From the NCBI GenBank assembly GCA_949840775.1, contig CATKXO010000007.1, positions 48,744 to 92,718 on the forward strand: DNA of 43,975 nucleotides, in the 5' to 3' direction. Of the stretch, positions 1 to 43,975 are shown one piece after another. Under the pieces are notes generated by a model that searched no databases, was not told the DNA's origin, and saw nothing but the letters and a program-made list of their open reading frames with translations. The stretch's first letter is position 1. Every line of letters starts with the position of its first letter. Source of the DNA: an uncultured bacterium (GTDB taxonomy: Bacteria; Bacillota; Clostridia; Oscillospirales; Oscillospiraceae). The position numbers and the translations under genes were made by a program.

Positions 1-2
1 CG

Positions 3-404
3 CCCATGCTGCTGCCCCTGGCCGTGGCGGCGGCGGCGGTGCTGGAGGGAGCCTACGCCGGCACCGGCTTCGGCATGGCGGTGGGCCTGCTGTGGGAGCT
101 GGCCTACCCCGGGGGCTTCGGCGGCCAGGTGTTCTACCTGGCCCTGGCCGGGATGGCCATGGGGGCGGTGTCCCAATACGCCCTGAGCCAGTCCTTTCCC
201 GGCTGCCTGATCTGCTCCGCCGGGGTGCTGGGCCTGCTGGACTGCCTCCGGGTGGCCCGGATGCTGTTTATCAACGCCGCCGGCCTGTCCGACCTGCTCC
301 AGGTGGCCATCCCCGAGTTTTTCTGGTCCCTGGCCTGGACCCCCCTGGTGTGGCTGCTCTTCCGGTCCATCTACAACCGGGTGGGCGGGACAAGGCTTGC
401 GTAG
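3..404 (+). CDS. mreD: Rod shape-determining protein MreD, 5' end outside window
   Basis: Integral membrane protein of the cell-elongation (Rod) complex. About 133 residues are visible in four to five hydrophobic segments, and the frame is open to the left edge. The first Met (base 6) is preceded by an in-frame codon. MreD proteins are usually about 165-175 residues, so roughly 40 N-terminal residues are probably missing. The small polar content, a family-like segment reading LEGAYAGTGFGMAVGLLWEL, and PBP2 directly downstream support the call. The stop codon TAG (402-404) lies inside the left arm of a palindromic repeat, so the last residues may have been set by repeat insertion. YrfF-like or other small membrane proteins cannot be excluded from sequence alone, but the mreD-pbp2 order is typical. 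Confidence 0.72.
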   Translation, partial: PMLLPLAVAAAAVLEGAYAGTGFGMAVGLLWELAYPGGFGGQVFYLALAGMAMGAVSQYALSQSFPGCLICSAGVLGLLDCLRVARMLFINAAGLSDLLQVAIPEFFWSLAWTPLVWLLFRSIYNRVGGTRLA

Positions 405-470
405 GGGCGGCCTGTGGCCGCCTGCCAAAACTCGCGTTGCCCTCTGCGGGCGGCCACAGGCCGCCCCTAC
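401..470. repeat. Family A composite palindrome (GTAGGGG...CCCCTAC)
   Basis: A perfect 22-bp inverted repeat (401-422 against 449-470) begins GTAGGGGCGGCC and ends GGCCGCCCCTAC, with 26 bases between. It lies between mreD and the PBP2 gene, overlaps the mreD stop codon, and ends 28 nt before the PBP2 start. RNA from it would fold into a very stable hairpin in the PBP2 leader. Confidence 0.9.
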
Positions 471-498
471 AAAATTTCCCGCAGAAAAAGGAGGGGCT

Positions 499-2787
499 AT
501 GGATTCCAAACAATTTCACCGCCGGGTGTGGGCCATGGTGCTGCTGCTGGCCCTGATGGTCACCGGCATGGGCGCCACCCTGTATGATTTACAGATCAAC
601 AACGGCAACGAGTACCGCAAGAAGACCCAGAAGAAGGTGGCCGAGACCCAGACGGTTCCCGCCGTCCGGGGGAATCTCTATGACCGGAACGGCCGGGTAC
701 TGGTGTCCAACAGGGTAATCTACCAGGTCACCCTGGATACCAGGCTGATGGGAAAGGACCAGGAGGAGCGGAACAAGGTCCTCCTGTCCCTCATCCAGGC
801 CGCCCGGACGGAGAACGTGACATGGACGGACAACCTGCCCATCTCCCAAACGGCCCCCTTCGTCTTCACCACCGACATGCCCTACTACTCCGTGGGCCGG
901 GACGAGGACGGCAATGTAACCCGCACCCTCACCCGGCTGGGCAAGCTGGCAGTGAATATGAAGTGGATTGAGGACCCGACCAAGGCCCCCGAGCCGGAGC
1001 AGGAGGCGGAAACACCCAGGGAGCCCAGCCTGAAGGAGAAGATCAAGGCCTTCTTCGGCATGGGCGGGCAGGAGGAGGCACCCAAGGAGGACAAGGGTCC
1101 CCAGCCCCTGCCCGGCGCGGAGCAGCTGCTGGGCAGGATGTGCGACAGCTTTTCCGTCAAGGGTGAGGGGGCGGTGGACAAGAAGGAGGCCAAAAAGACC
1201 GGCCAGGCCGTCCCCGACCTGAACATCGGAACCATGTCCAAAACTGATGCCCGGGCGGTGGCCGGGGTGCTCTATGAGCTGTACCTCCGCTCCAAAGAGG
1301 TCTACATCGCTACCGAATATGTCTTTGCCTCCGACGTGGACATCGACTTTATTTCCCGGGTGAAGGAGCTGGACCTGCCTGGGGTGGAGATTGAGGCCAC
1401 CACCGTCCGCCAGTACCACACCCAGTACGCCGCCCACCTGCTGGGCCGGACGGGCCAGATGGACAGGGACGAGTGGCAGTATTACAAGACCGTGGATGAA
1501 GACGGCGACGGCGTGCCGGACTACCAGATGAACAACGTAGTGGGCAAGGAGGGGGCCGAGCTGGCCTTTGAGAGCCTCCTCCGGGGCAAATCGGGCACCC
1601 GGACAGTGGAGCGGAACACCAAGGGAAAGATTGTAGGCGCGGAGTGGAGCACCGAGCCCGAGCCGGGAGAAAATGTCATCCTCACCCTGGACATCGGCCT
1701 CCAGGCCTATGTGGAGAACCTGCTGGCCGACGCCGTCCCCAAGCTGGAGAGCGAGGAGACGGAGGGCGCCGCCTGCGTGGTGCTGGACGTGGACACCGCC
1801 GAGGTGCTGGTGGCCGCCAACTACCCCACCTTCGACCTGGCCAACTACGCCGACGAGCTGAAGGAGAAGGAGGACGACCCCCTCCACCCCTTCCTGAACC
1901 GGGCGTTGAGCGGCCTGTATCCCCCCGGCTCCACCTTCAAGATGATTACCGCCATTGCCGGCCTGGAGGAGGGGATCATCACCCCCAAGACCAAAATTAA
2001 AGACGAGGGCCGGTACACCTACTGGAGCGAGACCAACGCCCCCCAGTGCTGGATCTACCGGCAGTACAGGAGCAACCACGGCATGGTGGACGTAACGAAG
2101 GCCATTGAAGTCTCCTGTAACTACTTCATGTTCGACGTGGGCCGGCAGGTGGGCATCGACAAGCTGGACGAGTACGCCAATCGCTTTGGCCTGGGGGAGA
2201 GCACAGGGATTGAGCTGGGGGAGAAGACCGGCGTGGTGGCCGGCCGGGCGTTCACCGAGAGCCAGGGCGGAACTTGGTATGAGGGCAGCATCACCTCGGT
2301 GGCCATCGGCCAGGAGAGCACCCAGGTCACCCCCCTCCAGCTGGCCAACTATATCGCCACCCTGGTCAACGGCGGCACCCGCCACGCGGCCCACTTCCTG
2401 AAGGAGACCAAATCCAGCGACTTTTCCCAGGTGACCAGCCGGTATGAGCCCCAGGTGCTGGATGAGCTGGACATCAAGGACGAGAACCTGGAGGCGGTGA
2501 AGGCGGGCATGCTGAAAATGGCCCAGAGCAACCGGGCGTTCCAGGCCCTGCCCTTCCAGGCGGGGGCCAAGACGGGCTCCGCCCAGGTCAGCGCCCAGAC
2601 CGAGTCCAACGCCGTGTTTGTCTGCTTTGCCCCCTACGACGACCCGGAGATCGTGGTGGCCATGGCGGTGGAGCATGGCGGCAGCGGCGGCGAGCTGGCC
2701 TCCATGGCCGCCGACGTGCTGAGCTACTACTTCTCCTCCAAGGAGACCCGGGAGGAGATACCCACGGAAAACACCCTAATCCGGTAA
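499..2787 (+). CDS. mrdA: Penicillin-binding protein 2 (elongation transpeptidase)
   Basis: Class B PBP that cross-links peptidoglycan during side-wall growth; bitopic, with the catalytic part outside. It has 762 residues. A membrane segment lies at about residues 9-27, followed by the dimerisation domain (PAVRGNLYDRNG) and the transpeptidase domain. The three catalytic motifs are present: S478-T-F-K481, S539-C-N and K691-T-G. The ATG at 499 follows AAAGGAGG; the frame is open back to 397, but that part only translates the upstream repeat. Residues about 160-205 are a charged, Pro/Glu/Lys-rich insertion inside the dimerisation domain that standard PBP2 lacks. The length exceeds the usual 600-700 residues mainly because of it. 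The position after mreD supports an elongasome PBP2 rather than a sporulation SpoVD or division PBP. Confidence 0.93.
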   Translation: MDSKQFHRRVWAMVLLLALMVTGMGATLYDLQINNGNEYRKKTQKKVAETQTVPAVRGNLYDRNGRVLVSNRVIYQVTLDTRLMGKDQEERNKVLLSLIQAARTENVTWTDNLPISQTAPFVFTTDMPYYSVGRDEDGNVTRTLTRLGKLAVNMKWIEDPTKAPEPEQEAETPREPSLKEKIKAFFGMGGQEEAPKEDKGPQPLPGAEQLLGRMCDSFSVKGEGAVDKKEAKKTGQAVPDLNIGTMSKTDARAVAGVLYELYLRSKEVYIATEYVFASDVDIDFISRVKELDLPGVEIEATTVRQYHTQYAAHLLGRTGQMDRDEWQYYKTVDEDGDGVPDYQMNNVVGKEGAELAFESLLRGKSGTRTVERNTKGKIVGAEWSTEPEPGENVILTLDIGLQAYVENLLADAVPKLESEETEGAACVVLDVDTAEVLVAANYPTFDLANYADELKEKEDDPLHPFLNRALSGLYPPGSTFKMITAIAGLEEGIITPKTKIKDEGRYTYWSETNAPQCWIYRQYRSNHGMVDVTKAIEVSCNYFMFDVGRQVGIDKLDEYANRFGLGESTGIELGEKTGVVAGRAFTESQGGTWYEGSITSVAIGQESTQVTPLQLANYIATLVNGGTRHAAHFLKETKSSDFSQVTSRYEPQVLDELDIKDENLEAVKAGMLKMAQSNRAFQALPFQAGAKTGSAQVSAQTESNAVFVCFAPYDDPEIVVAMAVEHGGSGGELASMAADVLSYYFSSKETREEIPTENTLIR

Positions 2788-2796
2788 TCAATAGAC

Positions 2797-2877
2797 TGTG
2801 GAATGACCCGCCCAGGGGGGCGGGTCCCACATGGCAAATGTCAATATTTGTGGGGCCCGCTTCCCTGGGCGGGCCAT
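2797..2877. repeat. Family B composite palindrome, permuted copy
   Basis: Two hairpins: TGACCCGCCC...GGGCGGGTCCCACA (about 2803-2831), then TGTGGGGCCCGC...GCGGGCCA (about 2850-2876). The modules are those of the copies at 22050, 39766 and 42487, but the order is reversed: the CCCACA/TGTGGG ends face inwards here and outwards there. It ends about 39 nt before the mrp start codon. Confidence 0.8.
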
Positions 2878-2916
2878 CTCATAAATTTCACAAACCAACA
2901 AGGAGATGTATCAATT

Positions 2917-3726
2917 ATGGCAGAATGTACCCACGACTGTTCCAGCTGCTCCGCCGACTGCTCCTCCCGGGACCTGCGGGTCCCGGCCAACGCCATGTCC
3001 AGCGTGAAGCAGGTCATCGCGGTGGTCAGCGGCAAGGGCGGGGTCGGCAAGAGCACCGTTACCGCCTCCCTGGCGGCGGCCATGGCAAGACGGGGCCGCA
3101 AGGTGGCCGTCCTGGACGCCGACATCACCGGCCCCTCCATCCCCACCGCCTTCGGCGTGCACCAGCGGGCCACCGGCTCCGACGCGGGCATCGACCCCGC
3201 CGTCACCAAGGGAGGGATCGAGCTCATGTCTCTGAACCTCCTCTCCGCCAATGAGACCGACCCGGTCATCTGGCGGGGACCCGTCATCGCCGGGGTGGTC
3301 ACCCAGTTCTGGCAGGAGGTCATCTGGGGCGACGTGGACTATATGTTCGTGGACATGCCTCCCGGCACCGGCGACGTGCCCCTCACCGTCTTCCAGTCCC
3401 TCCCTGTGGACGGGGTCATCGTGGTCACCTCCCCCCAGGACCTGGTGTCCATGATCGTAGCCAAGGCGGTGAACATGGCCAAGATGATGGACATCCCGGT
3501 TCTGGGCCTGGTGGAGAACTACAGCTGGTTCCAGTGCCCCGGCTGCGGCAGGCAGCACGCCATCTTCGGCGAGAGCCACATTGAGAAGGTAGCCGCCGGG
3601 CTGGAGCTTCCCGTCCTGGCCAAGCTGCCCATCGACCCCGCCTGGGCCGCCGCCTTCGACGCCGGGCAGATTGAGGAGTTCCCCTCCCCCGCCATGGACC
3701 AGCTGGCTGCCCGGCTGGAGGGCTGA
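2917..3726 (+). CDS. Mrp/NBP35-family P-loop ATPase (Fe-S carrier)
   Basis: Cytosolic ParA/MinD-type ATPase that in this family binds and passes on Fe-S clusters. It has 269 residues. The deviant Walker A motif GKGGVGKST is at residues 39-47. A C-terminal CPGC pair (C207, C210) is the conserved bridging-cluster site. The N-terminus carries C4, C8, C11 and C15, resembling the extra cluster-binding tail of NBP35 rather than a bacterial Mrp with a DUF59 domain, which is absent. The start is set by AAGGAG (2900-2905), 11 bases before ATG; the frame is open further upstream only across the repeat. A strong terminator follows at once, so it is probably the last gene of its transcript. No partner Fe-S protein is adjacent. 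Confidence 0.9.
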   Translation: MAECTHDCSSCSADCSSRDLRVPANAMSSVKQVIAVVSGKGGVGKSTVTASLAAAMARRGRKVAVLDADITGPSIPTAFGVHQRATGSDAGIDPAVTKGGIELMSLNLLSANETDPVIWRGPVIAGVVTQFWQEVIWGDVDYMFVDMPPGTGDVPLTVFQSLPVDGVIVVTSPQDLVSMIVAKAVNMAKMMDIPVLGLVENYSWFQCPGCGRQHAIFGESHIEKVAAGLELPVLAKLPIDPAWAAAFDAGQIEEFPSPAMDQLAARLEG

Positions 3727-3730
3727 GTGC

Positions 3731-3764
3731 AAAAAGCCTCCTTTTGAAAAGGAGGCTTTTTTGC
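3731..3764 (+). terminator. Rho-independent terminator after the Mrp gene
   Basis: AAAGCCTCCTTTT pairs with AAAAGGAGGCTTT, followed by a run of T. It begins five bases after the mrp stop codon. Confidence 0.9.
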
Positions 3765-3798
3765 GTTTTTTGTCAGCTTTTCCAACATATTTCGCCGC

Positions 3799-3843
3799 TC
3801 AACCACCGGTTGATTGCCAACTGCCCCGGTTCTGGGGTAAAAT
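3799..3843 (+). promoter_or_regulatory. Promoter and possible operator of the XRE regulator gene
   Basis: A sigma-A-type promoter, TTGCCA (3814-3819), 18-bp spacer, TAAAAT (3838-3843), predicts transcription from about 3850, giving a very short leader. Directly upstream of the -35 box is the inverted repeat TCAACC-ACC-GGTTGA (3799-3813). Its position suits autoregulation by the HTH protein encoded next; that link is inference. Confidence 0.6.
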
Positions 3844-3864
3844 ACCCGTAAAGGAGGTGGTGGA

Positions 3865-4770
3865 ATGGACGCCATCAAAACTGGAAATCTGATTGCCCAG
3901 GTGCGCAGGGAGAGAGAGCAGACCCAGAAGGACCTGGCAGAGGCACTTCACGTATCCACCCAGGCAGTGAGCAAATGGGAGCGGGGCCTGAGCTGCCCGG
4001 ACATCGCCCTGCTGGAGCCCCTGGCGGAGGCCCTGGACCTGACAGTGACCGAGCTGCTCTCCGGTCAGCGGGGGGAGGAGCCCGGGGAAGAAGCGGTGAG
4101 GGACTCTCTGCGCTTCGGGGAAAACCAGCTTCGGCCCAAAATCAGGCGGTGGAAAGGGCTGTTTCTCTGCGCCGCCGCCCTGCTGCTGGCCATGGCCTTG
4201 GGCTTTGGCTACCTGTGGGTCCGGGACAACACCGAATGGATTCCCCAGCGGGAGACGGTCTTCACCCCCATTGAGCTGGAGGAGGAGCAAAACGCCCTGG
4301 TGGACCTGCTCACCGCCCCCAACGGCCGGGACTTTCTGCGCATGTACCGCGCCGTCCTGGCAGACGACATGGACCGGGTGGCATTCAGGGCGGAGCTGTG
4401 GTCCCGTTACGAGGGGCAGAACCCGGAGCTGATCCAGAGCAGCCATCTGGGCACCCTGTACGCCCGGGAGGATGGGATGCCCGGCTCCCGCCGCCAGCTG
4501 GTGACCTTCCGGCTGACCTTCCTGGAGGACGGCGAGATTCAGTACAAGCTCCGGCTGGGGGGAAGCTCCACGTCCTCCCGCCGGCCGCTGCTGGATGAGC
4601 TGCCCCGTCCGGTTGCAGGCGTGGGCTGGGGGACCGTTGACGAACCCGTCACCGTAGACCGGGAGGAGGGCGCCGTCCTGCTGAAGCTGGACCTGGGTCT
4701 GGAACCGGAGGAGGGGCAGAATGTGATGGGATACGACTACAAGTTTGTAGTAAAGGCATATTGGGAGTAA
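3865..4770 (+). CDS. XRE-family HTH regulator with a membrane segment
   Basis: 301 residues. Residues about 8-62 form a Cro/CI-type helix-turn-helix (TQKDLAEALHVSTQAVSKWE), the form common in Firmicutes membrane-anchored XRE regulators. A hydrophobic helix at about 94-116 (LFLCAAALLLAMALGFGYLW) suggests the DNA-binding domain sits on the inner membrane face. The roughly 185-residue C-terminal part, probably extracytoplasmic, resembles no ligand-binding domain I can name. The start follows AAAGGAGGTGG at good spacing. It is monocistronic by appearance, with its own promoter and a separate promoter for the next gene. The regulated genes and signal are unknown. Confidence 0.82.
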   Translation: MDAIKTGNLIAQVRREREQTQKDLAEALHVSTQAVSKWERGLSCPDIALLEPLAEALDLTVTELLSGQRGEEPGEEAVRDSLRFGENQLRPKIRRWKGLFLCAAALLLAMALGFGYLWVRDNTEWIPQRETVFTPIELEEEQNALVDLLTAPNGRDFLRMYRAVLADDMDRVAFRAELWSRYEGQNPELIQSSHLGTLYAREDGMPGSRRQLVTFRLTFLEDGEIQYKLRLGGSSTSSRRPLLDELPRPVAGVGWGTVDEPVTVDREEGAVLLKLDLGLEPEEGQNVMGYDYKFVVKAYWE

Positions 4771-4826
4771 CGGTGCGCCTCACATGCCTTAAACCTTAAA
4801 TTTTTGTGAATTGATGCACGTAACCC

Positions 4827-4855
4827 TTGCCGAAGGGCGTCGAACCGAGTATACT
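4827..4855 (+). promoter_or_regulatory. Sigma-A-type promoter of the LCP gene
   Basis: TTGCCG (4827-4832), 17-bp spacer, TATACT (4850-4855); predicted start near 4862. It argues against translation from the in-frame TTG at 4855, which would lie inside the -10 box. Confidence 0.75.
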
Positions 4856-4902
4856 TGGAAAGAATTATATTCGGGGAGGGAACCCCTTTGGAAGAGAGAT
4901 AT

Positions 4903-6081
4903 ATGAACGTGCGCCGGCGGCGTTCGGACTACCGGGACGATCCCCCGCCCAGCCGCGTGGCGTCCAGGCGGAAAGCCCCTCCCCGCCGGAAGGCCAGGCA
5001 AAAACAAGGGGCGGCAGTCTCGGTGGCGAAGGGCTTCTATAAGGCCATCGTCGTTCTTTCCGCCCTCATCGTGGCGGTCTACGCCGGGTTTACCCTGATG
5101 GTCAGGCCCCCGGAGCAGAAGCAGCCGCCCCAGCCCCCGCAAACCCAGCCCGGGGTCTCCCTGGGCCCCAGCTTCGGCACGGACTCCAACACCGGCACAG
5201 CCAACCCGGCCCTCCCGGCGGAGCCCGTCCTGAACCGGCGGGACGGGGTGTACAACATCCTCCTGGCCGGCACCGACAAGGACGGCTACCGCACCGACAC
5301 CATGATGGTCATGTGCTACGACACGGTGAAGCAGACTGTGGGGGTGGTCTCCGTCCCCCGGGACACCCTGGTGGCCCGGCCGGAGGAGCATGTCCACCTG
5401 GCCTACGGCAAGGGTGGCGTGGAGCAGCGGGTGGAGGATATCTCTGACATGCTGGGCATCCCCATCGACGGCTACATCAAGGTAAATCTCAAGGGATTTG
5501 TCTCTCTGGTGGACTATCTGAAGGGTGTGGATATTGAAGTCCCCGTGGATATGAACTACGACGACCCCACCCCTGGCCAGGACCTGCACATCCACTTCAA
5601 AAAGGGGATGCAGCATTTGAACGGCCAGCAGGCCATGGAGGTGGCCCGCTACCGCCATGACAACAAGGACAGCCCCAACTACAAGGCCAACCAGTGGTAC
5701 AGCGATGTCCAGCGGACCCAAACCCAGCAGAAAATCCTGATCGCCCTGGCCAAGAAAGTGCTGGCCTGGGACAGCATCACCAAAATCAACGGCTTTGTGG
5801 AGATTTTTAACAAGAATGTCACCACCGACCTGACCCTGAACGAGATGCTCTATTTCGCCGGCCAGGCTATGGGGGTGGACCCCTCTTCCGCCATCGAAAC
5901 CGCCACCCTGGAGGGCAACGGCTTCGGCAAGTACCGGAACAACATCAAAACTTACACTTACTGTTACGAGCTGGACCCGGAAAAGACGGTAGAGACGGTA
6001 AACCGCCTCATCAACCCCTACGACCGGGACCTGACCCTGAAAGACATGAACATCGTCAAGGCCGACAGCTATCATGATTAA
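4903..6081 (+). CDS. LytR-CpsA-Psr (LCP) family glycopolymer transferase
   Basis: Membrane-anchored enzyme family that moves wall teichoic acid or capsular polymers from lipid carrier to peptidoglycan. It has 392 residues. A basic cytoplasmic tail (many Arg/Lys) leads to a membrane helix at about 45-67 and a Pro/Gln-rich linker. The LCP domain follows (YNILLAGTDKDGYRTDTMM, VSVPRDTLV), with the Arg/Asp-rich pyrophosphate-binding signature and the later VARYRHDNKDS segment. Start choice: ATG 4903 has a weak SD; an in-frame TTG at 4888 has a better one (GGGGAGGG, 4873-4880) and would add five residues. The gene has its own promoter and a strong shared terminator, so it is a single-gene transcript. 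Confidence 0.9.
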   Translation: MNVRRRRSDYRDDPPPSRVASRRKAPPRRKARQKQGAAVSVAKGFYKAIVVLSALIVAVYAGFTLMVRPPEQKQPPQPPQTQPGVSLGPSFGTDSNTGTANPALPAEPVLNRRDGVYNILLAGTDKDGYRTDTMMVMCYDTVKQTVGVVSVPRDTLVARPEEHVHLAYGKGGVEQRVEDISDMLGIPIDGYIKVNLKGFVSLVDYLKGVDIEVPVDMNYDDPTPGQDLHIHFKKGMQHLNGQQAMEVARYRHDNKDSPNYKANQWYSDVQRTQTQQKILIALAKKVLAWDSITKINGFVEIFNKNVTTDLTLNEMLYFAGQAMGVDPSSAIETATLEGNGFGKYRNNIKTYTYCYELDPEKTVETVNRLINPYDRDLTLKDMNIVKADSYHD

Positions 6082-6083
6082 GA

Positions 6084-6118
6084 AAAATCCCGCAGTCCGT
6101 ATCGGACTGCGGGATTTT
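6084..6118. terminator. Bidirectional terminator between convergent genes
   Basis: Perfect 16-bp stem, AAAATCCCGCAGTCCG and its complement, three-base loop TAT, with A/T runs on both sides. It serves the LCP gene (+) and the two-component operon ending at 6121 (-). Confidence 0.93.
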
Positions 6119-6120
6119 CT

Positions 6121-6366
6121 TTACTCCTCGTCCCCCAGGGTCTGAATCAGCAGATTGCGCAGGGAGATGGCGCTCTGCCGGTTCATGACGATGGAGGCCA
6201 CCGTGTCGGCGGCGGGGGTAGCCACGTTCTCGATGCCCCCCTGGGCATTGACGGTGATGGCGTTCTCCATATACTTGTGGGAGATGTCCAGGGTGACCTC
6301 CAGCAGCTGTCCCTCCTTGTCAGACACCTTGCGCAGGCCAAATGCGTTGGCATATTCCGGTCTCAT
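6121..6366 (-). CDS. Small conserved-looking protein of unknown function
   Basis: 81 residues, soluble, acidic C-terminus (LGDEE), no membrane segment, no Cys. I do not recognise the family. The ATG at 6366 is chosen over an in-frame GTG three codons upstream because AAAGGAG sits eight bases before it. It is the last gene of the regulator-kinase-htrA-nudix operon, 26 nt after the Nudix stop, and ends at a strong terminator. Its codon use matches its neighbours. The sequence has a regular alternation of polar and hydrophobic positions consistent with a small alpha/beta domain. Confidence 0.7.
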   Translation of the reverse strand: MRPEYANAFGLRKVSDKEGQLLEVTLDISHKYMENAITVNAQGGIENVATPAADTVASIVMNRQSAISLRNLLIQTLGDEE

Positions 6367-6392
6367 AGGGTACACTCCTTTTCAATTCAGGC

Positions 6393-6860
6393 TTATTTGA
6401 TCCTTTTTCCGTTGAGGACGGCCTCCGCCAGCCGGTCCCCCTCATAGCAGACCTTCAGAGAGAAGAAGGGCGCGTCCCGCCAGATCAGGTCCAGGAAGAC
6501 GGCGTCCCCCTCCCAGTGGGGGATCTTCAGCAGCTGGTCCCGGGGCAGCCACTCCAGCACCCCCTCGTCGCACTCCCGCAGCTCCCCGGTAAACCCGTCG
6601 GCGGTAAACAGGTGCATATACTCGGTGGGCCAGCGGTCGGAGACAAAGGTGACGATTCCCCGGTAGCGGTAGCTGGTAAGGGTCAGCCCGGTCTCCTCCT
6701 CCACCTCCCGGAGCAGGCAGTCCTCGGGGCTCTCCTTGTCCAGGAACTTGCCCCCAATGCCGATCCACTTGTCCTTGTTCAGGTCGTTTTCTTTCTTCAC
6801 CCGGTGGAGCATCAGATACTCCCCGTCCCGCTGGATATAGCACAGCGTGGTGTTTATCAT
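6393..6860 (-). CDS. Nudix hydrolase (MutT / 8-oxo-dGTP diphosphatase type)
   Basis: Cytosolic pyrophosphohydrolase of nucleoside-diphosphate-linked substrates. It has 155 residues. The full Nudix box is present: GGKFLDKESPEDCLLREVEE followed by ETGL, giving the G-x5-E-x7-REUxEExGU pattern. The N-terminus (TTLCYIQRDGEYLMLHRVKK) is the common start of the 8-oxo-dGTP diphosphatase subgroup. Exact substrate cannot be read from sequence. Its ATG overlaps the htrA stop by four bases (ATGA), so it is translationally coupled to the protease and part of the two-component operon. Confidence 0.9.
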   Translation of the reverse strand: MINTTLCYIQRDGEYLMLHRVKKENDLNKDKWIGIGGKFLDKESPEDCLLREVEEETGLTLTSYRYRGIVTFVSDRWPTEYMHLFTADGFTGELRECDEGVLEWLPRDQLLKIPHWEGDAVFLDLIWRDAPFFSLKVCYEGDRLAEAVLNGKRIK

Positions 6861-8107
6861 GGCTCGATCAGCTCCACATCCACAGTATACTGCTCCCCGT
6901 CCCGCAGGCAGGTAAGGGCCACCACGTCCCCGGCCCCCAGCCCCAGCTTGAGCCGGGTCAGGTCCTGGATGCCGGTGACCGGCTGTCCGTCGGCGGCCAG
7001 GATCACGTCTCCCGCCCGCAGGCCCTTGGCCCAGGCGTCGCTGTCCTCCTCCACCTCCATCAGCTCCAGGCCGCCCCCCGCCAGGGGGACCGTGCTGACG
7101 GTAAAGCCAAAGACGCCGGCCCTGACCTCCACCCCGGCAATCAGGTGGTCCACCACATACTTCACCCGCCGGGAGGGGATGGCGAACCCCAGCCCCTCGG
7201 CGGAGCCGTCCTCGGTGACGATCTTAATGGTGTTGATGCCCATGACCTGGCCGTACTGGTTGAGCAGCGGCCCGCCGGAGTTGCCGAAGTTGATGGCGGC
7301 GCTGGTCTGGATCAGCGTCATATTGACGTTGTCCACCTCCACCTCCCGGTCCAAAGCGGAGACGATACCGTCGGTAAAGGTGGCCCGGTAGCCCAGGGAG
7401 TCCCCCAGGGCGGCCACCGGCTCGCCGATGCGCAGGTCGTTGGAGTCCCCAAAGCTGGCGGGGACCAGTCCGCTGGCCTCCACCTTCAGAACGGCCAGGT
7501 CCTCCACCGCGTTAAAGCCCACCAGCTTGGCGGGCAGGATGCGGTTGTCGTGGAGCAGCACGCGCACCGCCCTGGCTCCTGCCACCACATGGGCGTTGGT
7601 GATAATATAGCCGTCCTCCGTCAGCACCACGCCGCTCCCGGCGCTCAGGCCCTCGCCTGTAACCGACTCAATCGACACCGCAGAGGGCAGCGCCCGGTCA
7701 TAGATTTGGGCGTAGCTCAGCGCCTCCCCCCGGGCGGGCAGGAGCGTCACGGTCACCCCTGTGCCGGTGTCCGCCTTGGGGATAGAGGGGGGCGTGTCGT
7801 CCAGCGCCTCCTCCCAGGGGCGGTGGTCCTCACCGTAGGAGGGGCCGCTGTCCCAGCTCCAGTTTCGGAACAGCAGCCTGTCGGTAAAATACCGCTCCAG
7901 CAGGGCCACAGACAGGCAGGCAATCAAAATCAGGGCCAGCAGCCCTGCGAACCAGGGCCATTTCCGCCGCTGCTTCCGGACCCGCAGCACCGGGCGGGCG
8001 GGACGGACGGCCCCCGCCGGAATGCGGACGGCGGGCGGATCAGCAAACTCCCGGTCCGGGTGCTCCCAGGCGCCGCCCTGCCACAGGCCGCCGTTTCGGT
8101 TGTCCAT
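6857..8107 (-). CDS. HtrA/DegP-like S1C serine protease, membrane-anchored
   Basis: Surface quality-control protease. It has 416 residues: a cytoplasmic basic N-terminus, membrane helix at about 50-70, trypsin-like domain and one C-terminal PDZ domain. The triad is intact: H173 (ITNAHVV), D203 (VEDLAVLKV) and S277 (NFGNSGGPLL). The PDZ part contains AWAKGLRAGDVILAADG. The start ATG follows a G-rich SD that abuts a family A repeat. It is encoded directly after a response regulator and kinase, an arrangement seen in WalRK-HtrA and CssRS-HtrA loci. This suggests an envelope-stress or wall-homeostasis role (inference). Confidence 0.93.
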   Translation of the reverse strand: MDNRNGGLWQGGAWEHPDREFADPPAVRIPAGAVRPARPVLRVRKQRRKWPWFAGLLALILIACLSVALLERYFTDRLLFRNWSWDSGPSYGEDHRPWEEALDDTPPSIPKADTGTGVTVTLLPARGEALSYAQIYDRALPSAVSIESVTGEGLSAGSGVVLTEDGYIITNAHVVAGARAVRVLLHDNRILPAKLVGFNAVEDLAVLKVEASGLVPASFGDSNDLRIGEPVAALGDSLGYRATFTDGIVSALDREVEVDNVNMTLIQTSAAINFGNSGGPLLNQYGQVMGINTIKIVTEDGSAEGLGFAIPSRRVKYVVDHLIAGVEVRAGVFGFTVSTVPLAGGGLELMEVEEDSDAWAKGLRAGDVILAADGQPVTGIQDLTRLKLGLGAGDVVALTCLRDGEQYTVDVELIEP

Positions 8108-8120
8108 TGCAATCCCCCCT

Positions 8121-8202
8121 GTAGGGGCCGCCGCCCTCGGCGGCCCGTTTTAATCATCCGGCAGTTCACAGAGTGCGGGCCGGCGAAGGCGCCGGCCCCT
8201 AC
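8121..8202. repeat. Family A composite palindrome
   Basis: GTAGGGGCCGCCGCC...GGCGGCCCG and GCGGGCCGGCG...CGCCGGCCCCTAC form two sub-hairpins whose outer ends also pair. On the transcribed minus strand it lies between the kinase gene (stop 8208) and the htrA gene, ending 13 nt before the htrA start. Confidence 0.9.
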
Positions 8203-8207
8203 AAATC

Positions 8208-9650
8208 TCACGCCAGCGTCAGCGTGAAGTGGAACTGGGTCACCCCGTCCTCGCTGGTCACGGTGATGTTTTCCTTTAGGTTGCCCAGAATGGTTTTCAC
8301 AATATACAGCCCCAGGCCAACTCCCTCCCGGTCCATGGAGCGGGAGTAGTCCGCCTTGTGGAACCGCTCAAAGAGGAGGGGCAGCTCCTCCGGAGGGATG
8401 GTGGCTCCCAGGTTGCGGATGGTGGTGTGGGCCTTGCCGTCCTTCCTGGTGATCTGAACGGAGATGGCGGTGCCGGGGGCGGCAAACTTGGCCGCGTTGT
8501 CCAGCAGATTGTAGCACACCTGCGTGATGGAATCCGGGTCTCCCCACACCATCACCTTGTCCTCGGGCAGGTGGACCTCCACGTCCAGCTGCCGGTCGGT
8601 AATCTTGGTCTCCAGGCTGATGAGCACCCGTGACATGACCTCGGTGAGGTCAAAGGCCTCCTGAGCGGTAACGGTGCTCTCCGCCAGGGCGTTAAGGCGG
8701 CTGAGGTCCAGCATCCGCCGCACCAGCCGGCTGAGCCGCCTGGTCTCCGACACCACGATCTCCAGCGACTCCCGCTCCCGCTCCGGGGGGATGGTGCCAT
8801 CCAGAATGCCCTCGGCAAAGCCGGCGATGGTGGTCATGGGGGTTTTCAGCTCGTGGGAGACGTTGGCGATAAAGTCGGCCCGCTGGCTCTCCACCTTCTC
8901 CAGGGAGTTGGCCATGGAGTTGAAGGCCTCGGCCAGGTCGCTGACCTCGTCCCCCCGGTCCTCGTAGCCGGTGACCCGAACGTCAAACTCCCCCTGACCG
9001 AATTTCCGGGCGGCCTCGGCCATCTCAATAAGGGGGCGGGTCTGATAGGCGGAGGTGAGGGTGCTGGCAATCACCGAGATCAGGAAGACCACCACGGCGG
9101 AGAAAAAGAAGATGGTGGCGGTGGAGGACCACATTTCGTTCAGGTTGGAGGCGCTGGCCCCCACCAGCACAATGCCCTGGGTGACCACCACGGGCCCCAG
9201 CTGATTGGTAACAGGCAGGGCGGAGGTGTACCGCCGCTCCGGATAAATTCCCCCCAGGGAGGTCATGCCGTTATAGGCGCCCGTATTCATCACCTGGGCG
9301 ACCACGTCCTCAGGCAGCTGGCCGCTGCCGTCGGTGGAAAAGCGGCTGCCGTCGGTGGCAAAGAGAATCTTGCCGCTGCCGTCGGCCACAATAATGTGGG
9401 AGTTGGAGATCATGGCGATGGACGCCATGTAGCTGCTGTAAAACTCATCCTCTACATCCAGGGTGAGGTAGCGCCGGTAGTAGGTGGAGGTAAAGCTGGA
9501 GATATACCCCGCGTTGCGCATCACCGAGTCCCTCGTCTCCCCGATGATGTACCGGTAGGACAGCAGCATAAAGGCCCCGGCCAGCAGGGTAAAGGAGAGC
9601 AGCATAATGCTCACCATCATGGTAAGCTGGCGGCGATATAAAGAGCGCAT
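8208..9650 (-). CDS. HAMP-domain sensor histidine kinase
   Basis: 480 residues. A first membrane helix (about 9-32), an external sensor region of about 140 residues (40-175), a second helix (about 176-200), a HAMP domain (about 197-252), a HisKA domain with the phospho-acceptor H266 in NVSHELKTP, and a HATPase_c domain with N box (NLLDNAAKF) and G box (GVGLGLYIV). No PAS domain is visible, unlike typical PhoR or WalK. The start is three bases beyond the response-regulator stop, so the two are co-translated. The external domain has a Cache-like feel (IIVADGSGKILFATDGS) but I cannot assign a ligand. Confidence 0.93.
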   Translation of the reverse strand: MRSLYRRQLTMMVSIMLLSFTLLAGAFMLLSYRYIIGETRDSVMRNAGYISSFTSTYYRRYLTLDVEDEFYSSYMASIAMISNSHIIVADGSGKILFATDGSRFSTDGSGQLPEDVVAQVMNTGAYNGMTSLGGIYPERRYTSALPVTNQLGPVVVTQGIVLVGASASNLNEMWSSTATIFFFSAVVVFLISVIASTLTSAYQTRPLIEMAEAARKFGQGEFDVRVTGYEDRGDEVSDLAEAFNSMANSLEKVESQRADFIANVSHELKTPMTTIAGFAEGILDGTIPPERERESLEIVVSETRRLSRLVRRMLDLSRLNALAESTVTAQEAFDLTEVMSRVLISLETKITDRQLDVEVHLPEDKVMVWGDPDSITQVCYNLLDNAAKFAAPGTAISVQITRKDGKAHTTIRNLGATIPPEELPLLFERFHKADYSRSMDREGVGLGLYIVKTILGNLKENITVTSEDGVTQFHFTLTLA

Positions 9651-9652
9651 AA

Positions 9653-10345
9653 TTACCCCGCCGTCCCCAGCTCAAACTTATAGCCCACGCCCCACACGGT
9701 CTTCAGCCGCCACTGGTCGCTGACTCCCTCCAGCTTCTCCCGCAGGCGCTTGATGTGAACGTCCACCGTACGGCTGTCGCCGAAGTAGTCAAAGCCCCAC
9801 ACCTCGTCCAGCAGCTGGTTCCGGGTGAATACCCGGTTGGGGGAGGAGGCCAGGTGGAACAGCAGCTCCAGCTCCTTGGGCGGGGTGTCCACCCGCTGGC
9901 CGTCCACCAGCAGCTCATAGGAGTCCAGGTTGATGACCAGCTTGTCGAAGGACAGCTTCTTCTCCCCCGTCTCCTCCTCCACGCCGCTGCGGCGCAGAAC
10001 GGCGTGGATACGGGCCAGCACCTCCTTCATCTCAAAGGGCTTGACAATGTAGTCGTCCGCCCCCTGCTCCAGGCCGGACACCTTGTCCTCCGTCTCCCCC
10101 TTGGCGGTGAGCATGATGACGGGGGTCTTGTCCCCCTCCCGGATTTTTTTCAGCACAGACCAGCCGTCCATAATGGGCAGCATCAGGTCCAGCAGCACCA
10201 GGTCGGGCTGGAAGGAGCGGAACAGCTCCACCCCCTTGCCCCCGTCCTTGGCCACCTGGGTCTCAAAGCCCTCCTTCTCCAGGTAGAGGTGGAGCAGCTC
10301 GGCGATGTTGGCGTCGTCCTCGACGATCAGGACCTTTTTGGGCAT
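9653..10345 (-). CDS. OmpR/PhoB-family response regulator (PhoP/WalR-like)
   Basis: 230 residues. The receiver domain has phospho-acceptor D53 (PDLVLLDLMLP), the acidic pair DD at 10-11 and a switch Lys in the VKPFE segment. A winged-helix DNA-binding domain follows, with LLDEVWGFDYFGDSRTVDVH and a terminal VWGVGYKFE. Start: ATG 10345 with AGAGGTG seven bases upstream; the frame is open further upstream only through a repeat. The operon promoter carries tandem TTTACA/TTCACC hexamers at 11-bp spacing, a pattern that PhoP/WalR-type dimers bind, so self-activation is plausible. Same-type sites precede two tandem RNA units at 11971 and 12178. Confidence 0.93.
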   Translation of the reverse strand: MPKKVLIVEDDANIAELLHLYLEKEGFETQVAKDGGKGVELFRSFQPDLVLLDLMLPIMDGWSVLKKIREGDKTPVIMLTAKGETEDKVSGLEQGADDYIVKPFEMKEVLARIHAVLRRSGVEEETGEKKLSFDKLVINLDSYELLVDGQRVDTPPKELELLFHLASSPNRVFTRNQLLDEVWGFDYFGDSRTVDVHIKRLREKLEGVSDQWRLKTVWGVGYKFELGTAG

Positions 10346-10370
10346 AAACGGCACCTCTTTTTCCTTGCGT

Positions 10371-10442
10371 GTAGGGGCGCGCACCGCGCGCCCGTTCCCG
10401 GATATGATTGGGGCAGAGCGGGCGGACAATGTCCGCCCCTAC
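10371..10442. repeat. Family A composite palindrome
   Basis: GTAGGGGCGCGCACC...GCGCGCCC hairpin and GGGCGGACAATGTCCGCCC hairpin, ending CCCCTAC. It lies in the leader of the response-regulator operon, 25 nt before the start codon. The GGCGGACAATGTCCGCCCC half is identical to one half of the copy at 17934. Confidence 0.9.
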
Positions 10443-10457
10443 AGTTTTGCTGTCTTT

Positions 10458-10499
10458 ATTATATCGCAAAATAAATCACTTGGGTGAATAATTTGTAAA
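10458..10499 (-). promoter_or_regulatory. Promoter of the two-component operon with tandem hexamer box
   Basis: On the minus strand: TTTACA (10499-10494), five bases, TTCACC (10488-10483), 19 bases, then the -10 box TATAAT (10463-10458). There is no good -35 hexamer; the second repeat sits where one would be, as in activator-dependent PhoB/PhoP-class promoters. A weaker third repeat, TTGCCC, lies one 11-bp turn further upstream (10510-10505). Confidence 0.6.
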
Positions 10500-10523
10500 C
10501 TGGCGGGCAAAAATGCCGCCAAA

Positions 10524-11696
10524 TCAGGCCTTTTGCTCCTCCACATAGGAGTGGTCCACCTGAATTACGGGAAAATACCGGTCGGACAGCCCCTTGATCC
10601 CCCCGGCCAGGGCGGAGCGCAGCTGGCTGTCAGACAGGCGGAAGCCGTAGGGCACCACAACGTCAAAGAGGAGGTTGGTATGGATGGGCCCGGCGGTGAT
10701 GCGGAAGTCGTGGATGGTGAGGACGGGGTCCACCCCCCTGGCAATGTCCGCCACCTGCTCCCGGAGGGCCTCGGTGCGCCCGTCCCGCACCACCGGGTCC
10801 ATATGGATGCAGGTCTCCACGTGGTGCCTGGCTTTCAGCTCCCGCTCGATGTGGTCAATCACGTCGTGGAGCTCCAGAAAGTCGCCGTCGGCGGGTACCT
10901 CGGCGTGGAGGGACATCATGGCCCGGCCCGGGCCGTAGTCGTGGTACACCAAGTCGTGGATGCCCAGGATATTGTCGTGGCCCAGCACGATTCGGTCGAT
11001 GTCGGCAGCCAGCTCCCGGTCCATGGGCCGGCCCAGCAGGGGGTCCACGGTGTCCCTGGCCGCCTCCCAGCCGGTGCGCAGGATAAACAGGGCCACCGCC
11101 AGCCCCAGCCAGCCGTCCAGGGGCAGGGCGAAGAAGCGCCCGGCCAGCAGTCCCAGCAGCAGAATGCCGGTGCCCGCCGCGTCAGACAGGGAATCGGCGG
11201 CGGTGGCGGCCAGGGCGGCGGAGTCAATCAGCCGGGACAATCCCCGGTTGAACCAGAACATCCACAGCTTTACCGCCACAGAGACAGCCAGGATGACCGC
11301 CGACAGGGTGGAAAACACCACCGGCTCCGGGCGGAGAATCTTTTGGACGGAGGACTGGACCAGCTCCACCCCCACCAGCAGAATCAGCATGGCCACCACC
11401 AGGCCGGCCAGATACTCCATCCGCCCGTGGCCGAAGGGGTGCTCCCCGTCGGCCTCCTGCCCGGACAGGCGGAAGCCCACCAGAGTGACCACCGAGGAGG
11501 CCGCGTCAGACAGGTTGTTGAAGGCGTCGGCCATAATGGCGATGGACGCAGTGGCAATCCCCGCCAGGAGCTTTCCCAGAAAGAGCAGCAGGTTCAGCCC
11601 AATGCCGATTCCCCCGGACAGGGCCCCGCACTGCTGCCGGGTCTCCGGCGCCTGGGGGTCTCTGCCGCGGAGGCAAAAACGGATAAAAACGTCCAT
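10524..11696 (-). CDS. Cation diffusion facilitator (CDF) metal exporter
   Basis: Divalent-metal/proton antiporter of the inner membrane. It has 390 residues. Six hydrophobic segments fill about residues 30-215. Family landmarks: ADAFNNLSDAASS with metal-site Asp residues in the second membrane helix, HPFGHGRMEYLAG, and a second aspartate-bearing helix (ALAATAADSLSDAAGTG). A cytoplasmic C-terminal domain contains several His residues (DHIERELKARHHVETCIHMD). The metal cannot be assigned; the pattern with D rather than H in the first site resembles MntE/FieF-like members. The SD AGAGGTG lies about ten bases before the ATG. A TTGACA at 11795-11790 upstream could be a -35 box, but no good -10 box follows. 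It is transcribed separately from the two-component operon. Confidence 0.9.
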   Translation of the reverse strand: MDVFIRFCLRGRDPQAPETRQQCGALSGGIGIGLNLLLFLGKLLAGIATASIAIMADAFNNLSDAASSVVTLVGFRLSGQEADGEHPFGHGRMEYLAGLVVAMLILLVGVELVQSSVQKILRPEPVVFSTLSAVILAVSVAVKLWMFWFNRGLSRLIDSAALAATAADSLSDAAGTGILLLGLLAGRFFALPLDGWLGLAVALFILRTGWEAARDTVDPLLGRPMDRELAADIDRIVLGHDNILGIHDLVYHDYGPGRAMMSLHAEVPADGDFLELHDVIDHIERELKARHHVETCIHMDPVVRDGRTEALREQVADIARGVDPVLTIHDFRITAGPIHTNLLFDVVVPYGFRLSDSQLRSALAGGIKGLSDRYFPVIQVDHSYVEEQKA

Positions 11697-11816
11697 AATA
11701 ATGATACACCTCTATAGCTTCTGCCCCCGCCGGGAGCGGAAACACGAAAAAGAATTGGGAGTTATTATTTTCTCATAGAGGATATCATTTGTCAAGATTT
11801 CCCCACGGCGGGGAGC

Positions 11817-11920
11817 GTGCCCTGACGCGCAGTTTGTCCGGAGGTAAGCGGTAGGGGCCGCCCCGGGCGGCCCGAAGCCAGGGGAGGTGGTGCATTTGGA
11901 TGGCCGCCGGGGGCGGCGAC
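11817..11920. repeat. Family A long-form copy, right end degenerate
   Basis: Begins GTGCCCTGACGCGCA, continues to GTAGGGGCCGCCCCGGGCGGCCCGAA (11851 onward) and a second hairpin GGCCGCCGGGGGCGGC, but lacks the terminal CCCCTAC. The element at 43841-43954 has the same left extension and the same order, so the two are long relatives within family A. Confidence 0.8.
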
Positions 11921-11970
11921 AGTCAAAGGGGACCGAATTTCGGGGAAACAAGGAAAATCGTCCGGGAATG

Positions 11971-12024
11971 TTTACAAAATGTTCATGTCACCGTCATGAT
12001 TTAGCCGCATTCGTATTTTATGAT
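11971..12024 (+). promoter_or_regulatory. Pho-box-like promoter of RNA unit 1
   Basis: TTTACA (11971-11976), TTCATG (11982-11987) and GTCATG (11993-11998) repeat at exactly 11 bp. A -10 box TATGAT follows at 12019-12024. The third hexamer occupies the -35 region. Predicted transcription start is near 12031. The same layout, with the same 48-base distance from first hexamer to -10 box, recurs 207 bp downstream. Confidence 0.6.
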
Positions 12025-12030
12025 GGTACC

Positions 12031-12120
12031 GTAGTCAAGTGAATGAAATGAATGTATCTCCTTTCTCTCTCCTTTACAACACACAGGCAGACCGCCCTGG
12101 CCGAAAGCCAGGGCGGTTTG
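12031..12120 (+). ncRNA. Candidate small RNA 1 (tandem pair, copy 1)
   Basis: Predicted transcript of about 90 nt. A C/U-rich single-stranded stretch (ATCTCCTTTCTCTCTCCTTT, 12056-12075) and ACAACACACAGGC precede an 11-bp perfect hairpin ACCGCCCTGGC/GCCAGGGCGGT (12091-12117) with loop CGAAA. The T run after the hairpin is only TTT, so termination would be weak or need help. Open reading frames in it have no Shine-Dalgarno, so coding is unlikely. The C/U tract is complementary to SD sequences; for example AUCUCCUU matches AAGGAGAU before the mrp and glgP genes. Function is inferred, not shown. Confidence 0.5.
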
Positions 12121-12177
12121 CCGTCTGCTTCGGAGCGGCCCGGCTTGCGGTTTGCCGTTTAGGGATAAATGCTGGAG

Positions 12178-12231
12178 TTTACAAAAAGTTCACGTGCATG
12201 TCACGAAATTGCCGTATTTGTATTTTATGAT
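12178..12231 (+). promoter_or_regulatory. Pho-box-like promoter of RNA unit 2
   Basis: TTTACA (12178-12183), TTCACG (12189-12194), GTCACG (12200-12205) at 11-bp spacing, then TATGAT (12226-12231). Spacing is identical to unit 1 although the sequence between the hexamers differs. Confidence 0.6.
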
Positions 12232-12237
12232 GTCATC

Positions 12238-12330
12238 GTAGCCAAGCTACAGCATGTATCTCCCATTTCTCCCTCTCCTTTTACAACACACACAGGCAAA
12301 CCGCCCCGGCCAAAGGCCGGGGCGGTTTGC
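12238..12330 (+). ncRNA. Candidate small RNA 2 (tandem pair, copy 2)
   Basis: Starts GTAGCCAAGC like copy 1 (GTAGTCAAGT). It has a C/U-rich tract (12258-12281), then ACAACACACACAGGC and a 14-bp perfect hairpin AAACCGCCCCGGCC/GGCCGGGGCGGTTT (12298-12328) with loop AAA. Compared with copy 1, a T-A pair in the stem is replaced by C-G, a compensatory change that supports an RNA structure. The T run is again short. Confidence 0.5.
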
Positions 12331-12340
12331 TGTCTGTTAT

Positions 12341-12383
12341 GGGAGACGCCCGGCCTTTGGCCGGGGGCGGTTTGCCGTCTCCC
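12341..12383. repeat. GC-rich nested hairpin downstream of RNA unit 2
   Basis: Outer arms GGGAGACG and CGTCTCCC enclose an inner stem CCCGGCC-TTT-GGCCGGG. The internal GGGGCGGTTTGCCGTCT repeats the end of the RNA-unit hairpin. It could be a back-up terminator or a decayed third copy of the hairpin module. Confidence 0.55.
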
Positions 12384-12395
12384 CCGATTTTAGGA

Positions 12396-12424
12396 TTGTA
12401 TTTCCCGTTGAAATGCGGTATTCT
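12396..12424 (+). promoter_or_regulatory. Candidate promoter of the ThrE-type exporter pair
   Basis: TTGTAT (12396-12401), 17-bp spacer, TATTCT (12419-12424); start near 12431, just upstream of the SD GGAGGGA (12434-12440). Confidence 0.5.
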
Positions 12425-12445
12425 ATACTCCATGGAGGGAATGCA

Positions 12446-13207
12446 ATGGACTATGACAAGCTGCTGAATATCTCTGTGGAGCTGGGCTGCCGGCTGATGT
12501 CCAGTGGGGCGGAAATTTACCGGGTAGAGGAGTCGGTGCGCCGGCTGCTCCAGGCCTACGGGCTGGACTCCCCGGAGGTATTCGCCATCCCCAACTGTGT
12601 AATCGTCAGCATCACCACGCCGGCGGGCCACCCCATCACCCGGATGCGCCGGATTGGCGGCCACGGGACGGACATCGAACTGCTGGAGCGGTGCAATGCG
12701 CTGTGCCGCCGGCTCTGCGCCCAGCCTCCCCCGGTGGAGGAGGCCCAGCGCCAGCTGTCCGCCCTGTTGGACCGCGCCCCTCAGTACGCCCCCTGGCAGG
12801 TGCTGCTGGGCTACGGGATTGCCCCCGCCTTCTTCTCCCCGCTGTTCGGTGGAGGCGCCGCAGACAGCCTGTGCGCCTTTATCGGCGGTCTGGCAGTGGG
12901 CCTGTGCCTGCTGTACGGCGGGCGCTTTCTGGGGTCCAACAGCTTTTTCCGCACCGCCGCGTGCAGCACAGTGGCCTCTCTGGCCTCCCTGACGCTGGTC
13001 CGCCTGGGCCTGGGGCACAGCGCGGACACCGTGACCATCAGCGTACTGATGGTGCTGGTCCCCGGCGTGGCCCTGACCAACGCCATGCGGGAGATCATGG
13101 CCGGTGACATCATCTCCGGCCTGAGCCGCGCCGCCGATTCGATTCTGACGGCGGCCGCCATTGCCATCGGCTCCGCCGCGGGCCTGGGGATTGTGGGAAT
13201 GCTGTAA
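12446..13207 (+). CDS. Threonine/serine exporter family protein, N-terminal half (YjjP-like)
   Basis: 253 residues. A cytoplasmic domain of about 115 residues (LLNISVELGCRLMSSGAEIY, the DUF1212 start) is followed by five hydrophobic segments. It corresponds to the first half of ThrE and to E. coli YjjP. The second half is encoded by the next gene, 12 nt downstream, so the two probably form one transporter. ThrE exports threonine and serine; YjjPB has been linked to succinate export, so the substrate here is open. The ATG at 12446 follows GGAGGGA; the open frame extends upstream only through the non-coding hairpins. Confidence 0.88.
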   Translation: MDYDKLLNISVELGCRLMSSGAEIYRVEESVRRLLQAYGLDSPEVFAIPNCVIVSITTPAGHPITRMRRIGGHGTDIELLERCNALCRRLCAQPPPVEEAQRQLSALLDRAPQYAPWQVLLGYGIAPAFFSPLFGGGAADSLCAFIGGLAVGLCLLYGGRFLGSNSFFRTAACSTVASLASLTLVRLGLGHSADTVTISVLMVLVPGVALTNAMREIMAGDIISGLSRAADSILTAAAIAIGSAAGLGIVGML

Positions 13208-13219
13208 AGGAGGAGCACT

Positions 13220-13675
13220 ATGCTTGCAGTCTGGAACGGATACATACTGCCCTGCGTCTGCGCCTTTTTGGCCTGCCTGGGCTTTACCCTGGTGTTTAAC
13301 ATCCACGGCGTGGGTAAGCTGATCTGCGGCGTGGGCGGGGCCCTGGGCTGGCTGATTTATCTGCTGGGGGGCAGCACGATTTTTGCCGCCTTTCTGGCCT
13401 CGGCGGCCATTGGGCTGTTCGCCGAGATTATGGCCCGGCTGCGCCGCTGTCCGGTCACCGGCTATCTGCTGGTGGCCCTGCTGCCCCTGGTGCCCGGCGG
13501 CGGCATCTACTACGCCATGAGCTACTGTATGGCCGGAGACACCCAGCGCTTTCTGGACACCCTGCTCCATACCTTCGGCATGGCGGCGGCGCTGGCCGTG
13601 GGCGCCATGCTCACCGCCTCCCTGTTCCGGGCGGCCTATCTCCACCTGCACCGGCCCAAACCGGCGAAAACATAA
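13220..13675 (+). CDS. Threonine/serine exporter family protein, C-terminal half (YjjB-like)
   Basis: 151 residues, four hydrophobic segments, no soluble domain. It matches the ThrE_2/YjjB half (AFLACLGFTLVFNIHG, LVPGGGIYYAM). The LVPGGGIYY loop is characteristic of the family. It is preceded by AAAGGAGG and lies 12 nt after its partner. It is the last gene of a two-gene unit that ends in a clear terminator. Confidence 0.88.
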   Translation: MLAVWNGYILPCVCAFLACLGFTLVFNIHGVGKLICGVGGALGWLIYLLGGSTIFAAFLASAAIGLFAEIMARLRRCPVTGYLLVALLPLVPGGGIYYAMSYCMAGDTQRFLDTLLHTFGMAAALAVGAMLTASLFRAAYLHLHRPKPAKT

Positions 13676-13676
13676 G

Positions 13677-13718
13677 AACCGGCCATCCGGACGTGCTCCG
13701 TCGGGATGGCCGGTTTTT
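13677..13718 (+). terminator. Rho-independent terminator after the exporter pair
   Basis: AACCGGCCATCC pairs with GGATGGCCGGTT, followed by TTTTTG. It lies between convergent genes; only the + side has a strong T run. Confidence 0.88.
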
Positions 13719-13730
13719 TGCTGTCTCAGT

Positions 13731-14822
13731 TTACCCTCCCAGGGCCGGACGAAGGGCGAGGTACTCCTCAAAGGTGATTCCCTGGTCCATAATGGCCTGG
13801 GCGGCCTCCTCCCCCACATACCGGTAGTGCCAGGGCTCAAAGCGGTAGCCGGTAAGGGTCTCCTTCCCCTGGTCATAGCGGAGGATAAAGCCGTACTCGG
13901 CGCAGTGCTCCTTCAGCCAGGCAAAGGCGGGAGTCCGCTCAAAATGGGCCCTGGTGCTGGCCACGTTGATGTCCAGAGCCAGGCCGGTCTGGTGCTCGGA
14001 GTGGCCGGGCCGGGCGGAAAAGGTGTCCACCGTGGCCTGCCTGTACTGCTTCAGATAGCGGTTATAGGTGCTGTTCTGCGTTTTGTAGGACCGGTAGGCC
14101 GACACGCTGCGCAGGGCGATGCCGTCCTTTTTGGCCGCGTCGGCCATGGCCCGGAAGGCCTGGGCGGCCTCGGGCCGCAGGGAGCCCGAGCCGTAGCCCT
14201 TGCCCAGGGCCTCCAGCTCAGGGACATAGCCGGCGGGCAGGGTGTAATGCTTGTTCACCAGAACGCTCAGGCTGTCCGGGTCGGCTGTCTCCCAGATCAG
14301 GCTGTAAAAAGGCTGGTCCTGGTCGATGTTGACCTGAAGGACTGCGTTTTCCCTGCTGTCCTCCGGGTGGGCCTCCATCCAGGCGTCATAGCGGTCCAGC
14401 CGGTCGGGCCGGGCGTTGGGCAGCCCCAGCCAGGCCAGCTCCGCCCTGCTCAGTTCGCCCCCCTCCAGTTTTTGGAACAGGGCGGCGTCGGCTCCCATGC
14501 GGGCGGACAGCGTCTCCCGCTGCTCACGGGTCAGCCCATACCGGGCCAGCAGGCCGGAGGCCCGCCGCCGGCGGCTCTCCGCCTCTTTCGCCGCCTGGAG
14601 GGCCTGCTCCGGAGTCTGTGCGGCCGGCTCTTCGACAGACGGCCCGGCAGCCGGCTCCGGGGCGGCGGCGCCGGTTTTCACCTCCTGGCTCAGGCTGAGG
14701 CCGGTCTCCGGCGGGCTGGCCGGCTCCTCCTGGCTCACGGCCCCGGAGGTGGCCAACGTTCCCAGGCAGAGCCCGCCCACCAGCAGCAGCTGGATCCAGC
14801 GGCGAATGGTAAACTTATGCAT
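13731..14822 (-). CDS. M15-family D-Ala-D-Ala carboxypeptidase (VanY/DacB-like), exported
   Basis: Zinc peptidase that trims peptidoglycan stem peptides. It has 363 residues with an N-terminal signal helix (IQLLLVGGLCLGTLATSGA). A Pro/Glu/Ala-rich linker and a roughly 100-residue central region of unknown fold follow, then the M15B domain. Zinc and catalytic positions are seen in SEHQTGLALDIN (His...Asp) and PWHYRYVG (second His), with SVSAYRSYKTQ upstream. The ATG at 14822 follows AAAGGA; an upstream extension of the frame has no SD and lacks a signal peptide. It is the third gene of a minus-strand unit, 37 nt after the C26 hydrolase, suggesting a shared wall-peptide or glutamine-related role. 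Confidence 0.9.
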   Translation of the reverse strand: MHKFTIRRWIQLLLVGGLCLGTLATSGAVSQEEPASPPETGLSLSQEVKTGAAAPEPAAGPSVEEPAAQTPEQALQAAKEAESRRRRASGLLARYGLTREQRETLSARMGADAALFQKLEGGELSRAELAWLGLPNARPDRLDRYDAWMEAHPEDSRENAVLQVNIDQDQPFYSLIWETADPDSLSVLVNKHYTLPAGYVPELEALGKGYGSGSLRPEAAQAFRAMADAAKKDGIALRSVSAYRSYKTQNSTYNRYLKQYRQATVDTFSARPGHSEHQTGLALDINVASTRAHFERTPAFAWLKEHCAEYGFILRYDQGKETLTGYRFEPWHYRYVGEEAAQAIMDQGITFEEYLALRPALGG

Positions 14823-14859
14823 TGCGATTGGTCCTTTCTTTATGTAGGTTCTGCGGTAA

Positions 14860-15570
14860 TTACAGCAGGGGAAGTCCGGGCCGCTGGAAAAAGGCGGCGG
14901 TGTCCCCCTGGCAGGCGCTGATAAACCAGGAAAAAATGGCGGAGCCGTCCACGGCGTCCAGCCGGCGGCGGCCAAAGGACATCCGTTCCGGGTGGAACTG
15001 GACGCCCAGCACATGGCCTCCGGGTAGGTCAAACGCCTCGGCAAAGCCGCTTTCCGCCCAGGCTATGGCCCGCAGGTCCCGGCCCAGCTGGTCCACCGCC
15101 TGGTGGTGGGCGCTGTTCACAGAGAACACCGGCCCATAGAGCCTGTGGAGAAGCGAGCCCTCCAGGCTCCGCACCGGGTGAACCATATCCCCCTTTCCGC
15201 CTCCGTGGAAGGGGCGCTGTCCCTCAGGCAGGTCCTGAATCAGCGTCCCCCCAAGGGCAACGTTGATGACCTGCATCCCCCGGCAGATGCCCAGAACAGG
15301 CTTGTCTGCCTCCAGAAAGGCGTGAACAAGGGCCAGCTCCGCCCGGTCCCGCTCCCGGTCCGGGGGCTGTGAACCCCGGTCCTCCTGGCCGTACAGGGTG
15401 CTCTCAATGTCGCCGCCGCCGCACAGCAGCAGGCCGGCGCAGCTCAGGTCCGGTGTGGGGCAGTAGCCGGCCACGGGCTCGCCTCCCGCCCCGCGAAGGG
15501 CGGCGCAGTAGTTGGTGGTATAGCCGGTCTCGCCGGACACCTGTATTCTCAGCCGGTCCATAGGCGTCAC
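14860..15570 (-). CDS. Peptidase C26 / gamma-glutamyl-GABA hydrolase family protein
   Basis: Class I glutamine-amidotransferase-like hydrolase of the PuuD type. It has 236 residues. The nucleophile elbow GICRGMQVIN holds the catalytic Cys, and VQFHPE holds the His and Glu. LCGGGDIESTLY is the typical PuuD/YcgJ segment. Substrates in the family are gamma-glutamyl conjugates; here the substrate is not known. The GTG start at 15570 overlaps the upstream stop as GTGA; an ATG three codons later (15561) is an alternative. No polyamine genes are nearby; the neighbours are a cytidylate-kinase-like protein and a wall carboxypeptidase. Confidence 0.87.
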   Translation of the reverse strand: MTPMDRLRIQVSGETGYTTNYCAALRGAGGEPVAGYCPTPDLSCAGLLLCGGGDIESTLYGQEDRGSQPPDRERDRAELALVHAFLEADKPVLGICRGMQVINVALGGTLIQDLPEGQRPFHGGGKGDMVHPVRSLEGSLLHRLYGPVFSVNSAHHQAVDQLGRDLRAIAWAESGFAEAFDLPGGHVLGVQFHPERMSFGRRRLDAVDGSAIFSWFISACQGDTAAFFQRPGLPLL

Positions 15571-16193
15571 TGGCCGTCCTGGGCGGCCCGGGCTTTCACC
15601 AGGGCGATGATCAGGTTGACCGCCCCCTCCACCCCGATGATGCCGGAGTTGAGGGTCAGGTCATACCGGCGCATGTCGCCCCAGATGTGGCCGGTGTAGT
15701 AGTTGTAGTAGTTGGCCCTCCCCTTGTCCATCTGGACGATCCGCCGCTCCATATCGTCAGAGGGGATGTGGTACTCCTCCACGCACCGCTCCACCCGGCT
15801 GGCCATATCGGCGTGGATAAACACCTTCAGGCACTCGGGCCGTTCCCCCAGCACGTAGTCAGAGCACCGGCCCACGATGACGCAGGGGCCCTCGGCGGCC
15901 AGCTCCCGGATGACCTCCGCCTGGGCGAAAAAGGCCTGATGGCTCACCGGGACCCCCTGGTGGGCCAGGGCGGGGGTGCCGATGCCCGCCGGGGCGATGG
16001 ACAGGTGGAAGCGGCTGCGGGCCCGCTCCTCCGCCCGGGCGATGAAGTCGGGGGACAGCCCGCTCTTCTCCGAGGTCTTCTGGATGATGGTCCGGTCGTA
16101 GCAGGGGATGCCCAGCTGGGCGGCCAGCCGCTTGCCAATCAGGCGGCCGCCGCTGCCAAATTCCCGGCTGATGGAAATGACGTAGTTGCTCAT
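15567..16193 (-). CDS. Cytidylate-kinase-like family protein
   Basis: 208 residues of the Cytidylate_kin2 family: a nucleoside-monophosphate-kinase fold with a glycine-rich loop (SREFGSGGRLIGKRLA), found widely in Clostridia beside the true Cmk. PCYDRTIIQ, CVIVGRCSDYVL and NYYNYYTG are typical of this group. The real substrate is unknown. ATG 16193 is set by AGGGAGGTG eight bases upstream. It is the first gene of the minus-strand unit with the C26 and M15 genes, coupled to the C26 gene by a four-base overlap. Confidence 0.88.
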   Translation of the reverse strand: MSNYVISISREFGSGGRLIGKRLAAQLGIPCYDRTIIQKTSEKSGLSPDFIARAEERARSRFHLSIAPAGIGTPALAHQGVPVSHQAFFAQAEVIRELAAEGPCVIVGRCSDYVLGERPECLKVFIHADMASRVERCVEEYHIPSDDMERRIVQMDKGRANYYNYYTGHIWGDMRRYDLTLNSGIIGVEGAVNLIIALVKARAAQDGQ

Positions 16194-16262
16194 GGAATAC
16201 ACCTCCCTGTGGGATGGAACAAAATATACAGTTACAGTCTGAGGAAATCCTCCCCCATATAT

Positions 16263-16291
16263 AGTATAATACAACATCCGAAAAATGACAA
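16263..16291 (-). promoter_or_regulatory. Promoter of the kinase-C26-M15 unit
   Basis: Minus strand TTGTCA (16291-16286), 17-bp spacer, TATACT (16268-16263). The predicted leader is about 65 nt. Confidence 0.7.
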
Positions 16292-16350
16292 CCATAAATC
16301 TGATATTCCTGCGGAGGTTTCTCTTTGGCAGAAATCCCCGCGCCCAAGGC

Positions 16351-16379
16351 TTGCGCATCGGCCCGGAATGTGCTAAAAT
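16351..16379 (+). promoter_or_regulatory. Promoter of malQ
   Basis: TTGCGC (16351-16356), 17-bp spacer, TAAAAT (16374-16379); start near 16386, about 31 nt before the malQ ATG. Confidence 0.7.
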
Positions 16380-16416
16380 CGTCCCACCATCAATGAACGA
16401 AAAGGGTGAGTTCATC

Positions 16417-17925
16417 ATGAGAAAAGCGGGAATCCTGATGCCCATCTCCTCCCTGCCCTCTCCCTGGGGGATTGGAACCTTGGGGGCGGAGGCCCGGAAA
16501 TTTGTGGACTTTTTGTCGGCGGGGGGCCAGTCCTGCTGGCAGGTCCTGCCCCTGGGCCCCACCAGCTACGGCGACTCCCCCTACCAGTCCTTCTCCTCCT
16601 TCGCCGGCAATCCCTACTTCATCGACCTGGACCTGCTGGCAGAGGACGGACTGCTGGAGCGGTCCGAGTTTGAAAACCTCAACTGGGGGGAGAACCCCGA
16701 ATATGTGGACTACGGGCGGATGTATGAGCAGCGCTACCCCGTCCTCCGCAGGGCCTGCGGCCGCCTGCTGGCCCAGAACCGGCCCGGTTTTGCCGCCTTC
16801 TGCCAGGAGCAGAAGGACTGGCTGGAGGACTACGCCCTGTTTATGGCCCTGAAAAGCAAGTACGGCGGGGTCTCCTGGCTGGAGTGGCCGGAGGATGTCC
16901 GCCTGCGGCGGCCCCAGGCGCTGGAGGACGCCCGGAAGGAGCTCCGGGAGGAGGTCAATTTCTGGCGGGGGGTGCAGTACCTCTTCTTCTCCCAGTGGTG
17001 GGATTTGAAGGCGTACGCCAACAGCCGGGGGGTGGCCATCATCGGCGACCTGCCCATCTATGTGGCCCTGGACAGCGCCGGCGTGTGGGCCAACCCCAGC
17101 CAGTTTCAGCTGGACGAGAGCGGCCGGCCCACCGGGGTGGCCGGCTGTCCCCCCGACGGCTTTACCGCCGACGGCCAGCTGTGGGGCAACCCCCTGTTCA
17201 ACTGGGAGCGGATGAAGGAGGACAGCTATTCCTGGTGGCTCAAGCGGATTGCCTTCCAGTTCAAGCTGTACGACACCCTGCGCATCGACCACTTCCGGGG
17301 CTTTGACGAGTACTACGCCATCCCCTATGGGGACAAGACCGCCCGCAACGGCGCATGGAAGCCCGGCCCGGGCATCGCCTTCTTCAAGGCGGTGAACAGG
17401 GCCCTAGGCAAAAAGGACATCATCGCCGAGGACCTGGGCTTTCTCACCCCGTCGGTGCGCAAGCTGCTGAAGAACTCGGGTTATCCCGGCATGAAGGTGC
17501 TGGAGTTCGCCTTTGACAGCCGGGACGGGGAGAGCGACTATCTGCCCCACCGCTACCCCGCCCACTGCGTGGTGTATACCGGCACCCACGACAACGACAC
17601 CATCCAGGGCTGGATGTCCTCCGCCCCCAAAAAGGACGTGTCCTTCGCCAAGGCCTACCTGCGCCTGTCCAAGCGGGAGGGCTACCACTGGGGGATGATG
17701 CGCGCAGCCTGGGCCTCCGCCGCCGAGCTGGCGGTGATGCAGTTCCAGGACCTGCTGGGCCTGGGCAGCGAGGCCCGGATGAATACTCCGTCCACCCTGG
17801 GGAATAACTGGAAATGGCGGACCCTGCCCGGCACCTTCGATGAGAAGCTGGCCAGGCGCCTGTACCGGGAGACCCGGGTGTATCAGAGATTACCCAAGGC
17901 GAAGAGAGGCAGGAACGCCAAATAA
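16417..17925 (+). CDS. malQ: 4-alpha-glucanotransferase (GH77)
   Basis: Cytosolic disproportionating enzyme that moves maltosyl or longer units between alpha-1,4-glucans. It has 502 residues, the usual length for the short bacterial MalQ/DpeI type. Catalytic residues are visible: nucleophile D291 (LRIDHFRGF), acid/base E338 (IIAEDLG) and D392 (GTHDNDT). The N-terminus [20 protein letters not shown] is the family start. ATG 16417 is preceded by AAAGGGTG. The next gene is glycogen phosphorylase; the pair degrades maltodextrins or stored glycogen to glucose-1-phosphate and short glucans. A repeat separates the two genes. Confidence 0.96.
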
Positions 17926-17933
17926 AGACGCCT

Positions 17934-18001
17934 GTAGGGGCGCACATTGTGCGCCCGATGAGGTCTTTACGATTTTGCGGGCGGACAATGTCCGCCCCTA
18001 C
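17934..18001. repeat. Family A composite palindrome between malQ and glgP
   Basis: GTAGGGGCGCACATTGTGCGCCC hairpin and GGGCGGACAATGTCCGCCCCTAC hairpin. It lies inside the probable malQ-glgP unit, eight bases after the malQ stop and 43 nt before the glgP start. The second hairpin is shared with the copy at 10371. Confidence 0.9.
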
Positions 18002-18044
18002 ACACGGGATTTCCAAAAAATCTCACAACAAGGAGATGTATCTC

Positions 18045-20324
18045 ATGCAGTTAAAAGAACAGCTCTTCCAGACCACCCAGGCCCGCTTTGGCTGCTCCCC
18101 CGACCAGTGCGACGACCACCAGCTCTACGAGGCCCTGCTCATCCTCACCCGGACCATGGCCCAGAACCGCCCTGCCCCCAAGGGAGACCGGAAGCTCTAC
18201 TACTTCTCCGCCGAGTTTCTCATGGGCAAGCTGCTGTCCAACAACCTGCTGGCCCTGGGCCTCTACGGAGAGGTGAAGGACCTGCTGGCCGACCTGGGCC
18301 GGGACCTGGGGATTATCGAGTCCATGGAGCCCGAGCCCTCCCTGGGCAACGGCGGGCTGGGCCGTCTGGCCGCCTGCTTCCTGGACTCCATCGCCGCCCT
18401 GGGCCTGCCCGGCGACGGCGTAGGGCTGAATTACCACTACGGCCTGTTCCGTCAGAAGTTCGACCAGGGCCGCCAGACCGAGGTCCCCGACCCCTGGATT
18501 GAGGCGGACAGCTGGCTCATCCCCACCGGCGTCAGCTTTGACGTTCCCTTCGGCGGCTTTGACCTGAAGGCGGTGCTCTATGACATTGCCATCCCCGGAG
18601 CCAACAACCAGTGCGCCAACCGTCTCCACCTCTTCGACGTGGCCGAGCCTGCCGCCGCACCCTGGGTGGGCATCGACTTTGACAAGGGGGACATTGCCCA
18701 CCGGCTCACCTCCTTCCTCTACCCCGACGACAGCGACGACGCCGGCCGGCTGCTCCGGGTGTATCAGCAGTACTTCATGGTGTCCGCCGGGGCCCAGCTC
18801 ATTTTGTCCGAGCTGGAGAGCCGGGGCTATTCCCTGAATACCCTGGCCGATCACGTGGTGGTCCAGATCAACGACACCCACCCCTCCATGGTCATCCCCG
18901 AGCTCATACGCCTGCTGACGGCAAAGGGGCTGTCCTTCGATGAGGCCTTCGATCAGGTCCGCCGCACCTGTGCCTACACCAACCACACCATCCTGGCCGA
19001 GGCGCTGGAAAAGTGGCCCCTGTCCTTTATCGAAAAGGTGGCCCCCCAGCTGGTGCCCGTCATCCAGGAGCTGGACAGGCGTATGAAGGAGGCCCACCCC
19101 GACCCCAGGGTGGCCATCATCGACGGACAGAACCGGGTCCACATGGCCCACATGGACATCCACTGCGGCTTCTCCGTCAACGGCGTGGCCGCCCTGCACA
19201 CCGAGATTTTGAAGAACTCCGAGTTAAAACCCTTCTATGACCTGTACCCGGAGAAGTTCAACAATAAAACCAACGGGGTCACCTTCCGCCGGTGGCTGGA
19301 GGCCTGCAACCCGGAGCTGGCCGCCCTCATTGACAGCTGTATCGGCTCCGGCTGGCGGCAGGACGCCAAACAGCTGGAGAAGCTGCTGCCCTTCCAGGAG
19401 GACGAGGCCGTCCTGGACCGGCTGCTGGAGGTGAAACAGCACAGCAAAGACCAGCTGTGCCGGGTGCTGTGGGCCACCCAGGGCATCGAAATTGACCCCC
19501 AGTCGGTCTTTGACATCCAGGTCAAGCGCCTTCACGAGTACAAACGGCAGCAGATGAACGCCCTGTATATCATCCACAAATATCTGGAGATCAAGCAGGG
19601 AAAACTGCCCGAACAGCCTGTGACGGTCCTCTTTGGGGCCAAGGCCGCCCCCGCCTATATCATGGCCAAGCGGATTATCCACCTGATTCTCTGCCTGCAA
19701 AAGCTCATCGACCAGGACCCCCAGGTCCGGCCCTGGCTGCGGGTGGCCATGGTGGAGAACTACAACGTCACCTGGGCGGAGCGGCTGATCCCTGCCTGCG
19801 ACATCTCCGAGCAGATTTCCCTGGCCTCCAAGGAGGCCAGCGGCACCGGCAATATGAAATTCATGGCCAACGGCGCCGTCACGCTGGGAACCCTGGACGG
19901 GGCCAACGTGGAGATTGCCCAGCTGGTGGGAGAGGAGAATATTTACACATTTGGGCAAAAAAGTGACGCGGTTATTGAACTTTATAAGGGAAATGAACCC
20001 GATGGGCGGGGTTACCGGCCCCTGGACTGCTACCACCGTCCGGGGGTGGAGCGGCTGGTGGACTTTATCGTCTCCCCTGAGCTGCTGGCCATCGGAAACC
20101 CGGCGGAGCTGTCCGAATTGTGGAGGGATATGAAGAATAAGGACTGGTTTATGGCCCTTTTGGACGTGGAAGACTATATTTCTGCCAAGGACCGGGCTGT
20201 AAAGGACTACGGCGGCCGCCGGGCCTGGGCAAAGAAGATGCTGGTCAACATCGCCAAGTCCGGGTATTTCTCTTCCGACCGGACCATCGAGCAGTACAAT
20301 GAGGATATTTGGAAGTTGAAATAA
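18045..20324 (+). CDS. glgP: Glycogen/starch/alpha-glucan phosphorylase
   Basis: PLP enzyme that releases glucose-1-phosphate from the non-reducing ends of alpha-1,4-glucans (GT35). It has 759 residues, shorter than the E. coli enzyme, as is common in Clostridia. The pyridoxal-phosphate Lys is K605 in [15 protein letters not shown]. The N-terminal half contains [17 protein letters not shown] and [19 protein letters not shown] 18045 follows AAGGAGATGTATCTC, a leader sequence also present before the mrp gene. It is probably co-transcribed with malQ and ends at a strong terminator. Confidence 0.97.
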
Positions 20325-20336
20325 CAGATTGTATTT

Positions 20337-20372
20337 TCAAGGGACGGCAAAAAGGTCGTCCCTTGAACTTTT
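20337..20372 (+). terminator. Rho-independent terminator after glgP
   Basis: TCAAGGGACG pairs with CGTCCCTTGA (20357-20366), followed by ACTTTTTC. Confidence 0.85.
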
Positions 20373-20380
20373 TCTTGACA

Positions 20381-20437
20381 CAGGGGCGGATCTTATCCCC
20401 CTGACAGGCGGGGTGCCGAGGGCGGCGCCCCCTACAG
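20381..20437. repeat. Degenerate family A element
   Basis: Contains AGGGGCGGATCTTATCCCCC and GGCGGGGTGCCGAGGGCGGCGCCCCCTACAG-like halves, the right end of family A. It begins just after a consensus TTGACA (20375-20380) that has no matching -10 box at 16-18 bp. It ends 23 nt before the next start codon. Confidence 0.65.
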
Positions 20438-20460
20438 GCAATTTTGAGGAGGAGGTACAT

Positions 20461-21096
20461 ATGAACTGGATGGAAGAATTTATCAGTCAATGTCTGGAGG
20501 GTATCCCCGATGGGAAATACCGGACGCGGACAGAGAAGGAGCTGCAAGACCACCTGCTGTCCCTGCGCCATGACCTGGAGGAGGCGGGATGCCCGACCGA
20601 GGAGGCCCGCGCCCTGGCAGTGGAGCGGATGGGCGACCCGGCGGAGCTGGCCCGGAACTACATCCGGGAGTGGCGGCGGCGGTCTTTGGGGCTGCGGGCG
20701 CTGGCAGGGGCGGAGATATTGCTGGTGGGCCTGTGCATCGCGGTGATGAGCGTGCTTTATGCCACAAATACCCGGAATTTCGGGAAGCAGTACCCGGCCC
20801 ATTGGGGGATCGTGGCGACCCTAGCGGCGGCCCTTCTGCTGTGCGCCTTCCTTTTCAGAGGCTGGACGCTGGCCCGCCTGTCCTGCCAGGTCCTGGCCGT
20901 GATCCAGGGGCCGCCCATCTTCTTCTGGGTCGTCCTTCAAAGCGCCTTTGAGTTTACCGGGGTGATGATGCTCCCCTGGTGGCTGGGCTCTTCCATCCAC
21001 ACGCTCCTCCTGCTCTGGGCCTTGGGCAATTACAGTCTGCTGACCCGCTTCCAGCAGGAGGACGACTTTTTGATTCAGGCCCGCCGGAGTACATAA
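20461..21096 (+). CDS. DUF1700/HAAS-type membrane protein
   Basis: 211 residues. Residues 1-75 form the charged helical prefix seen in HAAS/permease-prefix proteins (RTRTEKELQDHLLSLRHDLE, AVERMGDPAELARNY). Four hydrophobic helices follow. Proteins with this prefix often accompany PadR-type regulators or ABC permeases, but none is adjacent here. ATG 20461 follows GAGGAGG. It has its own transcript boundary, with a terminator upstream and a family C repeat acting as terminator downstream. Function unknown. Confidence 0.75.
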   Translation: MNWMEEFISQCLEGIPDGKYRTRTEKELQDHLLSLRHDLEEAGCPTEEARALAVERMGDPAELARNYIREWRRRSLGLRALAGAEILLVGLCIAVMSVLYATNTRNFGKQYPAHWGIVATLAAALLLCAFLFRGWTLARLSCQVLAVIQGPPIFFWVVLQSAFEFTGVMMLPWWLGSSIHTLLLLWALGNYSLLTRFQQEDDFLIQARRST

Positions 21097-21209
21097 AAAA
21101 GCCTCCCTTCGCAAAGGGAGGGGGACCACCGCCGCAAGGCGGTGGTGGAGGGTTTTCCTGCCCCCACCCGGCTTCGCCGGGAGCCCCCTTTGCGAAGGGG
21201 GCCTTTTTT
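21097..21209. repeat. Family C composite repeat, bidirectional terminator
   Basis: Chain of hairpins: AAGCCTCCCTTCGCAAAGGGAG, ACCACCGCCGCAAGGCGGTGGT, CCCGGCTTCGCCGGG and CCCCCTTTGCGAAGGGGG, with A run at the left and T run (CCTTTTTT) at the right. It starts at the base after the stop codon of the DUF1700-like gene and separates it from the convergent HAD gene. Related elements are at 26597 (inverted) and 27262. Confidence 0.9.
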
Positions 21210-21230
21210 CGCCGCGGCGGGACGGAGCGG

Positions 21231-22022
21231 TTACGCGAGGCAGCTTAAAACGGCCCAGGCCGCGCCCTCTTCCCCGTTGGAGGGGGCGAGCCGGGCGGCG
21301 GCCTCCCTCACATTCTCCGGGGCGCTGCCCATGACAATGGGCATACCCACCACCTGGAGAACGCTCAAATCGTTCTCGCTGTCTCCCACGGCGGCACACT
21401 GGTCCAGGGGGACGCCGTACAGGGAAGCGATGACGGCCAGGGCCGTCCCCTTGTCCGCGCCCCCGGCGGTGAGCTCAAAGTCGTGGGGGCTGGAGGTGGT
21501 GAGCGTTACGTCGGGCAGGGCGGCCAGCTCCTCCGCGGGGCAGCGGCCGGGGCCCTTCTCCCCGTGGATTTTCACAAGGGACAGGTTATGTTCCTCCATG
21601 TATCCGAAAAAATCTTCCGCTACAACAGCGGCCCTATGGAAGGCGGGGAAGGGGTAGTGGACCTCCAGATATTTCTTATAGGCGGCGTTTACCAGGATGT
21701 CCCGCTGGGTGAAGATCATCAGCTGGGCGTCCCAGCTCAGGCACAGCTCCAGCGCCCGGCGGGCGGAGGGCTGGGGCACCTCCCAGCGGCGGAGGATGCG
21801 CTCCCCGTCCGCAACCAGGCCGCCCCCGGCCCCGGCCACAAGGGTGTCGCACCCCGCCTCACGGGCAAAGAAGACCCCCTCCTGAACGGGACGGCCGGTA
21901 TTGATGACCACCCGCACCCCGGCGTCTCTTGCCTTTGCGATGGCCGCTTTGGATGCGGCGGTGATGCGGCCCCGGGGGTCCAGGAGCGTGCCGTCCAGGT
22001 CCAGGGAAATGAGCTTTATCAT
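21231..22022 (-). CDS. Cof-type HAD-IIB phosphatase
   Basis: Cytosolic phosphatase of sugar phosphates or cofactors. It has 263 residues. Motif I is D8-L-D10-G-T, motif II VINTGRP, motif III a Lys in GADKGTALAV, and motif IV GDSENDLSVL. The large C2B cap between motifs II and III is typical of HAD-IIB. Substrate cannot be assigned. The SD is poor; a family B repeat lies directly upstream (27 nt before the start). It may be the last gene of a minus-strand unit with feoAB and the SdpI-like gene. Confidence 0.9.
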   Translation of the reverse strand: MIKLISLDLDGTLLDPRGRITAASKAAIAKARDAGVRVVINTGRPVQEGVFFAREAGCDTLVAGAGGGLVADGERILRRWEVPQPSARRALELCLSWDAQLMIFTQRDILVNAAYKKYLEVHYPFPAFHRAAVVAEDFFGYMEEHNLSLVKIHGEKGPGRCPAEELAALPDVTLTTSSPHDFELTAGGADKGTALAVIASLYGVPLDQCAAVGDSENDLSVLQVVGMPIVMGSAPENVREAAARLAPSNGEEGAAWAVLSCLA

Positions 22023-22049
22023 ACGAAATCAGTCCGTTTCTATTGCTTT

Positions 22050-22117
22050 TGTGGGACCCGCCGCCTTCGGCGGGTCATTTTATTGGGAATAGCCCGCCCA
22101 GGGGGGCGGGCTCCACA
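22050..22117. repeat. Family B composite palindrome
   Basis: TGTGGGACCCGCCGCCTTCGGCGGGTCA hairpin and AGCCCGCCCAGGGGGGCGGGCTCCACA hairpin; outer ends TGTGGG/CCACA also pair. It lies between the SdpI-like gene and the HAD gene. Confidence 0.9.
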
Positions 22118-22123
22118 TCCTTT

Positions 22124-22510
22124 TTATCTCCAGTTCCCGTTTTTGTCAAAATTTCTCTTTAAGGTTCGCTCGGTGACTGCGATGGAGCCCAGCATGACCG
22201 CAAGCTGCACTCCGCAGGCGACCATACCTGTCATGCCCACAATTCCCACGTCCCGGCCCAGCACAAACAGCAGGGGCAGGACGGAGGGGACCAGCAGGAC
22301 GCGGCCCGCTTTGTACCAGACCTTGCCCATGTATCTCTGGGCAAAGTCCCAGGTCTCCTGGCTTTTTGAGGACATGGTCGTGCGGTAGCCGTAGCCGGGA
22401 TTGATTTCCTTGGGCGGATTTTTCATAAATTCCCTGCCGAAGCCCATCATCACGCCGGGGAGCAGCAGGTCAAAGGCCAGCACAAAGAACCAGAACAGGA
22501 TGTTTACCAT
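22124..22510 (-). CDS. SdpI-like membrane protein
   Basis: 128 residues with three hydrophobic segments. INPGYGYRTTMSSKSQETWD matches the SdpI/YhfL signature (GYRT...S...ETW...A.R..GK) found in the C-terminal half of the Bacillus SdpI immunity and signalling protein. The longer SdpI N-terminal domain (DUF1648) is absent. No toxin gene resembling SdpC is nearby, so an immunity role is not supported by context. SD AGGAGG sits five bases before the ATG, right after a family A half-element. Located 54 nt after the feoAB stop, possibly read through from it. Confidence 0.8.
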   Translation of the reverse strand: MVNILFWFFVLAFDLLLPGVMMGFGREFMKNPPKEINPGYGYRTTMSSKSQETWDFAQRYMGKVWYKAGRVLLVPSVLPLLFVLGRDVGIVGMTGMVACGVQLAVMLGSIAVTERTLKRNFDKNGNWR

Positions 22511-22524
22511 GGTGCCTCCTTCCT

Positions 22525-22551
22525 GTAGGGGCGGATGATATCCGCCCCTAC
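22525..22551. repeat. Family A half-element (single palindrome)
   Basis: GTAGGGGCGGAT-GAT-ATCCGCCCCTAC, one 12-bp-arm hairpin instead of the usual two. Located between feoAB and the SdpI-like gene, 14 nt before the latter's start codon. Confidence 0.85.
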
Positions 22552-22564
22552 ATAAAATCCACCG

Positions 22565-24970
22565 TTACAGAATCAAGCTCCCAATTTGATACACCAGCAG
22601 AGACATGACATAGGCGCAGCCGATCTGCCAGGCGATGGAGAACCAGGCCCATTTGCGGCTCTGCATCTCCTTAAAGAGGGTGGACACCGCCGCCACGCAG
22701 GGGACGTAGAGCAGGATGAACACCAGCATGGAGAAGGCGGACAGGGGGGTGAAGCCCGCCATGGCGGCGGCTACCTCGCCGCTGGCGGCGGTGAGGGAGA
22801 AGCCGTAGAACATGGACAGAGAGGACACCACCATCTCCTTGGCAATCAGTCCGGTGAGCAGGGCCACCGCCGCCTGCCAGTATCCGAAGCCGCAGGGGGC
22901 GAAGACGGGGGCCAGCACATTGCCCAGAGCCCCCAGCATACTGTGGGTGGGGTCGTCCACCATGCGGAGGGTGAAGTCGAAGGATTGCAGCAGCCAGAGA
23001 ACCATGGACATGAGGAGAATCAGGGTCCCGGCCTTCACCAGAAAGCCCTTCACCTTCTGCCACACGTGGGTGAGCATGTTGCCCAGGGAGGGCAGGCGGT
23101 AGGGGGGCAGCTCCAGCACAAAGGGGGCGGGCTCCCCGGAGAAGAGGGTTTTCTTGAAGAACAGCCCGGAGGCGATGCCCACCAGCATGCCGGTGACGTA
23201 CAGCCCGAAGACCACCAGCCCCGCCCAGGGGCCGAAGAAGGCGGCGGAGATGAGGCCGTAGACGGGCAGCTTGGCCGAGCAGGACATGAAGGGCACCAGG
23301 AGGATGGTCATCCTCCGGTCCTTCTCGTTCTCCATGGTCCGGGCCCCCATAATGGCGGGGACGGAGCAGCCAAAGCCCATGAGCATGGGGATGAACGCCT
23401 TGCCGCTCAGTCCGAACCGGCGCAGGGCCCGGTCCATGATAAAGGCCGCCCGGGACATATACCCCGAGTCCTCCAGGAAGGACAGGAACAAAAACAGCAG
23501 GGCGATCTGGGGCAGGAAGGTGAGCACGCCCCCCACCCCGGCGATGATGCCGTCGCATACCAGGGAGATGAGGACGTGGGACACCCCCAGCCCTGTCAGG
23601 GTGAGGGCCAGCCAGGCGGACAGGGCGTCCATTCCCGCCCCCACCCCGTCGGACAGCCAGGAGCCGAAGGGGCCGAAGGTGACCACGAACATCACCAGCA
23701 TGGTACACAGGAACAGGGGGATGGCGAAAACCCGGTGGGTGACCACCTTGTCAATCTTCTCGCTGAAGGTGAGCGCTCCGGGCACGCCCCCCCGCTCCAC
23801 CGAGGCGGACACCACCCTCTGGATGTACTGGTAGCGGCTGTCGGCGATGAGGGTCTCCCGGTCCCCCAGGTCGCTGGAGTTCTCATACTCCGCAACCAGG
23901 GCGTCCAGCTTCTTTTTTACCTCCTGGGGGAGGTTCAGGGTCTGCTCCACGATGGAGTCCCCCTCCAGCAGCTTGATGGAGGCCCAGTGGGCGGGGAGGT
24001 TGGCCCCGTAGGCGTAGTCGTGGAGCAGCTCGCCCATGCGGTGGTGGATGTCGTGGGTGTAGTCGTCGTAGAGGTCGTCGGGCTCGATGGTCACTCCCAG
24101 GTGCATCTGCCGGTGGGCGGTATGCATCAGCCCCTCCACCCCTGCGCCGGTGCGGGCGGTGATGGGAATCACCGGCACCCCCAGCTCCTTGGACAGTCGG
24201 TCCACGTCAATTTTGTCCCCCCGCTTGACCACCTCGTCCATAAAGTTCAGGGCCACCACCGTGGGCCGCTCCAGCTCCAGCAGCTGGACGGTGAGGTACA
24301 GGTTGCGTTCCAGGTTGGTGGCGTCCACAATGTCGATGACGCAGTCGGGCCCCTCGCCGATGATAAAGTCCCGGGCCACAATCTCCTCCATGGAGTAGGG
24401 GGACAGGGAGTAGATGCCCGGCAGGTCCACCACCGTCACCGTCCGGTCACCGATGCGGGTCTCCCCCTCCTTCTTCTCCACGGTGACGCCGGGCCAGTTG
24501 CCCACGTACTGGTTGGAGCCGGTGAGGGCGTTGAACAGGGTGGTCTTGCCGCAGTTGGGGTTGCCGGCCAGGGCGATGCGCATGGTGCGCCTGTCGTGGG
24601 CGGCGGGGTCGTAGCGGCCGCCGTGGGCCTCCAGCTCGTGCTCGTGGGCCCGGAGCTGGCGGCGGGCGGTCTCCGGGTCGGGAGCGTGGCGGGTCATGGC
24701 CCCCCGGGCCGCGCCGGTGGACCGGGGCCGGGGCTGGCCCATGACAATCTGGGCGGCGTCCTCCTTCCGCAGGGACAGCTCATAGCCCCGGAGGGTCACC
24801 TCGATGGGGTCCCCCAGAGGGGCGATTTTAGTCACCCTCACCTCGGTGCCCGGTGTGAGGCCCATGTCCACCAGACGGCGCTTCACCGTTCCGGACTTGT
24901 TTCCAACCGACAAAATGGTCCCGCTCTGGCCGGGAGCCAGAGCCTCCAGCGTCTTGTTTCGTTCTTCCAT
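22565..24970 (-). CDS. feoB: Ferrous iron transporter, FeoA-FeoB fusion
   Basis: Fe(II) importer of the inner membrane. It has 801 residues. Residues 1-80 are a FeoA (SH3-like) domain (LAPGQSGTILSVGNKSG, DMGLTPGTEVRV). A roughly 45-residue His/Arg-rich linker joins it to a FeoB G domain with G1 GNPNCGKTT (136-144), G3 DLPG and G4 NFMDE. The helical regulatory domain and eight-helix membrane core follow (SFLEDSGYMSRAAFIMDR, GFGCSVPAIMGARTM). Separate feoA and feoB genes are the commoner form; a fusion is known in some anaerobes. ATG follows GGAGAAGGG. The promoter and a DtxR-like palindrome lie directly upstream. Confidence 0.96.
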   Translation of the reverse strand: MEERNKTLEALAPGQSGTILSVGNKSGTVKRRLVDMGLTPGTEVRVTKIAPLGDPIEVTLRGYELSLRKEDAAQIVMGQPRPRSTGAARGAMTRHAPDPETARRQLRAHEHELEAHGGRYDPAAHDRRTMRIALAGNPNCGKTTLFNALTGSNQYVGNWPGVTVEKKEGETRIGDRTVTVVDLPGIYSLSPYSMEEIVARDFIIGEGPDCVIDIVDATNLERNLYLTVQLLELERPTVVALNFMDEVVKRGDKIDVDRLSKELGVPVIPITARTGAGVEGLMHTAHRQMHLGVTIEPDDLYDDYTHDIHHRMGELLHDYAYGANLPAHWASIKLLEGDSIVEQTLNLPQEVKKKLDALVAEYENSSDLGDRETLIADSRYQYIQRVVSASVERGGVPGALTFSEKIDKVVTHRVFAIPLFLCTMLVMFVVTFGPFGSWLSDGVGAGMDALSAWLALTLTGLGVSHVLISLVCDGIIAGVGGVLTFLPQIALLFLFLSFLEDSGYMSRAAFIMDRALRRFGLSGKAFIPMLMGFGCSVPAIMGARTMENEKDRRMTILLVPFMSCSAKLPVYGLISAAFFGPWAGLVVFGLYVTGMLVGIASGLFFKKTLFSGEPAPFVLELPPYRLPSLGNMLTHVWQKVKGFLVKAGTLILLMSMVLWLLQSFDFTLRMVDDPTHSMLGALGNVLAPVFAPCGFGYWQAAVALLTGLIAKEMVVSSLSMFYGFSLTAASGEVAAAMAGFTPLSAFSMLVFILLYVPCVAAVSTLFKEMQSRKWAWFSIAWQIGCAYVMSLLVYQIGSLIL

Positions 24971-24992
24971 ATGGCGATCCCTTCTCCTCAGA

Positions 24993-25012
24993 AAGTTAGC
25001 CTTGGCTTACTT
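24993..25012 (-). promoter_or_regulatory. DtxR/IdeR-like operator before feoAB
   Basis: AAGTTAGCC-TT-GGCTTACTT, a 20-bp palindrome with one mismatched pair. It lies about 4-23 bases downstream of the predicted start point, well placed for an iron-responsive repressor. TTAGCC half-sites resemble DtxR-family boxes; the regulator itself is not in the window. Confidence 0.6.
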
Positions 25013-25022
25013 GTTCCCGGAT

Positions 25023-25051
25023 ATTGTATCCCATATGAGGAAATTTTTCAA
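25023..25051 (-). promoter_or_regulatory. Promoter of feoAB
   Basis: Minus strand TTGAAA (25051-25046), 17-bp spacer, TACAAT (25028-25023). Confidence 0.75.
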
Positions 25052-25104
25052 GGGCTTTTCCCCGTCCCGGACAAGAAAAATTCCCCGGCGCAGGGCGGGC
25101 CGCT

Positions 25105-26553
25105 TTACAGGATCTCCCGCACCATGTCCCAAACCTGGGCGGCGGTGAGGCCGTCGCAGCGGTAGGACACCACTGTCCCGTCCGGGTGGAGCACGTCAAA
25201 ATCGAAGCTCAGCCCGCCGGTGTCTTTTTCAACTCCCCTGGCCTCTACGATGGCCGGGGACATATCCTCCGCTTTAAAGGCGGGGTAGTCCACCGTCTCC
25301 CGGTACTCCTCGGGTACGGAGTCGCACCAGGGGATGGTGTACAGCCGCAGGTCGTAGCTGGCCGGGTTGCTGGGGTCGGCCAGGTTATAGGAGTGGTAGC
25401 CGTCCCGGTAGACGCACACCTCCACATCGTCATATCCCTGGCTCCAGCGGACAAAGAGCCTGTTTTCCCGGCCCTCCTGATAGCTGAGATTGCCGTAAAA
25501 CTCCTTGTTTCCGGTGTAGGCGCCGTAGCCCTCGGGCTCGGAGGTGGGCAGGTAGGGGGCGAAGTCCGCCTCCTGCCGGGCCTGGGCCAGGGTGGAAAAG
25601 CTCTCCTCCCGCCAGGCGGGGATGTTTTCATTGACGGCCAGGTGGTCCAGGTACAGGCCGCCGTCGTTGACCAGAGCCTGACGGACGAACAGGGTGTTGA
25701 ACCAAGACTCCCCGTCTGTACCGTCCTCCGCCCTGCCGTTGTTTTGGCTGGTAAAGCGGACGCCGATGTCATTGGGCGTCATAAATTCGCTGCCGCAGAT
25801 ATAGTCGTCCCGGCCGTCGCCGTCCCGGTCGTAGACCTTGCTCCAGCCGGCTACCTTTACGCCTTTAAACTCGCTGATCTCATCTCCCCGATCCAGGTCT
25901 ACGCAGCAGGTGAAGGGCAGGTCCCCCAGGCGCAGCTCCAGCTCAAATTCGGCCCGGTCCTTTTCGCCCCAGAGGGTCAGTTCCATCAGCTGGCCCTGGC
26001 CATCGTAAAGGGCGCGTCCCCGGAGGGTGTAGCCGTCCCAGAACAGCATCCAGGGCAAATCGCGGTCTGTGTTCTCCGGCTTTCCTTCGGCCCCCCACAG
26101 GATGGCTTGGATGTCCTCCTTGGTCAGTTCCACAGTGAAGCTCCCTGGGGCGTAGACCCGGGAGAAGGCCATGTCCGGGCTTTCCGTCCGGTCTGGATAA
26201 AGTATATAGGGCATGCGATAGAACGCCATGGGGCCGTCTTCAGTCGGGCTGCTGACCACAAAGCCGGTTTCCCAGTCCCCCAGTGCGCTGGTATCGGCTT
26301 GAAGGGGAGGGGCTTCCGGAGTGGAAGCAGTATCCGGGGCGGTTTGGCTCCCGGACTGGGCTGGGGCGGGAACAGGAGCGGGGGCCAGCTTCCACACCCC
26401 CGCCCCGATGATGAGGGCAGCGCAGGCGGCCAGGGCCCCGTATTTGATCCAGGCGGGTCCGGGACGGCGCTTCTTCGCCTCCAGATTCAGCAAATTATCA
26501 TGAACCGCCGGGGAAATCTCCTGTCGATCCATATACGATTTGTAATATTTCAT
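25105..26553 (-). CDS. Membrane protein, probable anti-sigma factor for the adjacent ECF sigma
   Basis: 482 residues. A short cytoplasmic N-terminus (MDRQEISPAVHDNLLNLEAK) is followed by one membrane helix at about 38-56 (YGALAACAALIIGAGVW), a Pro/Ala-rich linker and a roughly 400-residue external domain with no motif I recognise. Architecture and position directly after an ECF sigma gene match membrane anti-sigma factors; no zinc-binding HxxxCxxC motif is visible. ATG 26553 follows AAGGAG at nine bases. The frame is open far upstream across a repeat and the sigma gene, but only as overlap. The repeat at 26597 separates it from its sigma gene and could lower its expression relative to sigma. 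Confidence 0.72.
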   Translation of the reverse strand: MKYYKSYMDRQEISPAVHDNLLNLEAKKRRPGPAWIKYGALAACAALIIGAGVWKLAPAPVPAPAQSGSQTAPDTASTPEAPPLQADTSALGDWETGFVVSSPTEDGPMAFYRMPYILYPDRTESPDMAFSRVYAPGSFTVELTKEDIQAILWGAEGKPENTDRDLPWMLFWDGYTLRGRALYDGQGQLMELTLWGEKDRAEFELELRLGDLPFTCCVDLDRGDEISEFKGVKVAGWSKVYDRDGDGRDDYICGSEFMTPNDIGVRFTSQNNGRAEDGTDGESWFNTLFVRQALVNDGGLYLDHLAVNENIPAWREESFSTLAQARQEADFAPYLPTSEPEGYGAYTGNKEFYGNLSYQEGRENRLFVRWSQGYDDVEVCVYRDGYHSYNLADPSNPASYDLRLYTIPWCDSVPEEYRETVDYPAFKAEDMSPAIVEARGVEKDTGGLSFDFDVLHPDGTVVSYRCDGLTAAQVWDMVREIL

Positions 26554-26596
26554 CACGATTCTCCTTATTGTCGCAATCGAGTCAATTAACTGCTCC

Positions 26597-26734
26597 AAAA
26601 GGCCCCCTTCGCAAAGGGGGCTCCCGGCGAAGCCGGGTGGGGGTTTTCTCCGTACAAGCAGATGCGCTTCAATAGGGGAAAACCCTCCGTCACCGCCTTC
26701 GGCGGTGCCACCTCCCTTTGCGAAGGGAGGCTTA
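26597..26734. repeat. Family C composite repeat, inverted copy inside the sigma/anti-sigma unit
   Basis: Same hairpin modules as 21097 and 27262 in opposite orientation: GGCCCCCTTCGCAAAGGGGG, CCCGGCGAAGCCGGG, CACCGCCTTCGGCGGTG and CCTCCCTTTGCGAAGGGAGG. Its right end supplies the stop codon of the sigma gene (26732-26734). Confidence 0.9.
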
Positions 26735-27199
26735 GGATTCCTCCAGCAGCTTCCGCAGTCTTTCCCGGGCGCGGGAGAGGCGGGAGCGGACCGTTCCAGG
26801 GCGCTGGCCCAGCATGTGGGCGATCTCATCGGTGGAGTAGCCCTCATAGTAGTGCAGGTGGATGACGGCCCGGTCCTCCGGGGGGAGGGAGAACAGCTCC
26901 TCCAGCTCCTCACGCTCCTCGGGGCCGGGGGCGGGGAGGGCGTCGGGCAGCGGCCCCACCCGCCGCCATGCCAGGCGCAGGCGGCTTTTGCAGCCGTTCA
27001 CCAGCACCCGCATCAACCAGGCAGAGGGGCGCTCCAGGGCTTTGGGGGCGTGCTCCAAAAAGCGCAGGAAAGCGTCCTGCACTGCGTCTTCCGCCTCGTG
27101 AGGGTCGCCCAGAATGGCCAGGGCGGCCCGGTACAGGCGGGTTTCGTTTTCTGTGACGAGCTTTTCCCAATCCACCGGCCGGTTGGATGCTTGGGACAT
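26732..27199 (-). CDS. ECF-type RNA polymerase sigma factor
   Basis: 155 residues. Region 2 contains LYRAALAILGDPHEAEDAVQ DAFLRF, and region 4 contains DRAVIHLHYYEGYSTDEIAH with a typical HTH (GTVRSRLSRARERL). No region 3, as expected for the ECF group. ATG 27199 has GGAGG eight bases upstream; a GTG three codons earlier (27208) lies inside the SD and is rejected. The C-terminal stop codon comes from the adjoining family C repeat, so the original tail may have been altered. Activity is presumably held by the membrane protein encoded next. Confidence 0.9.
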   Translation of the reverse strand: MSQASNRPVDWEKLVTENETRLYRAALAILGDPHEAEDAVQDAFLRFLEHAPKALERPSAWLMRVLVNGCKSRLRLAWRRVGPLPDALPAPGPEEREELEELFSLPPEDRAVIHLHYYEGYSTDEIAHMLGQRPGTVRSRLSRARERLRKLLEES

Positions 27200-27217
27200 G
27201 GGGGCCACCTCCTTTCA

Positions 27218-27245
27218 CTTATATAGACGTTTCAAACAGGAGAAT
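27218..27245 (-). promoter_or_regulatory. Candidate ECF-type promoter of the sigma gene
   Basis: Minus strand CGTCTATATAAG (27229-27218), like CGTC-containing ECF -10 elements, directly before the SD. A -35 element is not clear; GCAGCA lies 16 bases upstream. Autoregulation is common for such sigma factors but unproven here. Confidence 0.35.
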
Positions 27246-27261
27246 TGCTGCGGGAAAAAGA

Positions 27262-27397
27262 AAAAAGCCTCCCTTGTAAAAGGGAGGAGGACCGCCGCCG
27301 AAGGCGGTGGTGGAGGGTTTTCCCCAACGGATGCTCCCCGTAAGGAAAAACCCCCACCCGGCTCCGCCGGGAGCCCCCTTTGCGAAGGGGGCCTTTT
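27262..27397. repeat. Family C composite repeat, terminator of the FMN oxidase side
   Basis: AAAAAAGCCTCCCTTGTAAA, ACCGCCGCCGAAGGCGGTGGT, CCCGGCTCCGCCGGG and CCCCCTTTGCGAAGGGGGCC hairpins in the same order as at 21097. It ends five bases before the stop codon of the hydroxy-acid oxidase gene and separates it from the sigma gene. Confidence 0.9.
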
Positions 27398-27401
27398 GTC
27401 C

Positions 27402-28415
27402 TTAAAAAATCATATCCCGGGAAATCTCTGCCAGGGAGTGGACCCCGCACATGGCCATGGTGTCGGCCAGCTCGGCCTTGATCTTGTCGGTAAGTACCTT
27501 GACCCCCTCGGCTCCGCCGCCGTAGACGGCGGTGACATAGGGCCGGGCCAGGATACAGGCGTCGGCCCCCAGGGCCAGGGCCTTGCACACGTCCACGCCG
27601 GTGCGGATGCCGCCGTCCACCATCACCACCATCCGGCCCTTGACGGCTTCGGCGATGGCGGGGAGGACCTCGGCGGTGGCGGGGACGCCGTCCTGCACCC
27701 GGCCGCCGTGGTTAGACACCACAATGCCCGCCGCTCCCGCCTCCAGGGCCTTGCGGGCCCCTTTGACGGTCATGACGCCCTTGAGGATGAAGGGCACCCC
27801 GGCGTACTCGATGACCTCCCGCAGCTCGGCCACCGTCTTGGACCCGGCGGGGGGGTTCAGGCCCTTGAGGAAGGGCAGGCCGGCGGCGTCGATGTCCATG
27901 GCGAACATCTGGGCTCCCGACTCCTTGGCCTGGTCCAGCTTTTGAAAGAGGGTGTCCCGGTCCCAGGGTTTGACGGTGGGGATGCCCTTGCCGCCGTTCC
28001 GGCCGATGGCCTTGGCCGCTGCGGCGAAGACGGCGGGGTCGGTGCCGTCGCCGGTGAAGGCGGCGATGCCCGCCTGGACGCAGGCGGGGACCAGGATGTC
28101 GTTGTACTCCAGGTCGGTGAACTTGTCGCCGTAGTGGAGCTTTACCGCCCCCACGGGGCCGGCGAAGACGGGCAGGCCGTAGGTCTGGCCGAAGAGGGTG
28201 AAGCGGGTGTCCACCGGGCCGTTTTCGCAGATGGTGTCCATGTTGAGGCACACGTCCTGCCAGGCGTCGTAGTTTTTGGCGGCTACGGTGCCGGTGCCCT
28301 TGGCGCCGGGGCCGGGCATGGTGTTTTTGCAGGCCCGGCCGTTGCACACCGGGCAGGCCTTGCAGTAGGGGCCGCTGCAGGTGCGGGCGGCCTCCAGAAT
28401 TTCCTGATAGGTCAT
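27402..28415 (-). CDS. FMN-dependent alpha-hydroxy-acid oxidizing protein
   Basis: 337 residues, TIM-barrel flavoprotein of the lactate/glycolate oxidase family (2-hydroxy acid to 2-keto acid). VSNHGGRVQDGVPATAEVLP carries the catalytic His and following Arg, and VDGGIRTGVDVCKALALGAD is the FMN phosphate site; LKGVMTVKGA carries the FMN-contacting Lys. Unusual is the N-terminus, rich in Cys (C13, C18, C21, C24, C29), which classical family members lack and which could bind a metal or cluster. Electron acceptor unknown; in an anaerobe a dehydrogenase role is likelier than an oxidase. SD AAGGAAGGGG before ATG. Confidence 0.9.
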   Translation of the reverse strand: MTYQEILEAARTCSGPYCKACPVCNGRACKNTMPGPGAKGTGTVAAKNYDAWQDVCLNMDTICENGPVDTRFTLFGQTYGLPVFAGPVGAVKLHYGDKFTDLEYNDILVPACVQAGIAAFTGDGTDPAVFAAAAKAIGRNGGKGIPTVKPWDRDTLFQKLDQAKESGAQMFAMDIDAAGLPFLKGLNPPAGSKTVAELREVIEYAGVPFILKGVMTVKGARKALEAGAAGIVVSNHGGRVQDGVPATAEVLPAIAEAVKGRMVVMVDGGIRTGVDVCKALALGADACILARPYVTAVYGGGAEGVKVLTDKIKAELADTMAMCGVHSLAEISRDMIF

Positions 28416-28445
28416 ATCATTACCCCTTCCTTTTTCTCTCTTTGC

Positions 28446-28474
28446 ATCATACCGCTTGCCGGGGGGTTCGTCAA
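28446..28474 (-). promoter_or_regulatory. Promoter of the hydroxy-acid oxidase gene
   Basis: Minus strand TTGACG (28474-28469), 17-bp spacer, TATGAT (28451-28446). Confidence 0.75.
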
Positions 28475-28498
28475 GAGGAACGGCGCAGGAACGCGCTG

Positions 28499-29173
28499 TT
28501 ACAAGAGCAGCTGGGGGACCAGCCTGCCCAGGGCGGCGGCCAGGGCCGCGTGGCCCTTTTTGGTCAGGTGCATGTAGTCGATGGTGTTGAACTCGCAGCC
28601 GCAGGCGCCGGCGTCCAGAAAATGGGCTCCGGTCTCCTCTGCCACCCGGCGGTACTCTGCGGCGAGCCGGCGGCTTTTTTCCACGCAGGTGGGGGGCGTG
28701 GTGCCCATCTCCTCCGCCACTGGGGAGGTGAGCACCCCCTCTCCTATGGCGGGGGGCGCCACAATGAGAATATTGGGCCGTCCGCCGGGGCCCCAGCAGT
28801 CGGTGGTTTGAGCCTTTTGGACCAGGCGGCGCATCCCCAGGCCGATGGCGTAGGGGTTCATGCCGAAGCGCTCCTTGGAGTCGTTGGTCCCCAGCATGAT
28901 GACCAGCAGGCTGACCGGCTCATGGCTTTTCAGGCAGGGCCACAGGTAGCTCAGGGCGTCCAGCCCCTCGTACAGCGGGTCCTGAAACACGGTGGTCCGG
29001 CCGGAAAGGCCCTCCTCCACCACCAGATAGCCGTCTCCCAGGGTACGCTGGAGCAGCTTGGTCCAGCGCTCCTCCTCGTTGAACCGGGCCAGCGCCGGGT
29101 CGGCGCAGTCCTTTGGGTCGGCGCAGTAGCCATGGGTATTGGAATCCCCCAGGCAGACGATGTGCTTTTTCAT
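28499..29173 (-). CDS. SGNH/GDSL-type hydrolase
   Basis: 224 residues, cytosolic esterase or lipase-like enzyme without signal peptide. Block I is CLGDSNTHG (nucleophile Ser11), block III LGTND and block V DYMHL with the catalytic Asp-x-x-His. EEGLSGRTT is the Gly-containing block II region. The pattern resembles arylesterase/acyl-CoA thioesterase I and carbohydrate esterases. Substrate unknown. ATG 29173 has GGAGG at good spacing. It appears to be a single gene. Confidence 0.9.
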   Translation of the reverse strand: MKKHIVCLGDSNTHGYCADPKDCADPALARFNEEERWTKLLQRTLGDGYLVVEEGLSGRTTVFQDPLYEGLDALSYLWPCLKSHEPVSLLVIMLGTNDSKERFGMNPYAIGLGMRRLVQKAQTTDCWGPGGRPNILIVAPPAIGEGVLTSPVAEEMGTTPPTCVEKSRRLAAEYRRVAEETGAHFLDAGACGCEFNTIDYMHLTKKGHAALAAALGRLVPQLLL

Positions 29174-29216
29174 GGTCTGATACCTCCATTGCCCTATTTT
29201 CGGCGGTTATTTAACA

Positions 29217-29245
29217 AGTTTAACACAACTGCGCCCGCTTGTCAC
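29217..29245 (-). promoter_or_regulatory. Candidate promoter of the SGNH hydrolase gene
   Basis: Minus strand GTGACA (29245-29240), 17-bp spacer, TAAACT (29222-29217). Confidence 0.5.
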
Positions 29246-29298
29246 GTTAAAATCTGCTCCGCATTTTGCCCCTGCGGGGGGAGACGGGAAAAGGCATA

Positions 29299-29335
29299 AA
29301 AGAAGAGGGACATCTCCAATGGAGGAGAGTCCCTC
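29299..29335 (-). terminator. Terminator of the 37-residue small gene
   Basis: Minus strand GAGGGACTCTCC pairs with GGAGATGTCCCTC (one bulged base), followed by TTCTTTTATGCCTTTT. It overlaps the last base pairs of the small gene's stop codon. Confidence 0.65.
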
Positions 29336-29447
29336 AGCGGTCGCTGGTCAGCCAGCCCTCCCCCTGAAAGATGAGGTCGTCCAGGTCGGGCGGGCGGGGT
29401 GCGGGGCGGTCTGTGGCCGGGGCTTGCCCCGTCTTGTTGTCGTTCAT
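29334..29447 (-). CDS. Small protein of 37 residues, unknown function
   Basis: Reads MNDNKTGQAPATDRPAPRPP then DLDDLIFQGEGWLTSDR. A strong Shine-Dalgarno (AGGGAGG) lies seven bases before the ATG, and a hairpin with T-rich tail follows the stop, so it has the signals of a real gene despite its size. Hydrophilic, Pro-rich first half and acidic/aromatic second half; no membrane helix, no Cys. I do not recognise a family. It lies between the SGNH gene and the divergent chemotaxis receptor. Its upstream DNA (29461-29500) is AT-richer than the surroundings and could hold a promoter, but I find no consensus pair. Confidence 0.55.
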   Translation of the reverse strand: MNDNKTGQAPATDRPAPRPPDLDDLIFQGEGWLTSDR

Positions 29448-29531
29448 GCAGGTTCCTCCCTCTTGCGGATATACATATCAGTCTATGCGGGACGGGGGAG
29501 GATATGTGCACATCCCTGGGGCATAACCCTC

Positions 29532-29560
29532 TTGCCAATCTCTGCCTCCTCTGGTATAAT
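29532..29560 (+). promoter_or_regulatory. Promoter of the chemotaxis receptor gene
   Basis: TTGCCA (29532-29537), 17-bp spacer, TATAAT (29555-29560); leader of about 113 nt. Full -10 consensus. Confidence 0.8.
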
Positions 29561-29679
29561 TTTGATGCCGCTACATTCATGTCCAGCTTGTCAGGAAGCG
29601 AAGCTATGAAACAATTTAAAGCGTGGGCATGGCCGCGATCAAGCGGAGCGGATGAAATCATGTTTGAGGGAGTATGGGT

Positions 29680-31683
29680 ATGAAGCAGAGTAAAGAAAAA
29701 ACCGCCAGGTCCGGCGGGGCCCGGCGGGGCTGGGGCATTACGGGAAAGCTTGTAACAGCCATTGTGGGCAGCGTTGTGATCGCTGTGGCGATCCTGCTTG
29801 CCGTCGTCTACTTCCAGATGTCCCGCGCGCTGCTGGACAAGAGCGAGGACCTGTTGCAGACCACCACCGACCGCACTTTGCAGGAGACGAAAGCCTGGAT
29901 GAACAGCACCCTGTCCATGCTGGAGACACAGCGGGACACCATTGAATATGAGAACATGGATATCGCCGCCATCACAGATTACGTCAAGCACACGGCGGAC
30001 AAAAACGACGCCTATCCCGCCGGCCTGTATGTGGCGCTGACCGACGGCTCCCTGTACCACGCCTCCTTTGTGCCGGGCCCGGATTTTGACGCTACGGCAA
30101 AGAGCTGGTATCAGGACGGCCTGAAGTCGGAGACCTTTATACTGGGGGATGTGTACTTCGACGAGGACAGCCAGTCCTATGTGGTGGGCGCCTCCGGTGT
30201 ATTGAAGAGCCGGAGCGGCGCGGTGCGGGGCGTGGCCGCAGCGGATGTGTATCTGGACTCCATCTCCAAAATTGTCAGCGGGGTCCGGATTGAGGACACC
30301 GGCGGCATTTTCCTGGTGGACACCCGGACAGACACCATCATCGGGCACAAGGATCCCTCTGTTACCGGCCAGATTCTGGGCACGATGAGCGGGGGCATCT
30401 ATGAGTATGTGAGCAGGCAGATCAGCGGCGGGCAGACGGGGCTGTCCCTCTTTGAAGACACCTATATCCAGGTGGAGCGGGTCCCCGGAAGCGACTGGAC
30501 GGCGGTGGCCTACGTCTCCCGGGGGGAGGTCCTCCAGGAGCTGCACCAGCTTACCGTCAGTATGCTGGTGGTGGCTGTGCTGGCCGTTCTGGTGCTGATT
30601 CTGCTGGTGGTGATTCAGGTCCGGCGGGTGATCGGCCGCCCGGTCAGGGAGCTCAGCCTTGTGGCTACAAGAATCGCCGAGGGGGAGCTGGACCAGTCCA
30701 TCCAGTACCATTCCCGGGATGAGCTGGGCGTATTGGCCCAGGACTTTAACCAGGTCACCCTCCAGCTCCGGGAGTATGTTGTCTACATCAACGAGATTTC
30801 AGAGGTGTTGAGGGAGATTGCCAAGGGGAATCTGGCCTTTACGCTGAAGAATGAGTATACCGGCGAGTTTGAAAAGATCAAGGCGGCGCTGGAGGAGATA
30901 TCCCATGCGCTGAACGGCACGATGGGACAGCTGCGTGCCGCTTCCAGAGACGTGGCTGCCGGTGCGGAACAGGTGTCTAACGGCGCCACCACACTGTCTC
31001 AGGGCTCCACGGAGCAGGCGGCTGAGGTGGAGGCCCTGGCCGGCCACATTGAGGCGGTATCTGACAGCGTACATCAGGTCGCCAGAGAGGCCCAGGAGGC
31101 CAGCCGCATCTCGCAGGAGGTTAAAACGGGGCTGCTGGCCAGCAACGACAAGATGCAGAACATGACCGGGGTAATCCGCAGGATCAGCGAGAAGTCCGCG
31201 GAAATCCACAAGATCGTCAAGACCATTGAGGATATCGCATTCCAGACCAACATCCTGGCCCTGAACGCCGCGGTGGAGGCCGCCAGGGCAGGCGCCGCAG
31301 GAAAGGGCTTTGCGGTGGTGGCGGACGAGGTCCGCGCCCTGGCCGGGAAGTCCTCTGCGGCGGCCCAGGAGACCACTGTGCTGCTGAAGCAGACGGTGGA
31401 CTCTATGGACGAAGGCGTGCAGGCGGCCCAGGACACGGCGGAGTCGATGCTGGAGGTGGTGACCCATGCAGACGAGATGAGCAAGCTGATTGATGGGATC
31501 GCAAGCCACACCCGGCAGCAGGACGCCAACGCCGGGGAGATCACCCACGGGATTGAGCAGATTTCCGTTGTTGTCCAGACCAACGTGGCGACGGCGGAGG
31601 AGAGCGCCGCCGCCAGCGAAGAGCTGTCCGGTCAGGCCGCCATGCTGCGGGAGCTGGTGGCCGGCTTCCGGCTGCGGGACTGA
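29680..31683 (+). CDS. Methyl-accepting chemotaxis protein
   Basis: 667 residues. Membrane helix at about 23-47, external dCache-type sensor domain (about 50-285) with [13 protein letters not shown] and [14 protein letters not shown], second helix (about 290-312), HAMP domain, and a long cytoplasmic coiled-coil signalling domain. The conserved hairpin tip reads [20 protein letters not shown] and [15 protein letters not shown]. Ligand unknown. ATG 29680 is preferred to ATG 29674 because the GGGAG SD is too close to the latter. It is an isolated receptor with no che or flagellar genes nearby, so it may feed a non-motility or remote chemosensory pathway. Confidence 0.93.
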
Positions 31684-31740
31684 CACAGGGGTGCTGCGGC
31701 ATACCGGCTGTGGCCGGCAAAAGGCTTGCCGCCCCCCTGA

Positions 31741-32562
31741 TTACCACGAAGCGCCCCGCCACTGCCGGCGCAGTGTGTCTATGTCCTCGTTCTTTTTCAG
31801 CAAAACGCCCAGATAAGGGACCTCCTTCACAATGCGGCCCACATCCACGCCGCCATGCTGGAGGGCCTGGATCCAGTCGATGATCTCGCTGGTGGAGGGC
31901 TTCTTCTTGATCTGGGGCAGGCTGCGAATTTTGTAAAACGCCTCCAGAACCTGGGTGAGCAGCTTCTCGCTGATGTGGGGATAGTGGACCCGGACGATGT
32001 CCGCCATCAGCTCCTTGTCGGGGAACTCGATGTAGTGGAAGACGCACCGGCGCAAAAAGGCGTCGGGCAGCTCCTTCTCTGCGTTGGAGGTGATGATGAC
32101 CACCGGGCGGTGGTTGGCCCTGACGGTGCGGCCCGTCTCCGGGATGTGAAACTCCATCCGGTCCAGCTCCCACAGCAGGTCGTTGGGGAACTCCAGGTCG
32201 GCCTTGTCGATCTCGTCGATGAGGAGGATTACCTGCTCCTCGCTGGTAAAGGCCTCCCCCAGCTTGCCCAGCTTGACGTATTTTTCGATGTTGTCCACCC
32301 CCTGGCCGCCGAACTGGCTGTCATAGAGCCGCTGGACCACGTCGTAGACATACAGGCCGTCCTGGGCCTTGGTGGTGGATTTGATGTTCCAGATGATGAG
32401 CTTTTTGCCCAGCGCCTGGGAGATGGCCTCGGCCAGCATGGTCTTGCCGGTGCCCGGCTCCCCCTTGATGAGCAGGGGCTTTTGCAGCACCATGGCGATG
32501 TTGGCCGCCCGGAGCAGCTCCTCGGAGGCGACATAGTTTTGGCTGCCTCTAAATTCGTTCAT
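31741..32562 (-). CDS. MoxR-family AAA+ ATPase
   Basis: 273 residues. Walker A is GEPGTGKT, Walker B VILLIDEIDKAD, sensor 1 ITSNAEKELPDAFLRRC with an arginine finger. This is the MoxR/CoxD branch, which acts as a chaperone in enzyme maturation, usually with a von Willebrand (VWA) protein encoded next. Here the downstream gene is the convergent chemotaxis receptor, so the usual partner is not adjacent. ATG 32562 has AGGGAGG about 11 bases upstream; an in-frame TTG ten codons earlier is less likely. A hairpin separates it from ptsI. Confidence 0.9.
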   Translation of the reverse strand: MNEFRGSQNYVASEELLRAANIAMVLQKPLLIKGEPGTGKTMLAEAISQALGKKLIIWNIKSTTKAQDGLYVYDVVQRLYDSQFGGQGVDNIEKYVKLGKLGEAFTSEEQVILLIDEIDKADLEFPNDLLWELDRMEFHIPETGRTVRANHRPVVIITSNAEKELPDAFLRRCVFHYIEFPDKELMADIVRVHYPHISEKLLTQVLEAFYKIRSLPQIKKKPSTSEIIDWIQALQHGGVDVGRIVKEVPYLGVLLKKNEDIDTLRRQWRGASW

Positions 32563-32590
32563 GTTCTTCAGTACCTCCCTATCAATTTGC

Positions 32591-32619
32591 AAGGACGCCG
32601 TCGGTAAGACGGCGTCCTT
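32591..32619 (-). terminator. Hairpin between ptsI and the MoxR gene
   Basis: AAGGACGCCGTC/GACGGCGTCCTT, 12-bp perfect stem. The T run is weak on either strand, so termination after ptsI may be partial. Confidence 0.6.
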
Positions 32620-32652
32620 TCCTGTCTCTGCTCTGAACAGGCTGCCGGGTGC

Positions 32653-34308
32653 TCAGCACTCCAGCTTCTCCAGGGTGCAGGTTTTGGCGATGGACTTGCG
32701 GATCTCCGCCCGGAGGGGGAGCACCGAGGCGGGGGAGACGGACAGCTCGTCGATGCCGATGGCCAGGAAGGTCTCCAGCAGCTCCAGGTCGGCCCCCAGC
32801 TCGCCGCAGATGCCGATCCAGATGCCCGCCTTGTGGGCGGCGTCGGTGGCAATTTTCAGCGCCCGGAGGACGGCGGGGTGGTGGGGGTCGAAGAACTTGC
32901 CCAGGTCATTGGCCTGGCGGTCGCAGGCCAGGGTGTACTGGGTCAGGTCGTTGGTGCCCACGGAGAAGAAGTCCACCTCCTGGGCCAGCTCCTCCGCCAC
33001 CAGGACGGAGGCGGGGGTCTCGATCATGATGCCGATCTCAGTGTCCTTGTTGTAGGGGATGCCCTCCTTGTCCAGCTCGGCCATCACCTTCTGGCAGGCC
33101 CGCTTGCACTCCTTTACCTCCCAAACGGAGGTAATCATGGGGAACATGATGGCAACCTTGCCGTAGGCGGAGGCCCGGTACAGGGCCCGGAGCTGGGTGC
33201 GGAAGACCTCGGGCCGGTTCAGGCAGATGCGGATGGCCCGGACGCCCAGGGCGGGGTTCTCCTCCTTGTGCAGCTGGAAGTAGTCCACCTGCTTGTCGGC
33301 GCCGATGTCCAGGGTGCGGATGACCACCCGCTTGCCCCCCATGGCGGCGGCGACCTCCTGATAGGCCTTGAACTGGTCCTCCTCAGAGGGGTAGTCGCTG
33401 GCGGCCAGGTAGAGGAACTCGGAGCGGAACAGGCCGATGCCCTGGCCGTCGTTGGACAGGACGGCGGCCACGTCGGCGGGGGAGCCGATGTTGCAGTAGA
33501 CCATCATCTCCCGGCCGTCCAGGGTGACATCCTTCTGGCCCTTCATGGTCTCCATGAGCTCCTTCATTTCCCGCTGCTTCTCCTGCTTGGTCTGGAAGGC
33601 GGACAGGGTGATTTCGTCGGGCTCGATGGCCACCTGGCCGGTCTCGCCGTCGATATAGGCCATGCGGCCGCTCTGCTCCTCCTTGAGGGCCTCACCCAGG
33701 CCGCAGATGGCGGGGATGCCCATGGTGCGGGCCAGGATGGCGGTGTGGCTGTTGCCGGAGCCGCCCTGGGTCATAAAGCCCAGAATCTTGCTCTTGTCCA
33801 GCTGGAGGGTCTCAGAGGGGGCCAGGTCGTCGGCGGCCAGGATGACCGGCACGTCGGAGTCGATGCCCCCGTCGGCAATTCCCATCAGGTTGTTGAGGAT
33901 GCGCCGGGTGATATCCTTGATGTCGGCGGCGCGGCCCTGCATATAGGGGTCGTCCATGGCGGCCAGCATGGCGGAGAACTCCTCGCCGGCAATCGCCACC
34001 GCCTTCTCGGCCAGGCAGCCCCGCTCCTCCAGGGCATTCATCATGCAGTCCACATAGTCCTCGTCCTCCACGAACATGGCGTGGGTCTCAAAGAGGATGG
34101 CGGTCTCGTCCCCCGTCTCCTCCCGGGCCTTGTCCGCCAGGACGTTGAGCTGGTCGATCGCTTTCTCCTGGGCGGCGGCAATGCGGGCCTTCTCGGCCTC
34201 GATGTCGGCGGCGGGGGCGTCGGAGATGGTGGTGTCGGGCCGCTGGAAGAAATAGATGGGGCCGTTGGCCACGCCCTTGGAGACGCCCTTTCCCTGCATT
34301 AGGATCAT
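32653..34308 (-). CDS. ptsI: PTS enzyme I (phosphoenolpyruvate-protein phosphotransferase)
   Basis: First phosphotransfer step of the sugar PTS: PEP phosphorylates EI, which passes the phosphate to HPr. It has 551 residues. Phospho-His is H188 in GSGNSHTAILARTMGIP. The PEP-binding barrel has VLSNDGQGIGLFRSEFLY, GVRAIRICL and DFFSVGTNDLTQYTLACDRQ. ATG 34308 has AGGAGG eight bases upstream. It lies 71 nt downstream of ptsH, separated by a strong hairpin. No sugar-specific EII genes are in the window. Confidence 0.96.
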   Translation of the reverse strand: MILMQGKGVSKGVANGPIYFFQRPDTTISDAPAADIEAEKARIAAAQEKAIDQLNVLADKAREETGDETAILFETHAMFVEDEDYVDCMMNALEERGCLAEKAVAIAGEEFSAMLAAMDDPYMQGRAADIKDITRRILNNLMGIADGGIDSDVPVILAADDLAPSETLQLDKSKILGFMTQGGSGNSHTAILARTMGIPAICGLGEALKEEQSGRMAYIDGETGQVAIEPDEITLSAFQTKQEKQREMKELMETMKGQKDVTLDGREMMVYCNIGSPADVAAVLSNDGQGIGLFRSEFLYLAASDYPSEEDQFKAYQEVAAAMGGKRVVIRTLDIGADKQVDYFQLHKEENPALGVRAIRICLNRPEVFRTQLRALYRASAYGKVAIMFPMITSVWEVKECKRACQKVMAELDKEGIPYNKDTEIGIMIETPASVLVAEELAQEVDFFSVGTNDLTQYTLACDRQANDLGKFFDPHHPAVLRALKIATDAAHKAGIWIGICGELGADLELLETFLAIGIDELSVSPASVLPLRAEIRKSIAKTCTLEKLEC

Positions 34309-34338
34309 GATGGTTTCCTCCTTATCTTGAATAATCGG

Positions 34339-34372
34339 TCAGGGGCGTCCGCCATGAGGCGGACGCCCCTGA
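34339..34372 (-). promoter_or_regulatory. Strong hairpin between ptsH and ptsI
   Basis: 13-bp perfect stem AGGGGCGTCCGCC/GGCGGACGCCCCT with a four-base loop, no T run on either strand. It may protect the ptsH mRNA end or reduce ptsI expression after ptsH; this is inference. Confidence 0.6.
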
Positions 34373-34379
34373 CCGGCGC

Positions 34380-34643
34380 TTACAGATTTTCCTTGAAGAA
34401 CTGCTGGATTGTGGCGCAGTTGGCCTCCTCGTTCCCGCCCTCTACAGTGACGGTGACGGTTTCACCCGACTTGATGCCCATGCCCATGATGGCCATAAGC
34501 TTGGTGGCCGCCGCGGATTTGCTGCCGTCGCCCTTGGTGATGGTGACAGTGCTGTCCAGGGCCTTGGCGGCCTTGGCCAGCATACCGGCGGGACGGGCGT
34601 GGATGCCGATGGGGTCGGTAATGGTGTACTGAAATTCTTTCAT
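34380..34643 (-). CDS. ptsH: PTS phosphocarrier protein HPr
   Basis: 87 residues. The phospho-acceptor H15 is intact in PIGIHARPAGML. Aligned with Bacillus HPr, the region of regulatory Ser46 (LKSIMGVMSLGI) reads TKLMAIMGMGI here, so K48 stands where the HPr-kinase Ser46 should be. It therefore should pass phosphate to sugars but probably cannot act in HPr(Ser-P)/CcpA control. SD AAGGAAG before ATG. First gene of the ptsHI unit with its own promoter. Confidence 0.94.
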   Translation of the reverse strand: MKEFQYTITDPIGIHARPAGMLAKAAKALDSTVTITKGDGSKSAAATKLMAIMGMGIKSGETVTVTVEGGNEEANCATIQQFFKENL

Positions 34644-34672
34644 GGGGACAACTTCCTTTCTGCTTTTATTGG

Positions 34673-34689
34673 TTGAAGCGGCGCTTCAA
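34673..34689. promoter_or_regulatory. Perfect palindrome in the ptsH leader
   Basis: TTGAAGCG-G-CGCTTCAA, 8-bp arms around one base, about 30 nt before the ptsH start codon and downstream of its predicted promoter. It could be an operator or an RNA hairpin. It resembles a cre site but has 15 instead of 14 positions in its core. Confidence 0.45.
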
Positions 34690-34771
34690 GGGGTCAAGAC
34701 TTGCGTGTTATCCGGCCGCAGCAGGGGAGGGAAAATGGAGACAATTCCACTGTGGGGCAGATGTTACAATA

Positions 34772-34800
34772 ACTATATCAGACTTGGAGGATTTTGTCCA
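34772..34800 (-). promoter_or_regulatory. Promoter of ptsHI
   Basis: Minus strand TGGACA (34800-34795), 17-bp spacer, TATAGT (34777-34772); leader of about 120 nt. Confidence 0.65.
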
Positions 34801-34948
34801 GAACCTTGCACCCGCCAGTTTACGACATTCCGTCATTCTCAATCATTTGGTGCCGCTTGGGAGTTGTGAAATCGGTAAGAGAAGGGGTGGCGCCGGGCGG
34901 CGGACTTTGTAGAGAACGGGGAAAACAGGGCCGGCGGGAAAATTTCCC

Positions 34949-34976
34949 TTGACAATTTTCCAAAGCCGTCTATAAT
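34949..34976 (+). promoter_or_regulatory. Promoter of the fatty-acid operon
   Basis: TTGACA (34949-34954), 16-bp spacer, TATAAT (34971-34976). Both boxes are full consensus, in an AT-rich stretch unlike its surroundings. Confidence 0.9.
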
Positions 34977-34981
34977 ATGGC

Positions 34982-35021
34982 TCAAGTATTTTACTTAAAA
35001 TTTTTTAGATAAAATACTTGA
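34982..35021 (+). promoter_or_regulatory. Operator-like inverted repeat at the fab transcription start
   Basis: TCAAGTATTTTA (34982-34993) and TAAAATACTTGA (35010-35021) form a perfect 12-bp inverted repeat with 16 bases between. Each arm is itself within a 13-base near-palindrome, AAGTA-TTT-TACTT (34984-34996, perfect) and AGATA-AAA-TACTT (35007-35019). The site overlaps the predicted start point, as expected for a repressor. Firmicutes fab operons are controlled by FabT (MarR family) or FapR; neither gene is in the window and the motif does not decide between them. A family A fragment (TGTAGGGGCC, 35034-35043) follows. Confidence 0.65.
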
Positions 35022-35069
35022 AATTATTTGCCCTGTAGGGGCCTATGCTGGAAAGGACGGTCGATTGAC

Positions 35070-35306
35070 ATGGAAATCACCTTTGAGAACGTACGGGACA
35101 TTATTGTGGACACCCTGAGCTGCGACGCCGGGGATGTCAAACCGGAGACCAACCTGATCGAGGACCTGGAGGCCGACTCCCTGGAGATTGTGGAGCTGTC
35201 CATGGCCCTCCAGGAGAAGCTGGGCGCCGGCATCGAGGACGAGGACCTGGAGAAAATCCACACCGTTCAGGACATTCTGGACTACATCAAGAGCAAGCAG
35301 GCGTAA
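35070..35306 (+). CDS. acpP: Acyl carrier protein
   Basis: Carries growing acyl chains on phosphopantetheine. It has 78 residues, very acidic; the attachment site is S37 in EADSLEIVEL. The SD is modest (AAAGGA, about ten bases before ATG). First gene of the fatty-acid operon; 18 nt before accB. The motif DSLE matches type II ACPs of fatty-acid synthesis. Confidence 0.95.
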   Translation: MEITFENVRDIIVDTLSCDAGDVKPETNLIEDLEADSLEIVELSMALQEKLGAGIEDEDLEKIHTVQDILDYIKSKQA

Positions 35307-35324
35307 GACGCCGGGGAGACTTTT

Positions 35325-35750
35325 ATGGATTTGCAGGAAGTTTACGGCCTGATGGACCGCTTTGCCGCCTCAGGGCTGACGGCCCTGGAGTGGGAAAAGG
35401 AGGGGGAGCGGGTGGTGCTGCGGAAGGAGCAGACGGTGATTGCCGCCGCTGCCGCACCCGCTGCCGTCCAGGTCCCCGACCTTCCGGACGAACAGAGGGA
35501 GACGGAGGCGGGCGAGGCGGTGACCGCCCCCCTGGTGGGGGTGTTCTACGCCGCCCCCGCCCCGGAGGAGCCCCCTTATGTCACAGCCGGGGCCCAGGTG
35601 AGGAAGGGGGACACCCTGTGCCTCATCGAGGCGATGAAGATGATGAGCGAGATTCCCGCCCCCGCCGACTGCGTGATCGAGGAAGTTCTGGTGAAGGACG
35701 GCGAGGCGGTGGGGGTGGGCGCCCCCCTGTTCCGCATCCGGAGGGTGTGA
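35325..35750 (+). CDS. accB: Acetyl-CoA carboxylase biotin carboxyl carrier protein
   Basis: 141 residues. An N-terminal domain (DLQEVYGLMDRFAASGLTAL), an Ala/Pro linker and the biotinyl domain with attachment Lys K105 in EAMKMMSEI. It accepts carboxyl from AccC and donates to AccAD. ATG is 18 nt after acpP and the stop is four bases before accC. Confidence 0.95.
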   Translation: MDLQEVYGLMDRFAASGLTALEWEKEGERVVLRKEQTVIAAAAAPAAVQVPDLPDEQRETEAGEAVTAPLVGVFYAAPAPEEPPYVTAGAQVRKGDTLCLIEAMKMMSEIPAPADCVIEEVLVKDGEAVGVGAPLFRIRRV

Positions 35751-35754
35751 GGCT

Positions 35755-37142
<1,388 letters not shown>

Positions 37143-37146
<4 letters not shown>

Positions 37147-37997
37147 ACCGAACATTTTCCCGCCGCCGGGACCGGCTGCTGGTCTACCAGACCATGCGGG
37201 AGGGGAAGATTACCTCTGCCCGGCGGACAACATGCTCCGCCTGCGGGGCGGAGTGTGCCAATCTGGAGTGGGAGCGCAATCTGTGGGTGTGCCCCAGGTG
37301 CGGTTTTCACAGCCCTGTGGATGCCTACTACCGGCTGTCCAACATCCTGGATCCCGGCTCCTTTCAGGAGCTGGAGGAGCGGATTTCCCCCGCCGACCCC
37401 CTCTCTTTCCCCGGCTACCCCGCCAAGCTCTCTGCCCTGGAGGAGGAGACCGGCCTGAAGGACGGAGCCGTCGCTGCTTTGGGGAGGGTTGACGGCTGCC
37501 GGGCGGTCTTCGCCCTGCTGGACAGCCGCTTTTTGATGGGCAGCATGGGGACGGCGGTGGGGGAGAAGATCACCCGGGCTGCCGAGTACGCCGCCAGGAA
37601 GAAGCTGCCCCTGGTGACTTTCTCCGCCAGCGGCGGGGCCCGGATGCAGGAGGGCATCTTCTCCCTGATGCAGATGGCCAAAACCGCCGCCGCCATTCAG
37701 CGGTTCCAGAGCGGGGGCGGGCTGTACATCTCCTGCTTCACCCACCCCACCACCGGCGGGGTGACGGCCAGCTTTGCCTCCCTGGGAGACATTATGCTGG
37801 CCGAGCCGGGGGCCCTTATCGGCTTTGCCGGGCCCAGGGTCATTGAACAGACCATCAAGGAGCAGCTGCCCGAGGGCTTTCAGCGCTCGGAGTACCTGCT
37901 GGACCACGGCTTTTTGGACCGGATCGTCCCCCGCAGTGAGTGGCGGGCGGTGCTGGGTCAGCTGCTGGCCCTCCACGAGAAGGGGGGACGTTCATGA
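37143..37997 (+). CDS. accD: Acetyl-CoA carboxylase carboxyltransferase subunit beta
   Basis: 284 residues. The zinc ribbon is CSAC...CPRC near the N-terminus (about residues 29-54), followed by the crotonase-like carboxyltransferase domain (SASGGARMQEGIFSLMQMAK, THPTTGGVTASFASLGD). Transfers carboxyl from biotin to acetyl-CoA with AccA. Overlaps accC and accA by four bases each. Confidence 0.96.
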
Positions 37998-38818
37998 GCC
38001 GCTATACACCGGAGGAGAAGGTGAAGATTGCCCGCCACCCGGACCGTCCGGGGACGGCGGACTTTATCAATGCCCTGTTTACCGGCTTCTTTGAGCAGCG
38101 GGGGGACCGTTTCTGCGGGGAGGACCCCAGCATTTTGGGCGGCATCGCCCGGTTCCACGGCCGGCCCGTTACAGTAATCGGCCACCGGAAGGGAAAGAAC
38201 CTGGAGGAAAACCTGCGCTGCAACTTTGGCATGCCCTCCCCCGAGGGCTACCGCAAGGCCCAGCGGCTGATGCGGCAGGCGGAGAAGTTTGGCCGGCCCA
38301 TCATCACCTTTGTGGACACGCCGGGGGCCTACCCCGGCCGGGAGGCGGAGGAGCGGGGCCAGGGGGAGGCCATTGCCCAATGTCTGGCCCTGATGAGCGC
38401 CCTGGAGGTGCCCGTCATCTCCGTCATTACCGGGGAGGGGGGCAGCGGCGGGGCCCTGGCCCTGGCCGTGGCCAACCGGGTGCTCATGCTGGAGCACGCG
38501 GTGTACTCGGTGCTGTCCCCCGAGGGCTTTGCCTCCATCCTGTGGAAGGATTCTTCCAGGGCGGAGGAGGCCTGCGGGGTGATGAAGCTCACCGCCCAGG
38601 ATTTGCGCCGGGGCGGGATTGTCCAGGGGGTGCTGCGGGAGCCGGAGGGCGGAGCCCACACCGACTGGCAGGCCACCTTCCGCACCGTGGACGCCGCATT
38701 GACCCGCGAGCTGGCCGGGCTGGAGAAGCTGAGAGGGCCCGCCCTGGCCAGACAGCGGTATGAGATGTTTCGCGCCATGGGGCAGGGCCTGCCCCCGGCA
38801 GGGAGGGAAGAGCCATGA
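37994..38818 (+). CDS. accA: Acetyl-CoA carboxylase carboxyltransferase subunit alpha
   Basis: 274 residues, shorter than the E. coli protein (319) because of a short N-terminus, as is common in Clostridia. ITGEGGSGGALALAVANRVL is the acyl-CoA-binding signature, and HRKGKNLEENLRCNFGMPSP the upstream conserved block. ATG 37994 overlaps the accD stop (ATGA). Last acc gene, coupled to fabH. Confidence 0.96.
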   Translation: MSRYTPEEKVKIARHPDRPGTADFINALFTGFFEQRGDRFCGEDPSILGGIARFHGRPVTVIGHRKGKNLEENLRCNFGMPSPEGYRKAQRLMRQAEKFGRPIITFVDTPGAYPGREAEERGQGEAIAQCLALMSALEVPVISVITGEGGSGGALALAVANRVLMLEHAVYSVLSPEGFASILWKDSSRAEEACGVMKLTAQDLRRGGIVQGVLREPEGGAHTDWQATFRTVDAALTRELAGLEKLRGPALARQRYEMFRAMGQGLPPAGREEP

Positions 38819-39756
38819 GCGCGCCCCATATTTTGGCCACCGGACGTTGTCTTCCGGAGCGGGTGGTCACCAATGAGGAGCTGAGCCGGACGGTGGACAC
38901 CAGCGACGAGTGGGTGTTCAGCCGCACCGGGATACACAGCCGCCATTTCTGCACCGCGGAGACCGGCCTGGACCTGGCCGCCGGCGCGGCCCGCCGGGCT
39001 ATGGACCGGGCGGGGGTGGGGGCGGCGGACATCGGCGTTTGCATCGCCGCCACCTTTACCCCCGACCACGCCAGCCCCTCCACCGCCTGCCTGCTCCAGC
39101 GGGAGCTGGGGCTGGGGGAGGACACGGTCTGCTTTGACCTGAACGCCGCCTGTGCCGGGTTTCTGTACAGCCTGAAAACTGCCCACGCCCTGCTGGAGGA
39201 CGCCCCCCGGCCCTGCGCCCTGGTGGTGGGGGCGGAGATCATCAGCCGGGTGATGGATATGTCCGACCGCAACACCTGCGTCCTCTTTGGGGACGGGGCC
39301 GGGGCGGCGGTGGTCCGCCGGGACGAGGGCCGCAGCTGGCACACGGTGTTCGGCTCCAGAGGCGACCCGGCCAGCATCCGGGTCCAGGGGCCGGGACCGG
39401 CCCCCTCTGCCATCCACATGGACGGCAGGGCGGTGTTCCGCTTTGCCGTGGAGGTGGTGGAGGGAGCGATCCGCCAGCTTTTAGCGGCGGAGGGGCTGGC
39501 GTCCGTCAACGGCCTGGACCTGGTGGTGTGCCACCAGGCCAACGCCCGGATCATCGACTTTGTGGCCAAGCGGCTGGAGGCCCGGGAGGGGCTGTTCTAC
39601 AAAAATATGGACCGCTACGGCAACACCTCCGCCGCCAGCATCCCCATTGCGTTGGATGAGCTGGTGGAGCAGGGACGGCTCAAGCCCGGTATGCGGATTG
39701 TGACCGTGGGCTTCGGCGGAGGGCTGACCTGGGCCGGGGCGCTGCTGCGGTGGTAA
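38815..39756 (+). CDS. fabH: Beta-ketoacyl-ACP synthase III
   Basis: Condenses an acyl-CoA starter with malonyl-ACP. It has 313 residues. The catalytic triad is C113 (NAACAGFLYSL), H240 (CHQANARI) and N270 (YGNTSAAS). The start overlaps the accA stop (ATGA). A family B repeat follows before fabK, within the operon. Confidence 0.96.
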   Translation: MSAPHILATGRCLPERVVTNEELSRTVDTSDEWVFSRTGIHSRHFCTAETGLDLAAGAARRAMDRAGVGAADIGVCIAATFTPDHASPSTACLLQRELGLGEDTVCFDLNAACAGFLYSLKTAHALLEDAPRPCALVVGAEIISRVMDMSDRNTCVLFGDGAGAAVVRRDEGRSWHTVFGSRGDPASIRVQGPGPAPSAIHMDGRAVFRFAVEVVEGAIRQLLAAEGLASVNGLDLVVCHQANARIIDFVAKRLEAREGLFYKNMDRYGNTSAASIPIALDELVEQGRLKPGMRIVTVGFGGGLTWAGALLRW

Positions 39757-39765
39757 AATTGGTTT

Positions 39766-39847
39766 TGTGGGACCCGCCGCCCTCGGCGGGTCATCGAAAA
39801 ATGACAGCCAATTAGGGCATGGCCCGCCCAGGGGGGCGGGCCCCACA
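39766..39847. repeat. Family B composite palindrome inside the fab operon
   Basis: TGTGGGACCCGCCGCCCTCGGCGGGTCA and TGGCCCGCCCAGGGGGGCGGGCCCCACA hairpins; outer ends TGTGGG.CCCGCC pair across the whole element. Between fabH and fabK, 18 nt before the fabK start. Confidence 0.92.
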
Positions 39848-39865
39848 GAGGTAAGGAGAAATACC

Positions 39866-40804
39866 ATGAAATTGAACGAAATCCTGGGGACCGAGTTCCC
39901 CATTATCCAGGGCGGCATGGCCAACATCGCCACCGGCGAGTTTGCCGCCGCCGTGTCCAACGCCGGGGCCCTGGGACTCATCGGGGCGGGGGGCATGAAC
40001 GCGGATATGCTCCGGGAGCACATCCGCACCTGCAAATCCCTGACGGATAAGCCCTTCGGGGTGAATATCATGCTGATGAACCCCGCCGCCGCTGAGATGG
40101 CCCAGGTGGTCATTGAGGAGGGGGTGAAGGTGGTCACCACCGGGGCCGGGGTGCCCAGCCAGTTTGTCCCCGCCTGGAAGGAGGCGGGCATCAAGGTCTT
40201 CCCCGTGGTCCCCGCCACCACCCTGGTCAGACGCCTGGAGCCCCTGGGGGTGGACGGCTTTATTGCCGAGGGCACCGAGTCCGGGGGCCATGTGGGCGAG
40301 CTGACCACCATGGCCCTGGTGCCCCAGGTCTGCGAATGCACCGACCTGCCCGTCATCGCCGCCGGGGGCATCGCCTCGGGCCGCCAGCTGGCCGCCGCCT
40401 TTGCCTTGGGGGCCTGCGGGGTCCAGGTGGGCACCTGCCTGCTGGTGAGTGAGGAGTGCCCCATCCACGACAACTACAAGCAGGCCATTTTGAAGGCCAA
40501 GGACAGCGATACCACCGTCACCGGACGGTCGGTAAACGCCCCCGTCCGGATTTTGAAGAATCAGATGTCCCGGGAGTATCTGAAGCAGGAGCGGGCCGGG
40601 GCCAGCCGGGAGGAGCTGGAGAAGTTCACTCTGGGCTCCCTGCGCCGGGCGGTCTTCGACGGCGACACCAAAACCGGTTCCCTCATGTGCGGCCAGAACG
40701 CCGGGTTGCTCCATGAGATTCGTCCCCTGCGGGCCATTCTGGAGGAGCTGTGCGCCGGCTGTGAGGAGACGGTCCGCCGCCTGACGGAGGAGGTTTCTCC
40801 ATGA
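39866..40804 (+). CDS. fabK: Enoyl-ACP reductase II (FMN-dependent)
   Basis: 312 residues. Nitronate-monooxygenase-like TIM barrel typical of FabK: LGTEFPIIQGGMANIATGEF start, AEGTESGGHVGE and VIAAGGIASGRQLAAAFALG phosphate-binding segment. It replaces FabI and is the triclosan-insensitive type. SD TAAGGAG before ATG. Overlaps fabD by four bases. Confidence 0.95.
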   Translation: MKLNEILGTEFPIIQGGMANIATGEFAAAVSNAGALGLIGAGGMNADMLREHIRTCKSLTDKPFGVNIMLMNPAAAEMAQVVIEEGVKVVTTGAGVPSQFVPAWKEAGIKVFPVVPATTLVRRLEPLGVDGFIAEGTESGGHVGELTTMALVPQVCECTDLPVIAAGGIASGRQLAAAFALGACGVQVGTCLLVSEECPIHDNYKQAILKAKDSDTTVTGRSVNAPVRILKNQMSREYLKQERAGASREELEKFTLGSLRRAVFDGDTKTGSLMCGQNAGLLHEIRPLRAILEELCAGCEETVRRLTEEVSP

Positions 40805-41736
40805 AATTGGCCTTTGTATACGCCGGGCAGGGCAGCCAGCATGTGGGCATGGGGCGGGACTTTTACCAAGAGTATCCCGAATTTGCCAACATCTTTGACC
40901 ACGCTCCGGTGGACTTTGACCTGAAACAGCTGTGCTTTGAGGGTCCGGAGGAGCAGCTGTCCCAGACCCGGTACACCCAGCCCTGCATGGTGGCCTTCGC
41001 CCTGGGAGTGACCGGCCTGCTGTACAAGGAGGGCATCCGCCCTGAAATTGCGGCGGGGCTGTCCCTGGGGGAGTACTCCGCCCTCTGCGCCGCCGGGGTG
41101 TTCAGCCGGGGGACCGCCATCTCCACCGTGGCCCTCCGGGGCAAAGCCATGGAGGAGGCCGCGAAGGGCCTGGACTGCGGGATGACCGCAGTGCTGGGGC
41201 TGGACCGGGAGAAGCTCCAGAGCGCCTGTGACCGGGCGGCGGAGTTGGGCACCGTTCAGATCTGCAACTACAACTGTCCCGGCCAGCTGGTTATCGGCGG
41301 GGAGAAGGCTGCCGTGGACCGGGCCGGGGAGCTGGCAAAAGAGCTGGGGGCCAAGCGGTGTATGCCCCTGAAGGTGAGCGGGCCCTTCCACACCCGGCTG
41401 ATGAAGCCCGCCGGGGACGCCCTGGCCTCCTATTTTAAGCGGATTGCCTTCCAGCCCATGTCCCTGCCCGTCTACTTCAACTGCAAGGGCGGGCCCGCAG
41501 GGCCTGACGACTCCATCGCTGCCCTGCTGGAGAAGCAGGTCCAGTCCCCCGTCTACTGGGAGGACACCATCCGCCGTATGGCGGAGGAGGGGGTGGACAC
41601 TGTGGTGGAGATTGGGCCGGGGAAGACCCTGTGCGGGTTCTTTAAGAAGACCGCCCCGGAGATTAAGACCTATCACATCGACACGGTGGCGGACTTCCGC
41701 GCAGTGGTATCCGCCCTGAAAGGAGAGAGCGCATGA
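40801..41736 (+). CDS. fabD: Malonyl-CoA-ACP transacylase
   Basis: 311 residues. Nucleophile S88 in GLSLGEYSAL, catalytic H197 in GPFHTRLM, and the N-terminal FVYAGQGSQHVGMG motif. Loads malonyl groups on ACP. Overlaps fabK and fabG by four bases each. Confidence 0.96.
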   Translation: MKLAFVYAGQGSQHVGMGRDFYQEYPEFANIFDHAPVDFDLKQLCFEGPEEQLSQTRYTQPCMVAFALGVTGLLYKEGIRPEIAAGLSLGEYSALCAAGVFSRGTAISTVALRGKAMEEAAKGLDCGMTAVLGLDREKLQSACDRAAELGTVQICNYNCPGQLVIGGEKAAVDRAGELAKELGAKRCMPLKVSGPFHTRLMKPAGDALASYFKRIAFQPMSLPVYFNCKGGPAGPDDSIAALLEKQVQSPVYWEDTIRRMAEEGVDTVVEIGPGKTLCGFFKKTAPEIKTYHIDTVADFRAVVSALKGESA

Positions 41737-42476
41737 GCATGGAGGGGAATGTGGCCCTGGTCACCGGCGGGAGCCGGGGGATTGGACGGGCCGTCTGTCT
41801 GGAGCTGGCCCGCCGGGGGGCGGCTGTTGCCGTCAACTACGCGGGCAACAGCGCTGCGGCGGAGGAGACCGTCCGGCTCTGCCGGGAGTTGGGCGTGGAG
41901 GCGGAGGCCTTTCAGGCCGACGTGGCCAGTCCCGCCGCCTGCGACGCCCTGGCAGCGGCGGTGAAGGAGCGCTTCGGGCGGCTGGACATTCTGGTAAACA
42001 ACGCCGGAATCAGCCGGGACGGGCTGCTGATGACCGCCAAGGAGGAGGATTTTACCAGGACCCTGGACACCAACCTGAAGGGGGTCTACTTCTGCACCAG
42101 GGCGGCGGCGAAAATTATGCTGCGCCAGAAATACGGGCGGATTGTCTGTCTGTCCAGCATTGTGGGGCTGCGGGGCAATCCCGGCCAGACCGCCTACGCC
42201 GCCAGCAAGGCGGGGGTGCTGGGCCTGGTGAAGGCGGCCGCCAAGGAGCTGGCCGGCCGGGACATCACCGTCAATGCGGTGGCCCCCGGATACATTGAGA
42301 CCGACATGACCGCCGCCCTGCCCGAGAAGGCCAGAGAGGCCATGCTGTCCACCATCCCCAAGGGCCGCCCCGGCGCCCCGGAGGAGGTGGCCAGGGCGGT
42401 GGCCTTCTTCGCGGAAAGGGAGTCCGGCTACATCACCGGCCAGGTGCTGTGCGTGGACGGCGGTATGGCCGTTTAA
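41733..42476 (+). CDS. fabG: 3-oxoacyl-ACP reductase
   Basis: 247 residues, short-chain dehydrogenase. NADPH-binding TGGSRGIG, active-site Y155-x-x-x-K159 (AYAASKAG), Ser in LSSIVG and NNAG. Reduces 3-ketoacyl-ACP. Overlaps fabD by four bases; a family B repeat follows. Confidence 0.96.
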   Translation: MSMEGNVALVTGGSRGIGRAVCLELARRGAAVAVNYAGNSAAAEETVRLCRELGVEAEAFQADVASPAACDALAAAVKERFGRLDILVNNAGISRDGLLMTAKEEDFTRTLDTNLKGVYFCTRAAAKIMLRQKYGRIVCLSSIVGLRGNPGQTAYAASKAGVLGLVKAAAKELAGRDITVNAVAPGYIETDMTAALPEKAREAMLSTIPKGRPGAPEEVARAVAFFAERESGYITGQVLCVDGGMAV

Positions 42477-42486
42477 GTTTTTGCTC

Positions 42487-42558
42487 TGTGGGACCCGCCG
42501 CCCTCGGCGGGTCATCGTCCATTGCAGAGTTGGCCCGCCCAGGGGGGCGGGCCCCACA
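42487..42558. repeat. Family B composite palindrome inside the fab operon
   Basis: Identical hairpins to the copy at 39766 (GACCCGCCGCCCTCGGCGGG and GGCCCGCCCAGGGGGGCGGG), with a different, shorter centre. Between fabG and fabF, 33 nt before the fabF start. Confidence 0.92.
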
Positions 42559-42591
42559 GAAATTCTGTCTGACAGAAAGGGAAGAAACACA

Positions 42592-43833
42592 ATGGAAAAG
42601 CGCAGAGTGGTAATCACCGGCATGGGGACCGTCAATCCGGTGGGAAATTCCGTGGCCGAAAGCTGGGCGGCGGTCAGGGCCGGGACATGCGGCATCGGCC
42701 CCATCACCCGGTATGACACCTCCAATATGAAGGTCAAGCTGGCCGGCGAGGTGAAAAACCTGGACGCGGACGCCCTGCTGGGCAGGCGGGAGACCAAAAA
42801 GATGGACCGCTTTACCCAGCTGGCCCTGATTGCCGCCGGCGAGTGCATGGCCGATTCCGGCCTGGACCGGGAACAGGAGGACCTGGACCGCTGCGGCGTC
42901 CTCTTCTCCAGCGGCATCGGCGGCTTTGAGACGGTGGGGGAGGCCCACCGGCGGGGGGAGAGCCGGGGGTATGACGCTGTGTCCCCCTTTATGATCCCCA
43001 TGATTATCTCCAATATGGCGGCGGGCCACATAGCCATCCGCTACGGGTTTCGGGGCATGTGCTCCTGCGTGGTCACTGCCTGCGCCGGGGGGACCAACGG
43101 CGTGGGCGACGCCTTCCGCCACATCCGGGACGGCTACGCCGAGGTGATGCTGTGCGGCGGGGCGGAGGCGGCTGTCACCCCCCTGGCCATGGGGGGCTTT
43201 ACCGCCATGAAGGCCCTCCACGAGGGGGACGACCCCCTGCGGGCCTCCATCCCCTTCGATGGGGAGCGGTCCGGGTTTGTGATGGGCGAGGGGGCCGGCG
43301 CCCTGCTGCTGGAGGAGCTGGGCCACGCCCGGGCCCGGGGGGCAAAAATCTACGCCGAGGTGGTGGGCTACGGCGCCAACTGTGACGCCTACCACATCAC
43401 CGCCCCCGCCCCCGGAGGGGCGGGCGGGGCCGCCTGCATGGCCCAGGCCCTGGCCGACGGGGGAGTTTCCCCGGATGAGGTGGACTACATCAACGCCCAC
43501 GGGACCTCCACCCAGCTCAACGACGCCGGGGAGGCGGCGGCGATTCACACCACCTTTGGGGCCCGCGCCGGGGAGCTGATGGTCAGCTCCACCAAGTCCA
43601 TGACCGGCCACCTGCTGGGGGCCGCGGGGGCGGTGGAGGCCATCTTTACCGCCCTGGCCCTGAAGGAGGGCTATGTCCCCGCCACCATCGGCTGGCAGGT
43701 CCCCGACCCGACCTGCGATTTGGACATCGTGCCCAACGAGGGCCGCCGGGCGGACATTAAAATCGCCCTGTCCAACTCTCTGGGTTTTGGGGGGCACAAC
43801 GCGGCTATCGTGCTGAAAAAGTGGGAGGGGTAA
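42592..43833 (+). CDS. fabF: Beta-ketoacyl-ACP synthase II
   Basis: Elongation condensing enzyme. It has 413 residues. Triad C164 (TACAGGTNGVGDA), H303 (NAHGTSTQLND) and H340 (MTGHLLGAAGAVEAI). ATG 42592; the SD is weak (AAAGGGAAG about ten bases upstream). Last complete gene of the operon in the window. Confidence 0.96.
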   Translation: MEKRRVVITGMGTVNPVGNSVAESWAAVRAGTCGIGPITRYDTSNMKVKLAGEVKNLDADALLGRRETKKMDRFTQLALIAAGECMADSGLDREQEDLDRCGVLFSSGIGGFETVGEAHRRGESRGYDAVSPFMIPMIISNMAAGHIAIRYGFRGMCSCVVTACAGGTNGVGDAFRHIRDGYAEVMLCGGAEAAVTPLAMGGFTAMKALHEGDDPLRASIPFDGERSGFVMGEGAGALLLEELGHARARGAKIYAEVVGYGANCDAYHITAPAPGGAGGAACMAQALADGGVSPDEVDYINAHGTSTQLNDAGEAAAIHTTFGARAGELMVSSTKSMTGHLLGAAGAVEAIFTALALKEGYVPATIGWQVPDPTCDLDIVPNEGRRADIKIALSNSLGFGGHNAAIVLKKWEG

Positions 43834-43840
43834 AAGGGGA

Positions 43841-43954
43841 GTGCCCTGACGCGCATTTTATCCAGAGATCATCTGTAGGGGCCGCCCCCTTGGGCGGCCC
43901 GAAACCAGGGAAAACGTTGCACGTTGGTGGGCCGCCGAGGGCGGCGGCCCCTAC
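43841..43954. repeat. Family A long-form copy at the right edge
   Basis: Left extension GTGCCCTGACGCGCA, then GTAGGGGCCGCCCCCTTGGGCGGCCC and GGCCGCCGAGGGCGGCGGCCCCTAC hairpins. It is the complete relative of the copy at 11817. An SD-like AAAAGGA at 43968-43974 follows it, so the next gene probably starts just beyond the window. Confidence 0.85.
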
Positions 43955-43975
43955 ATTTAAATCTGCGAAAAGGAC

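Follow-up and report, generated by a model that had tools for sequence, protein, structure and literature searches.

The systems closest to the locus described here are CiaRH and LisRK. CiaRH of streptococci is a two-component system whose regulator, CiaR, binds direct repeats with an 11-bp period, and the five strongest CiaR promoters drive similar small RNAs (csRNAs), two of which lie in tandem in S. sanguinis; the csRNA is described as having two stem-loops and, unpaired, a segment that can base-pair with the Shine-Dalgarno sequence and the AUG (PMC3091779, PMC8186281). LisRK of Listeria is required for LhrC1-5, five near-identical RNAs with redundant UCCC motifs placed in two loops and the intervening stretch; its trigger is cell-envelope stress, the lapB mRNA is bound by LhrC with its translation impeded, the C-rich motifs of RsaE are said to pair with ribosome-binding sites, and a consensus site for LisR was not known to that study (PMC4132741).

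The window, by which is meant the whole stretch of 43,975 nucleotides that was analyzed (G000:C7:48744-92718), comes from a 2.6 Mb genome that is 97% complete. It contains a regulator, a kinase and an HtrA/DegP-like protease, all leftward and likely forming one operon, and two rightward repeat units (11971-12337), each made up of a box, TATGAT, a stretch rich in C and U, and a hairpin rich in G+C, with the core and the hairpin common to both units. The features, in window positions, are as follows.

6857..8107, minus strand: HtrA/DegP-like serine protease carrying a PDZ domain, following the kinase in the operon
8208..9650, minus strand: sensor histidine kinase (HAMP, HisKA and HATPase_c domains)
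9653..10345, minus strand: OmpR/PhoB-type response regulator (receiver and Trans_reg_C domains), the proposed binder of the boxes
10458..10463, minus strand: -10 element TATAAT of the regulator promoter, 19 bp gap from the box
10483..10499, minus strand: two-repeat box of the regulator operon, TTTACA-N5-TTCACC
10524-11696: cation-efflux transporter gene, between the regulator operon and the RNA units
11971..11998, plus strand: three-repeat box of RNA unit 1, TTTACA-N5-TTCATG-N5-GTCATG
12019..12024, plus strand: -10 element TATGAT of RNA unit 1, 20 bp gap from the box
12031..12125, plus strand: small RNA unit 1, predicted (predicted ends, the start being placed about 7 nt downstream of the -10 element; hairpin 12086-12122)
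12178..12205, plus strand: three-repeat box of RNA unit 2, TTTACA-N5-TTCACG-N5-GTCACG
12226..12231, plus strand: -10 element TATGAT of RNA unit 2, 20 bp gap from the box
12238..12337, plus strand: predicted small RNA unit 2 (predicted ends; terminator hairpin about 12297-12330)

The locus resembles CiaRH and its csRNAs in having a two-component regulator, direct repeats with an 11-bp period, similar RNAs and a tandem pair of them. It differs in that the CiaR box is TTTAAG-N5-TTTAAG with the -10 element ten nt after it, whereas the repeats here are of the GTTYAC type and stand about 20 bp from the -10 element; in that three repeats precede each RNA of the window, unlike the two-repeat box of CiaR; and in the recognition helix, which is VVEVYVSKVRKKL in CiaR and, as read by eye, RTVDVHIKRLREKL in the window regulator. 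Membership in the CiaR-csRNA family was rejected on the grounds of the repeat type and its distance from the -10 element, together with the lack of an Rfam match for the RNAs. The likeness to LisRK-LhrC lies in the combination of a two-component system with several similar RNAs carrying C-rich motifs, and the differences are that Listeria belongs to another class of bacteria and that LhrC is described as carrying its UCCC motifs in two loops and the segment joining them. PhoB/PhoP, WalR and MtrA have the same protein architecture as the window regulator, whose recognition helix is PhoB-like and whose proposed repeats are, as for those proteins, of the TTCAC/GTCAY type at an 11-bp period; unlike the case of those regulators, the box here marks RNAs and the regulator's own operon, and the protein scores below the cut-offs of the corresponding models. 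C-rich motifs are also found in the CcsR RNAs, and in this respect both RoxS/RsaE and CcsR resemble the RNAs of the window, but neither is among the window's Rfam matches. The best reading of these comparisons is that the circuit would work in the manner of CiaRH-csRNA and LisRK-LhrC with a different box, a different geometry and a different RNA.

We consider it probable that the regulator controls its own operon and also activates the tandem CU-rich RNAs through a shared box. In such a circuit the kinase would phosphorylate the response regulator, which would then most likely bind head-to-tail on the 11-bp-period GTTYAC repeats, the last of which, some two helical turns upstream of the -10 box, would replace the -35 element. 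The bound regulator would activate its own operon, consisting of regulator, kinase and probably the HtrA-like protease, as well as the two tandem small RNAs at about 12031-12337, and the RNAs would most likely pair with the ribosome-binding regions of mRNAs, lowering their translation. The trigger, by analogy with LisRK and CiaRH, is probably cell-envelope stress. A search of one open library for small RNAs in Flavonifractor, Lawsonibacter and Oscillospiraceae yielded nothing on this circuit as judged by titles and the beginnings of abstracts, and no title found for a clostridial link between a regulator, a small RNA and HtrA concerned it; within that scope of literature, no small-RNA family under the control of a regulator would have been described before in these gut Clostridia.

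The box in the window and across the genus

The period of the repeats is exactly 11 bp in all three boxes of the window, and the preliminary description, which had located these boxes and given their period and the 19-20 bp that separate them from the -10 elements, was correct to the base. The period of its hexamers is retained, but their register as first written is not, because the best-conserved register (GTTYAC/GTTCAY/GGTCAY) lies 1 base upstream. The core TTYACA-N4-RTTCAY is found 3 times in the 44 kb window compared to an expected count of 0.005 (first-order Markov model, 200 simulations), and the window boxes are beyond chance. No -35 hexamer is seen by eye 17 bp before the -10 boxes of the window, and the proximal repeat therefore seems to stand in for that element.

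The missing -35 hexamer argues against an interpretation of the repeats as an ordinary vegetative promoter or a repeated element rather than operator sites. The RNA units are tandem duplicates, and their common promoters could for that reason reflect copy history; the regulator promoter, however, is no copy of the RNA units, since it has two repeats instead of three, other flanks, and TATAAT instead of TATGAT, and the two kinds of promoter nonetheless agree in repeat sequence, period and distance. The columns of the box also exceed their flanks in conservation, with a mean information content in 28 aligned genus promoters of 1.79 bits per base for the box, 0.98 for the spacer, 0.72 for the 40 upstream bases and 0.43 for the downstream bases, where the 28 rows had been selected for box and TATAAT, a selection that removed only 2 of 30 loci. 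We therefore regard this interpretation as very improbable and take the repeats to be candidate operator sites.

Comparison of genomes shows that the putative operator is conserved together with its spacing and the genes with which it is associated. The genus set comprised 61 genomes, the one that contains the window included and many of them drafts, and it was searched with a two-repeat pattern (box and TATAAT, 1 mismatch allowed) and a three-repeat pattern (box and -10 element, 3 mismatches allowed). With the two-repeat pattern, 42 matches were obtained, spread over 41 of the 61 genomes, and 41 of the 42 lay at most 200 nt before the regulator gene, the sole match away from it being an exact one (G014:C16). 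Matches to the three-repeat pattern numbered 111 and came from 54 of the 61 genomes, with a small RNA following within 60 nt in 101 cases; the other 10 were three RNA units that had escaped detection or were truncated at the end of a contig, one regulator promoter and six places with 3 mismatches. Reversed versions of both patterns produced 0 matches each in the 61 genomes, and at the same stringency the window's own genome contained the three boxes of the window alone, with no other gene preceded by a box.

All 30 regulator loci fetched from the 57 genus genomes that have the regulator carry the two-repeat box, once per locus. TATAAT follows RTTCAY at 20 nt in 28 of these loci and at 21 nt in 2, in a count for which the script searched for TATAAT itself. 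Upstream of the RNAs, the three-repeat box (called at 26 or more of 30 positions, 7 of these being free) is present in 94 of 94 distinct unit copies having at least 100 nt of upstream sequence, and TANNNT stands exactly 19 nt past GTCAYGA in all 94, as TATGAT in 48. These 94 exclude four loci judged to match by chance (L079, L083, L088, L099), a unit at a contig edge and, out of 95 units, the one whose upstream region was short. They are not independent, some species being present in two collections, so that the number of units does not give a number of species. Of the 62 RNA-core matches in the named genome collection, 57 carry the box, and the 5 without it are in records of other or unknown taxa. 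The enrichment of the box near orthologues of the regulator, which the preliminary description had set beforehand as a test of its proposal, is thus evident in the genus, and the spacing is kept in relatives as that proposal expected.

Two further places resemble the box in part. The core TTTACA-N5-TTCATG is found in the window's genome upstream of a gene which appears by eye to be murA-like (L003:1501-1560, G000:C12:26473), where a separate TTGCAA-17-TATAAT promoter lies downstream of the box core and the spacing is unlike that of the other boxes; the gene is a possible cell-wall target. In four genomes (G031, G082, G001 and G065; L193-L196) the leader of a lipoprotein-like gene contains two of the three repeats, correctly spaced from TATGAT, and since the entire leader is conserved in these genomes, a box is not separable from it.

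The regulator and its association with the RNAs

The preliminary description had assigned the regulator to the PhoB/PhoP/WalR type. The assignment to the OmpR/PhoB family holds, as both domains pass (Response_reg with 105.3 versus 30.2 bits, Trans_reg_C with 93.7 versus 26.2), but the narrower ones fail at the equivalog cut-offs: the protein scores 227.8 bits with the PhoB phosphate regulator model TIGR02154 (cut-off 296.2) and 225.1 bits with the WalR/YycF model NF040534 (cut-off 340). MtrA was rejected as well (NF040689, 243.4 bits, cut-off 300), and a search of solved structures with the regulator placed RegX3 and MtrA on top. A phosphate role is a poorer fit and is not supported, given the score below the PhoB cut-off and the lack of any PF12849 (PstS-type) protein in the window's genome at 97% completeness, compared with 13 of 14 control genomes that have one.

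An orthologue of the regulator is present in 57 of the 61 genus genomes (two of them partial or split). Regulator and RNA are both present in 54 genomes, the regulator alone in 3, the RNA alone in 1 and neither in 3, which corresponds to a Fisher p of 0.002, uncorrected for relatedness and assembly gaps. The genomes with the regulator alone (G029, G074, G075) have the box and no recognisable RNA, and no regulator was found in the genome with the RNA alone (G009, 94% complete). Where both are on one contig, an RNA unit lies at most 5 kb from the regulator in 43 of 45 genomes. The kinase gene immediately follows that of the regulator in each of 15 genus neighbourhoods, and in 14 of them the HtrA-like protease comes after the kinase (the exception being L246).

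Outside the genus, 26 genomes were analyzed, 24 of the same family and 2 of other families, each of which has one match to the regulator at E 1e-60 (64-90% identical). The kinase directly follows in 24 of the 26, the exceptions being L273 (1.3 kb gap) and L292 (no match), and kinase and protease usually come after the regulator. When 1 mismatch was allowed in the box and 1 in the -10 element, up to about 370 nt upstream, box and -10 element were found before the regulator in 18 of the 26 genomes (17 of 24 in the same family, 1 of 2 in the others), and 8 of the 26 failed this test. The protease, for which a homologue search found many relatives, has a box of its own in three outside genomes of three genera (L278, L282, L286) and none in the window, and it is a probable further target of the regulator in some genera. 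The three-repeat pattern gave 18 matches in the outside genomes, 7 of which precede other genes or no nameable gene (L249 was left out of this reading).

RNAs are also associated with the box beyond the genus. In 4 genomes of genus g27, a model of the RNA alone, which contains no promoter sequence, found a distant relative of the RNA with the box upstream of it. The box search found, in the same genomes, another CU-rich RNA that is unlike the first; it ends in a terminator whose sequence varies among the genomes while its pairing is kept. A box, a CU-rich stretch and a hairpin follow one another in G233, G302 and G096, in the last two just behind the kinase gene; these series, which were read by eye, are only suggestive of box-driven RNAs.

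It might be supposed that a different OmpR-type regulator binds the boxes and that the two-component operon is merely one among the targets of that protein. OmpR-type proteins bind similar repeats, and, counting the regulator itself, the window's genome contains 11 proteins that match it at E 1e-30 or better. Against this stand the near exclusivity of the two-repeat box to the regulator gene, with which it is kept into other genera, the proximity of the RNA units to that gene, and the lack, at the stringency of the pattern searches, of any further gene with a box in the window's genome, and we consider a different binder improbable. The control of the operon and the RNA pair by the regulator of this locus, as first suggested in the preliminary description, is instead supported by co-conservation, and the regulator is likely to activate both, because the putative operator has been retained in front of the regulator's own operon in several genera and otherwise marks almost only the neighbouring RNAs.

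The predicted CU-rich RNAs and their possible targets

The predicted RNAs are 95-100 nt in length and contain, between the 5' end and the terminator, a CU-rich tract with several CUCC motifs, which is open in unit 2 and partly in a weak predicted stem in unit 1. Unit 2 begins with a 5' hairpin (GUAGC..GCUAC), followed by the open tract and the terminator hairpin. The terminator covaries, with double changes that keep the pairing in 16 of 16 pairs, which is what a terminator should show, while the stem of the 5' hairpin of unit 2 is invariant by eye and gives no covariation signal. A linker, ACAACACACA, is conserved about as strongly as the CU-rich tract. In the putative operator common to the regulator and RNA promoters and in the CU-rich tract, the RNAs have, as far as can be judged from sequence, two properties of a two-component-controlled class of CU-rich RNAs.

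Comparison also shows that these predicted RNAs are conserved. Searched for at the DNA level in 60 genomes, the window's own included, the unit was present in 34, all of them among the 37 of the genus, and in 0 of 23 from other families of the order; named records with the unit include Lawsonibacter, Pseudoflavonifractor, Flavonifractor, Flintibacter and Colidextribacter. A covariance model built from 62 of 82 non-redundant units gave matches at E 0.01 in 60 of the 61 genus genomes, many of the weak ones being plain terminators, and at 43 bits or more it marked 108 places in 56 genomes. The matches in G029, G074 and G075 were rejected as terminators behind protein genes, and removal of the two of these genomes that were among the 56 (G029 and G075) leaves 54 genomes, with two units in 44, three in 4 and one in 6; G079 has an additional unit below 43 bits with a full box. 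Tandem units within 400 nt are found in 29 genus genomes. An order-wide search with the model (295 genomes, the window's own included, under the more stringent filters applied to searches of that size) gave matches at E 1e-8 in the window's genome, 4 genomes of g27, G101 and G210; inspection by eye revealed no box at G101 and G210, and these two were left out of the family. The sequence in G210, from another family (L160:1500-1580), is CU-rich with a terminator and matches the model weakly (44.8 bits). Rfam gave 0 matches above the gathering score in the window, and none of the 14 weak matches was near its cut-off; a CcsR1 match in L256 was rejected as weak (22 versus 65 bits) and as lying on the other strand from the RNA there.

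Taken in reverse complement, the core of unit 2 gives a ribosome-binding site and then an ATG, which suggests control at translation starts. A search of both strands of the 61 genomes for exact 13-base complements of the core, in which most matches were the RNA genes themselves, found 13 sites outside RNA genes. Of these, 6 clearly coincide with ribosome-binding sites, each of a different gene, and the complements thus point to no conserved target. The pairing of the CU-rich tract with a consensus ribosome-binding sequence showed no excess over shuffled tracts (117 and 185 of 500 were as good), and since shuffled tracts pair equally well, this pairing is explained by base composition and not by base order.

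The RNAs could instead bind a protein or encode short peptides, an alternative with which the conservation of the linker is compatible and which could draw on a short frame that opens with an ATG in unit 2. A peptide is unlikely in that the frame, its length and its start differ, by eye, between the units and among relatives, and the alternative as a whole is judged unlikely, base pairing with mRNAs being the preferred mode of action.

More tentatively, the regulator, kinase, HtrA-like protease and CU-rich RNAs may form an envelope-stress circuit that extends across the family, in which the RNAs would be the main output of a nearly dedicated regulator and might brake translation initiation broadly instead of acting on a few fixed mRNAs. 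The RNA sequences would then turn over rapidly while operator, geometry and architecture persist, and the circuit would possibly be a third realisation of the CiaRH/LisRK design, built independently of the other two. If this is true, a third instance of a sensor, HtrA and RNAs would argue that the design is favoured, and the strictness of the box would make the regulon of a family-wide regulator predictable.

Beyond the RNA pair, the window contains a split pair of ThrE-type exporter genes (12446-13675), and the start of the second of these genes (TGCTGTAAAGGAGGAGCACTATG) is similar to the complement of the RNA core.
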